Below, one piece after another: positions 1 to 64,000 of a stretch of 64,000 nucleotides of DNA. This DNA comes from Sipunculus nudus (taxonomy: Eukaryota > Annelida > Sipuncula > Golfingiida > Sipunculidae), in contig CM049307.1 of the NCBI GenBank assembly GCA_026874595.1, positions 73,260,643-73,324,642 on the forward strand, given 5' to 3'. The notes under the pieces were generated by a model that saw nothing but the letters and a program-made list of their open reading frames with translations, made no database searches and was not told the origin of the DNA. Positions within the stretch are counted from its first letter, which is position 1. Each line of letters begins with the position of its first letter. The translations under genes were made by a program, and so were the position numbers.

Positions 1-581
1 TTGAGACCAGATGACATTATCAGTTTATGGAGAAGACTCAGAGGGAAAAAATAAGCTATAGTTTATGTGATTAAGGCTTTGGGTTTTAGAGATATGGCCA
101 ATGTAATGATATGTGTGTGAGGGTCGTATGCAGCGCCCCCTAGCAGTAATATTCAAAAAATGAAAAAACGATTTCGAGATACTAGTGTAGGACTTATGAT
201 ATGTTAGTTTCAAAATGATTCCTGCAATAATGTGGCCTTTGGCGCAAGATGAATGAAATCTCGAAATATCTCTATTCACGAGATATTTTACGAGATACTG
301 CAAGACTTGTAATACAATCTTGTAGTACTAGTTGAATGCTACCTGATGCAAAAAACTTGATTACTCTAGCTTTAAAACTGACAAAGTTAGGAAAATAAGA
401 CCCCTTATTTTCGAATATCATGACTTTTCCCCAAAATTTGTAACCATGGTTACGGCAAATTTGAGTCAGCTACACACCAGATGACAGGCCTTGGAATGAC
501 GATTAAAATGAGCTATTGTTGAAGTAGATATGACTATTAGTCACAAAGATATGAAGAAAAAACCGTTTTGAGAAGTTTTGA

Positions 582-606
582 TGACCTTGACCTTGACCTT
601 TGACCT
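582..606 (-). promoter_or_regulatory. Nuclear-receptor-type half-site cluster in satellite unit
   Basis: Four TGACCT half-sites in tandem. On the minus strand they read as a consensus DR1 (AGGTCAAAGGTCA) running into TCAAGGTCA extended half-sites. Equivalent sites lie at 3723-3747 and 6865-6889. The match to DR1 and NR5A/ERR-type sites is visible; function is not. Confidence 0.4.
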
Positions 607-829
607 ATTTTGACCAAAAACAATAGGGCACCTAGAAATTTAATTCTCCATCATCTCTGAAAGTTTCAAGGTGATTGTGGCAAAATTGTGCTTGCCGGAA
701 TCAAAGATTTCCGGCAAGCAACAAACAGACAAACAGACATACGCAACTGAGCAATATGCTTGCCGAAATCGAACATTTCCGGCAAGCAATAAAGTTGTGA
801 CTGTGCCTCCAACATGTATCATAATAGAC

Positions 830-1020
830 AGGGCCCGGAAAGGCCGTCACGCACCGCTGCACACGCCGGCCGCCCACCGTAGGGACCCTGCCGGCACTTG
901 CGGCGACGGCACGTGACTTCGTGGTTTGGTGAAACACGGCGCGAGATTTGACGAGACTTACAATGCGACCCCTGAATGTGACTGCGAGTGTCCGACGCTA
1001 TCCGGCGCTGCAGACCATGT
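830..1020. repeat. GC- and CpG-rich block inside each satellite unit
   Basis: About 190 bp that are clearly richer in GC and CpG than the AT-rich rest of the unit, with clusters such as CGCCGGCCGCCC and GGCGACGGCACGTG. It recurs at about 3971-4161 and 7113-7303. It may be an old insertion into the ancestral unit. No gene is recognised in it. Confidence 0.6.
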
Positions 1021-2132
1021 GTCTGTGGCGTAAAAAATGACAGAATTATAGGCATTTCTTTGAATGGTCACGTGTTCTCGTTTCACGAGAAACGATGCAA
1101 GATATGACGAGACTTGCGATTGAATGACTAAGAACTAGACGGATGCTGTCTAACGCCGAAAACAAGACCTTTCTATGGCAAATATCTACAGAGATAGAAG
1201 CAGGTAAACTTCGTATTTTCAAGTTGTCACGTTTTACCCCAAAATTTGGTAACCATGGTAACGGCAGTACAAAGCTACATGTGCGGAGGAATAAGCCAAT
1301 GTTCCTAGTTTCAGATACCACAAAAAAATGGTGTCACGTTTAATATTTTTTGAGATATTGCAGAAAAATGATATGTTACAGTGTTTCAGGTACCACGCCC
1401 CCTGGTGGCTATTTCCAAAAAATGAAAAACTGATTTCGAGATATTTATAAAATAACACAAAATATATCAATTTCAAAGCCATTGTTAAAAAAATGCAACC
1501 TGTAGGTCATATTTAATGAAATCTCGAAGACTCTCGTTTGACGAGAAAAGGTGCGAGATTTTGCAAGATTTTTGATTGGACCACCGAGAACTCACCAAGG
1601 GCTACAAGATGCAAAAAAATGACCTCTCCAGCATAAAAACTGACAGAGTTAGAAGCTGAAAACTGCATATTTTCAAAATTCAAAAGTTTTACCCCAAAAA
1701 TAGAGAAATCTGGCAATAGCGCACTTTGGCACCTATGCGCAAAAATAAGCCCATGGTACCCAGTTGAAGGTGCTGTGATGGAAATGGCCCAATGTTTAAT
1801 AGTTCTGGAGGTATAGCACGAAAACAAATTTTCATGTTTTTTCATCTGCAACGCCCCCCGGCGGCCATTTCCAAAATCTGAAAAAACAATTTCGAGATAT
1901 TCTTGTGTTACATAAAATATCTCAGAATCAGTACGATTGCTGCAAATTTGAAAAATATCACGAAATTCCATGATTTCTCCCCAAAATTGCGTAACCATGG
2001 TAACAGCAAATTTAAGTTAGCTACATGTCAAAAGAAAGGCCAGGTGATGACGAAAAAAATGAGCTGTTGCAGAAGTGGATAAGCCTATTTATGGCGAAGT
2101 TATAGTGCAAAAACCGTTAACCATACCTGTCG

Positions 2133-2158
2133 TGACCTTGACCTTTGACCTTTGACCT
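2133..2158 (-). promoter_or_regulatory. Second nuclear-receptor-type half-site cluster in satellite unit
   Basis: Four TGACCT half-sites which, on the minus strand, give two overlapping DR1 elements plus one TCAAGGTCA. The copies at about 5274-5299 and 8416-8441 keep the pattern, but the third has TTCGACCT in place of TTTGACCT. Confidence 0.4.
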
Positions 2159-2603
2159 ATTTTAACCAAAAACAATAGGGCACCTAGAAATTATGTTTTT
2201 CATCATCCCTGCAAGTTTCAAGGTGATTGTGGCAAAATTGTGGCCAGGAGAGTGCAGACAAACAAACAAACTAGACGACCAGAGGTCGAACGCTTGCCGG
2301 AAGTTGAAATGACAGACAGATGGACAGACAGAACATATTGTGGGGTTTCTATTATTTGAATGACCCTCAGCGTTTGCTGAGAAGTTGTGGCCTGTAAAAT
2401 GACATATCAGACAAAACAACGAGGAAGCAGACAAAGCTGACCACAAAAGACTAACAGACAAACATACTGACACATCTGTGATAACAGATTGCCAGACAAA
2501 AGTGCCGAAGGCAAAGAAGAGCAAAATTAGCGATGGTTTATGTAGATAAGGTTTATAATTTTGGAGATATGGCCAAAACATGATATGTTGGGGAGGTGAA
2601 GGT

Positions 2604-2621
2604 GCAGCGCCCCCTAGTGGC
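2604..2621 (-). promoter_or_regulatory. CTCF-consensus-like site in satellite unit
   Basis: The minus strand reads GCCACTAGGGGGCGCTGC, which fits the animal CTCF core consensus (RCCASYAGRKGGCRSYV) at every position. Related sites at 133-146, 1394-1410, 1849-1867 and 2939-2958 of the first unit fit with one to three mismatches and all point the same way. Each recurs in the next units. Confidence 0.45.
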
Positions 2622-5600
2622 TATATCCGGAAAATGAAAAATCTGTTTTGAGATATTAGTGAAACACATAAGATGTACCAGTTTTAAAAGGATTCCTGAA
2701 AAAAAACTGTGGCCTGTAGAATGCTATATATGAGACGCAAGAACCAGCAAGTAGGCGGATTTGAGGACAACTGACAAACAGACAGACACACTGACAAAGT
2801 CATACAAGAATTAGACCAGATGACATTACTAGGTCATGGAGAAGACTCAGGGAAAGAAAATAAGCCATAGTTTCTGTAATTGAGGCTTTGGGTTTTAGAG
2901 ATATGGTTAATATAATGATATGTGTGTGAGGGTCAGGTGCAGCGCCACCTAGCGGCCCTATCCGGAAAATGAAAAAAAAATTGTGAGATATTTTTGTAAA
3001 ATATAATATGCATCAGTTTTCAAATGCTTCTTTAAAAACTGTGGCCTGTAGAATGCTATATGCGAGACGCAAGAATCAGCATGCAGCCAAATTTGAGGAC
3101 AACTGACAAACAGACGGACACACTGACAAAGTGACACAAGATTGAGACCAGATGACATTATCAGTTTATGGAGAAGACTCAGAGGGAAAAAATAAGCTAT
3201 AGTTTATGTGATTAAGGCTTTGGGTTTTAGAGATATGGCCAATGTAATGATATGTGTGTGAGGGTCGTATGCAGCGCCCCCTAGCAGTAATATTCAAAAA
3301 ATGAAAAAACGATTTCGAGATACTAGTGTAGGACTTATGATATGTTAGTTTCAAAATGATTCCTGCAATAATGTGGCCTTTGGCGCAAGATGAATGAAAT
3401 CTCGAAATATCTCTATTCACGAGATATTTTACGAGATACTGCAAGACTTGTAATACAATCTTGTAGTACTAGTTGAATGCTACCTGATGCAAAAAACTTG
3501 ATTACTCTAGCTTTAAAACTGACAAAGTTAGGAAAATAAGACCCCTTATTTTCGAATATCATGACTTTTCCCCAAAATTTGTAACCATGGTTACGGCAAA
3601 TTTGAGTCAGCTACACACCAGATGACAGGCCTTGGAATGACGATTAAAATGAGCTATTGTTGAAGTAGATATGACTATTAGTCACAAAGATATGAAGAAA
3701 AAACCGTTTTGAGAAGTTTTGATGACCTTGACCTTGACCTTTGACCTATTTTGACCAAAAACAATAGGGCACCTAGAAATTTAATTCTCCATCATCTCTG
3801 AAAGTTTCAAGGTGATTGTGGCAAAATTGTGCTTGCCGGAATCAAAGATTTCCGGCAAGCAACAAACAGACAAACAGACATACGCAACTGAGCAATATGC
3901 TTGCCGAAATCGAACATTTCCGGCAAGCAATAAAGTTGTGACTGTGCCTCCAACATGTATCATAATAGACAGGGCCCGGAAAGGCCGTCACGCACCGCTG
4001 CACACGCCGGCCGCCCACCGTAGGGACCCTGCCGGCACTTGCGGCGACGGCACGTGACTTCGTGGTTTGGTGAAACACGGCGCGAGATTTGACGAGACTT
4101 ACAATGCGACCCCTGAATGTGACTGCGAGTGTCCGACGCTATCCGGCGCTGCAGACCATGTGTCTGTGGCGTAAAAAATGACAGAATTATAGGCATTTCT
4201 TTGAATGGTCACGTGTTCTCGTTTCACGAGAAACGATGCAAGATATGACGAGACTTGCGATTGAATGACTAAGAACTAGACGGATGCTGTCTAACGCCGA
4301 AAACCAGACCTTTCTATGGCAAATATCTACAGAGATAGAAGCAGGTAAACTTCGTATTTTCAAGTTGTCACGTTTTACCCCAAAATTTGGTAACCATGGT
4401 AACGGCAGTACAAAGCTACATGTGCGGAGGAATAAGCCAATGTTCCTAGTTTCAGATACCACAAAAAAATGGTGTCACGTTTAATATTTTTTGAGATATT
4501 GCAGAAAAATGATATGTTACAGTGTTTCAGGTACCACGCCCCCTGGTGGCTATTTCCAAAAAATGAAAAACTGATTTCGAGATATTTATAAAATAACACA
4601 AAATATATCAATTTCAAAGCCATTGTTAAAAAAATGCAACCTGTAGGTCATATTTAATGAAATCTCGAAGACTCTCGTTTGACGAGAAAAGGTGCGAGAT
4701 TTTGCAAGATTTTTGATTGGATCACCGAGAACTCACCAAGGGCTACAAGATGCAAAAAAATTGACCTCTCCAGCATAAAAACTGACAGAGTTAGAAGCTG
4801 AAAACTGCATATTTTCAAAATTCAAAAGTTTTACCCCAAAAATAGAGAAATCTGGCAATAGCGCACTTTGGCACCTATGCGCAAAAATAAGCCCATGGTA
4901 CCCAGTTGAAGGTGCTGTGATGGAAATGGCCCAATGTTTAATAGTTCTGGAGGTATAGCACGAAAACAAATTTTCATGTTTTTTCATCTGCAACGCCCCC
5001 CGGCGGCCATTTCCAAAATCTGAAAAAACAATTTCGAGATATTCTTGTGTTACATAAAATATCTCAGAATCAGTACGATTGCTGCAAATTTGAAAAATAT
5101 CACGAAATTCCATGATTTCTCCCCAAAATTGCGTAACCATGGTAACAGCAAATTTAAGTTAGCTACATGTCAAAAGAAAGGCCAGGTGATGACGAAAAAA
5201 ATGAGCTGTTGCAGAAGTGGATAAGCCTATTTATGGCGAAGTTATAGTGCAAAAACCGTTAACCATACCTGTCGTGACCTTGACCTTTGACCTTTGACCT
5301 ATTTTAACCAAAAACAATAGGGCACCTAGAAATTATGTTTTTCATCATCCCTGCAAGTTTCAAGGTGATTGTGGCAAAATTGTGGCCAGGAGAGTGCAGA
5401 CAAACAAACAAACTAGACGACCAGAGGTCGAACGCTTGCCGGAAGTTGAAATGACAGACAGATGGACAGACAGAACATATTGTGGGGTTTCTATTATTTG
5501 AATGACCCTCAGCGTTTGCTGAGAAGTTGTGGCCTGTAAAATGACATATCAGACAAAACAACGAGGAAGCAGACAAAGCTGACCACAAAAGACTAACAGA

Positions 5601-8552
5601 CAAACATACTGACACATCTGTGATAACAGATTGCCAGACAAAAGTGCCGAAGGCAAAGAAGAGCAAAATTAGCGATGGTTTATGTAGATAAGGTTTATAA
5701 TTTTGGAGATATGGCCAAAACATGATATGTTGGGGAGGTGAAGGTGCAGCGCCCCCTAGTGGCTATATCCGGAAAATGAAAAATCTGTTTTGAGATATTA
5801 GTGAAACCCATAAGATGTACCAGTTTTAAAAGGATTCCTGAAAAAAAACTGTGGCCTGTAGAATGCTATATTTGAGACGCAAGAACCAGCAAGTAGGCGG
5901 ATTTGAGGACAACTGACAAACAGACAGACACACTGACAAAGTCATACAAGAATTAGACCAGATGACATTACTAGGTCATGGAGAAGACTCAGGGAAAGAA
6001 AATAAGCCATAGTTTCTGTAATTGAGGCTTTGGGTTTTAGAGATATGGTTAATATAATGATATGTGTGTGAGGGTCAGGTGCAGCGCCACCTAGCGGCCC
6101 TATCCGGAAAATGAAAAAAAAATTGTGAGATATTTTTGTAAAATATAATATGCATCAGTTTTCAAATGCTTCTTTAAAAACTGTGGCCTGTAGAATGCTA
6201 TATGCGAGACGCAAGAATCAGCATGCAGCCAAATTTGAGGACAACTGACAAACAGACGGACACACTGACAAAGTGACACAAGATTGAGACCAGATGACAT
6301 TATCAGTTTATGGAGAAGACTCAGAGGGAAAATATAAGCTATAGTTTATGTGATTAAGGCTTTGGGTTTTAGAGATATGGCCAATGTAATGATATGTGTG
6401 TGAGGGTCGTATGCAGCGCCCCCTAGCAGTAATATTCAAAAAATGAAAAAACGATTTCGAGATACTAGTGTAGGACTTATGATATGTTAGTTTCAAAATG
6501 ATTCCTGCAATAATGTGGCCTTTGGCGCAAGATGAATGAAATCTCGAAATATCTCTATTCACGAGATATTTTACGAGATACTGCAAGACTTGTAATACAA
6601 TCTTGTAGTACTAGTTGAATGCTACCTGATGCAAAAAACTTGATTACTCTAGCTTTAAAACTGACAAAGTTAGGAAAATAAGACCCCTTATTTTCGAATA
6701 TCATGACTTTTCCCCAAAATTTGTAACCATGGTTACGGCAAATTTGAGTCAGCTACACACCAGATGACAGGCCTTGGAATGACGATTAAAATGAGCTATT
6801 GTTGAAGTAGATATGACTATTAGTCACAAAGATATGAAGAAAAAACCGTTTTGAGAAGTTTTGATGACCTTGACCTTGACCTTTGACCTATTTTGACCAA
6901 AAACAATAGGGCACCTAGAAATTTAATTCTCCATCATCTCTGAAAGTTTCAAGGTGATTGTGGCAAAATTGTGCTTGCCGGAATCAAAGATTTCCGGCAA
7001 GCAACAAACAGACAAACAGACATACGCAACTGAGCAATATGCTTGCCGAAATCGAACATTTCCGGCAAGCAATAAAGTTGTGACTGTGCCTCCAACATGT
7101 ATGATAATAGACAGGGCCCGGAAAGGCCGTCACGCACCGCTGCACACGCCGGCCGCCCACCGTAGGGACCCTGCCGGCACTTGCGGCGACGGCACGTGAC
7201 TTCGTGGTTTGGTGAAACACGGCGCGAGATTTGACGAGACTTACAATGCGACCCCTGAATGTGACTGCGAGTGTCCGACGCTATCCGGCGCTGCAGACCA
7301 TGTGTCTGTGGCGTAAAAAATGACAGAATTATAGGCATTTCTTTGAATGGTCACGTGTTCTCGTTTCACGAGAAACGATGCAAGATATGACGAGACTTGC
7401 GATTGAATGACTAAGAACTAGACGGATGCTGTCTAACGCCGAAAACCAGACCTTTCTATGGCAAATATCTACAGAGATAGAAGCAGGTAAACTTCGTATT
7501 TTCAAGTTGTCACGTTTTACCCCAAAATTTGGTAACCATGGTAACGGCAGTACAAAGCTACATGTGCGGAGGAATAAGCCAATGTTCCTAGTTTCAGATA
7601 CCACAAAAAAATGGTGTCACGTTTAATATTTTTTGAGATATTGCAGAAAAATGATATGTTACAGTGTTTCAGGTACCACGCCCCCTGGTGGCTATTTCCA
7701 AAAAATGAAAAACTGATTTCGAGATATTTATAAAATAACACAAAATATATCAATTTCAAAGCCATTGTTAAAAAAATGCAACCTGTAGGTCATATTTAAT
7801 GAAATCTCGAAGACTCTCGTTTGACGAGAAAAGGTGCGAGATTTTGCAAGATTTTTGATTGGATCACCGAGAACTCACCAAGGGCTACAAGATGCAAAAA
7901 AATTGACCTCTCCAGCATAAAAACTGACAGAGTTAGAAGCTGAAAACTGCATATTTTCAAAATTCAAAAGTTTTACCCCAAAAGTAGAGAAATCTGGCAA
8001 TAGCGCACTTTGGCACCTATGCGCAAAAATAAGCCCATGGTACCCAGTTGAAGGTGCTGTGATGGAAATGGCCCAATGTTTAATAGTTCTGGAGGTATAG
8101 CACCAAAACAAATGTTCATGTTTTTTCATCTGCAACGCCCCCTGGCGGCCATTTCCAAAATCTGAAAAAACAATTTCGAGATATTCTTGTGTTACATAAA
8201 ATATCTCAGAATCAGTACGATTGCTGCAAATTTGAAAAATATCACGAAATTCCATGATTTCTACCCAAAATTGCGTAACCATGGTAACAGCAAATTTAAG
8301 TAAGCTACATGTCAAAAGAAAGGCCAGGTGATGACGAAAAAAATGAGCTATTGCAGAAGTGGATAAGCCTATTTATGGCGAAGTTATAGTGCAAAAACCG
8401 TTAACCATACCTGTCGTGACCTTGACCTTTGACCTTCGACCTATTTTAACCAAAAACAATAGGGCACCTAGAAATTATGTTTTTCAACATCCCTGTAAGT
8501 TTCAAGGTGATTGTGGCAAAATTGTGGCCAGGAGAGTGCAGACAAACAAACA

Positions 8553-8820
8553 GACAAACAGACAAACAGACATACGCAACTGAGCAATATGCTTGCCGAA
8601 ATCGAAGATTTCCGGCAAGCAACAAACAGACAAACAGACATACGCAACTGAGCAATATGCTTGCCGAAATCGAAGATTTCCGGCAAGCAACAAACAGACA
8701 AATGGACATACGCAACTGACCAACCAACTTGCCGAAATCGAAGATTTCCGGCAAGCAACAAACAGACATACGCAACTGACCAATATGCTTGCCGAAATCT
8801 TTGATTCCGGCAAGCAATAA
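8553..8820. repeat. 60-68-bp hairpin minisatellite at the satellite edge
   Basis: Four units begin CTTGCCGAAATC at 8592, 8660, 8728 and 8788 (spacings 68, 68, 60). Each holds a near-perfect hairpin, CTTGCCG-AAATC against GATTT-CCGGCAAG, flanked by CAAACAGACA-type sequence. The same hairpin occurs inside the 3.14-kb unit near 692 and 758, so the array edge probably arose by exchange within this motif. The last hairpin (8787-8814) is the reverse complement of the one at 692-719. Confidence 0.85.
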
Positions 8821-8825
8821 AAAAA

Positions 8826-10650
8826 GCCAGGCCTACAGGCCTAATGCGAAACTGTGCAACGGGATATACATCATGTACAATGCTTCCATGATAACATGCT
8901 TGACTGTTAATTTTCAAGTACAATGGAAGTACTAAACATTTGAAAGTTTTTATTCGTATGCCCAATTTCAGTCTGATATATGAAATCCCTACATATTTCA
9001 GAATAAGCAGGAAAATACGCTGTGCAAAAGTCACTGAAGTTGCTGACACGTCTTGTGTACGAGAATGCCATTAAACTTGATCAAAGATGCATGGAAAGGT
9101 CAAATATCAGGCCAATACATCAAACTTCTCTTGAGTCAGGTGCACTAAGCTGATCAGGCTAAGGTGAGAAAGGCAGTTGCCCCGAGTTAACCGGAACAAA
9201 TTGCTAGCTTCAGCTACTGCACTGAGTGAAGTCTTGACCTGAACGTGGCTGCACTGAGTGAAATCTTGACTTGTTGGATAATCTGATACAGTTGGCAGTC
9301 TACCAAAGCTATAAATAGATCCAGACTGACCTTTGCCTGATGGATAATGTATTTACACATAATGATTTCTTTTTTTTTTTTCAAGCTGAAATATTCAAAA
9401 GATTTTTTTTTATCAAAATGTTTAGAATAATAAAAGATGCAGTCCTCTCATTGTTAAAGCTCCAATAATTTTGCCAAAATCATTAAAGTAGACTTTAACG
9501 AATGCCCCCTAAGAATCATTTTTGTGCAATTTATTAGAAGTTGAAACAACAGTTTTGTAGAAGAAAACTATTGCAGCCCTGAGTTTGAAATAGGCTAATG
9601 GCCACAAGACTACTTCAGCTTTCTATGTCTGTACCAAAAAGCAATAAACCCAATCTATTATTTTGCGATTGAAAGAACCCTACACTAGGATGATTCCTGT
9701 GAAAAATTAAGTTATTCGATCAGCTTGAGAGTCTAATCATGGAAAAAACTTTTAAGCTGAAAGAGGCTAAAATTACAAGGTTTTTGCCCGTAAAAAATAG
9801 GTCAATTTAGGTGGCGCCACAAAAACCTCATTTTCAGATACGAGTCTTGTGACTAAAATTTGCTCAAAACTTGGTGATGCTACCTTGTTGTTTCTGAGAT
9901 TGTTAAGTTAGTATGCATACTTGGCCAAATGACTAAGCTCAAATTCCTGTAATTTGGCCAAATTCATCGATGTAAACCATTTGAACTAACATGGGAGAGC
10001 TCATCTCTGGAATGAATTCTTTGAAATATTGAATAATTTGGTTGAATGCTTTTGGACAAGAAAATTTTCAAAGTTTTTTTTTAGCTTTCCCCCGTACCTT
10101 GAAGTTGTGCAGGTGGCGCCACAAAAAGCTCAATTCCACAACATTTTACTGACTTTTGCATATAATCTGGGGATGCTAGCTTCTGCTATTCCTGAGAAAT
10201 TTTTGGTCAATATACTGATGATAGATGACGCCTGTACAAAAAAGGTCGATGCAGGTGGCGCTACCATTACCTCAATTTCAAATATAACTCGTGTGACCAA
10301 TATTTCCATAAAATTTGACGATGATAGCTCTGGCCGTTTCTGTAATTTTTGTATGCTTTTTTTTGCCAAATGACCAAGATCAGTTTCCCGAAACTCGGCC
10401 AAAAATAACCAAACTGAAACCATTGGAATAAACTTGAGAAAAATTATTTCTGGGATTATTTCTGTGAAATATTGAAAAAAATTGACCGGACGGTTTTAGA
10501 GAAGAACATCTTTAAAGTTTTTAAAGTTTTTTCCCTATAAAACCGAAGTAAATGCAGATAGCAAAAAAAAAAAAAAAAAAGCAAAATCCGATAGAGTTTT
10601 TTAGATGACCGATTTTTTACATTAAACTTGGTGATGCTTGCTCACACCCA
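8826..10650 (-). repeat. Inverted arm of a large mirrored repeat
   Basis: This segment is a diverged reverse complement of sequence in 13,090-15,080 and, at its outer edge, of about 17,665-17,700. Examples: 9113-9330 against 14,700-14,925; 10,420-10,540 against 13,240-13,370; 10,590-10,640 against 13,150-13,205. It includes GGTGGCGCCAC cores at about 9812 and 10,112. It is read as a decayed copy, in opposite orientation, of the Helitron-like element to its right. No credible coding region is present. Confidence 0.75.
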
Positions 10651-11133
10651 TCATCCTCAGTTGACCTCTAGATTTGTCCGACAAAATCAAATAAGCATGT
10701 CACAGACATGGATAAATGGGAACATCAACTATTGAGAAATGGGGTTCATTATACTGTCTTTCTTTACTATTACATTTGTAATTATTTTTAGTTTCTGATA
10801 TTACGGTTAAAAAATTTTCAAAACCTCTTCAAAGGGTATGATATGCCAATAATTGACTTTTCCTGTATGCGACCCTTTTTGAGACCGGTTTCCTTGGTAA
10901 GAAACCTCCACTGGCTTAACGTATGAATAACGTATGCTTTTTATAATAAGCCTGTAGCCGGGTATCAGTTTGCAAATCTGCTAATAAATTAGCACATGGT
11001 ACCTGATCAACTATACTTTAATCACTGACATCATCATCTTATTTCGTAAATTATCCCAGTTCTCTTTTTACAAGTATCCCATTTGAAGCTAAAATTTGCG
11101 TATGCTTGATTTAGGCACATTATGTTTCGCATC

Positions 11134-11340
11134 TCATAATAAAGTGTGTTTCGCATTTAAGAAACGCCTATCTGCTTCAGAACTAACGTCTTTGTCGTAA
11201 TCTGTATCAACATCTAAAAATAGACTGCCAAAATATGACATATCTCCATCAACCTGGTGAGCTCCTTCATCAACTTTAATAGCACTTTCCCCACTCTTAC
11301 TGTGATTATAATGAACATAACTCGAAATTCGTTCCGTTTA
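11134..11340 (-). other. Unassigned acidic open fragment
   Basis: A minus-strand frame of about 65 codons ends with TGA at 11,134-11,136. It is rich in Asp, Glu, Ser and Lys and reads like a disordered or acidic protein segment (for example DVDTDYDKDVSSEADRR). It has no start codon in a good context and no family is recognised. It may be a decayed exon of a transposon or host gene, or chance. Confidence 0.2.
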
Positions 11341-11851
11341 TTTGTGGTAAAGGGACGATAATAATAAACAATATAATTGTCATTTTTGTGGTCTTACAAC
11401 AAATTAAAAAATATATTTGAAAAAAAAAATTATGGGCTTGAAATCATTTAAACGAATAATTCATCAAATAAAATGTTATTGACCCTATGAAAACTCGGAA
11501 AAAAAACTTGAACATCTGTAAAGGTGACGAACTCATTTATTTAAAAACCAAATTACGAAAATATTTAAGTTCCAGTGCATTTTTAATTACATACCCATAA
11601 CACATTATAACGCCATAGCGTATATTTGTTACACTTAAACATCTAAATGTATTTGTCTGACACGTTAAGTATAAAGTGTTAGAGTGTCTGTAATAATAAT
11701 GCAATAATAAAACAATAATTCTCCAACGGAACTGATAAACAACTTTCTGTAAAATTGCACTTATATTTAGACAAACAGTATCATTAAAAAATAAGCAAAC
11801 AAATCAGAATCTAGAGTACCGTCACCAGATAATCACTCACAACCACATCCA

Positions 11852-12461
11852 TCACTCCCAATGTCGATGAGGGCCAGTTCGAAGATCAGCAGGGGAGTTC
11901 AAAGCACCAGCGTCCTTCAGCCCGGTTGAAAAAGAAATATCTCCTAGACTACTCAGACCAGATATAGAGACTAGAGGCGCCAGTCTCTGTAGAAAGATAA
12001 ACAGAAATGATAAAAATATAACGGGTAGAGGAGCAGATGATACAGTGTCCATATAAGCAACTCTAAAAGCTTTAGCTGCCCCATAGGTGGGACCGGCTGT
12101 CGACCGGGAACTACGACTAAGTAACAGTCTGTAAAGGCGCATTGATACTGCTCAAGCTCCTCTGATAACTTTGAAGTTGATAGGTGTCACTAAGTCTTTG
12201 TTCACCACCAGCGACTACAGGACTCTGGCCTGCCGCATGGGCTGATGAAGCTGCTGATACTGCCTCTGTGGAGAGTAAAATTGTTGCTGTTGCGTTGAAA
12301 GCAGATGGCACAAAAGTAGTGTAGTAAGTCTCACCCTGCAGATTAGCAGAGGCTCCAAAGCTGGATGGACCTTGCTGTGGTTTCTCCCTCTTCTGGCTGG
12401 AAACGGAAATAGTTGTAAACTCTGTCACCTTATCACAAGAGCGCCTCAAAACTCCTTCCAA
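11852..12461 (-). other. Unassigned coding-like region, two overlapping minus-strand frames
   Basis: A 114-codon frame (12,117-12,461) and a 96-codon frame (11,852-12,142) overlap on the minus strand in a stretch with more balanced base composition than its surroundings. The first is rich in Ser, Ala and Gln. The second contains a hydrophobic run of about 20 residues. A third frame here reads Gln-rich. No domain is recognised. It could be a frameshifted transposon gene; being the only such region at the centre of the inverted repeat is the main reason to note it. Confidence 0.25.
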
Positions 12462-15079
12462 TGGGACTCAGGCTCGGAATGATCCAGCGGCCCAACTGAA
12501 TCCTAGGGTTTAGGGGACAGATACAATAGCCAGGTGCTCCTCGATCCTTTTTTTATTAGCTTTCTCTTGGCTGAAGGGTGGCACTGAGCTTGAAAATGAC
12601 AAGAACATAAATACTGCATTATACCACACCATTTGTAATTATTACAGTCATAGTAAAAATCTTAGAAATTATAAGTTTCCAAATTTAACTTCTATTACAA
12701 CTAGTTTCCAAACATAAACTTAGCTATTTGGTTTTAAGTACCAAATCTGAAAGGGTATATTAAATTATGCTGTGAAATATATTTAAACCTCCGGTAAGGC
12801 ATGGTCAATATATAATGAACCATCAGAAACTTTCGGGTTCACAAAGATACCCACTTTTAATTGAAAACGCATATCGCAGGTTTCCCGCTTTAAGGAATAG
12901 TCAATTTAGTCACCTTTAAGCCCCTCTAATAACTAATGATTTTCCAACCATACTTTAATCAATTTTATCCCATACAGGTACTAACTGTATTGCCAGACAA
13001 AGTTGGGATACTATGTTGCGCCAGCGCCGCCTCAGATTTTTTTTAGCGAACCTGTGAGCTTATGCGATGGTGCGGCGTCGTCCGTCGTGTGTCGTGCGAT
13101 GTGCGTCGTCTGTACGTTAACCATATTTATCTCAAAAACGGCAGGAGCTAGCATCACCAAATTTTTTGCAAATAATCAGTCATCCAAAAAACTATATCGG
13201 ATTTTGTTTATTTTTTTTCTAACTGCATTTTCTTAGATTTTGTAGGGAAAAGCTAAAAAAGCTTTAAAAATCTTCTTCTCCGAAACTGTCCAGCCAAATT
13301 GTCCAATATTTCACAGAAATGATCCCTGGAACAATCTTTCTCAAATTTGTTCGAATGGTTTCAGTTCGGAGATTTTTGGCCGAGTAACAGGAGGTTGAAC
13401 TTTGTTAACTGTGCAAAAAAGCATATTAAAATTTAAATCTCAGAAACGGCTGGAACTATCATCCCCAAATTTTATGCCAATGTTGGTCACATAGGTCATA
13501 TCTGAAATTGAGGTATTGTTGGCGCCACCTGCATCAGCCTTTGTTGTACGGGTCATCAGTGCCTGTATCACACTGAGGGCTACAAAAAACTTCTTCTCTG
13601 AAACCATATGGCAAAAATGTTTAATATCACACAGAAATAATCCTAGGGTAGTGCTTTCTGAAATTTGTTCAAATGGTCTCTTTTCAGTGACTTTTGGCTA
13701 AGTTATTGGAAGCTGAATTTAGTCATATGCCATAACAGCCCATTTTAGCTCAGTGGCTACAAAGGTCTTCTTCTCAAAAAACACTGGGTCAAATTCTTAA
13801 ATCTCAGACATTAATTATCCTCAGATGTTGATAATTCAAGTTTGATCAAATGGTTTTGGTTCATTGCTTTTTGGCTGAGTTACGGGAAGATGAACTTAAC
13901 CAGTTTGCTGTATCTTCCTATATGAGTTATTAACCTGCGAAACATTTTCGACTGATGCCACTGAAGCCAGTTTGTTAAATATTTTACAAGAATAATCCCT
14001 CTTATAATAATTGTCATTAATGGTTCCAGATGAATGATTTTTTGGCTGAATTATGGAGATTGAATTGAGTCATTTTACCATATATGTTAGCTGTGTTATG
14101 CTGTTACATCTGGCCTGGCACCAGTTTATCAGCATCTATTTCATCATGCCACTAGACATTTAGATTTCAGGTTATCTTTGGTTAATATTGACAAGAAAGT
14201 TTTTTTAAAAGCTTTCAAAAAGTTTAGATTTATGATTTTAATTATTCATCATACCAGGAAATGTTACAATCATGAATGTTCAACTCTGTTGCTATATAAA
14301 GACAACTGTATGTGGATTATAAATTATTGGTATCCCTACTCAACTTAATTCAAGAATATGCCATCAGTGAGATATATCTGTATTTTAATTTTGCATTCAG
14401 TATGCATCCATAATAATTTTACATATATTCCTGATTTCTTTTTTTTATAAAAAGTCAGCTGAAAAGCATTTTGAATTGGGAAAATTAATTTCAAAGTTAT
14501 TTCAAGTTGGGACCACTTTTGTGTACAGATGGCAGCACTTGGTTTACCATTGGCAGATTGCCAGTGCCTTGATGATGGCCATTAGCCAAGATGATGTCAG
14601 CTCTATCAATAGTTTTGGCACAGTGCCAGGATTGGAAGAAGTGCAGCCAGGTATAGGTCAAGAATTCACTCAGTGCAGTAGCTGCATTCTATTTATAGCT
14701 TTGGCAGACTGCTCACTGCATCAAGTTCAGCCTGAATCTATTTATAGCTTTGGCAGACTGCCAACTGTGTCAGATTATGCAACAGGTAAAAAGTTCACTC
14801 AGTCTAGCCAGGTACAGGTCAAGATTACACTCAGTGCAGTAGCTTGAGGCTGCAATTTGTCACAGGTCACTCGGGGGCAACTGCCTTACTCACCTAAGCC
14901 TTGTCAGCCCAGTGCATCAAACTCAGGGGAAGATTGACCTGTCTATGCGTCTTTGATGGTATTCTCATTTACAAGACAGGTGGTGCCACCAACATTGACT
15001 TTTGCAGTGTATGCGCCTGCTTATTTCTACAGAGGAATTTGATACATCAGCCTAAAATTGGGCATGTTTATACATTTCG

Positions 15080-17420
15080 GGAAGCTTTATAGTGTACAAG
15101 ACTGGTGGCGCCTCCTACAATAATTTTTGCACAGTGTATGTCCCTACTTATTTCACAGGAGGGGTTTGACATATCAGACCGACAATGGGCATATTTATAT
15201 ATCTCTTCGTTGTATATAAGACTGGTGGTGCCAGCTACAATCAATGATCCGCCAAAACAGAGTTTTACGGATACTATGTTTTCAGTTGGACGCCAACGCT
15301 GCAGCCATTGCCACATAGGTTTCCGGAGAACTCCTCCATAACCACTGGGCAGAGTTTTTTAAAATTCAGAATTATGATTGGTCACATGTGAACTGCTGCC
15401 CCCTCATTTTTGGTTTCCCTCTGACCTTTCCTCTCTGCCCAGCGTCCATTTGTGCGTCTGTTTCCACACATAAACCCACATATCTCTGGAACCGTTAGAC
15501 CGAACAAGCTAAAACTTTTGCACAAATGTAGCCCTTTGATAGCTTTATAACATGCACTAAAAATGGTGGCTCCACCTACAAACATTTTTACACAGCGTCC
15601 ACCTGTTCATCTGCCTTTGGATAAAATCACTCACATCTCAGCAGTTGTTTGACTTTTCCACCTGAAATTTTGCAGGTTTATGCATCCTGGACAGCTTTCT
15701 CGATTTTATGACAGGTGGCGCCACCTACATTCACGTTTACTCTGCAGACATCCAAGCTCATATCTCGGGAACCGTTTGACCGATAGGGCCAAAATTTTGC
15801 ATGTGTATTGATCTCACATAACTCTTCATCATAGGCAAAAGTGGTGGCGCCACCTGCAACCATTTATGCACAGCGTCCATTTGATCATCTGCCTATGGAT
15901 AAAATCACTCATATCTCAGCAGTGGTTTGACTTATCCACCTGAAATTTTGCAGGTTTATACATTCTGGACAGCTCTCCTGATTTTATGACAGGTGGCGCC
16001 ACCTACATTCACGTTTACTATGCAGACATCCAAGCTCTTATCTCAGGAATTGATTTACCGATTGGGCCAAAATTTTGCATGTGTATAGATCTCACATAGC
16101 TCTTCATCATAGGCAAAAGTGGTGGCGCCATCTTCAACCACTTATGCACAGCGTCCATCTGTTCATCTGCCTTGGGATAAAATCACTCATATTTCAGAAG
16201 TGGTTTGACTTATCCACCTGAAATTTTGCAGGTTTATACATCCTGGACAGCTATCTCGATTTTATGACAGTTGGCGCCACCTACATTCACGTTTACTCTG
16301 CAGACATCCAAGCTCATAGACTGGTACCCTGCTCTATTATGGCCCTCAGCCAAGCATAGAGACAGGCGTACAACGCCATCTTAAGTAGTCCCAGTTGCAA
16401 CTCCTGACTTACCTATAGACTGGTTTCTACTTCACGCTCCTACCGGTTATCATGTACGTTCACGTGATCCTGGTTGATTATCCGCGAAGATTTCTTATAA
16501 AATAACTTTCTTTTGTTATTTCTAGTTTTCAAATATTGAAAAATGAGTTATTGCAAAAAAATTGAATGATGGTTGCATAGATAATACGATATACTGAATC
16601 TTTGATTTTCCACGGTAAGTAGCAGTGATTAATTATTAATATCTATTAATCTAATCATTGATGTCACATTTAATATACAGCCAACTTTTGTAACTTCTTT
16701 GAGCAAATGAAATGCTTATTTTTATCATATATAATATATACTGGAGTTGGTACCAGTCTGCCAAGAATACAAAAGATGGCGTTGTACGCCCGTCTCTATG
16801 ATTGGCCTAGAGCAGCGGTGCCATAATAGAGCGGGGTACCAGTCTACCAAGCTCATATCTCGGGAACCTTTTGACCGATTGGGCCAAAATTTTGCATGTG
16901 TATTGATCTCACATAGCTCTTCATCATAGGCAAAAGTGGTGGCGCCACCTGCAACCACTTATGCACAGGGTCTATCTGTTCGTCTGCCTTGGGATCAAAT
17001 CACTCATATCTCAGAAGTGGTTTGACTTATCCACCTGAAATTTTGCAGGTTTATACATCCTGGACAGCTATTTCGATTTTATGACAGGTGGCGCCACCGG
17101 CATTCACGTTTACTCTGCACACATCCAAGCTCATATCTCGGGAACCGTTTGACCGATTGGGCCAAAATTTTGCATGTGTAAATTATCTCACATAGCTCGT
17201 CATCATAGGCAAAAGTGGTGGCGCCACCTGCAACCACTTATGCACAGCGTCCATCTGTTCGTCTGCCTTGAGATAAAATCACTCCTATCTCAGCAGTGGT
17301 TTGACTTATCCACCTGAAATTTTGCAGGTTTATAAATATTGGACTATTTCCTCAATTTTATGACAGTTGGCACCACCTACATTCACGTTTACACTGCAGA
17401 CATCCACGCTTATATGCAAC
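15080..17420. repeat. 278-bp dimeric tandem array with GGTGGCGCCACC cores
   Basis: Palindromic GGTGGCGCCACC cores or close variants occur at about 15,714, 15,842, 15,991, 16,120, 16,271, 16,938, 17,085, 17,216 and 17,366. Like cores are spaced 277-281 bp apart, so the unit is a dimer of two ~140-bp monomers, each also holding a TATCTCAGRARYGGTTTGAC-type line. The array is split by the insertion at 16,317-16,846. Open frames such as 15,678-15,863 follow the repeat and are not taken as genes. Confidence 0.9.
16317..16846. mobile_element. 530-bp TIR element with 9-bp target duplication, Mutator-like MITE
   Basis: The element starts TAGACTGGTACC and ends GGTACCAGTCTA. The left terminal repeat (16,317-16,382) and the right one (16,773-16,846) match as inverted repeats with a few indels; extra GACTGGT motifs sit inside each end. 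It is flanked by a perfect 9-bp duplication, CCAAGCTCA, at 16,308-16,316 and 16,847-16,855. Neighbouring 278-bp units show the unfilled site with one copy. A 9-bp duplication and long TIRs suit the Mutator superfamily. There is no transposase ORF; the interior is AT-rich. Confidence 0.85.
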
Positions 17421-18063
17421 ACACCTCATTCTATTCCCCTTGCCACTTAATCCATGCCTCACTTCACCCGTCCCACTCTGATTTCTACAGATACACATAG
17501 TCGCTTGTCGACTACCCATATTCTAGTTTAAACATGTCCTAATCTGAAACTTGCAGGTCTGAAATGTCCATTTTGCTATAATAATAATGACTAAGGTAGA
17601 TATGCAGGACTTAAGAGGATCAATATTAAATTTTAAAAATAAACCTCCATTCATACTCCCAAACTTTGCACAGGTTCGCGTTAGGCCTGTAGGCCATGAT
17701 TTCTGGCGAGATAACTTGAAAAATCTGTCACGGATTTTTACCAAACTTTTAATACCCATTTCATTCTACATGAAAGTACTGTGAGCATTATATGTAAAAA
17801 AATAATGGACTGAGATCTTTTATATTATATATATACATAGATATAGTTTATGGGATGAGGTATATGTAAATTGGGATCAAGACCTCTCCTATGAGAGTGG
17901 CCTTGGCCTTGAAAATTTCCATATCTGGTGAAAAAGTTTATAGATGGAACCATGGTCGAAACAAAGTGTCAGTGTATGCTGCTGAAGATGGGGGTCTCTT
18001 CTTAAGGGGGGGGGGTTAATTATCTGGGGATGTTATGGCACCTCCGGTGCCAAGAAATTCTAG

Positions 18064-19940
18064 TTTATTTACTTATTTTATTTATATATTTTCCATCTTA
18101 AGGAGGATTTTAACCTGGATTAAGCGCTATATAAATATTTTTATACTACAAAAACAATATGGTCTCACAATTATGCCTCTTAGGAAATATAATGAAACAA
18201 GGATCTACTAATTCCGTTTAGTGACATCTGAAGGGCAGGATTGCCTGACTTGCCATCTGTCAGTTTGCCCAACCTCCTACCATGACCCAGTAAATAAGAA
18301 ACTTTTAGTTACTGACAAATAAGGAAATTAAGTTTTATAAGAAAAAGAAACAGCTACCGAAATTATAACAAGGTAAAGTGAACAGCAATGAAATATACAT
18401 TTTATTGGGTGTAAGACAATGAGTAAGGAAATTTAATTGAAAACGAGTTCACTTTTATACCTTCGCTTCCCAAAAGGGCAGACGTTCATGCCGTGTCCTT
18501 CTACATCTTCTTGCTTTTATAATAGAGGTACTTATGCTCCCTCAACCACTCTGGTCCATCTGTTCCCCTTGGGTATCAGTGAGAGGAGGTGGCAGAATAC
18601 AGTTATGATACAGCAACTTCAGTTGTAGCTGTAAGTAGGGTCAACCACTTTACAACGAAAGTTGAAGCTTTGTTTGCCACTTTCCCTTCTTCGCCCTGAT
18701 GCATCATGAAACGGAAAACCTCCTTCGAAGCAAGAGTTTAAACAGTAAACTGGTGTTGAGAGTTTTCGCAAACAATATAATTTGAACACCTTGAGAGAGA
18801 GTAAAACCAGAACCTTTTCCAAACCAATGTGGCATCTACAAATTTAAGATCCTTCTGAGATTTTCCTATATCTTGTTCCTGGTCCTTCCTACACATGTGA
18901 GCTTAACACTGCTCTTCTTTTGCTGCTTTGTCATCAATCTTTGAATTTTTATAATTTCACACTGATCTTTTCCAGGTTTGTTGAATCTATAACTTTGCCT
19001 AGCGCTAATTATTCTTCTATACAGCCTCTTCTCAGGGGTAATTCTTTTCTCTGAGGTCAAACATCTGTATTGACAGAGTAGCTTCAAGGTACTTCCCTTT
19101 GGATTGGGCTTTGCAATACTGTGAATGTAAGGTTAGAACTGGTTGATATGCTCCTTGATGAACTAAGTATGCCCTTCACGGATCTTCTTATCAGATTCAG
19201 AATTCCCTGTGACTTTTCGTGAAAATCCCTGATGGCATCTGCTTTTTATGTTTAGAACAGTGAATACTATCTTTTTTTACAAACTTCAGTTCCCTTGCTG
19301 TCAACAGTTAGATGGTAATGCATTGTGTTTTGTCTCCTATTCTTCTTGGTTTCTGTCTCTCTTCTCTGATTGTGAAACATGTTTATAGATGAGTGGATCG
19401 GTGTCTCTTGAAGCCAAGTAGGTCCTGACCTGAATATCTCTTGTATTTGCTCCTCTATGAAATGGCTCAGACAGTTGTACAAAGACAACAGTCATGTGCT
19501 CTTGTACTTATCTCCTGTCTGGCGAATTGTCCTTTAATATTTTCATCCAAGACTTGTGATCTGCCCTCTATCGACCTCTCTTTGCCTTAGCTACACTATT
19601 CAGCTCTTAACTCAGAATCTTCAGGTGGTGCTAAACATGGAGGAAAAGCTTTTAATTTTTTTCCTTAGATATCAGATCTTTTTAACAAAAAATAAGTATA
19701 CACCAGAGAACACATTGGTCTAGTTTATTAATTTTACCATGATAACTGATATTAAGGCTTCTCAGGGGAACGAGTAACTAAACAAAATACAAGTAAGAGG
19801 TAGCTTATCAGTAATCATACGCTTGGTAAAACTGCTGTCACCCGCCGCTGACATTGGCAGCCCATCAGTGAAATATTCTAGAATATTTCTGTAGCCTCAG
19901 TTTCCCTGAGTTCTAAATTATACTGCTTACAGACATATTT
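18064..19940. other. Intergenic stretch with possible decayed coding remnants
   Basis: A short LINE-tail-like line (AAGCGCTATATAAAT near 18,122) follows the Helitron end. Between 18,600 and 19,500 the minus strand has several basic open frames of 60-75 codons separated by stops and frameshifts. They are Lys/Arg/Cys/His-rich in places, but no aligned zinc-finger pattern or other domain could be confirmed. Nothing else is recognised. Confidence 0.3.
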
Positions 19941-19974
19941 TATGTATTCTTTATAGGTATTCTGCCTTTTTTGT

Positions 19975-20155
19975 GGTCGGATTTTTTGCCGAGCGCTACC
20001 CCGGCAACGGGTTTCACACCAGTCACTGGTCTGATCCACGTGGGGCTACCGAGCGCTTGTGACTTTTTGCCGGGCGCTACCCTTCTGTGACAACATGGAG
20101 TTCTTTGACCCACGTGGGCTACCAAGCGGTATGGCCTTTTTGCAGGATGCCATAA
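19975..20155. repeat. Two-copy ~90-bp tandem repeat
   Basis: Two diverged copies share TTTTTGCCGAGCGCTACCC and GATCCACGTGGGGCTACC blocks (19,984-20,070 and 20,071-20,150). The sequence is GC-rich against its surroundings. No function is inferred. Confidence 0.6.
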
Positions 20156-20619
20156 TAATCCCCCCGGTCATGTAGAAACTGGTGCTAGGGATGTTCCAGA
20201 ACTAGGTAAAGTGAATAGTGCAAAACACTAATACAATATGCAGGTACGATACAGGCGTACAATAGCAATTAAGAAGTAAGAAGTAAAGAACCGGCCCTGG
20301 ATATTGAACCATTTGCATAAGTCATAAAATAGAGCATTATACAGTGAACATGAAACAAAATATGAAATGCATTAAGAGAAAAATGTTAGTATCCCAGTCC
20401 TCCAGCTCTGCCGTCTGGACCGAGACAAAGTATAAATGCAGATATCTTACAGTAAACTTATACTATCGAACTTTGAAAGGAACTCCAGTTATACCGACTG
20501 AGCAAGTCCCAGGCTTATGATACAAGTGCAAATGTGAAAAAGATGCAATAGTGATTAACTTATTGGAAGGCCCCGTACAATTTTATGGCATTTTGGTTTC
20601 ATTTTTACAGTCATTTGAC
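20156..20619. other. No recognisable feature
   Basis: AT-rich sequence without a convincing gene or repeat. It follows a CCCCCC tract and borders the 3' end of the TatD pseudogene. Confidence 0.4.
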
Positions 20620-21895
20620 AGATTACACGCGTTAACTCCTCCAGGGGCCGGGGGATTGACACAGGTAGGGGCAATCAGACTCTAAGAGTAGTCGGTCGAG
20701 TTGAAGGTTACTTAAAGCTTCATGGGTCGGAATTGAACTTTATAATGTCCTGGACATGCCGCACATACATTCAGGCAAGGATTGTGCCCATCCTTTCAGT
20801 TTTGAGTTTCCCCTGTGTAGCAGTGACGATGTATTTTTCTGTCACCAAGTTGTTGCATAGCAACGTCTCCAGCACATGCTTGGCTGCTGACCAATCACCA
20901 GATTCCCTGCAGTGAAGGATGAATACCTTTTCCGGAGGCTGTTGCAGCAGACCAAACACCTTGTCTAGGAATTCAAACTGTATTGTCTGACTGTGAACTG
21001 AGTAATCCAAACCTACTTTACCTAGTTCTACAAAGGATGGTAGACGGAGCCACTCGTCTAATTCCCAAAGTAGGCTGAAATACTGTTTTGTTAACAATTT
21101 GGGATGAATGCCGTAAGAAAATCTGACTTCTTTTGTCTTCTTGGATGGCTGTGTGGTCAGCCCAGTGCGACAGATAACACAAACTTTGCAACAAGTCCGC
21201 ATAGGGTATAACTATTGTGACACTACCTTCATACTGCATACGTGCATGAGTGTCTTGTTAAGAGCATGTCGATATGGCAATGGGAGTCAATTACTGCCAT
21301 GGTTATTGTTGGGCCATGTTGTTCGAAACTTGGCAAGCTGCTTACAAGTCTTGGAGACAGATTGGGCAAAATAATAGAAAGAGTTTCCCAGTGCAGCAAA
21401 GCTGCAATACAGTTCGAAGGATGCATAAAAATTTGATCTTCGGGAAGCTGCCAGTTATGTCAGAACGCTCTGTTCTTCATGGGAGAATTCTTTGTTTGGA
21501 TTCCATGTACGACTACATGCTGCAGACTGCCCAGACTGAGGTTGGACCGGATGAGTTCCAGAAGGGTTTTGTGGTAGTCAAGGAATGGTGCGTATTTGTT
21601 AAGACATTTGCGCATGTGCTTTTTTTTTCAAGAAGCTGGTGGGGCCTTCTTGAACGCGACAATGCCATCAAGCAGTGGAATGCTGAAACCACCAGGTCAG
21701 ATAGTGTCTCAACACATGCCTCCTCTGATGGGAATCTGTTTGCTGACAAACCAGGCATTTAAGGACCAGTTTCTTCGTTTTCTGTTTCTTACTGCCATCG
21801 GGTGCAGTAACTGGTAATGCCTCTAAGGGTACCCCTGGCTGAGGTAAATCCTCATCGTAATCAGGTATGAACTGATCTTCCCCAAACACCTCCAT
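20620..21895 (-). pseudogene. Zinc-finger-like plus TatD-family metal-dependent hydrolase, broken (TATDN2-like)
   Basis: The hallmarks of a TatD nuclease appear in order on the minus strand but in different frames: VIDSHCHID (HxH metal site, about 21,270-21,300), YGIHP (about 21,105), VGLDYS (about 21,000), HCRES (about 20,905), HRHCYTG (20,812-20,834) and ESDCPYL (20,662-20,685, the C-terminal metal Asp). At least three frameshifts lie between them. Upstream (21,668-21,895) a frame starts MEVFGEDQF and leads into a Cys/His-rich segment, KCLVCQQ...RRHVLRH, then a TGA where a Cys would complete a second CxxC knuckle (...TA*WHC). No introns interrupt it, so it is either a retrocopy or a decayed member of an intron-poor family. 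TatD proteins are Mg-dependent DNases. The fusion to a zinc-finger-like N-terminus is inferred from order and spacing. Confidence 0.75.
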
Positions 21896-22225
21896 CTCTA
21901 CAAGTATGAAACGGTACCGAATTAAAGAGGATCCGGTTTAACGTAAACATAACTAGGTTTATGTGCACGTGCTCCTTAACAATATTAATCTGCAGAGGCA
22001 GAAAATCTTATTCTACTGGGTGTAATCTTATATGTGTCTTGGCCGTTTGATTCTGCGCCTAGTCTTGATGTGCGTCTTTTGCTCAGGGTCACTCTGTGAT
22101 GTCTGGTCAGTAGGTGTGGTAGACGGCTTTTCTGGTCCAGCTGGCCTTTTACATCTAGATTCTTAGTACTGTGAGCATTATCAGTAAAAAAACTAATGGA
22201 CAGATTTCTTTCATATTATGCATAT

Positions 22226-22632
22226 TGTAACGAAGACAAATAAATGAGGGGAAAATCCTGGGTCGATCCGGGAGTCGAACGCAGGTCGGTGGCCACAAAG
22301 AAAAGCATGCTTCACTAGCGAGACAGTTCGGTCGGTTTTTATGTCACCCCGTAACACAACCCCTCTTAAGAGCATTCTGCTATCAGAACAAGACTAATTA
22401 TTCCAGGAGTCACACTTTGGTGAGCTTATTCCCTTGGCCACAAAGTTAACCGTCACGTTAGACGAGCCCCCATTTTGTTACGAAGGCAAATTGTTGAGGG
22501 GGAAAATCCTGGGCCGATCCGGGAGTCGAACCCAGGTCGGTGGCGAACAAGTCCGGCGTCCCAACCGCTTCGCTAGAAAAGCAAGCTTCACCAGCGAGAC
22601 AGTTCGGTCCGTTTTTATGTCACCCCGTAACA
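22226..22632 (-). mobile_element. TRIM: miniature LTR retroelement with tRNA-like LTRs
   Basis: Two direct repeats (22,226-22,356 and 22,476-22,632) with TG...CA ends flank 119 bp. Read on the minus strand, the 5' LTR is followed after AAA by TGGGGGCTCGTC (22,461-22,472), which matches the first 12 bases of a tRNA-Pro primer binding site. The 3' LTR is preceded by a purine tract AAGAGGGGTTG (22,357-22,367). A 4-bp duplication ATAT flanks the element (22,222-22,225; 22,633-22,636). The related Helitron copy at about 35,790-35,805 preserves the empty site, which confirms the borders. No gag or pol is present, so mobility would need proteins from elsewhere. The two LTRs differ by point changes and a central deletion in the 3' one. 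Confidence 0.85.
22476..22632 (-). repeat. 5' LTR of the TRIM with pol III-type A and B boxes
   Basis: On the minus strand this 157-bp LTR holds TAGCGAAGCGG, fitting the tRNA A box, and GGTTCGACTCC, fitting the B box, with a T-arm-like stem CTGGG/CCCGG around the latter. A full acceptor stem is not seen. Cassandra elements of plants carry 5S rRNA in their LTRs; here the passenger looks like a tRNA. The 131-bp partner (22,226-22,356) keeps the B box (with GCGTTCGACTCC) but has lost the A-box region. Confidence 0.7.
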
Positions 22633-22979
22633 ATATTCATAGGTATGGGTTATTGGAAGATGACTATTTAAATTAGGGTCATGCTCTTTCACATGATGGT
22701 GACCTTGACCTTGAATATTACAATATATGATGGAAATCACACAAAATCATAAATATTTCAATAAGGGATGCATGGTTTGATTCAAAAATCAAATTGACCG
22801 ATGATCTTAAATAACTTTGTCTTCTGTCGAAGACACGTGGCGCCAACTTTGTCCTTTTCTTGTTTTTGCGCCTTCTAATACCCCATCATTACCACTTGAC
22901 AGTACTGTGAACATTATAAGTCAAAAACTAATGGACAGATTGGGCATTGCCATTCTTTTTGGATACCTCCATCTTGTAC

Positions 22980-24300
22980 TAAAATAATTTTTTTTCATTT
23001 GGCATCCACCCGTACGTTTGCTTCAGGGTAAAATTGCTAATATCTCAGGTATGGTTCAATGTATTGGTCTGAAATTTGGCATGTGCGTCCATCTTGGAGG
23101 GTTTTCTCGTAAAGCTGACAGGTGGTGTTACCTTTCTTACCGTTTTTATAGTATAAATAAATGCCCTTTTCTCAGTAACAATTTGCCGTATTGGCCTGAA
23201 ATTGTGCTTGTCTATAGATGTTAAGTACCTCCATTTCATATTCAAGACTGGTGGCGTCATCTGCAATATTTTTGTGTGGCGTCCATCAGCACATTTGCTT
23301 TAGGTGAAAATTGCTTATATCTTAGGAGTCGTTCAATGTGTTGGTCTGAAATTTGACATGTACATCAACCTTACAGTGTTTTTCTCCTAAAGCGGACAGG
23401 TGGTGTCACCTTACTTACCGTTTCAATAGTATAATTAAATGCCCTTTTCTCAGTTACAATTTGTCGTATTGGCATGAAATGGTGTTTGTCCATAGATGTT
23501 TAAGTACCTCGATCCATCTCATATACAAGACTGGTGGCGTCATCTGCAATATTTTTGTGTGGCGTCCATCAGCACATTTGCTTTAGGTGAAAATTGCTTA
23601 TATCGTAGGAGTCGTTCAATGTTTCTGTCTGAAATTCTGCATGAACATCATCCTTAGAGAGTTCTCCCGTAAAACAGAAAGGCGGCGCTACCTACCTTAC
23701 CTTTTCATAGTATAAATTAGCGCCATTTTCTCGAGGATGATTTGCCGGATTGGCCTGAAATTGTGCTTGTCTATAGATCTTGGATACCTCTATCACATAT
23801 CCAAGACTCGTGGCGCCATCTGCAATTTTTAACGTTTGATGTCCATCCGCACATTTACTTTAGGTGAAAATAGCTCTTATCTCAGGAGTGGTTGAATGTA
23901 CTGGTCTGAAATTTGGCATGTACCTCCATTTTGGAGAGTTTTCTCGTAAAGCAGAAAGGTGACCCACCTGCCTTACCGTTTTCATAATATAAATTAATGC
24001 CCTTTTTCAGGAATAATTAACCGTATTGGCCTGAAATTGTGTTTGTCAATAGATATTGGATACCTCCATCACATACTCTAGACTGGTGGCGCTATCTGCA
24101 ATCGTTCTCGTTTGGTGTCCATACGTACATCTGCTTTAGGTGAAAATAGCTCATATCTCAGGAGTCTTTCAATGTGTTGGTCTGCAATTTGGCATGTACA
24201 TCTATCTTTGAGAGTTTTCTCATCAAGCAAACCGGTGCCGCCACCTACTTTACCATTTTAATAGTATAAATTAATCCTCTTTTTTAAGATTGATTTACCA
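22980..24300. repeat. 278-bp dimeric array inside Helitron copy 2
   Basis: Cores of the GACTGGTGGCGYCATCTGCAAT type occur at 23,250, 23,530, 23,811 and 24,084 (280, 281 and 273 bp apart), alternating with CAGGTGGTGTYACCT-type cores at 23,120, 23,398, 23,681, 23,960 and 24,236. It is the same family as 15,080-17,420 and 36,150-36,650. Confidence 0.9.
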
Positions 24301-24489
24301 TATTGGCCCCCATATTTGGTGAAAAATATTGTTTCACAAGTTGATGGATGGAAGAAATCATGGACGCTTGCCAAGTGTCAGTATATATGCTGCTGCATAT
24401 CGGGGCCTGTTCTTAAAGGGGGTGGGGGGGGGGGCGGGTATTAATTGTCTGGTAATACTATTGCACCTGCGGTGCCAAGAAATGTCTAG

Positions 24490-25500
24490 TTTATGCAGAT
24501 TCAAGGTAAAAGGTGACCTTCCAGATAATTGAAAATACACTGAGCTGAACGTGACAGAGCGTCCCTCATCCCTCCACAAAACACATCAAACCATTCATCT
24601 TTTTATCTGACCATTTATGTGAACATAGACTTGCGTGTCCGTATACACTGATTTGATAGCATAATAGAGTTTACCGTCAATTTAGAACTAATTAAAGAAA
24701 TAAAAGCAAATTTTATTGAAACAGTAGAGAGTCTTCTCGGCTACAACCCCTCTCTTACCCACGCTAATCGAACCCCGGGTCGTCAGTGGAGGGAGCCGAG
24801 CTTGTTACTAATCGTTGCGAAATATTCATGATAAGGAAACAGCTGAAAAAACTCCGTGATCGAATTTTACACTCTAAATTATCATTTAAATACCATTAAA
24901 TAGTTCAAGGAAATTGGCAAGGATTGTGTCTGAGCCGGACGGATATGGAGAATGAAACGTGACCTTTGAAAACGGATTCTTTCACATTTCTTTTCATATC
25001 AAATATTTTATGCACTGGTCGGGTAACGGTGTGCACACATTTCACTTTGTAATGTACCACTGCTTTACCGGAGTTGACAATACGATGAACTGATGGTTAC
25101 AGGTACCTAGTAACTGCTTTTAAGGATTTTCGGCAAGTGGTCGCATATCTACAGTCATGTACACACAAGCCCGGGGACATTTAAAAAAATCGCATTTGAC
25201 TTTCGCAAGAGATCCAAGATTACTTCTGTCGGATAATATCTCATTTTTTTGGGTAAAACAAGGAATATTTTAATCAGTTGAAGCATTAAATATACTTTCA
25301 TCAAGAAAAAACTTCATAGTGAAAGTTACATTTCAAAGTTATTCACTTTGCTACCAGAAAGTCCGGTTATATTCCAGTGCAACACTAATAAAGAAGATAC
25401 TATACTCATGCATACATGCCGTTTTACCTTTTTTAGACACAAGACAAAACTTTCGTCAATTACTGATAGGTGTCGGAGATGTCCAGAGGTTGATATAACC
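24490..25500. other. Intergenic; weak tRNA-like SINE remnant
   Basis: Between 24,740 and 24,860 the minus strand has CCCGGGGTTCGATTAG (degenerate B box) near GCTCGGCTCCC, suggesting an old tRNA-derived SINE. The rest is AT-rich with nothing recognisable. Confidence 0.25.
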
Positions 25501-25512
25501 TTCTCTCTCTCT

Positions 25513-25566
25513 CCCGACATTTCGATATCGGGGGGGGGGGGGGGGGGGGGGGGGCTAAATGTCGGG
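25513..25566. repeat. 25-nt G-run in the loop of a perfect 10-bp inverted repeat
   Basis: CCCGACATTT (25,513-25,522) pairs exactly with AAATGTCGGG (25,557-25,566). Between them lies an uninterrupted run of G from 25,530 to 25,554. The run can form a G-quadruplex and its length is likely to vary between individuals or assemblies. Confidence 0.85.
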
Positions 25567-25684
25567 ATGCTGTTTCTTTACCGTCTGTAGGAGTAAAAAT
25601 GGTCGTTTTTTATCTTAGATCATCTTTTCATCAGATTTGCAAATATTCACAAAAGTTTCAAAATTTTAATGGAAGCAATCTCAC

Positions 25685-26056
25685 TTTCTCTCTCTTTTTC
25701 TCTGCCCTCCCCCCCCCCCCCCCCCACTCTCTCTCTCTCTCTCTCTCTCTGTTCTTCTCCAAAGCCCCGCTATCTCAAAACGTAATGCTTGGATTGTCAT
25801 AAAATATTCTATGCATGTTGACCTTGGCTAGCTTTATGATTGAGAGGGAACAAGTACCGCCTCATTTTTTTTTTAAATTTTTTACACGCAATTTAATAAT
25901 ATTTTGTAGATTGGCAAACTAATGCAATCGTGTCAGTTTCTTAGTTTTGAGTCTATTTATTGTCATGGAACTGGTATTCGTATTGATCAGTGACAGTTTT
26001 ATGAGTTATCCTTATTTTGCCTAGGCTGCACAATCATCTTTTGCTTATGACAAGCG

Positions 26057-26106
<50 letters not shown>
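25685..26106. repeat. Low-complexity cluster: CT, poly-C and AG tracts
   Basis: CT-rich sequence with a poly-C run near 25,709-25,725, a (CT)n stretch to about 25,752, then ordinary AT-rich sequence and a pure (AG)n tract at 26,061-26,106. Frames through the repeats (for example an Arg-Glu repeat) are not genes. Confidence 0.85.
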
Positions 26107-26107
<1 letters not shown>

Positions 26108-27004
26108 ATCCTGTAATTTGAAGAAGGCACCATTGAGCAGTTTATCCAGCACTGCGACCTTTGCAAGTAATTTATCTTGTGCTAGATCTTTTTCACTCAT
26201 TGCCAGGGTCCCTTTCCTTTCCTCGCAGTGTCTTTTACCTGTTCCTTTTGATACGTTCCTTTTCTTTTACTTTGACCATTTCTTTTTCCTCTGCTCCAGT
26301 TCTACACTCGCTTCTTCTAGTTAACCTGATATTCTGCATGGGCAGATCTGACTGTTGAATTTATCTCATTTATGATTTCTCGGTTTACGGTGTAAAATCC
26401 ATTGGTTCTTAAAATCGCACTGACTGCTAAACCAATAGCATACTAACAATTGCACTTTCCCAAGATATACCCTTCCCTTAGTTTGGTTACAATACGTGCA
26501 TGGATTCAAAGACTTCAGATTCTGCACGTGTTGATGCCATGAGGAATCCTCCTTTGACAAACAGCAGAAGTGACTGATATCGACTCTTTCCCTCAGCAAC
26601 GTCATTCCAGTGTTTTTTTTTGTCTAGGCTCCCTTAAAGAGGGCTCAGTTCAGCATCTCCTTGGTACAGCCTCCACTTGTCTTGAACAAGAGATGTCTCT
26701 AAGTGAGAATGAAGTCTGTGTTATACATTCTGATTTAATGGCAGTGTTGATCGATTTTACAGGATTGAGACAACCTAAGTCTGTATTTTTATGCATGTGA
26801 GACCTTATGCATGTGATTGGCTCCATATGCATAAGGGTTCAATTTAAACGAAATCACCATTTAGTAATATTCACAGAGTATATCCCTAGCTTATATTATA
26901 TAAAGTGTTTAATATGCGCGCATTATTTTAATTACTTGGCGAGGACCTGGATGAATGAGTGGGAATTCTTGTCCATTATTGCCAATATATATAAAAGATT
27001 CCAC
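26107..27004. other. No recognisable gene
   Basis: Unremarkable AT-rich sequence. Short frames of 60-80 codons on both strands show no family resemblance. Confidence 0.4.
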
Positions 27005-27832
27005 GCATTGTAACTTTAAGGAGTAAATCTGATCACATCACACCACTGCTCCATGCTCTTCATTGGCTGCCAGTGTGTCAGAGGGTACACTTTAAAGTTC
27101 TGGTGGCTCCGTACTATCTGCAGGAGTTCATTCAGCCGTATCACCAGAGTCGTGAGCTTCGCTCTTCCCGCCAGGATCTCTTAATTGTTCCATTCAAAAG
27201 GTCACCAACTATATGCATGAGAGCTTGCGGTGTAGGTGGTCCTAAAATTTGGAATGAATTACCGCAATACATGCGATCACAATCCAGTCTGTCATCTTTT
27301 AAATCTCATCTTTAAACCCATTTGTTGAAACAGTTTTACTGATATTGTAGTCAATGAAATTCTGTGAGATGAATTCTTGAAACGTTTCAATTGTTAAAAA
27401 ATTTATTTTTTTATGTGTTTGGGCAAAAAGAATAAAAGGTATGGTTCTCAGGCATCGCCCGCGTCAATTTTAACCCCCCACATCAAAAACTTTTATTTTG
27501 ATTTTTATTTTTTTTAGAAGATAAATAATACAATGTATGTAGTACTTTTACCTGTGTCGCAAAAAAATTGTTATTTTTATGCTTTTCCCTGATCATATGA
27601 CATTTTTATCGAAATATACAAAAAATAGGTAAGAAATAAAATACCGCCCGCCCGCACTGATTTCTGAAAAAAGTGCCTGAGAACCATACCTTTTTTTTGC
27701 CTTATTCATTCATTTTATTCATTGCTAATTTAACAAATATCTTTCCATTTGTCACTTTTAAGTCATGTACAGCCTGTAGGGCACAATTTCTGGTGGATTT
27801 TACGCTTTAAAAAATAAATTATTATTATTATA
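27005..27832 (+). mobile_element. 3' fragment of a non-LTR retrotransposon (CR1/L2/Jockey-type)
   Basis: About 27,020-27,315 encodes the typical C-terminal tail of a LINE ORF2: DHITPLLHALHWLPV, then RVHFKVLV, SRELRSSRQDLLIVP, WNELPQYMRSQSSLSSFK. A short internal deletion joins FKVLVA to YYLQEFIQPY. The element ends with a 3' UTR and a short ATT-rich tail (AAATTATTATTATTAT, about 27,815-27,832). The reverse transcriptase core is missing (5' truncation, usual for LINEs). A MITE sits in the 3' UTR. It is dead. Confidence 0.8.
27434..27694. mobile_element. 261-bp MITE nested in the LINE 3' UTR
   Basis: Terminal inverted repeats AAAAGGTATGGTTCTCAGG are exact at both ends (27,434-27,454 against 27,674-27,694). 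The interior is AT-rich with CGCCCGCG and CGCCCGCCCGC near the two ends. A target duplication could not be settled because the ends merge with A- and T-runs, so no superfamily is assigned. Confidence 0.8.
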
Positions 27833-29228
27833 ATTATCAATCATTGATTTACTGGTAGCAAAGAATATAAGTTAAAATCGCTATTTTGCAAGCCTTTATA
27901 AGACTTTCGATGCCACATGCATCGAAAAGGTACACGAAGTGTCAGTTAGGTTACACTTTGACTGCTCAACTTTGTAGATGGGCCCTTTATTCACGACAGG
28001 TTTATTTTCGCGATACTATCCCTTATGCGAATATCGTGAATTTGAAACCCTGGCAAACAAAACACCAGCCATAGCAAACCTATGCCAAAAAATGCTGACT
28101 TGTTTTTTTTAATTTTTTTCCCAGAGCTTTTCGAGTGGGTCGGCAACTTTGAGCTCACCATCAGAGAGTTGCACCGTGGCATCATTTATTGTTTGTAAAA
28201 TCCCGGTGCTCTGCTGCATCCAGCTTCCAACCAATCTGCTTTCCAGAACTTCCGCCTGACCTTAAGAAGGTTTTGTCATACTCAATGTGCACAGTTTGGC
28301 CATCCTATTGCAAGTATAAGACATTCTTCAAAGTTTGGGAATATATTGTTCAGACACTGTTTGGCCATTCTATCGCAAGTATATCTTATATTCTTCAAAG
28401 TTTGGATATATATTGATCCGACATTCAAAAATAACTTTTTAATTGTCTTCCTTCGTTCATTACTCACGCTTGCTCTTTTGAAGTTGATACTTTTAATCCT
28501 AATCTAGGGATGAGCGTGGTATCCCAGAGAACTTCGGTGTGCTGTCGAAATGTGCGCATATCTAATGTTAGCTGGAGTTCTGTGTAATTTTCTCTTCATG
28601 TAGAATTGTACTTAAAAAGAGAATGTTCATCCAAGCAAGACTGATCAATGTTTGGTCCAGACCTGCACCAAATATGTTCCACAAATCCACCAAACTCATA
28701 ATATTTAAGCCTTCTCATAAATGTCTTGTTGACATTTGGACCATTTCTCCCCAGTTAGATAAGCTTGTAATATTAGGCATTCATAGGAATTCATTCCGCT
28801 GCTATTTGTTCAAACATCTCTTTCAGCATGGCCACATTAGAGGGAAGTTTAGAAGATGACCTAGACTCTGTCGCGAGTTGGTGACCAATAGTGAAGAGTT
28901 AGATCCATTTGTTTCTTAACTTAAAATGAAAACCCACTGAATGACAACTGAACCTGGAAAAATATATGAAAATTAAACGTCTTTACCTTTACCTTGTTTG
29001 TTACCCATAAAACTGCAGAGGAAACTGCAACATGAATTTCTGGATAGATCAGGTCATAGGCTGTAAAATTTTGTATGTTGATAGTTTTCTTCTTGAAATT
29101 CCAACGGAATGACAGTTGATCTTGAACTAATAACACATATCATGACCACGGCCTGCGTCCAATTAGCTGTTATTTTTGTTCTACTTGACTAGAGTACATC
29201 CAGCACTGCGTGATCTGTTTCACTAATT
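27833..29228. other. No recognisable gene
   Basis: AT-rich intergenic sequence. Two related lines of about 60 bp near 28,300 and 28,360 (TTTGGCCATYCTATYGCAAGTAT) form a short tandem duplication. Small frames lack any family match. Confidence 0.4.
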
Positions 29229-29509
29229 AGGCCCGTTTTTCATGTTCGTTTTTCTGCGCGCTTTTCACCGCACAGAAAAGTCGAGACAGTTCAAACAAGT
29301 GGTAGCATTTCCATGTACACTTTTCATCGCGCATGCATTCATCGCGATGAAAAAAAGATGATTCAATTGTTTCTCAGTACAGTAAAAACAGTAAACAATA
29401 CCCCGGATTAAGCGAGCGGAATAGTGCACATTGAAAATATATTCAGCGCGGTTTTCAGCTTGTTGATTTCAAGCGCGATGAAAATTCAGCGTACATGGAA
29501 AACCGGCCT
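29229..29509. mobile_element. 281-bp MITE with AGGCCSGTTTTYCATGTWCG ends
   Basis: The left end AGGCCCGTTTTTCATGTTCG and the reverse complement of the right end, AGGCCGGTTTTCCATGTACG, match at 17 of 20 bases. The interior is rich in GCGCG and CATCGCG. No clean target duplication is visible (CACTAATT against CACGCTTA), so the family is open. Confidence 0.65.
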
Positions 29510-29906
29510 CACGCTTATTTGCGGAATTTTCTTTCGTATTAACCGCCATTGCATTTACTGAGTATATTAAGTAAAATTATATGTGTTAATGCAGGGCCGT
29601 TCGCTACGGGGGTTATTGAAGAAGTCTGTGAAATAATGCTTTAATTTAAGCCTTTATCAATATAAAATTTTTTGTTTGTTTTTTTTTTTTGCATTTCAGT
29701 CAATTTCAGTTCAGAAGTAAAATTCTGTAAAGATCTGGTGAATGATTGCTATTATCTTTTTTTTTACAAAATGCTCATGAAATACTCTCATAAAAATATA
29801 TCCTGCGGCAGTGTAAAATCAACAGACCTAAAAGGAATTCATGCAGTACAGTACTCAAGATGTTCAGGATAGTGCAAAATTGTGTATTTTAACGTGCTAT
29901 TGTATA

Positions 29907-31112
29907 CAGTGGAACCCCGCTTTGTGACCACCCCACAATTGCGACCACTTTGTTTGGTCCCGATTTTTTTTTAGTTTATTGATGTTTATTAATGACTCAA
30001 AATTACGATCACCCCTGAATTCAGAATTATCACCAGATTTCCTGGCCCCAGCGCTAATGTGACCCCGCTAATGCGACCACCGCCGAGAAGTATACTGAAA
30101 CAACATTTGTCACGAGTCAATGGCTGCGCCGTGTTACAGGCACCTTAACGATAGATCAAAGCGTGTAACAAGGTTTCTCAACCTGGTCCAGCATATCTTT
30201 CTGACTCGGTGTCTGCGCTGAGACTCGTTTAGGCGTAAGTTATAGATCACTGAGGGTAACCATCGGCCTGATTACTTAATAAAATGGTCTGCCCTGGGGT
30301 CTTGGGCTAGCGATACTAATTGCCCCTCAGTGATAACCTCTATTACAGCTACCCTAAGTGCGGGGGTGAGAGCTGAGTATTTCAACTCATCACATATTGT
30401 TTGATCCTCATTGCTCACATTAACGACCTAGTTTATCCTAAATGTGCTCATACCTTTCTTACTCTGAGTATTGATCAGTCAGTAAAATGTATAAATAAAG
30501 CTGGCATGGGAGCTAATCCCACACATTAGCTTGCCTTATCTGATAGATCGCTATCAGTTTATTTCTCGACTGGTTTAGTTTGCATTTAAATTGTTTGCTG
30601 TTATGCGACCATGCCTCTGAAAGAGCTCTACTTGAAGGATAAAGTGGCGTTAATCAAGGCGGCAACACCAGGACCCAGTCAGCACCAACTGGCTCAGCAG
30701 TTTAGCGTCGGTAAAACTCAAGTGCACGCAATATATACTCAGGTGGAAGCTAAATATATGACAGCCACGTATTATGTTCAATATGTATTCAGCAGGTTGT
30801 CTTCGCATTGCCTCTGGTGTAATTATGTGTTAATCATCAGTGGCTACGTATGTGTATATGTGTATTAATTTTCATCATGAATAAATATATAACAGTTTAC
30901 TTTTCAGCTACGCACACAAAAAAAAAGTATTATAAGGGTCCTCCCCTAAGTAAAATATTTTGTTATAATTCACATTAACAATATGCAATAGATACACACT
31001 GATACACATTAAAAATTAGCCCGTATATGCGACCAAGGTAAGACTATACGAGCACCCCCAAATTACGACCACTTTGCTCAGTCCCCAGGGTGGTTGTAAT
31101 TGTGGGGTTCAA

Positions 31113-31115
<3 letters not shown>
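29907..31115 (+). mobile_element. pogo/Tigger-type DNA transposon, internally deleted
   Basis: The left end CAGTGGAACCCC and the reverse complement of the right end, CAGTTGAACCCC, are typical of Tigger-like elements. The terminal similarity extends through GACCACTTTG at about 29,943 and its complement at about 31,067. A TA target duplication is present at 29,905-29,906 and 31,116-31,117. At 1.2 kb it is far shorter than an autonomous element; only the N-terminal DNA-binding part of the transposase survives (30,611-30,868) and the DDE domain is missing. Confidence 0.8.
30611..30868 (+). pseudogene. Transposase N-terminus with CENP-B-type helix-turn-helix
   Basis: An 85-codon frame starts MPLKELYLKDKV. 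Residues about 9-45 fit the CENP-B/Tigger N-terminal HTH: KDKVALIKAA, then QHQLAQQFSVGKTQVHAI, where an Ala-Gln pair and GKTQV mark the recognition helix. After about residue 45 the frame loses resemblance to the family and ends in a hydrophobic, Tyr/Cys-rich tail, so it is truncated by deletion. In intact elements this domain binds the terminal repeats. It lies inside the TIR-bounded element and has no separate promoter signal that I can identify. Confidence 0.65.

Positions 31116-31173
<58 letters not shown>
31116..31173. repeat. (TA)n microsatellite grown from the transposon target site
   Basis: A run of TA of about 58 bp begins exactly at the TA target duplication of the Tigger-like element. 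Confidence 0.9.
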
Positions 31174-31179
<6 letters not shown>

Positions 31180-31534
31180 TTCTCGCTTAGTTCGACCCTA
31201 GGAATTTGTGTCAGCGTACGCCCCTTAAATGTTGATCCCACAACATTGAAAGAGCTGATAGGTAGGCCTTAACTACAATAGCTTGCATAATGTTTACATT
31301 TCTTTTTTCATGCCGTTTGACGAGCAAACACATGCCGCCTAAGTGTCAGCCAGAACATGAATTAATATTTACTAAGAAACCCAACATGTCAGGCGAGTTG
31401 TCAGAGCTTACGTCAGACCTAACACGTGACAGGTCACAGATGTGTATATTTCCTTGGTTGGGAAACCAAAAGTGTGAACGGGTATTTGCATAGGGGTGTT
31501 TGGCCAGTCAGTCGAAGGTTTAATTGTGTAACGA

Positions 31535-33485
31535 CGTTTTTAGCTCAGCTGACTGTTAGTCATCTGAGCTATAGCGATCACCCTTTGTCCGGCGTCCGTC
31601 CGTTAACAGGGCACAAATCGTAATCGTTAGACCTAGAAACTTCTAACTGTACATCCAGGGAGGTCCTGGGCAAATCTCCTTGGAAACCCGAAATTAGGTC
31701 ATGGTAACCTATATTTTGTGACCTACGGACCGAAAACATGATTTTGAGCACCCAGACAGTCAGACAGGGCACAAATTGTATCCATTAGGCCTAGAAACCT
31801 CTTACCTGACATTTTGAAAGATCCTAGGTAGATATCCTTGGAAACCTGAAACTATGTCACTGTGACCTGTATTCTGCGACCTATAGGGAACAGATGTCAT
31901 ATGGACACCCTGAATGTTAGATGGTGACAAATCGTATCTGTGCGGCCTAGAATCTTCTTACACAATTCCTAAGAGTTTCTAGGCAAATCTCCTTGGAAAC
32001 CCGAAATTAGGTCATGGTAACCTATATTTTGTGACCTACGGACCGAAAACATGATTTTGAGCACCCAGACAGTCAGACAGGGCACAAATTGTATCCATTA
32101 GGCCTAGAAACCTCTTACCTGACATTTTGAAAGATCCTAGGTAGATATCCTTGGAAACCTGAAACTATGTCACTGTGACCTGTATTCTGCGACCTATAGA
32201 GAACAGATGTCATATGGACACCCTGAATGTTAGATGGTGACAAATCGTATCTGTGAGGCCTAGAATCTTCTTACACAATTCCTAAGAGTTTCTAGGCAAA
32301 TCTCCTTGGAAACCTGAAATTAGGTCATTGTGACCTATATTTCAGGACCTACAGGCCGAAAACATAAATTTGAGCAACCAGACAGTCAGACGGGGCACAA
32401 ATTGTATATCGATAAGGCCTAGAATCCTCGAACGTGACATTAAGGGAGGTCTTAGGCAAATCTCCTTGGAAACCCGAAATTAGGTCATGAAGACCTATAT
32501 TTTGTGACCTACAGGCCGAAAAAATGATTTCAAGCACCCAGACAGTCAGATGGGGACAAATAGTATATGTTAGGCCTAGAATCCTCCAGTGTGCCATTTA
32601 GGGAAGTCCTAGGCAAATGTCCTTGGAAACATGAAATTAGGTCACTGTGACCTATATTCTGTGACCTGTAGGAAAAAGATGTCGTATGAACACCTTTGAG
32701 GTTACATGGCGACAAATCGTATCTGTTAGGCCTAGAATCTTCTTGTACAATTTCCTGGGAGGCTCTAGGCAAATCTCCAAACCTGAAATAAGGTAATGGT
32801 GACCTTTATTTTGTGACCTACGAGACAAAACCCTTATTTTGAGCACCCTGAATGTCAGATGGGCACAAATCGCATCTGTTAGGCCTAGAGTCTTCTAATG
32901 CTACATCCTGGGAGATCCTTGGCAGATCTCCTTGGAAACCTGAAAATAGGTCATGGTGACCTACATTTTGTGACTTACAGGCCGAAAACAGGATTTTGAG
33001 CACCCAGAAAGTCAGACAGGGCACACATTGTATTTTTCAGGCCAAAATTCTTCTAATGTAAAATTCTGAGACGTCCTTGGCAAATGTTTGTAGAATACTG
33101 AAATTAGGTCACCATGACATATTTTGCGACCTTTAGGAAAAGAAGTCATAAGCACCCAGACAGTCAGTCAGGGCACACATTGTATCCGTTAGGCCTAGAA
33201 TCCCCTGATGTAACATTGTGAAATGTCCTTGGCCAATGTCCTTGGAAAACTGATATAGATCACCATGACCTATATTTTGCAACCTATCAGAAAATATGTC
33301 ATATAAGCACCCAGACAGTCAGACAGGGCACAAATATTATCCATTAGGCCTAGAATCTTTTAACATAAAATTCAGGGAGGTCTTAGTTAAGTGTACTTAG
33401 AAACCTGAAATTAGGTCATGGTGACCTTTATTGTGTGACTGATGGGCTGAAAAATGGTTTTGAGCACCCAGGGCCACTTGTTTGT
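31535..33485 (+). mobile_element. ~155-bp tandem-cored repeat element, copy A
   Basis: The left flank reads TTTTTAGCTCAGCTGAC...GCGATCACCCTTTGTCC (about 31,540-31,590) and the right end reads GGGCCACTTGTTTGTT near 33,470. Between them are about 12 units whose GGGCACAAATYGTAT line recurs at 31,608, 31,767, 31,929, 32,078, 32,240, 32,391, 32,553, 32,708, 32,862, 33,018, 33,167 and 33,323. About 310 bp (31,670-31,960) are almost exactly duplicated one step on (31,981-32,270). A tandem core of ~155 bp between fixed ends resembles the pearl/BIV160 class described in bivalves; that link is inferred. Frames within it merely follow the repeat. Confidence 0.75.
32948..32962. promoter_or_regulatory. 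Oestrogen-response-type palindrome AGGTCATGGTGACCT
   Basis: A perfect AGGTCA-N3-TGACCT palindrome. Other perfect copies in this family lie at 32,322-32,336, 32,639-32,653, 33,413-33,427, 43,831-43,845 and 44,431-44,445; most other units keep it with one or two changes. The match to the consensus element is seen; binding is not known. Confidence 0.45.
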
Positions 33486-35450
33486 TCATAGTAATGCCAC
33501 AAAAAGAAAAGATCGGGATACCTACAGGCGTGTTCTGACATAAAACATTCGTTCACCGCCATTCATAGAATACCCTCCCAGGTGAACAAATCCTAATTCA
33601 AGGCCGGGGAGATGGGGGGGGGGGGGGGGGGGGGGGTCAGCCGGTACATCGTGCCGAGGCCCGAACGGCCCTAGGGGGGCTTGGACTGACCAGAAATTCT
33701 CAATATAGGGCCCTTAACCATAGATGTAGAGGTCTCATTTAGCTTTTATAAATTTGAGTCAGCATTTTTGGTGAAGGCCTTGATGGGCAAGGAGTGCCCT
33801 ATGTATAGGGCACAAGAAAATGCGAAAAAGTCATGTTTGACATGTATATGACCTATGTATGGTGTTTTATTCAGGAGTTACAAGAGGGGCCGAAATAGGG
33901 GCCCGGACCCGAAAGGAATTTCCTATATTTTAATGTGTTTATGAATAGACTTATTCAAGGGACCACATTGATTTATTGATGCACCCTGAATATAAAACGT
34001 TTTCTTAGGGAGGCTCCTTTTATCTATTTATTTTTATTAATCTGGGCCTGTATTCATTTTGTTGATAAATCTCGTGTCCCTATATACATTCTGTAGGTAA
34101 TGTCGACCACCAACTTTGCATGAACGCTATAGCTTCTTATTATTATGACAGGTATAGATGCGTTGGAGATGCCAAATGTCAAATTTTAATTTCAGACAAG
34201 CAAATATAGGCATGGCCTAATTTATCATTTACGTTTTATGCAAGCATGGTGACGTCTATGATAGATAACTTTATAAAAAGTAACGTTGGCGGTTGTTTCG
34301 ATCTGTTTGATGGAACCTGATGCGTCCAGATATATATACAGTGAAATACTGTTTATACAAAGTAAACAAATTGTTCACAGAATTACATTAGTCATCAAAT
34401 GTAGCTTCCACTGCCGATCAAACGCCTGTCATTTTATTTGGGAATATATCTATTGAATGGCAAACTGTTGCTGCATGCTTTACTGATGATATCATAATCT
34501 GACGCATCTGCACTCGCCTCGAATACATCAAAGTATTAAACTGCTAATTATGTTCATGAAAATTATTGTTTTTGTTCTTCAAAGTTTCATTTGATTTTGT
34601 TGTTATTATGAAGACAATTGTATTTGATATCACGAAAGACATAGACTGCAGTAGGGTAACTTCTTGTACGTTGCTTGCCTTTGTATCAAGGGGTGCCTTC
34701 TTAATTTGTTTTGACATAGTTTTAACTGGTTTCTTTGTTAAATGAACAAGTTAATCAGGCTTAATTTGTCATCTGAATGTGAATAATGTGACTGAAGTAT
34801 AAATTTATATCACAAGTAAAAATAACCTTTATCTCTTTCACACACGGAATGATTTTTCATAAGACCTTCATGTAACTTTTTTCAGTTTCTATGTGAAGTA
34901 TATGCATGAGGATATAAATAGCCGTAAAAGCAGAAAAAAATATAGCATTTCAGTGCATCACTCTCTGACAGCCCATTCTTTCGTACCGTTTCAGCCGAAC
35001 AGACATCTTCGGGCTTAAACCGAATACAGAGTTGATTATATATAAAGTGAATGGGTAAAAAACAAGGAAAGAAAGGGGACAAAGAAACCGCCTAAAAATC
35101 CTCTCGGAGCCCATCCAGGGTGGGTAGTATTCTCCAGGTTCTCCGGGGTACTCCATTTTTGGGATCTGTTGCGCATGCGCAAAATCCGATCACGCGGCCC
35201 TGTTATGGTAAACGGACACACATGGACTGTGTTTACTCACACTCAAAACCATAACAAGATATTAAGCAGCTGATGGGGAGTACTGAGACCGTGTGCTATG
35301 ACGGTTTTGCCGGGAAACTTTTCGTATAAGCAAAACTGAACTGAAAGTGTAAAAAAATAGGCATAATATTGCTCCTGATTATGTCCCTTTATTGTTTCCC
35401 AAGTCAAATTCAGGATACTATGGTTTAAGCACGTGCGAAAACTCAAAAAA
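33486..35450. other. Intergenic; one G-run, no gene recognised
   Basis: It contains a G-run at about 33,614-33,637 followed by a GC-richer line (GGCCCGAACGGCCC), then AT-rich sequence. Small minus-strand frames near 34,880-35,220 are not convincing. Confidence 0.4.
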
Positions 35451-36811
35451 TATTTCACTGTTACCGATCTTTACAAAACTTGACATGTGCAAAGATATGG
35501 ATGAGAGGATAAAAATATTGTAAATGAGAACATAATCTGACCTTGATCTTGAATAGGGCCATTTTGGGAAAAATCACACAAATCTTTAATATCTCAAGAA
35601 ATCTTGCATGGATTGATCCTATAATCAAGATGACCAAAGATCTTGGATTGTATTGTGATGTACCGGAAACTGGTGGCGCCACTTTTTACCCTTTTCTTGT
35701 TTTCGTGCTGTTTAATACCCTCATCAATGCAACTTGACAGTAGTGTGAGCATTATTAGTCAAAAGCTAATGGACAGATTTCTTTCATATTATGAATATAC
35801 ATAGGCATGGATTTTGTGATGATGTATATTTAAACTGGGGTCATGAATTTTCCTATGAGAGTGGCCTTGACCATGAATAATACCATATATGGTGAAATCC
35901 CACAAAATTATAAATATCTCAATAGGGGATGCAGGGATTGATCCAAAAATCAAATTGACTGAAGATCTTGGATAGTTTTGACTTCTGCGGAAGACACGTG
36001 GCGCCATCTGCTGTCCTTATCTTGTTTTCGCGCCTTTTGTTACTCCATCATTGCTTCTTGACAGTACTGTGAGCATTTTAAGTCAAAACTAATGGACAGA
36101 TTGGGCTGATATTGTGCATGTGCATTGAAATTGAATACCTCCATCTTATATTCAAGACTGGTAACGCCATCTGCAATCGTTTTTGTGTGGCGTCCGTCCG
36201 TACGTTTGCTTTCAGTGAAAATTGCTCACATCTCAGGAGTGGTTCAAAGTATTTGTCTGTAATTTGGCATGTCCATCCATCTTGGAAAGTTTTCTCGTAA
36301 CCCGGACAGGTGGCGCCACCTACCTTCCATTTTTTTAGAATAAATTAATACCCTTTTCTCAGAAGTGATTTGCCCTATTGGCCTGAAATTGTACATATCC
36401 ATAGATCTTGGACTCGTCCATCTTGTACTCAAGACTGGTGGCGCCATCTGCAATGGTTTTCCCGTGGCTTCCATCTGTACATGTGCTTTGGGTGAAAATT
36501 GCTCATATCACCGGAGTGGTTAGAGGTATTGGTCTTAAATTTGGCATGTCCATACATCTTTGAATATGTTCTTTTAAACCAGACAGATGGCGCCACCTAC
36601 CTCACCATTTTTATAGTATAAATTAATCCACTTTTCTCAAGAGTGATTCACCATATTGGCCCCAATATTTGGTGAAAAATATTGTTGAAAGATGGAAGAA
36701 ACCTTGGTCACTTGCCAAGTGTCAGTATACGCTGCTGTAGATGGGGGGGGGGGGGGGGCATTAATTGTCTGGGGATACTATGGCACCTGCGAGGTGCCAA
36801 GATATGTCTAG
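35451..36811 (+). mobile_element. Non-autonomous Helitron-like element, copy 3
   Basis: It ends with an 8-bp stem TGGCACCT/AGGTGCCA (36,781-36,799), eight bases, CTAG (36,808-36,811) and T. A G-run (about 36,743-36,758) lies shortly before the stem as in the other two copies. It includes two dimers of the 278-bp repeat (cores at 36,157, 36,309, 36,435 and 36,588) and the uninterrupted counterpart of the TRIM target near 35,795. The 5' limit is uncertain. Confidence 0.6.
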
Positions 36812-37720
36812 TTAAAATATGGAATTTAGTCATCGGTTGTATTTGATAAGACAGTATAAAAACATCAGTGGTCCTGTTAATGTGGCCTTCATTCTGTTTT
36901 TCAACGAGTGACCCTTATGGGTTTTGGCGCTTGGATGATGATCACAACCTGTTACAAAATTAACTTACACTAAACGAGTACGTCAGCCCAGGTTAGGGGA
37001 GCAAATACGAGACCATGAATTAAGACGTTACTTGGTGACACGAATACAGGATGCATAAGACAAGTTCTCTTATATCTAACGCAGTGTAAACCACGCCAGT
37101 GAATCTGCCATGTAAAATTGTGATACTACGGCACGTGTTTTTAACATGGTTATACATTAAGGAATTGTAGGTGGCGCTACCAAACATATGCACCCGATAA
37201 AGCAATAAATGGTAAAAACTCATTGCAAATTCACCAATTATTGCGAAAATAACTTGGAAATTCAATGACCTTCAATTTTTTTCAGTTTAGTCTGAAAGAC
37301 AAATGTGTCTGCTGAAATTATACCCATTGCCACTGTATACTGATCGAAGGTCACCCGGGGCCGAGGTGTTATATGGCGGGTACAGATTCTTGATAAATAT
37401 AAAATATAATTATAATTAGATTTTTTTGGCTTCTCATTGCTCTGAGAAGGCATATCTCCAACAAAGCTGAGTACAATAATTTTTATCGGAATTCCCCGAA
37501 GAATAGTACCATAACGTTCACCAGATGTCACCATAAGTGACACTTCATACAGACGGACAAACTTGAACTAGGATAACTTGAGTTTAATGATCGGTTCCGA
37601 AAAGTTCATCATAAAACACACACGATTAAAATGTACAGCCGGTCAGAACCAGGATTGCAGACACACCGTTTATGAAGGTAACTATCTTATTTCCGCCATA
37701 ACTAGTCCATATGTTTCAGA

Positions 37721-37722
<2 letters not shown>
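36812..37722. repeat. Interspersed repeat remnant with GTAGGTGGCGCTACC core
   Basis: A core GTAGGTGGCGCTACC at about 37,168 and a CAGACGGACAAACTTG line near 37,552 match motifs of other repeats here, suggesting an old relative in reverse orientation. A 93-codon minus-strand frame (37,262-37,543) overlaps it and is attributed to the repeat. The remaining sequence is featureless. Confidence 0.4.
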
Positions 37723-37776
<54 letters not shown>

Positions 37777-37779
37777 TCA
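37723..37779. repeat. (CT)n microsatellite
   Basis: A nearly pure CT tract of about 57 bp. Confidence 0.95.
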
Positions 37780-38429
37780 GACTGTGTTTGTGCATGCGTG
37801 CCTGAGCGTAAATGCCATAAAATGACTGATTAATAAAGAAGTGATGTGTCTGATTAATTGTTCGGACTTCACAACATATATCATTCTATTATACTAAGAT
37901 ATATGTCGAATACCGCCATATACATAAAAAGTTAAATGATTAAAACAGGGATTCAATCTTCTGATCAGATTTTATATGGATTAATCAAGACAAAGTGAGC
38001 GAAAATCTGAACGACACAGGTGGTGAAATGTCGGAACCCTCCTGAACACATGGTTGCCCGGGCAACACGGGGAGCAAGGGATCGATACGCGGAGTCTGTT
38101 GTATGTACGTGAAGTAATCAAACAGGGCGGGAGGGGAGAAAACGATCGTGGCGGCGGTAGTTCTGTCTGCACCGTTCCTTGAGGACGTCTGATATATCTA
38201 AAGCGAGGCTCCATAAAAAAAAACTCCCTGCTGATGGGTTTATTGTATGTCAACTGTCTGGGACATCGTCTCGTTCATTTGAGTCCTCTTAAAATACCTC
38301 GCTGTGACCTTATGTAGACGGGTCCAGGGCTATCTGGTCATTAACTCTTGAAGCTTGGTTTTTACACCTAACGCTATATATACTACAAAAATGCGCTCCA
38401 GTGTATGTACTAACCTGGAGCTTATTTTT

Positions 38430-38468
<39 letters not shown>

Positions 38469-38705
38469 GTGTGTGTGTATGTGTGTGTATGCATTCATGA
38501 ACACTGTGTGAAAATTTACCATTAATACCATTTTGTAGAAATATTAAAGGTAATACGTTCATAAACAATCTTTCTTTTTATTTGTTTATCAGCGCAGCAG
38601 TGTTCTATTTTCATAAGTTTTGAAGAAGAGAACGAGATTATTTTCGTATCATCATAATCCATGAATTAGGGACCCTTTAGGTCTTCTTGCCAAGGGCAGT
38701 ATGAC
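37780..38705. other. Intergenic with (TA)n/(GT)n microsatellite
   Basis: A TA tract with a GT-rich continuation lies at about 38,433-38,490. A 90-codon minus-strand frame at 37,981-38,253 is Pro/Arg-rich and unrecognised. Nothing else is seen. Confidence 0.4.
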
Positions 38706-39153
38706 ATCCGTATATAAGTTTATGTAATTGTCTCCGTATATAAGTGTGCGGTATGACCTCCGTATATAAGTGTGTGGTATGGCCTCCGCATTTAAGTGTG
38801 CGATATGCCTCCGTATGTAAGTGTGCGGTATGGCCTCCGTATATAAGTGTGCGGTATGACCTCCGTATATAAGTGTGCGGTATGACCTCCGTATATAAGT
38901 GTGCAGTATGACATCCGTATATAAGTGTGCAGTATGACCTCCGTATATAAGTGTGCAGTATGACATCCGTATATAAGTGTGCGGTATGACCTCCGTATAT
39001 AAGTGTGTGGTATGGCCTCCGCATTTAAGTGTGCGATATGCCTCAGTATATAAGTGTGCGGTATGACTTCCGTATATAATTGTGTGGTATGGCTTCAGTA
39101 TATAAGTGTTCGGTATGGCCTCCGTATATAAGTGTGCGGTATGGCCTTCGTAT
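38706..39153. repeat. 26-bp minisatellite with a TATA-box motif in each unit
   Basis: About 17 units of the type GTATGACCTCCGTATATAAG plus TGTGCG. Most contain TATATAAG, a fit to the TATA-box consensus. Because 26 is not a multiple of three, both long minus-strand frames through it (180 and 115 codons) cycle through the repeat every 26 residues; they are artefacts of the array. Confidence 0.9.
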
Positions 39154-39532
39154 AGCGGGCGCGCTATGATTGTTTTGCGCCACTGATCGCGCAAGAACCA
39201 AGTTTAATTTATAACAATTTTCCAGGTGTTATCAAATGGTTTAACCGTTTTAGAACGTAATATTTGTAGATATGATAATATTGTAAAAGAAACACATATA
39301 TCATTTTACCAAGGATCGTTAGCACAGACAAGCCACTCGTCCAACAACAAATGCATATATATATCTATATATATATATATACACACACACACAAAGCATA
39401 ATCTCGTAATCTCGTAAAGTCTCGGCTTTTCAAACCACGCCGTTAGCTTCGTTCTAACAACATTCACCTGATGATCGGATCGCATCCCGTGAAACAGACT
39501 GTAGTGAATTGACAAGTTGTTTTTCTTCGGAG

Positions 39533-39533
<1 letters not shown>

Positions 39534-39617
<84 letters not shown>
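39534..39617. repeat. (TA)n microsatellite
   Basis: A pure TA tract of about 84 bp. The flanks 39,154-39,533 hold a second short TA/CA tract near 39,355-39,393 and nothing else recognised. Confidence 0.95.
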
Positions 39618-39618
<1 letters not shown>

Positions 39619-41816
39619 GAGCAGATTCCATGTTTTATATGGAGCTTTGGGAAACTTTGGGAAACTTCTGACACATAAACTCGTGTAAGCGTCTACATAA
39701 CCCGGTTACTCTTGATAGGTTTTGCTGGAATACAGAAGCAAAACCTTGAACATACAGTTATCCGAAGGAAAGTTAAAACAATATACCTTTGTTCCTATTA
39801 ACTCATATACTTGACCACAGATTTTCCTGGCCTTGTTTCAAGGGGGTTCGTGACTGAAACCTTTTCAGGGGAGGAGACATGATTTTGAAACGGGCGGGGT
39901 CCAGTCCAGGAAATAAGAAATCCTTTTAAAATCCTCTGAGCGGAGAGGAAGGGGTCCAGGTTGAAAAATTGGTTTTAAACCCACTAAAAAAAAGGATGTT
40001 GCGGCTCAAATACAGGGGTTTCGGTGCTTTTGAACCCCTTATGGATTCGTCAATGTTTACAGTATTGACCGCGGTGTATAATGTACCGTCCTTCAAGGTA
40101 CTGTGTGTGGTTAATATGAATTTATAATTAATATATAATAGTTTTATCGAAATCATTCCGTCCTCATTACTTTGCAGTCTTTTGGGGAGTCAGTATAAAT
40201 TTGTTATAATTTTATTTTCCTGTACCATGACAGAGAGGGCATGTTTCATGACAAACTTGCAAAAAAAATGTCAACTATTGAAACGACAAAATTGTAAGCT
40301 GATCTTTGGTTTGTATAATGACATGATGCACTTTCTGACACCCCCCCCCCCCCCCTTCCTGAATACACGCAGCCACACGAAAACACGGAAACGAACTAAA
40401 TACTCAAAATTATTTCTTTAATTTAAATAGGCCATAGGGGAAGTTATTTTTATTACGGGAGTAGAGCCTTATGCGTTCGTCAAGTCGCTGTGAACCTGCA
40501 GAGAGAACCACGGGCCGGTCTGTCAACAAGTATAGTATGTTTTACTAGTAACAGATATTGTTTACGTGCAAGTGATAACCTTGTAATGCACGTAGAGTGC
40601 CCTACAATCGGCGTGTGTTGATCCGCCACCGTATGAACACACAGCAAATTAGGACAGGGTTTGTTGAAGCAACCCGACCTTGGAAAGAACTTTCCGGGAA
40701 AAATGATCTCATGCAAAATACCCCCAGCTTCCTGGACGGGACAAACTCCTGCAATACCAGCTCATATAAACAGACAAGTTCTAAATCCTCGAAGCCTTCA
40801 GGACTTTGTTCACTAATTATCGGTAAGATATTGATCATACCTTTATAATAATTTAACCAATGGGACGTTCGTCATTGAGGCTTATGATGTTGTATAAAGT
40901 TTATATTTGGTCAGGCTATACATTAGCCCACACAGGGCAAAGTCACGCCTAGATACGTGTATTTCAAGACAAGACTTAAGGTTTTAGCGAGTCTATTTAT
41001 GTTGTGCTATCGTTACAGCAATCTAGGGCGCGGTCTTGGTAAAGCCGCATGCAATCTATAGAAACAAATATTTAGCCATTCTTGTTTCTGCATAGCAAGT
41101 GTATGTGACCCCACCGGTTTGCTTAAAAGTGGTGTCTGGCGCAGGAAGGAAATATATTTTGCCCGCTCCCCGATTCCCGCTCTCCAAAGCATGACATACA
41201 AATGCAAATGACTGAAAATCAAGAAATGTATGGATTTAATTAGCAGCTACCACTTCATGTCACCGATTTAGGGTCACGTTTAGTGTAGATGAGTTTAACT
41301 ACAGTCGTCACCTTGTTTCTTTAACTTTACTCCAATAAATCCGACTCACAATCGCCCGTTATGAGCGTGTAGTCAGTTATATATCTGGAGTTACTTGTCA
41401 GTTCTTATTATCGATTTGCCTCCGTGTGTCAAAATAACGACTAAAGTACTGAAGTGGACCGAATTGTGTACCTAAATCAATTGTTCAGTATGCGATCAAG
41501 GCTCGTTATTGACATGATGGCTTCAACGGAAACATGCAAAATAGAAAAAAAAAAAAATCGTAAAATAACAAAATAAAAAAAAATCATAAAATAACCAATT
41601 TAACACGAATTACTTGCGAATAACTAGTTTATTTTTTCGATATCTAGCCAAATTACGGAATTCAACTTTCTCCTTTTGTTAAGCGATATTTTTAGTGCAA
41701 GACTAGTAATTTGGTCTTCTTATAAAAATTTATTGATACGTCAAAATTCATAGGTAGACACTTACTTCCAACGCAGCTTTTTATAGGCCTTTACCCTCAT
41801 AAAATAAATAAACACC

Positions 41817-41818
<2 letters not shown>
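39618..41818. other. Intergenic; one possible exon at 40,597-40,825
   Basis: A plus-strand frame from ATG 40,597 runs for about 76 codons in balanced-composition sequence and reaches CG|GTAAGA near 40,823, a good donor. The product (basic, Ser/Thr-rich) is unrecognised and the minus strand is equally open, so this is weak. A poly-C run lies at about 40,341-40,355. The remainder is AT-rich without features. Confidence 0.25.

Positions 41819-41889
<71 letters not shown>
41819..41889. repeat. (TA)n microsatellite
   Basis: A pure TA tract of about 71 bp. The following 41,890-42,250 shows no gene. Confidence 0.95.
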
Positions 41890-41891
<2 letters not shown>

Positions 41892-42249
41892 TTACATTTG
41901 GTTCTTCCAGTTTCCTTAAATCAAATGTTCCCGACGAGAAGTTCCCCCAACCCGCACAGTGTACATATACTTTTAAACGTCTACATTAGAATCGATCTCC
42001 AGACATCGATGCCTGGATAATAACACCTATCCGATTCTCTGCAGACAGTGGCCTCATTTATATACGGAGAAACCGTGTCAATAGAATAAGGGACATCATT
42101 ACAATATTAGACGTTATATTGATAGGAGACCTTGTTTCAGTATGAGACATTAACAGTGAGGACGTTATTACAACCGGGAACATGATTTGAGATTACATTA
42201 GGAAATGTTTTCACCATATGGAACGTAATAACGATATAGGGGACGTCAT

Positions 42250-45160
42250 CACAGAATGGGGCTATCACTCTTTGTCCGTCGTCTGGTCGTCCGTTAACAG
42301 GGCACAATTCGTAACCGCTGAACCTGGAATCTTCTAACTAGAAATCTCCATAAAAAATATCCCTGGACACCTGAAAGTAGGTCACTGTTATTCTCTGGGT
42401 TATGGGGATTGTTATTGCACCATAGAATAACTAAACATTTGATACAAAAGCTACAGTATCGAATAAACTAATTCACTGATTGCCATAATGCTTTCTTTAC
42501 ATACATCGTGTTTCATTAGTTACTGAAGACTGGTGGTGCCACCTTTATTTTACGCATTTATTTTCTTTCTTCTTTTTTTTTTTGGAGACCTTAAGATGAA
42601 GCAGTCTGGCCAGAGCAAAAACCGTAAAGCTACGTTTCCAAAAGCGCGAACGCGGGAGCGAACGCGAAGGCGAATGTGTTTCGCGACCCGTTCGCGGGCT
42701 GCACAATTACTTTGAAGATGTTGTTATAGTCATTTGTTAACAAGTTAGATGTTTACAGGAGAGTATGTATATTAACCAATAGCTACATTTTAATCCTTTT
42801 AAAATAAATATGTTCAAACCATGAAAATTTAGGTTTCATTTGGCGAATTTCGTATAACTTACAAACGTGAGTATTTTAGAATTTAAGGCATGCTCGAATC
42901 TGTATTTTTCTGAAATTAATGAAAATGTCGCTCGACGTATTTAAAGTTACTTTCCCTCTACGTCTCGCATTTCCAATGTCACACATTGCTTATAATTAAA
43001 AAGTCATTGTGATAGAGAGAGGCGGCATCGTTTACACATTTATTTATTCAATTATTAATCTACCAATCTCTCCACATCTTATGCTTATGGAGACGCAGCC
43101 TAACCGTTAGACATGGAAACTTCTAACTGTACATCCAGGGAGGCATATCTGCTTGGAAAGCTTAAATAAGTTCATCCAGGGAGGTTCTGAGCATATCTAT
43201 GTAAAGGCTTTTTGTATATCTGAAATAAGGTCACTGTGATCTGTATTCTGCAAGATATGAGAAAGAACATGATTTAAGCAAACTAAAAGACAGATTTGCA
43301 TGATTGGTTACAGTGCTGTGGACCTAACCTTCTAATTTGTTAAGATGCAGGGGGTTTCCTGTAAAAATTCTCTGGAAACCTGAAATAAATGACTGTGAGT
43401 CAACTGAGCTATAGCATTCACCCTTTTTCCGTCGTCCGTCTGGCCGATTGATAGTGCACAAATAATTAGCGTAAAACTAAGAAACTTCTAACTGTACATC
43501 CAGGGAGGTCTTAGACAAATCTCCTAAGAAACCTGAGATTAGATCTTGCTGACCAATATTCTGCGACCTATGGGCACCCAGACAGTAAGACGGGGCATAA
43601 ATTATATCCATTAGGCAAATAATCTTCTCACGTAACATTCATGGAGGACCTGAGCAAATGTCCTTGAACATAAAATAAGGTCACCGTGACCCATATTCTG
43701 CGACCTGCAGAAAAGAGAACTCATATGAGCACCCAGACAGTCGATGTACAAACTTTATCTATTAGGCCAAGAATCTTCTTACGTAGTCTCCAGGGAGGTT
43801 CTAGGCAAATATCCTTTGGAACCTGAAATTAGGTCATAGTGACCTATATTTTGTAACTTCGGGGCCGAAAACATAATTTTGAGCACCCGGGGCACAAACT
43901 GTATCCATTGGGCCTAGAATCTTCTAACGTCACAATATTGGATGTCCTGGGCAAATGTCCTTGGAAGCATTAAATTTTGTCACTGTGACCTATATCCTGT
44001 GACATTTAGAAAAACGTAAAATATGAGCACCTCGAATGTCAGATGGGCACTAATCATATAAGTTAGGCCTAGAATATCCTAACGCACATCCAGGGAGCTT
44101 CTTGTCAAATCTATTTGAAAGGCTGAAAGATGTTCTGCGACCTCCGCGCTGAAAACAAGATTTTGAGCGCCCAGACAGTTAGACGGGACACAAATTATTT
44201 CAGTTAGGCTTAAAATTTCCTAATGTTATATTTAGGGAGGTCCTGAGCAAAATGAATGATGAAACATGAAATAAGGTCACTGTGAACTATTATCTGTGAG
44301 TTATAAGAAAAAAGACATCATTTAATCACCTTAAATGTCAGATGGGCACAAATTAAATCCATTAGGCCTAGAATCTTCTAACGCAACATCGAGGAAGGTT
44401 CCAGATAAATCTATTTGGAAACCTGAAATTAGGTCATGGTGACCTAATAGGCGTTATTCTGTTAGCTTAGGGTCAAAAATATGAATTTGAGCACCCAGAC
44501 AGACAGGGTACAGCTTGTATCTAGTTTCCTTTGAACATTCTATTGTAAAATCCAGGGGGGTCCTTGACAAGTCTCTTTTGAATCCTGAAATTAGGACTTA
44601 ATTCCTATAATACATGTCAAATATAGTGAGATAGGGCACACATTGTATCCTTAAGCCCTAAAATCTTCAAACACAACATCCAGGGAGATAATGGCAAATC
44701 CCATTGGAAACATACACGTTACAGGCACAAAAACCATGATTTTAGCACCCTGAACGTCAGATGAGAACATGTATGCATTAGGCCTAGGTCCCAGGCAAAT
44801 CTCCTTTGAAATTAAAAATTAGGTCATGGTAACCTATATTCTGCAAGCTTCTGGCCAGAAGCATGGTTCTGAGCAGTCAGAGAGGGTACAAATAGTATCC
44901 ATATTCCTTGGAACCTTCTGTTGTAAAATTGTAAAATCCAGGGGGGGGGGTCCTTAGGAAGTCTACTTTGAATCCTGAAATTAGGTAACTTAATACTTGT
45001 CAATATACAAAAAAAAGAAAATTTATTTTCGGTCTATTTTACAACATATGAACATTACCCATAGGCTATTTACACAGACGATATATGACATTAATAAAAG
45101 AAATGAGCACCCGGTAAAATTTAGCTGAGCGTCATGGCCCATGGCCCACTTGTTACCATA
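42250..45160 (+). mobile_element. ~155-bp tandem-cored repeat element, copy B, interrupted
   Basis: It opens with CACTCTTTGTCCGTCGTC (about 42,267), is interrupted at about 42,400-43,080 by other sequence, including a GGTGGTGCCACC core near 42,532, and restarts near 43,402 (AACTGAGCTATAGCATTCAC). Units are more diverged and more indel-ridden than in copy A. It ends GAGCGTCATGGCCCATGG...CACTTGTT near 45,127-45,155. Poly-G runs occur near 44,941. It is the same family and orientation as 31,535-33,485. Confidence 0.65.
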
Positions 45161-46020
45161 ACGGCTGTAACATACGTTATCATCCTCATTTCATTCATCA
45201 TCCTGGCAGGCTGACAGGAAACATACTGGCACGTGTGGCAATGGTCAATAAAGACAACATTATAAAAACAAGCGGTGTTTTGAGTAGCCTGATCATCAGT
45301 GAGGTCTATTACATCGCTTTGAGGTTTGTTAATTACATTAATGCGACAAGAATTCTTGCGTTAGGTCTCAAGACAATCTGCATGTTCATTGATTATGCAA
45401 ACCGAATAGGACTGTGTGGCGCCACCTCAATTAGTCACATTTTTCCAGTCTCTACATAAAATGTGAGATATTCAGTCCGGTTTACCTCTGGGGGAGCATT
45501 TTTATTATTATTATTATCATTATTATTATTATTATATTAAATATGGTTCATCATTTTGCGGTTGTAATTGTTGCAGCACACATTTTGCGCCTTCCAGGTT
45601 AACTGCAAGCCGTTGGAACGCCTTTATTCTTCCTATAAAAAAGCTCTTCTTTATTTATTAATGATAGACGTACTTAGGAACAAGTAAATCCTTATTCAAT
45701 GTACAAGAGAATTTCAGATCTAAAACAACCTTTGTCAATACTATATTTTCCCCTTCAGAATCTTTGTTCTGTCCTTGTATACATCTGCTGTACGGTGGCT
45801 CGTATAGGACACAGAAAATCATTTTTTTATCTTGGTCCCCAGATAAAAAAAATCTCCCAGGACACCTGAAATTAGGTCACTTCGACTATATTCTCTGAGT
45901 TTTGAAGCCTGTTTGTGGACCCGAAAAATAAAAAAAAAATTGATACAAAATCTCCAGTATCTGAATTACGAATGCATCATTTGCCATGACTCATTCCATA
46001 CGTATGGATTATAGACAGTT
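45161..46020. other. Intergenic with an isolated GGCGCCACC core
   Basis: A TGTGTGGCGCCACCTCAAT line sits at about 45,413. An ATT-rich tract follows at about 45,500-45,540. A 74-codon frame at 45,235-45,459 has no recognised family. The segment near 45,930-46,020 is homologous to 42,440-42,530. Confidence 0.4.
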
Positions 46021-47400
46021 TCAGCAGTTCCTGAAGACTGGTGGTGCCACCTTTATTTATTTTTATTTTATACTTTTTTTCTCTTTTTTTTTGAGACCTT
46101 CCAGTGAAGCAGTTTAGCCATTAACAGGGCACAAACCGTGACCTGGAAACCATCCAGGAAGGTCGTATAGCGAGCTTGGGGCCGAAAACATGACTTTTAG
46201 CGCCTGATATATAAAGGGGCCACACATTGTATCCAAATTGTACTTGGCTTTGAACCTTCTCACACAGTATCCAGGGAGGTTCTGGGCATATTTTCTTGGA
46301 AACCTTAACTAGACCATGACCTGTGAGCAACTGGCGAAAAACATGATCCCAGACAGTCAGACAGGGCAAAATAATTGTATCCGTTAGACCTAGAAACTTC
46401 TAACTATACATCCAGTGAGGTTCTAGGCAATTCTTTTCGGAAACCTGAAATTAGGTCATGGTAACATATATTCTGTAAGCTCCTGGCCGAAAACATGATT
46501 TGAGCGCCCAGAGATTCAGACGGGCCACAAATTGTATCCATTTGGCCTAGAATCGTCTAATGTGACGTTCAGGGAAGTCCTGAGTAAATGTCTTTGGTAA
46601 CATGAAATTAGGTTTCCGTGAACTATATTTTGCGAACTATAGGGATAAAACATGGTTTTGGCAACCTGAAAGTCAAATGGGCTCATATTGTATCCGTTAG
46701 GCCTAGAATCCTCTAACCCAACACCAAGGAAGGTTACAGTCATATTATCTGGGAAACCTGGAACTGGGTCATTGTGAGCTATATTCTGTGATCACCTGGC
46801 AAAATACATGATTTTGAGCACTCAGAGAGCCAGACAGGGCACAAACTGTATCCGTTTGCCCTAGAATCATCTAATGACATCTAAAGAAGGTCTTTGGCAT
46901 TTCTCTTTGAATCCTGAAACTAGACCACTGTGACCTATAATCTGTGAGCTACGAGCAGAAATCCTAATTCTAAGCATCCCGAAAATCAGACAGGGCCCGG
47001 GTCTTAACTGTTGGATCTAGAAATGTCTTTCTTAAGGTAAAGGGAGGGCAAGATTGTAATGTCTGTAAATTCATTGTGACCTATATTCTGTGAGCTATTT
47101 GAAACAACATGATTTGAATACCCTACAAGTCAGATGAACACAAATATGGCAGATAAATGTAGAAAAAATTTAACTTCGCATCTAAGGAGTTCCTGGTAAA
47201 AAAAATCTTGGAAACCTTAAACACGGTCACTGTTACCTATTTTCTGAGGACGTTTAGCAAAAACATGATTTTTAGCACTCTGGAAGTCATTCTATCCATT
47301 GTTCAAGGTTCCTTAACAAATATTTTTCACAAGATCATAATAAAAATGATTTTACAGTGTCAGAGATGAGCAGAGCGTCATGACCTCTGGGTCACTTGTT
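46021..47400 (+). mobile_element. ~155-bp tandem-cored repeat element, copy C
   Basis: It begins with a GACTGGTGGTGCCACC line (46,036) shared with copy B, then has a ATTAACAGGGCACAAACCG start and about eight degenerate units. It ends CAGAGCGTCATGACC...GGGTCACTTGTTAAC near 47,365-47,400. Same orientation as copies A and B. Most AGGTCA-N3-TGACCT sites are decayed here. Confidence 0.65.
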
Positions 47401-48890
47401 AACATCTAATGGTCTCAGAAGTGTTAACACTGATCACAATTTACTAACCAAGCGCAGCTATATCTTATATCCCGATTGTATTTCAAGGAAATATTATTTA
47501 GGTGCGAAAACCGAAAAAGGAGTTTACAGCGCAGACACTATTATTTAGGCATACAAATTCTTTATTTATCTGTTGTGTCTGAAGTGGGTTATAATCTGTC
47601 AGTTTGTTTATTGTTTCCTCAGTTGTTTATGTAAATAAGCTTTAGTTGTAAGAAAAGGAAGGACGGCTGAGGCGAGGTACAATTCACACAGGTTGTATCA
47701 AACAAGCCATGGAAACTCGAGTAAGCGGGCTTCTGGTAATATTTGGTCCAGTTAGAGTTTGTTTTGAGCCATGAAACTAGTTATTCTAAACACTTTACCG
47801 TAATTGCTATCGATACTATATTAACGGCATCACTGAAGATAGTAATGTAAAAGGCTGAAAAGTAAGGAATTAATTAAAACAATCATGCGAGGGAACTAAC
47901 CAAAATAAATCCCATCTCCATGGCCAACGACGTTTCTTGCTAACTGCTACGACAAAGCTGTCAATCCTGCAAGGAAGTCATGTTATACATTCTTGTCGTA
48001 ATTCACTAATTTAATCAAGGAGATTCAATAGTGTTCGGAGTTAAAGTGGTATGTTTTTCAAACATGGTAGGTCTCGTGAGAAAGTAAACAAAACTGTTCC
48101 TCAAGTTCCTCAATTCGGTTTCCTCAAGGTTGAGTAAACGTCTTACTCTATAGTTGCCTGTTTCGGGCCATATAGGATCTTTCGTCTATGTATCACTAAT
48201 GAAGAAATGGCTATTTATTAGGTGAGACGATTGCAGTTTAACCAGATGCATTTTTGAAAGGTTGCATTAATAAAAACGCTAAATATCTCTAAATGCTTTG
48301 CCTGTAAATGACAAAAGATAGGACGCAAGTGTTAATCGTATGTGTGTCCACAGCACAATTCACGCAGTTCTGATCGAAATATCACAACATTTTCAGGGCC
48401 TTTTGGGAAAGGGCCAATGAAGAACCGATGAGATACACTTCTTTTAAAGAATGTGGATGCATTTTAAGCCAAACTTTTCATCCATAACCTTCCATCTTCC
48501 ACAGTTTGCTCACCTGTCAGTGGTGGAAGAAAATTATGGATTTTAGGATTAAAGGTCATGGTCACATAGGCCATCTGTCCACATATTTGTTTCCAAATGA
48601 CAGCTCAAGTTTGGAATGACAAATGGATATCAAACTTATCTGATTTACAAATTGAAAATGTTGAATATTTCTTAACGCCCTCTTATTTAAATAAACAAAA
48701 TTCAAATTTATTTGTAACTGCGTTTAGTTTTGATGATTATATCGCAGCCGCTTCATGATTTGAAGCATTTGCTTTTAAATGTCCATTTAAAACCACGCCC
48801 TGGTAAAAGGAGGCCCAAATACAGCTGGCGGCTAAATTAATATTGGTGCTCATGCGTTTTAACCAGAGGTTACTCATTATTATTTTTTCA
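47401..48890. other. Sequence upstream of the BTB exon
   Basis: No gene or promoter element is recognisable. It ends in a polypyrimidine tract and AG (48,878-48,890), the acceptor of the BTB exon, so most of this is presumably intron with the 5' untranslated exon(s) further upstream. Confidence 0.4.
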
Positions 48891-50450
48891 GACTTGATCC
48901 TGGTCAGTGCTTTGAATCAATCAGATGTCTTCTGGACCTGAAAGAAACCCTAATGGCAACAATAAAACTGGAGGGGGGCCAAAGCAGCACAAATCCCCGG
49001 CCCCTGGAGTATTACCGCCTGATTTTCTCGCCCCTGACCACAGCCGAGCAAAACAACCACCAACTCCAACCAAAACCAAATTTACAACTCCAGACCAAAG
49101 ACCGAGGGAACCTTCACCGACGTCAGTTAACGATATACCCTCACGGAAGTCAAGCATTTCAAGCGAACAGTCAGATTCACCAATCAGGCAAGGTCAACCT
49201 GAACTCTCCATCTTTGCTTCATCTGCGGCCGGGAGTTACAGTGACGTGGATTCTATCTCCGATGGAGCAAGTCTTGGTCCTCTGGACTTGGAAATAGATG
49301 ATGTGACAGAGGATGACAAAAGCTCCACCTATTCCTTTGACAAACGCCTACATTATGGTATTCTGATCGCAAATATGAATTTGATGTGCATGCGTCATGA
49401 GCTGGTGGACGTTCACATACACTCAAGTGATCTTAAAGTTCTGTCTGCTCACAAAGTACTGATCGCAGCACAGAGCAGTCTATTTGCTGATTTATTCCGT
49501 TCTTTTTCCAATGCTAATCTGTATCTTCAAAACACACCCCGCGTAGTTCTGGAAGCCCTCCATACGTACCTGTACAAACCTGGCAAAGCACTCAACCATA
49601 AGAACTGGGATGCCATTTTGGATTTTGCCTCTTCATTTGGGATAGGAAACATGGTGAACGGAGTTGGTGACGCTGTGGATACCATGACAATGGTGCAATC
49701 AATGTATGAGGCGTGTTCCTTGACCTTGACAGCCCTCCAGGCTCGAGCTGCAACTGGAGATATTGTTGGAATAGTCCAAGCGCACGCATGTGTGGTCGCA
49801 GCTGCGTCACCGAAGATCCTGGCGCTACTCTACGCGGGGCCGTGTGTCGTCTCGGATCACGTGGCTTTAGACATGAGCAGCCGAACCGTCCTCTGCAGCC
49901 TTGTCGATTTCATATACTCCGGAAGTCTGGTTGTGGCAGACGACACCGCCCAAGAGCTACTACAGGTGGCTTCTCGCTATGAGATACCGTCTGTCGCAAG
50001 AGCCTGCATTCATTTTATCACTCAAAAAATGAAACCAACAAATGTCGTAGGTATCATCCACCTTGCCCAACATTTGGTAGACGAATCTGAAAGCGACTGG
50101 TCGGAGCTCTATGAGAATCTCTTAGCTGAAGGGGAGGATTTTTTGGCTAGTAATCTCCAGGAAGTGCTTGAAGAAAGTGATGAATTTTTGAGTCTCTCAG
50201 AGGAGCAACTTCTCCGTTGTTTAACTTCCAGGCAGGAAGTCCCGGTTTGTTTGTTGGTTGATAAACTGATAGAGTGGCGACGTCACAGACCCGATGAACG
50301 ACTCAGTGCTGCGCAACTTGCTCACACCATTGTCACGCTCACGTGGTCCAGGAGCCGAGATCTCATGCGTGATACCTTCAACAGGTATTTTAACGATGGT
50401 CCCGCCGATTTAGTGGACGAACTGCTCGACAACATTGCAGTCTTGAGTAC
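48891..50450 (+). CDS. Double BTB/POZ plus BACK domain protein, large coding exon
   Basis: The exon begins after TTATTTTTTCAG at 48,890. ATG at 48,925 is the first in frame; TGA at 48,913 closes the frame upstream. Residues 1-140 are disordered (Pro/Ser/Lys-rich, then acidic). About 143-250 and 255-365 fit two BTB/POZ folds: VDVHIHS...LSAHKVLIAAQSSLF, and AHACVVAAASPKILALL...VDFIYSGSLVV...ASRYEIPSVARAC. About 366-455 fits BACK: NVVGIIHLAQHL...NLQEVLEESDEFLSLSEEQLL. BTB-BACK proteins usually act as cullin-3 substrate adaptors, often with C-terminal Kelch repeats; none are seen here. The frame reads on to TAA at 50,452-50,454, but this lies within AC|GTAAGT, a consensus donor at 50,451. Either the 509-residue form is complete, or splicing extends it. 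Confidence 0.9.
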
Positions 50451-50635
50451 GTAAGTAGCTATGACAGCCAAAAGGACTGTTAAATGCACAATAAGAGTCC
50501 GTCCATAGATATGTTAAAATAAGATAGCTCTCACAGAGTGCATACCCTCGCCAGTGGCAAGCAGACCATGTATCTGTGTTTGAGTATATGGTGTTCAGTG
50601 GTTGATCTGGGGTGTAGGCCTTCGCGTGTTTGTAT

Positions 50636-50641
50636 AATAAA
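50636..50641 (+). terminator. Possible polyadenylation signal AATAAA
   Basis: AATAAA lies 182 bp after the TAA at 50,454. It would serve a transcript that does not use the GTAAGT donor at 50,451. Confidence 0.35.
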
Positions 50642-50777
50642 GTCTGGCCTTTGCATTAATTTCTCGAGAGTTCAAAGATATCATTGCTTCCATTGTTGAT
50701 ACCTATTTCAGGGATTGTTGTAGTCCTTACCACCAAAGACAATTCTACATGGCAATATGTAATTGACAATATGATTT

Positions 50778-50936
50778 CAGTCGAACCTCCCCTTACGGAT
50801 ATCTCTTACTAAGGGCGCCTATTTACGGCCACTTATGGGTAGTCCATTGAAAGTAGGTCCCGAAACTCCCTACTAAGTACCAATTCGGGCAATAAGTCCG
50901 GTCCCGCCAGTGTCCGTAATTTGGAGGTTCTACTAT
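50778..50936. mobile_element. ~158-bp Tigger/pogo-type MITE
   Basis: The left end CAGTCGAACCTCC and the reverse complement of the right end, TAGTAGAACCTCC, match except at the first and fifth bases. The interior ends carry TTACGGA and TCCGTAA in inverted arrangement. The flank at the right is TATAT, so a TA target is possible but ambiguous. No coding capacity. Confidence 0.65.
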
Positions 50937-53900
50937 ATATCAGTGTTAAAACTCAAAATCTAGCCCGAACAGGCCGGCAAAAGATCTAGCCTGCACAGGC
51001 TACCAATGAAAGTCTATAAACGTTGATCTTATGCAAGTTAAGAATTACATAAGAGGGCAATTTTAGAATGTAAGATTTGACGTTTAAGGATATTTCTAAT
51101 GATTTGTTCACACCTATTTATTCCAGGCATGGATAACCCGTTTGGTACCACCTATGAATTCTCATACATATTACTAATGGACTGGGAACACTTGATAATA
51201 TGGTTTACTTAGCAATCCAGGTTATTAATGTTATTTGAAAGTCATGTTCATATTTGGCAGAATCAGCAATGATTTTGTTGTGTTGTTCTTCTTCGTTAAA
51301 ATTAATGTAATTTTCACCTTTAAATTTTCTCAAATTTAAACAATGAACAGAAACGATATGGGGTTGCTTTTGTCTGTTAAAAAAACTGCACGTTAACATT
51401 TGTTGTTGTGTCCCTGTTAATCACTTGCGTTTTAATGCACCAGAATAGGAAAGACCCCAGCTCAACATAAAAATGACATGTGATAGCCATCTACTGTGAG
51501 TACGACACGTGATAACTGATAATGTGGTTTCCGACATATAGGTCAAAATGACATGTGATAGCCATCCACTGTGAGTACACCACGTGATAACTGATGTGGT
51601 TTCCGACATATAGGTCAAAATGATCTTAGTCATGTGAGACAAAAACGTGTTTAACTTAAACAGGAAACAATTTCTTAGTTGAGAATTCATGACTTCATGC
51701 CCTTGTCTTGCTCACACAAATTTTAATAAGATTTTTTGTTGTTACCTTCATGCATTTTGTCACGATTGGATAGAAAATTTTAAATATGAAAGATGCCGTT
51801 AGCGGTGTACTTTTTATCTAACTGCTTTTGAAGGTCTGTATATTATTGCCAGTTGTTGTGTGAACACGTACATTTAACAAGAAAACACATTCATGTTTGT
51901 AATGCTGACAACCGTGGTAATCATGGTTTGTAAGAGCATATCTAACGAATGTGACATTCAGTCCGGTCTTCCTTGTTGTTTGATAAACAAATGAGTAAAT
52001 ATATGTGGAGTTGGTGAAATTTTCTGCTTTGATTGACATTTAATTGTTATTTATTCATCTGATTCGTTAACATGATTTACATGTAATCTGCAGGAACAGT
52101 TTCGCTATAACACACGATGGACAAATCACTGTTATATATAAAATGTTAATAAAATGCTATACCTATACTTGTCTCGTCCCAACGCTTTATTCCGATTCGC
52201 TCGGCTCCTCAGTTGTGGATTCCGTAACAGTATATCATTGTGGTGTAATACTTATTTCCTCAAACAAATATTTTCTTCAAATATTTTAAAATGTCGTTTC
52301 ACATATTGTTTCAAGCAAAATAACGGCTTAACAAAATTCTATAAATGATTCTCGTAAAAAGATCATATATTATTAAATATTTAAAAAAAAGGATGTTTCA
52401 AGGTCGCAGAACTTGAAGGCAAAATAGTGAGAAAACTAAATTTTAGACCAACTTGTAAAAAGAAATAAATGTAAAAAAAATGTATTTAAAACAATATATT
52501 CTTTTTTAAGGGGAAAAAATGAAAAGAATGCCACTTGTTGATGCTAATAAAGAAAAAAAAAACGGATAATGAAACGTGCAATATGTTTCCCGAAATCCCC
52601 CAAAACAGAAGCCTTCCCTGTGGATTACACCCACTGTAATACAAGGGTCGCCACTAGCTTGTTCTGCTTTGACGGTACATCTGAGGTGAATTTACAGCTT
52701 ACATTTAAGAACTCTATATTTTTTTGCTGAGTAATGTTAACCATAGACACAGCATAATTTAGTACACTGTAGAGAATATAGAAATTCCAGCCGTTTATGT
52801 GGACAGACCTTTTAGTAATAATATGCTATTTATACAGGACGATGAATTAATAGTATAAAACGTTAATAATACTAAAAATTCAAGTGTCAACCCCAGAAAA
52901 TTCTAAAATTTAAATGACCCCATTAATACGAGACTGTCAAAGAATTCACAAAGATACCGGGCAGCTAGAAGATGGTGACCGTGTGGGTCTTGTACTTCAT
53001 GTTTCGTAAAACTCAAAGGTATTAAAGCCAAATGTTCAGATTCATTACATTAGTATTCTCACTAAATTAAAAACAATGTTCATACCCGCTATGTAACAAA
53101 ATGATAAAATAAGATGCCCTGATGATCGGTCAAAGGTGTACTAATTCTGTCGTTAATATACTTTTCTGACGTCATTTTTGCATATTTAACTGCATGAAAC
53201 CGAAAATTTCATATATTTTTAATTGGTACATCATGATTAAAACATTCAAATCGTGTCATACTGGAGCAATATTAACCGTTTCTGGGTATACTGCTTTTTA
53301 GGCTGCAAGGGATGTAACAATACGATCCTGGAAATATCAATATACTGTGTACTGTGGCTGGCTTTATGTTCGCGAGGGTTGAAATTTCGCGATATACCAG
53401 AAAAGGATTTTTTGTTGTTGCTGCGAAATTGAAACCTTTTGAATAAGACACTCAATCTACATCTATAGATGAAATTTTATTTATATTCTATCCTAACTGG
53501 CATGTATTTTGTACGACAGGTATAAATGTCTATATATGTCAAACGTCGAAAAGTCAAAGACGGATTTCATAAATATTAAGATATGTTTTGTGTTCGTCGT
53601 AAATCGAATATATGATATTATGAAAAATATCAAAAAAGTTTTAAGTCTCTAATGATAAACAAAGATTTTCACGAGTAAGAAGTTCACTTGAGTTATTTAT
53701 TCTAAGTCAAATTGTTAAGATTTTGCGCGCAAATTAATTAATATGATAATTGATATACTCTGTGTAGGATTATTTGGCGAGATCTCGGAAATTTAACCAT
53801 CCCGAAACACTTTAAACCATTAATCGCTAAAAAGTTAAATCGCTCGAATATGCAGCCAACTACAGCAATTGGTCCTCAAGTGTAAAAGATAATGGTCATG

Positions 53901-54360
53901 GCTGTTTTAGCTATCGAGAGGTAAATACATGTCACACCTCATTTTAAAAATATGCATCTTTGTCAAGAAAAAAAACATTGAATAAAATAAGGAACAATTC
54001 CCTTTGATTTCAGAAGTTTATTTTGGCTTATTGTTATACACTCTCTGGTGCCATTTTACCAAAGATGTCTAGTTATTTAGACATCCCAGGGATTGTTTAT
54101 AAAAGGAGCTGCTAATATACTGCAACTTGTTAATTCTTCTCTCATGTACAAACTTAGAGGATTTATTATCTGCTTCTCCCAATTTTAAGAGTTTCTCTTA
54201 CATAAATGTGCTTGGCCCAATAATAGTGCAGCCTGTAATGATGCATAAGCAAGGGTATAAAATAAAGCATATATTATATTACGCTTATATTAAGCCCCAC
54301 TTACACATTTTATCTAACATTAGACAAGACCTCTCTCTCTCTCTCTCCTTCTTTCCAAAT
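50937..54360. other. Intergenic or intronic, with one ~75-bp tandem duplication
   Basis: Two near-identical copies of about 75 bp (51,471-51,548 and 51,549-51,622) share ACATGTGATAGCCATC and CACGTGATAACTGAT. Otherwise the sequence is AT-rich with no gene recognised. If the BTB transcript continues past 50,450, further exons could lie here, but none could be identified by eye. Confidence 0.4.
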
Positions 54361-54371
54361 ATATATATATA

Positions 54372-54422
<51 letters not shown>

Positions 54423-54471
54423 TATATATACACACACATATATATATGTATATATATATATATATATATAT
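54361..54471. repeat. Interrupted (TA)n microsatellite
   Basis: TA-rich tract of about 110 bp with short CACA interruptions near 54,430. A (CT)n run precedes it at about 54,332-54,347. Confidence 0.9.
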
Positions 54472-57400
54472 CAGCAACGACTGTAATGATAAATATACAC
54501 TGAATATAAATCGAATTATGAGACTTCTGAAAATTATAAATTTTATAAAAATAAGTAATATACTGTATCATTTTATAAATAAATAATAACACAGAACTTT
54601 CCATGATAACAAGCAAGATGAGATTAAGTTTGTGAATAATGAAAGACTTCTCACTGTACTTCAGATAGAGTATAACATCATTTATAAATTGTTAAAATCT
54701 TTTACACCCTCAGAATTTCACATATGAAGTATTACATTTCAATAATTCTATCACAGTCCAAGTGAGTACATGTGTTACTCAGTAAAAGTTTTTGTAAACA
54801 TTACATAATGTGATAATGAAAAAACACATAAATGTCCATCTAAACTGCGTAGAAAAAGCTAAAATGGACAATATTACAGGTGATGAACAGTCAACTTTGA
54901 CAAATGTCTTTAAAATATCCTATAATGTATATGTGCATATAAATGATATGCAAAAAATACATAATGCAAATACCTATTATCAAGATATAAACAACACAGT
55001 ACCCTGATAGCTGGTAGTATTTGCAAACATGGAATGACAATGAACAGATGAAGGCGAAATATGGTCACTGAATCTAAATTCAGGTCTAATTTTCTTGATT
55101 ATTGTATCTCAATCATTATTTTTTAAAGTTTCATTTGTGCAGTCTCATTTTTTAAAATGTATCATAAAAGTGCATCACAGACATGGCTACACAGTCATTG
55201 CAAAATGTAATTAATGTACATTGACATTTATTCTGAGATTTTTTGGGGGGCAATTTCTTTGTAATTTAAGATATAAGTAGAAGTGTTGTACATATTAAGA
55301 CAACTACAGCACTGGCAATGATGTAAAGTGTTATTTTTACATTAAGGACAAGACCAATAAAAAACCTATTTTAAACTTAAACATGTAAAAACTTAAAATG
55401 AATAAAACTCCTATGCAATATGCACACATCCCTTTGCATTGTATGATACATGTAAAGGATATGGACTCAATGGTACTATTGTCACGCGGGATCTTGATAG
55501 AACAATCTTGTACAGTTTCACCACCTTTATTCACAATTTACTGATTCCAGTTACAACAAATATGGCATACATCAAACATTGTAATGGCTGGCTGGCTGGT
55601 GCTGGACTCTCCGTGTCCCCTGCCTGACTGCCCATTAACAGTCCTGCTGGCCTTATGTAATAACTGCTAGCAGGGAGCTCATTGGTCAGTTTACAACTGA
55701 CCCACGCTATCTCGATAGGGCTAAATGAACTAAGATTAGGAATTCTGTGTTTTATATCATATACAAATATACTCATAATTTAAAAGTTACTGCATAGATT
55801 TCTCTGAATTTTACACTGATTAAAGATAGATGTTATTTGAATATGTGTGCTCAAAATCAGTACATAGTATTTAGTATTTATATAATAAATGGCAATGATA
55901 CTGCAATCCAAATTTATAGACATTTCTATAATTCCACTAAAATAACAATTATCTTCATAGTAACAAAAGGAATGATTTAGAAAATCTGGATTCTGTTAAA
56001 ACTAATAGCAAGGTACATATGAACTGAATATCATTATATATAAAGGCATATGTGCTGAGCTAAGAGCACATACATCAGTTTGACAAAACACAGTTGGAGA
56101 CCCTTAATCAGCCATGTGTAGATACAGGCTGGTTTGCTCACCAGCCTATATCATGCTGTGACCACATGCCTTGCATATGGCTTGAGTTCACAGCATCACT
56201 GTTAATAGTTAGAAAACTAATGAAGTATGAGAATTAGCCCTTAGTATTCACAATAAGGATCACAATTTAAAATATAAATATGTATAAACAGAAGCTCTAC
56301 CATAATACATTCTTAGCACTGGGTATATAACAACTGTCGAACAAGCAAAAACTAAAAGCATCATGTCTGGATGATGAAGACCCCTGCTTTATTGGAATGT
56401 GAAGAATGGATACATTTACTTCTGAAAGATTCTTAAGTTTGCCAAAATTAAGGGAAAGCATGAAAAATAAAAGAAATGTTTTCAAGTGAGCAGACCCATA
56501 AGGCACTCCTAACTTATAATAACTACTATACCTGGACTGAATCAACAGCTGCTTGTAATATTTGTAATATATACATATACATATACATATCCTGAGTGTG
56601 AATGAGGAAATCCATAATTATATCCACCCTGTTAATAAAAAGAGGATTTGAGGTATTTCATATTTAATGATCGGGGAATGTTTTCATAATTAGTTCAGCA
56701 CACAGATTAGAGTCACCTGTTATTTTCTGTTATTACAAATTTGTTGTGACCACAAGCCATGTGCTACATGACATATCTAAGCATTACAATAATACATATG
56801 ATACCATAATTTTATCTATGACATAAATATATAAGTAGAAACAGCACACATTTTGAAAATATTTGGTTGAAAGGTTATAAACTTGTGTACCAGGTTTTTA
56901 TCACACTTTCAAAGTTCTTACTTTCACAGTTCTGAAAACAGGATGACAAGTTTATTAAATTCCTTTGAATAGACTTTTTCCACTACACTAGTGACCTCTG
57001 TTTACAATGACTATGAGTTTAGATCCATTATGTTGACGGAAAATTGTTTATGTAATTATGGGAAAGATAAAAATAAAGTAAAAACTCTAATCCTTAAGTG
57101 TGAGACCAATGTTGCTGTCTTTGGCATGTGTCTTTGTTTTAAGAAACAAAACCCAGAATGCTGACTCACAGGACCTGAACACAACAGACAACTGCTTGTG
57201 GAAAAGGTCTCATGTAGGTGGAACCAGTATAATGACCTAGCATCTATCTAAATGGGGAAGAACATGTCCAAGATTTGGATGAAAATTCTTTCTGGAATAA
57301 GTCAGAATGCTTTTATATTCAAAATTTACCACGGTTTAGTCTATTTGGTTAACATTTCTGTGAGCGTTCTGAAAGACTGAAAAGACCATTTCTTAAAATA

Positions 57401-58060
57401 AAAATTTGCATGCTGACAGACATCTTTGTGAACATGATAAACAATGTTATTACCTCCTGATGCAAAATGCCTGTGAACATATATTTGAACACCGGAGACA
57501 GTTATAATAACAAAATAAGGTGTTTGTAAAATCTTTCAGGTTTAAAAGTGACCACCAAAAGGGCCAATACATATCTATTTTTTCCAACAAGAACAAAACT
57601 TCCTGAAATGCATACATGCAGCTAGTGGTGAGGAAGCTATATATCTATTTTTCTAAACAGTCTGCTTGATATTCTTCTCAACTTATAATGCATCAATCCC
57701 ATTCTCTTGTTTTAAATTAGACAAATTATAGCTGTGTAACTGAATTGAACATAAACAAAACTGTGTGTAGAAGACAAGCAGCTAACAGACTAACACACAG
57801 GCAGAAAATGGACGGAGTTCTATCACTGAGACAGCTCTCTGGTAAGATGAAAACCTCAAATAAACTTCACTGAGGTGATACACCCTGAAAATAAACAAAC
57901 TATAACAAAGTCTATTTTTCTGACATTTCATACAATATGAAATTCAGTGCTATCTGTTGGTTTACAATTAATATACAATCCAATGTGAATAATCAGTTAA
58001 TAAAGACCAAGTAAAAGATTCACTTTTGCGAAAACTGGAGATTTTTCTTCTGTCAGCTGA
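54472..58060. other. AT-rich region downstream of the helical-repeat gene
   Basis: No coding region is recognised. The part next to 58,061 is 3' UTR of the minus-strand gene. The nearest AATAAA on that strand is at 56,951-56,956 (TTTATT on the plus strand), which would give a 3' UTR of about 1.1 kb; this is not proven. Confidence 0.35.
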
Positions 58061-58342
58061 TCATGACTCTTGTTCCTGAAGAGCCTTTCTCACCTCTACA
58101 CATAGTTCTCGAATGTCCTTGACCTTTTGAACGACATCTTCTTCTTGTCCCCAGCGAGCCTCTACGTCAGTGACAGTGTCCTCTGCCAGATCCACCTTAC
58201 CCTGTTTCAGCGCCATCTGGATCAAGTTCATCTTCAGCATCTTGTTGTCAGGGGCAACCTTGCATGCCCGATTCAAGTACTGAAGAGCCAAGTCCATCTC
58301 ATTGCGACTGTTATGAGCCACACACAGATTTCTTAACAATTC
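58061..58342 (-). CDS. Helical-repeat gene, terminal exon
   Basis: Acceptor TTGCTTGCAG, phase 0 entry. It encodes ELLRNLCVAHNSRNEM to ALQEQES and stops with TGA at 58,061-58,063. Confidence 0.85.
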   Translation of the reverse strand, partial: ELLRNLCVAHNSRNEMDLALQYLNRACKVAPDNKMLKMNLIQMALKQGKVDLAEDTVTDVEARWGQEEDVVQKVKDIRELCVEVRKALQEQES

Positions 58343-61300
58343 CTGCAAGCAACAGATACAATTACCAACTGGATGTACTAATGTTTTATAATAGAATGCT
58401 TCATTGCAGCTGTTATCACAGTAAATATAGTATGGTATATGCCCCAAAGCCTCCTCAAATCTATTCCTTGCTGGCCTGTTCTATGAGTGTTTCACCAAAA
58501 TTTATACATGTGTACTTGTCACTTTTTTGTTTGTTGCCGCCACCAGGAGGGTATGCGTGTGTGTTTTGTGTGTTAGTGTTTGTGTGTTTTGTGTGTTAGT
58601 GTTTGTGTGTTTTGTGTGTTAGTGTTTGTGTGTTTTGTGTGTTAGTGTTTGTTTGTTTTGTGTGTTAGTGTTTGTGTGTTTTGTGTGTTAGTGTTTGTGT
58701 GTTTTGTGTGTTAGTGTTTGTTTGTTTTGTGTGTTAGTGTTTGTGTGTTTTGTGTGTTTTGTGTGTTAGTGTTTGTGTGTTTTGTGTGTTAGTGTTTGTT
58801 TGTTTTGTGTGTTAGTGTTTGTGTGTTTTGTGTGTTAGTGTTTGTGTGTTTTGTGTGTTAGTGTTAGTGTGTTTTGTGTGTTAGTGTTTGTGCGTTTTGT
58901 GTGTTAGTGTTTGTTTGTTTTGTGTGTTAGTGTTTGTGTGTTTTGTGTGTTAGTGTTTGTGTGTTTTGTGTGTTAGTGTTTGTATGTTTTCATTCAAAAC
59001 ATAACTTGCACAATCATGAAAGGAATCTTGTGAAGTTTCAGGGCATTTTGGGTGTGGGCCAATGGAGAATCAATCAGATTTTGCTGTGGGTCTGGCTCAT
59101 GATGCGGATCTGGGAAGAACTTCCAGGAAATTCACGAATGTGCAGTCACATAATTGAACACAGGGATATGGTCCTAACAAAAAGGAATGCATTACTTGTT
59201 TTTCTTTTTACTTTTCTTGGAGGAATTTGTTTGTTTAATTTTACATAAAATTCCACATTGAAGTGAAAACCTAATATGATAACAGGTTTTACTATATAAA
59301 TCCTAAGCTTGTGTTTTATTTCTTTCATGACTCTCTTAAACAAAACATCAAGTTAAATGTCTACATGCCTGAGGGCACATCTCACTTTTGGCGGGATATG
59401 TATTTTAGGGGTTAACTTGATGTCATCTTATCAACAGGTGTCCAGCACGCTTCCTTTACACATGATAATTTGACCTGAGCAGCCAAAAGTAGGGATAAGA
59501 TGTTATATCTTCAAAAAGTCTGACAGTTTTCTTGGATAATGAATTAACTCATATTAAGTATTCTGGAAGATAAGTATTTTGTTCCTTTCTAGTAGCCATG
59601 AATACATGAATAAGTTTGCTAATATGAGAGAACACACTTTTTGCCTCAATACTGTGGAAGACAGTTGCTAATCTTAATATTAGGCTATGAGTGATGAATA
59701 ATCAAACTTGAATACATGTGAGATCACAAACCAAAGTGTAAATCCATCTCTATGGTAACTGGTGGACTGCTGTGTGGCGTAAAATTTGGCTATGGTTCAG
59801 TAAACCATGCCTAACATGCTTGTGTTCATGTTGACAGAAATTCAACAAACACGCAGGGGGAATTTTCCAATATGCAGAAGTTTAAATAGCATTTATGTCT
59901 CACATGTTAGGTGTTGTTAGAAAGTACACAGACATATCTAATGATTGGTCTGGTTTATTTTAAGTGACAGTGTACCTGAAGATTGTGAGGCATCATCAAA
60001 AATGATGAAATGTGAAAATACTTGCATCCTCATAGAGCCGTATAGTGCAGCCTTCCATACAAGATGTCGAGGCACTCTGACGCAGGTCGGAGATTCCATA
60101 TTGTCATAGCACAGAAATGGGGCTACACTTGTAGATATTTGTATCATTTCCATTGTAAGTTGATGTTTCATAATGAACTTTTTGACTGAAGAAATATTCT
60201 AAAAGAAACACTTGACAAGGAATGGTTGAACATGTACAAAACAAAGTCACTCACTTCTCTCTCTGGGAGGTACTGTAGACCTTTCTCCATGACTTTTATC
60301 GCTCCCTCTATGTACCCAGCTTTCTCCAGTGTACCAGACGTCTCAAGGAAAAGCTCGGGTTGAGGCTCCACATGCTCAAGGTGTCGAGAAATCAGGTCAA
60401 GAACACCTTCAATGTCACCCTGTGCTACCAGATCTTGCAGTTTACATGTCACTAAAGTATAACTCTGAGGAAAGCTGGAAAACAATTTATAAATGAAATA
60501 ATATGAACAGTCCAGTATGCAGAAAAGTATAATGTTTCACATATCCTAATGTCCTTGAACCTTTCATAAAACAAGTCTGAAAATGCCAATCCCACTGCAA
60601 GTCCTGTTCATTTTCACAATATTTTGTGTTAAGTTAATAATATATTGGGGGGGGGGGGGAGGGCCCTAAAACAATCCAAACACATTCAACAAGGATATCA
60701 GTTGGCAAGTCAGATGAACCAGATTTTTTTACGGACCAAGACTTTGATTCAAGTATCCTGGACTCAGACTTAATTGAGCTCAGACTCGGAAGCCAGTCCA
60801 TCTCGAGTCCAGCAAAAGGAAAGCTCTGTCGCATACAGTAAAGACATTTATATACATGTGTGAACTACTAATTTATAAGACTGTATGGACAAAAAGAAAG
60901 TATTTCCAAGCTTTAGGTCTGAATCACAAGCTAAACAGTTTTAAACCTAAAAACATGTGTAAACGAATATAAAACCCATAATAAGGATCTAAAGGTTAAC
61001 TTAAGGTATGTTTTTGTATAAAACAAGTGACCCAGGGGTCATGACGCTCAGCTGACTAGGAAGACATTCACAAAAGGAATTTAATCATCTGAATGCAAAA
61101 TTTTGTAGGTGGTATCCCCATTCAACTGAAGCATAGCTCAGAGGATACAGGTAACAGTGACCTATTTACAGATTTCCAAGGAGATTTTCCATGGACCTCC
61201 ATGTCAATTAAGAAGATTCCAGGTGCAATGGTTACAATTTTTGCCCTTTTAAGGATGATCACATCTTTGAAGGTCTCAAGACAAAAATGCGTAAAAATTA

Positions 61301-63036
61301 GAAAAAAACTCTGGTGACTTACATTCATGAAAACAAGGGACCCATGGGTTACATCGCTCAGCTGAATTTGGGAAAATATTAGTAAATGCAAAATAATTCT
61401 TTTGGTTTTTCATGTATATTATCATTTAAAAGCTATGAGAAAATGGCCCTGCTAAAATGAAACTCTGTAAATTATAGAATAATGCACATGAGCTAAACCA
61501 TTTAGTGATGCACCAAAGGAAAAAAATGGGCCTATGGTAAGTGTTATATAAAAGTAACATTTCATAAACAAATAATGTGTGAAGGTAATTAAGATTTCAA
61601 AAGTTAAATATATGGCCATATGAGTTAGAAATTAATCCCAAAAAGTTTGACCAATGTTCCTAACTTTAAGAGATATGAATGAAATGCTACAAAGTATTTA
61701 TATCTTCTTAAATCTTGTCAGTTAGCACTTACATTAGATCCTAATATTTTATCACATTTGAATATTAGGATTAAATTCCTGAACATTTTTTTCTTTAAAA
61801 ATCAAAATTGTCCAAGTCTCAACAAAAAGAATTTATTTTACATAAAAATTATAACATTCATCTTGTTTATTAGTCCTGTGTATTGAGGGGGTGAGTAGGG
61901 GGAGGGATCTTTGTTGTTACTGCTCGTTGCTTAAAAATGTTAATTATAAGATTCATCTAGTTCATAGTGCAGGTCTGTCAACTGAATGGGGTGGGGGGGG
62001 GGGGGAGACAAAAAAGGCTCCCTGTGGTCTTAACTGCAGACAGCCTGATCAAGCTCAACTCAGTGGGGAGAGGGCTTGCCCTAGTGATGGGATTACATAA
62101 CAACAGCCTGGGGAGCATAGAGAGCTGCACTGAATGACTTACAGTGAACAAAGTGGACTGCTTGACAATGTAAGGGAATACAACAATATATACACAAAAA
62201 AATATACACAATTAAATGTAATTTATTTTAATTGCCTTACATTTCAAATCCTTTGTCAATCGTCAGTTCATACGGTCGATCCACCTTTTCTTCTAGTTGT
62301 TTATCAAGGAACCAGAGCTGGGCAAAGTTCATGTCAGACTTGAGATCGGAGACCAGCAAATCTGGAAGAACTTTACGAGCTTTGTCCAGTTGTTCTGTCC
62401 GCATGAAGTGGTCCATAAATGACCGATGAACCTTACCAATCCCCATGTTCAGGGACCCCCGTTTCACCAGGCCATTAACTGGAAAATATCAGTTAAAGAG
62501 ATTTTTATAACTCAAAAATCATATGGTTTCAACTCATCCTATGGTGTGTTCTATTTATATTAAATTTTCAAATATCAATGATTAGAGAAATTGCACATAC
62601 ATTTGTAATACCAATACTTACAGTGAAAGCTGGTAATATTTCACACCTAATGTCATTATATTAAATTCAAATTTAAATAACCTTGGTTTTATAAAAAAGA
62701 TTATAAAAATCATATGTATATATATATAATGTTTGTTTCTGTTATATTATATTATATATAATGTGTATTACACAAATTTATATTTTCCTGCCTGTTAAAT
62801 GATAAGGCCTTTTTTTATAACAGAACAGATCAACTTATTTTTGGTCATGACAATGATGATCTGGTGAATTGGTTAAATATATGACCATAATGGGAAAGTA
62901 AATGATTACCAAACAAAAGAACACAAGTTAACATCTCAACACCCCTTATGATTTTTCATCTTTGGTTGACATATTCTTTTATTACATCTCACATTCGAAG
63001 CTAAAAAGAATATAATTTTGCTTTACTCACACACAC

Positions 63037-63114
<78 letters not shown>

Positions 63115-63366
63115 CGTGACTGATTAATATTTGGCAAATTCTATTAGATTAATGGTGCAAAGGAATCTTCTGATCCATAGGGCACATTTTGCAACCACAA
63201 ATGGAGCAGACCTTTTATGAATTTTCCAACTAAAAATAAAACATAGATACATACAGACTTCCCAGTACAAGGGCTCTGCCTTCTCCAGTTGCTCAACTGT
63301 AAGGTACACCCCTATTGTGTTCTCCAAACTTTGCAAATACTGCATGTCATCCTCAATGCCCCTGGT
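58061..63366 (-). CDS. C-terminal part of a helical-repeat (PPR/TPR-like) protein, possibly LRPPRC-like
   Basis: Four minus-strand exons, 63,255-63,366, 62,241-62,478, 60,255-60,474 and 58,061-58,342, join with matching phases (1, 2, 0) to 852 coding bases including TGA, that is 283 residues. All borders have AG acceptors and GT donors (GTATGT, GTAAGG, GTGAGT). The product is made of helical pairs such as EQLEKAEPLYWEVFNGLV, DIEGVLDLISRHLEHVEP, EGAIKVMEKGLQYLPE and ALQYLNRACKVAPDN, then a charged C-terminus. By eye the last two exons resemble the C-terminus of LRPPRC, a mitochondrial mRNA-stability factor, but generic TPR proteins remain possible. The first visible exon begins in phase 0 without a start codon, so upstream exons lie beyond the window. 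Confidence 0.8.
58553..58985. repeat. 23-bp GT-rich minisatellite in the last intron
   Basis: About 18 units of the type GTTAGTGTTTGTGTGTTTTG plus TGT, with a few TTTGTTTG variants. It lies about 210 bp upstream, in the intron, of the terminal exon's acceptor. Its cycling Cys/Val-rich frames are not genes. Confidence 0.9.
60255..60474 (-). CDS. Helical-repeat gene, third visible exon
   Basis: Acceptor TTGTTTTCCAG, donor GTGAGT (60,249-60,254). It encodes FPQSYTLVTCKLQDLV to QYLPERE and ends in phase 0. Confidence 0.8.
61022..61345 (+). repeat. Repeat ends with TGACCCATGGGTCA-type palindrome, two copies
   Basis: AACAAGTGACCCAGGGGTCA at 61,023 and AACAAGGGACCCATGGGTTA at 61,333 both continue into TSGCTCAGCTGA. 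The same line recurs at 63,880, and in reverse at the right ends of the 155-bp elements (about 45,127 and 47,370). These are read as terminal fragments of that repeat class inside the intron. Confidence 0.6.
62241..62478 (-). CDS. Helical-repeat gene, second visible exon
   Basis: Acceptor ATTTTCCAG, donor GTAAGG (62,235-62,240). It encodes NGLVKRGSLNMG to TIDKGFE, with KVHRSFMDHFMRTEQLDKAR as a typical helical hairpin. It enters with two bases and leaves with two. Confidence 0.8.
63045..63112. repeat. (TA)n microsatellite in intron
   Basis: A nearly pure TA tract between the first and second visible exons of the helical-repeat gene. Confidence 0.95.
63255..63366 (-). CDS. Helical-repeat gene, first visible exon
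   Basis: Acceptor TTTTGTGCAG just upstream (63,367-63,369 is CTG on the plus strand). The exon encodes TRGIEDDMQYLQ to YWEV plus one base. The donor is GTATGT at 63,249-63,254; this choice gives the correct phase with the next exon. Confidence 0.75.
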
Positions 63367-63620
63367 CTGCACAAAAGATATGAGGTAATGCACAATAGAT
63401 ATGAGGTTATGCACAATAGATATGATGTAATGCACAACAGATATGATGTAATGCCCAATAGATATGATGTAATGCACAATAGATATGAGGTAATGCACAA
63501 TAGATATGATGTAATGCACAATAGATATGAAGTAATGCACAATGGATATGAGGTAATGCCCCTGGTCTGCACAATAGATAGGAGGTAAAATAATAGATAT
63601 GAGGTAACAAAAGATATGAG
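63367..63620. repeat. ~21-bp minisatellite abutting and copying a splice acceptor
   Basis: About ten units of CACAATAGATATGAKGTAATG start at the very acceptor of the exon at 63,255-63,366. At about 63,554-63,571 the line GCCCCTGGTCTGCACA repeats exactly the exon start and acceptor found at 63,358-63,373. Frames through the array are artefacts. Confidence 0.9.
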
Positions 63621-64000
63621 GTAAAATAATTATAAATAGTAAAGACTGATCAATGAAATAATAAATTCATTTAATATAATCTTTGCTAAAACTTGATATA
63701 ATTAAGCATGTTAATTATTTGAAAGTGATTATTTACTCAACATATATAGCATAATCATATATAGTGAGACCTCTATAATATGGGCTTCTTTTGGACTGGG
63801 CCATACTGTCCACTTTAAAGAGGTCGTGTTGCCAACTGTATCAACATCATGACTGCAATATAAATAATATGGATGAGAAACAAGTGACCCATGGGTCATG
63901 ACGCTCAGCTGACTTGGAGGAGATTTGCAAAAGGAAATTTTATCATCTGAATGGTAGTATATAACCATTGAACTGAAGCATCAAACAGATTAACAGGCTG
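63621..64000. other. Intron or upstream sequence with a repeat end
   Basis: No exon is recognised. The AACAAGTGACCCATGGGTCA line at 63,880 continues as at 61,023 for about 80 bp (ending near GAACTGAAGCA). Confidence 0.5.

Follow-up and report, generated by a model that had tools for sequence, protein, structure and literature searches.

A short LTR retrotransposon with tRNA-like promoter boxes in its LTRs and a candidate tRNA-Pro primer site in Sipunculus nudus

Structure of the element

The window analysed here is a stretch of 64,000 nucleotides (C2:73260643-73324642) from a 1.43-Gb, 153-contig assembly of Sipunculus nudus. At 22226-22632 on its minus strand lies a complete TRIM of 407 bp, made up of an LTR, an interior and a second LTR. 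The primer site follows the first LTR only on the minus strand, and the element is therefore read in that sense. The 5' LTR (22476-22632) is 157 bp long with TG...CA ends and is followed by an interior of 119 bp (22357-22475) in which no coding capacity was seen; none of the program-listed open reading frames of at least 150 amino acids in the window overlaps the element. The interior starts with AAA-TGGGGGCTCGTC, which places the primer-binding site TGGGGGCTCGTC (22461-22472, minus strand) 3 nt past the 5' LTR. This 12-mer, complementary to the 3' end of tRNA-Pro, is found once in the window and in 0/100 shuffles. The polypurine tract AAGAGGGG (22360-22367, minus strand) stands at the other end of the interior.

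The preliminary description of this locus had spoken of a 157-bp LTR and of promoter-bearing LTRs, which is correct for the 5' LTR only: the 3' LTR (22226-22356, minus strand) is 131 bp long, has lost its A box and carries a short interior-like patch (TTTGTGGCC). This loss, a primer-site match of 12 nt and LTR-LTR substitutions of 0.107 mark the copy in the window as a decayed insertion. The sequence ATAT is present at both flanks (22222-22225 and 22633-22636) as a 4-bp target-site duplication, and the flanks, once joined through a single ATAT, align with two uninterrupted paralogues of the host repeat, the junction itself being free of gaps. One of these, at 35739-35993 on the plus strand (aligned part 35,739-35,897, 81%), is the empty-site relative that had been noticed near 35,795, while the second, more diverged, lies at 17775-17934, also on the plus strand (77%). 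The TG...CA direct repeats around a 119-bp interior, the 12-base primer-site match, the purine tract, the target duplication and the empty site thus all stand as first described.

Elsewhere in the window, tandem arrays with a common 332-bp unit occupy 2523-3379 and 5665-6521, about 3.1 kb apart, in what looks like a local duplication, and an open frame of 509 amino acids at 48925-50454 on the plus strand resembles, by eye, a BTB-domain protein.

The family across the genome

The preliminary description had proposed a search of the same genome with the LTR, and such a search recovered a family of LTR-interior-LTR copies, solo LTRs and 4-bp duplications. In all, 137 loci were fetched as matches to four queries: the window copy brought 40, its 5' LTR another 29, and two interior sequences another 31 and 37. 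All 137 held the element. The first-look candidates for the four queries numbered 2955, 2575, 1347 and 825; these counts are unvalidated, and suggest a large family. Outer ends could be tested in 94 copies, 69 of which have a perfect 4-bp duplication, against a mean of 5.9 and a maximum of 13 in 1000 shuffles of the flanks. Solo LTRs make up four of the 29 LTR-query loci, three of them with a duplication.

Among 143 interiors, the 12-nt core of the primer site is present in 106 and an 18-nt form, TGGGGGCTCGTCCGGGAT, presumably an exact complement of the 3' end of tRNA-Pro, in 31; the commonest interior end is TTAAGAGGGGGTG (94/143). A pattern of deletions confined to the 3' LTR, seen in 19 of the first 28 loci, was set aside as at least partly an effect of ascertainment, because the window-copy query itself lacks part of the 3' LTR. 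Loci seeded by the LTR have deleted 5' LTRs as well, and the interior-seeded loci with both ends, some of which are also window-copy matches, have deletions, as raw counts, in 7/35 5' LTRs and 14/39 3' LTRs.

Promoter-like boxes and resemblance to tRNA

The 5' LTR of the window copy holds, in order, the A-box-like TAGCGAAGCGG (LTR 58-68, 22565-22575), 32 bp, the B-box-like GGTTCGACTCC (LTR 101-111, 22522-22532), 15 bp and TTTT (LTR 127-130, 22503-22506), the last a candidate pol III terminator; all are on the minus strand. By direct count, and in the form tested, this is the one A/B pair of the window at tRNA-like spacing; it begins at 22575 on the minus strand. Across 241 LTRs of the family the exact A box is found in 158, the exact B box in 142 and both in 90, and a run of at least four T follows the B box, at LTR 120-137, in 215. 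The majority TAGCGAAGCGG starts with TAGCG and ends in YGG, and the majority GGTTCGACTCC has the GGTTC of box B. The boxes that had been described within the LTR are accordingly present in the 5' LTR here and in the majority of family LTRs, but the A box is missing from the 3' LTR of this copy.

Between the A box and the T-run (LTR 59-119), TTTT occurs in 5/241 LTRs, and it occurs in 9/143 interiors; AATAAA is found in 1/241 LTRs and 2/143 interiors. We infer from the boxes, the T-run and the rarity of AATAAA that the family would be transcribed by pol III. A TATA-like CATAAAA is also present at LTR 14-20 (22613-22619, minus strand), most copies (196/241 LTRs) having CATAAAAG, which would be usable by pol II. 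A further T-run stands directly upstream of the A box in 102/241 LTRs; a simple start-stop scheme leaves this unexplained, and it is a point against the explanation we favour below. The idea that 3' LTRs ending at the T-run are traces of RNA ends was rejected, such cases being too few, with AT-rich flanks and alignment-edge effects.

The preliminary description had also spoken of a tRNA-like part of the LTR. The boxes and their spacing fit this, but a match to a tRNA model does not accompany them: RF00005 matches neither the window nor any of the 10 loci scanned, and ARAGORN calls no tRNA gene in the window and none in 57 loci. The nearest tRNA-type match, to tRNA-Sec in one family locus (L061), is weak at 19.2 bits and E 5. 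At gathering score Rfam has no match in the window; the Rfam matches in the scanned loci all fell under the gathering scores and were dismissed. No 5S match at E<=10 was found in 22400-22660. In local alignments of the LTR with five tRNA genes of the assembly, of which at least two are bacterial-looking, the B-box region alone was aligned, with scores reached by 0, 1, 2, 4 and 37 of 500 shuffles and hence above nearly all of them in four of the five. Given this alignment and the lack of a tRNA model match, the recognisable part is the layout of a promoter and not a tRNA. As judged by eye from a per-site table the boxes are conserved no better than the rest of the LTR, so that selection on them is unsupported.

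Two observations were made on the tRNA genes of the assembly. One region (G000:C9:40605435-40699894) contains 46 of the 63 tRNA matches listed, many at a spacing of about 1.67 kb, and two members of this cluster read as tRNA-Lys (TTT). Smaller contigs (C115, C121, C61, C89 and others, of at most 3.3 Mb among those seen) also bear tRNA genes, some bacterial-looking and, in C115 and C121, with CCA encoded; these contigs may represent DNA of bacterial cobionts.

Mismatched LTRs and tandem arrays

The two LTRs of a fresh insertion are expected to be identical, with a linkage of 1 between their markers. We compared the LTRs at positions 56, 73-74, 87, 124/137, 139-141 and 147 in 45 single elements that the LTR and interior queries had newly yielded. 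Untypable markers were disregarded, and the pair counts exclude L099 and L147, which probably duplicate L098 and L146. At least one marker is discordant in 30/45 elements, and in 19/31, and the linkage within elements is 0.45. Mean LTR divergence is 0.104 within elements and 0.131 between them. The frequent difference in subtype between LTRs of one element suggests frequent strand transfer or template switching between co-packaged RNAs.

The tandem arrays tell a similar story. Eight arrays flanked by a duplication have interiors that differ by a mean of 0.080, where pairs drawn from separate loci differ by 0.070, and since array interiors are as different as random copies most arrays are not simple duplications; two (L009 and L002), with interior differences of 0.026 and 0.034, may be. 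Taken with the LTR mismatch, the mixed arrays suggest recombination between templates before integration. Two further candidate patterns were tried and rejected: a gradient of linkage toward the primer-site end is not significant in the loci from LTR and interior queries (difference CI [-0.16, 0.32]) and borderline over all 73 pairs (CI [-0.00, 0.42]), and linkage of interior type to either LTR reaches P<0.05 in 2/28 tests.

Alternative explanations

The preliminary description had named, as the outcome that would tell against an LTR element, tandem SINE copies that lack the interior, the primer site and the 4-bp duplications, or a family without the tRNA-like part. Interior, primer site and duplications all recur across the family, whose LTR majority also has both boxes. 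A tandem SINE family, to which the pol III-type boxes and the occurrence of tandem arrays would be congenial, is refuted by an interior with a primer site and purine tract, by TG...CA ends, by solo LTRs and by the 4-bp duplications, and we consider it extremely improbable. A plain pol II TRIM is a more serious proposition, although an unlikely one: here the CATAAAAG near LTR 14 would serve as a TATA box, and the A and B boxes would have no function, being left over from a SINE insertion or produced by convergence. The prevalence of that motif among the LTRs, the tRNA models without a match and the lack of visible excess conservation in the boxes, as judged by eye, are in its favour, but it must also accommodate two boxes set at tRNA spacing, with a T-run, in the LTR majority, and an AATAAA that is almost absent from LTRs and interiors alike.

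The main rival for the LTR mismatch and the mixed arrays is gene conversion between copies after insertion, which is possible without being, in our estimation, the probable cause. There are many similar copies to convert (the 2575 unvalidated first-look candidates of the LTR query), a target duplication can survive conversion, and an earlier set of 55 elements, which included biased loci, hinted that discordance was higher in older copies, going from 0.19 in the youngest third to 0.38 in the oldest, a non-significant change (P 0.13). In the larger set, from the LTR and interior queries, no such rise with private divergence was found (Spearman -0.06, P 0.70, 45 elements; 0.28, 0.19 and 0.28 in successive thirds), which argues against conversion. 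With template recombination before integration as the reading we prefer, a stronger statement can be ventured, which we hold tentatively and regard as rather doubtful: that the rule of LTRs identical at birth fails in this family, many short pol III RNAs being co-packaged, with strand transfers crossing to another molecule and staying on the same one at about equal rates, so that each insertion would be a mosaic, the arrays would be pre-integration concatemers of different parents and LTR divergence would be unusable for dating.

Proposed mechanism and significance

The best explanation, and one in which we place considerable confidence, is a Helenus-type TRIM, an LTR retrotransposon that is non-autonomous, with a proposed pol III and tRNA-Pro mechanism. 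The LTR-interior-LTR order, primer site, purine tract, 4-bp duplications, empty sites and A and B boxes with a T-run are directly observed. Transcription by RNA polymerase III would begin in the 5' LTR, slightly upstream of its A box. We speculate that the polymerase reads past the T-run that follows the B box there and terminates at the corresponding T-run in the 3' LTR. General knowledge of LTR elements, taken with this anatomy, implies that reverse transcription is primed by tRNA-Pro and that insertion is made by an integrase: the primer would be the cellular tRNA-Pro, an autonomous LTR element, by analogy one of the Gypsy type, would supply the reverse transcriptase, and the integrase of the same element would insert the cDNA and make the 4-bp duplication. 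Strand transfer or template switching among several co-packaged short RNAs would be seemingly frequent.

One further locus gives support to tRNA-primed reverse transcription through its structure. At L011:601-1160, an LTR-interior-LTR with 17 nt of primer site and an inverted LTR are joined within TCCGGGA, with CTGG at both outer ends; this single case looks like a snap-back product of reverse transcription integrated as a unit. It could have arisen when plus-strand strong-stop DNA copied the tRNA and folded back on its own LTR. In another locus (L069) an LTR abuts an inverted LTR end, with the join at position 97; the outer end lies outside the sequence fetched.

With this family, some copies of which have an 18-nt primer site, the pol III-promoter TRIMs gain a well-sampled member, and the snap-back by-product would be a fossil of reverse transcription primed by a tRNA. 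Should the LTR mismatch arise before integration, it offers a readout of template sharing in the particle from the genome alone, and a warning against LTR dating of very short elements; if this is true and general for TRIMs, short length would itself be the cause of mosaic insertions.

Comparison with known elements

The preliminary description had compared the element with Cassandra, a plant TRIM. The idea of a TRIM with a pol III promoter is common to both, as are tandem LTR-interior arrays, which for Cassandra are discussed together with template switching by Kalendar (2020); the promoter of Cassandra, however, is derived from 5S rRNA, and no 5S match is seen in our element. The nemertean TRIM Ajax shares the TRIMp3 idea, but it has a 5S-derived promoter and a 5-bp TSD. 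The bivalve biv-TRIM of Satovic (2019, PMC6934838) is likewise a TRIM with solo ends and tandem arrays, but has ends of 202-218 bp and an interior of 77-80 bp (here 157 and 119), mostly GGGGAGA as its PPT and no clear PBS, as opposed to AAGAGGGG and a clear PBS here.

A closer and already published counterpart is Helenus (TRIMp3), the name given by Kojima (2024, PMC10886601) to TRIMs with tRNA-like LTRs; our literature search on TRIMp3, and on Helenus with retrotransposon and tRNA, found no other relevant paper. According to that report, Helenus has 51 families found in pteriomorph bivalves, has a 4-bp TSD in animals with tRNA-Pro among the bivalve primers, attains high copy number in some species and forms tandem arrays in the case of zebrafish LTR-11_DR; its pol III transcription is described there as unvalidated. 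The family reported here is alike in its tRNA-like LTR boxes, a PBS for a tRNA 3' end, a PPT, a 4-bp TSD and arrays. It is unlike in its box A, which begins TAGCG where that report gives TRGCY for most Helenus families, though not all, and in that tRNA models have no match here. Placed by this described architecture, the element of Sipunculus nudus fits a new family of a known kind, Helenus.
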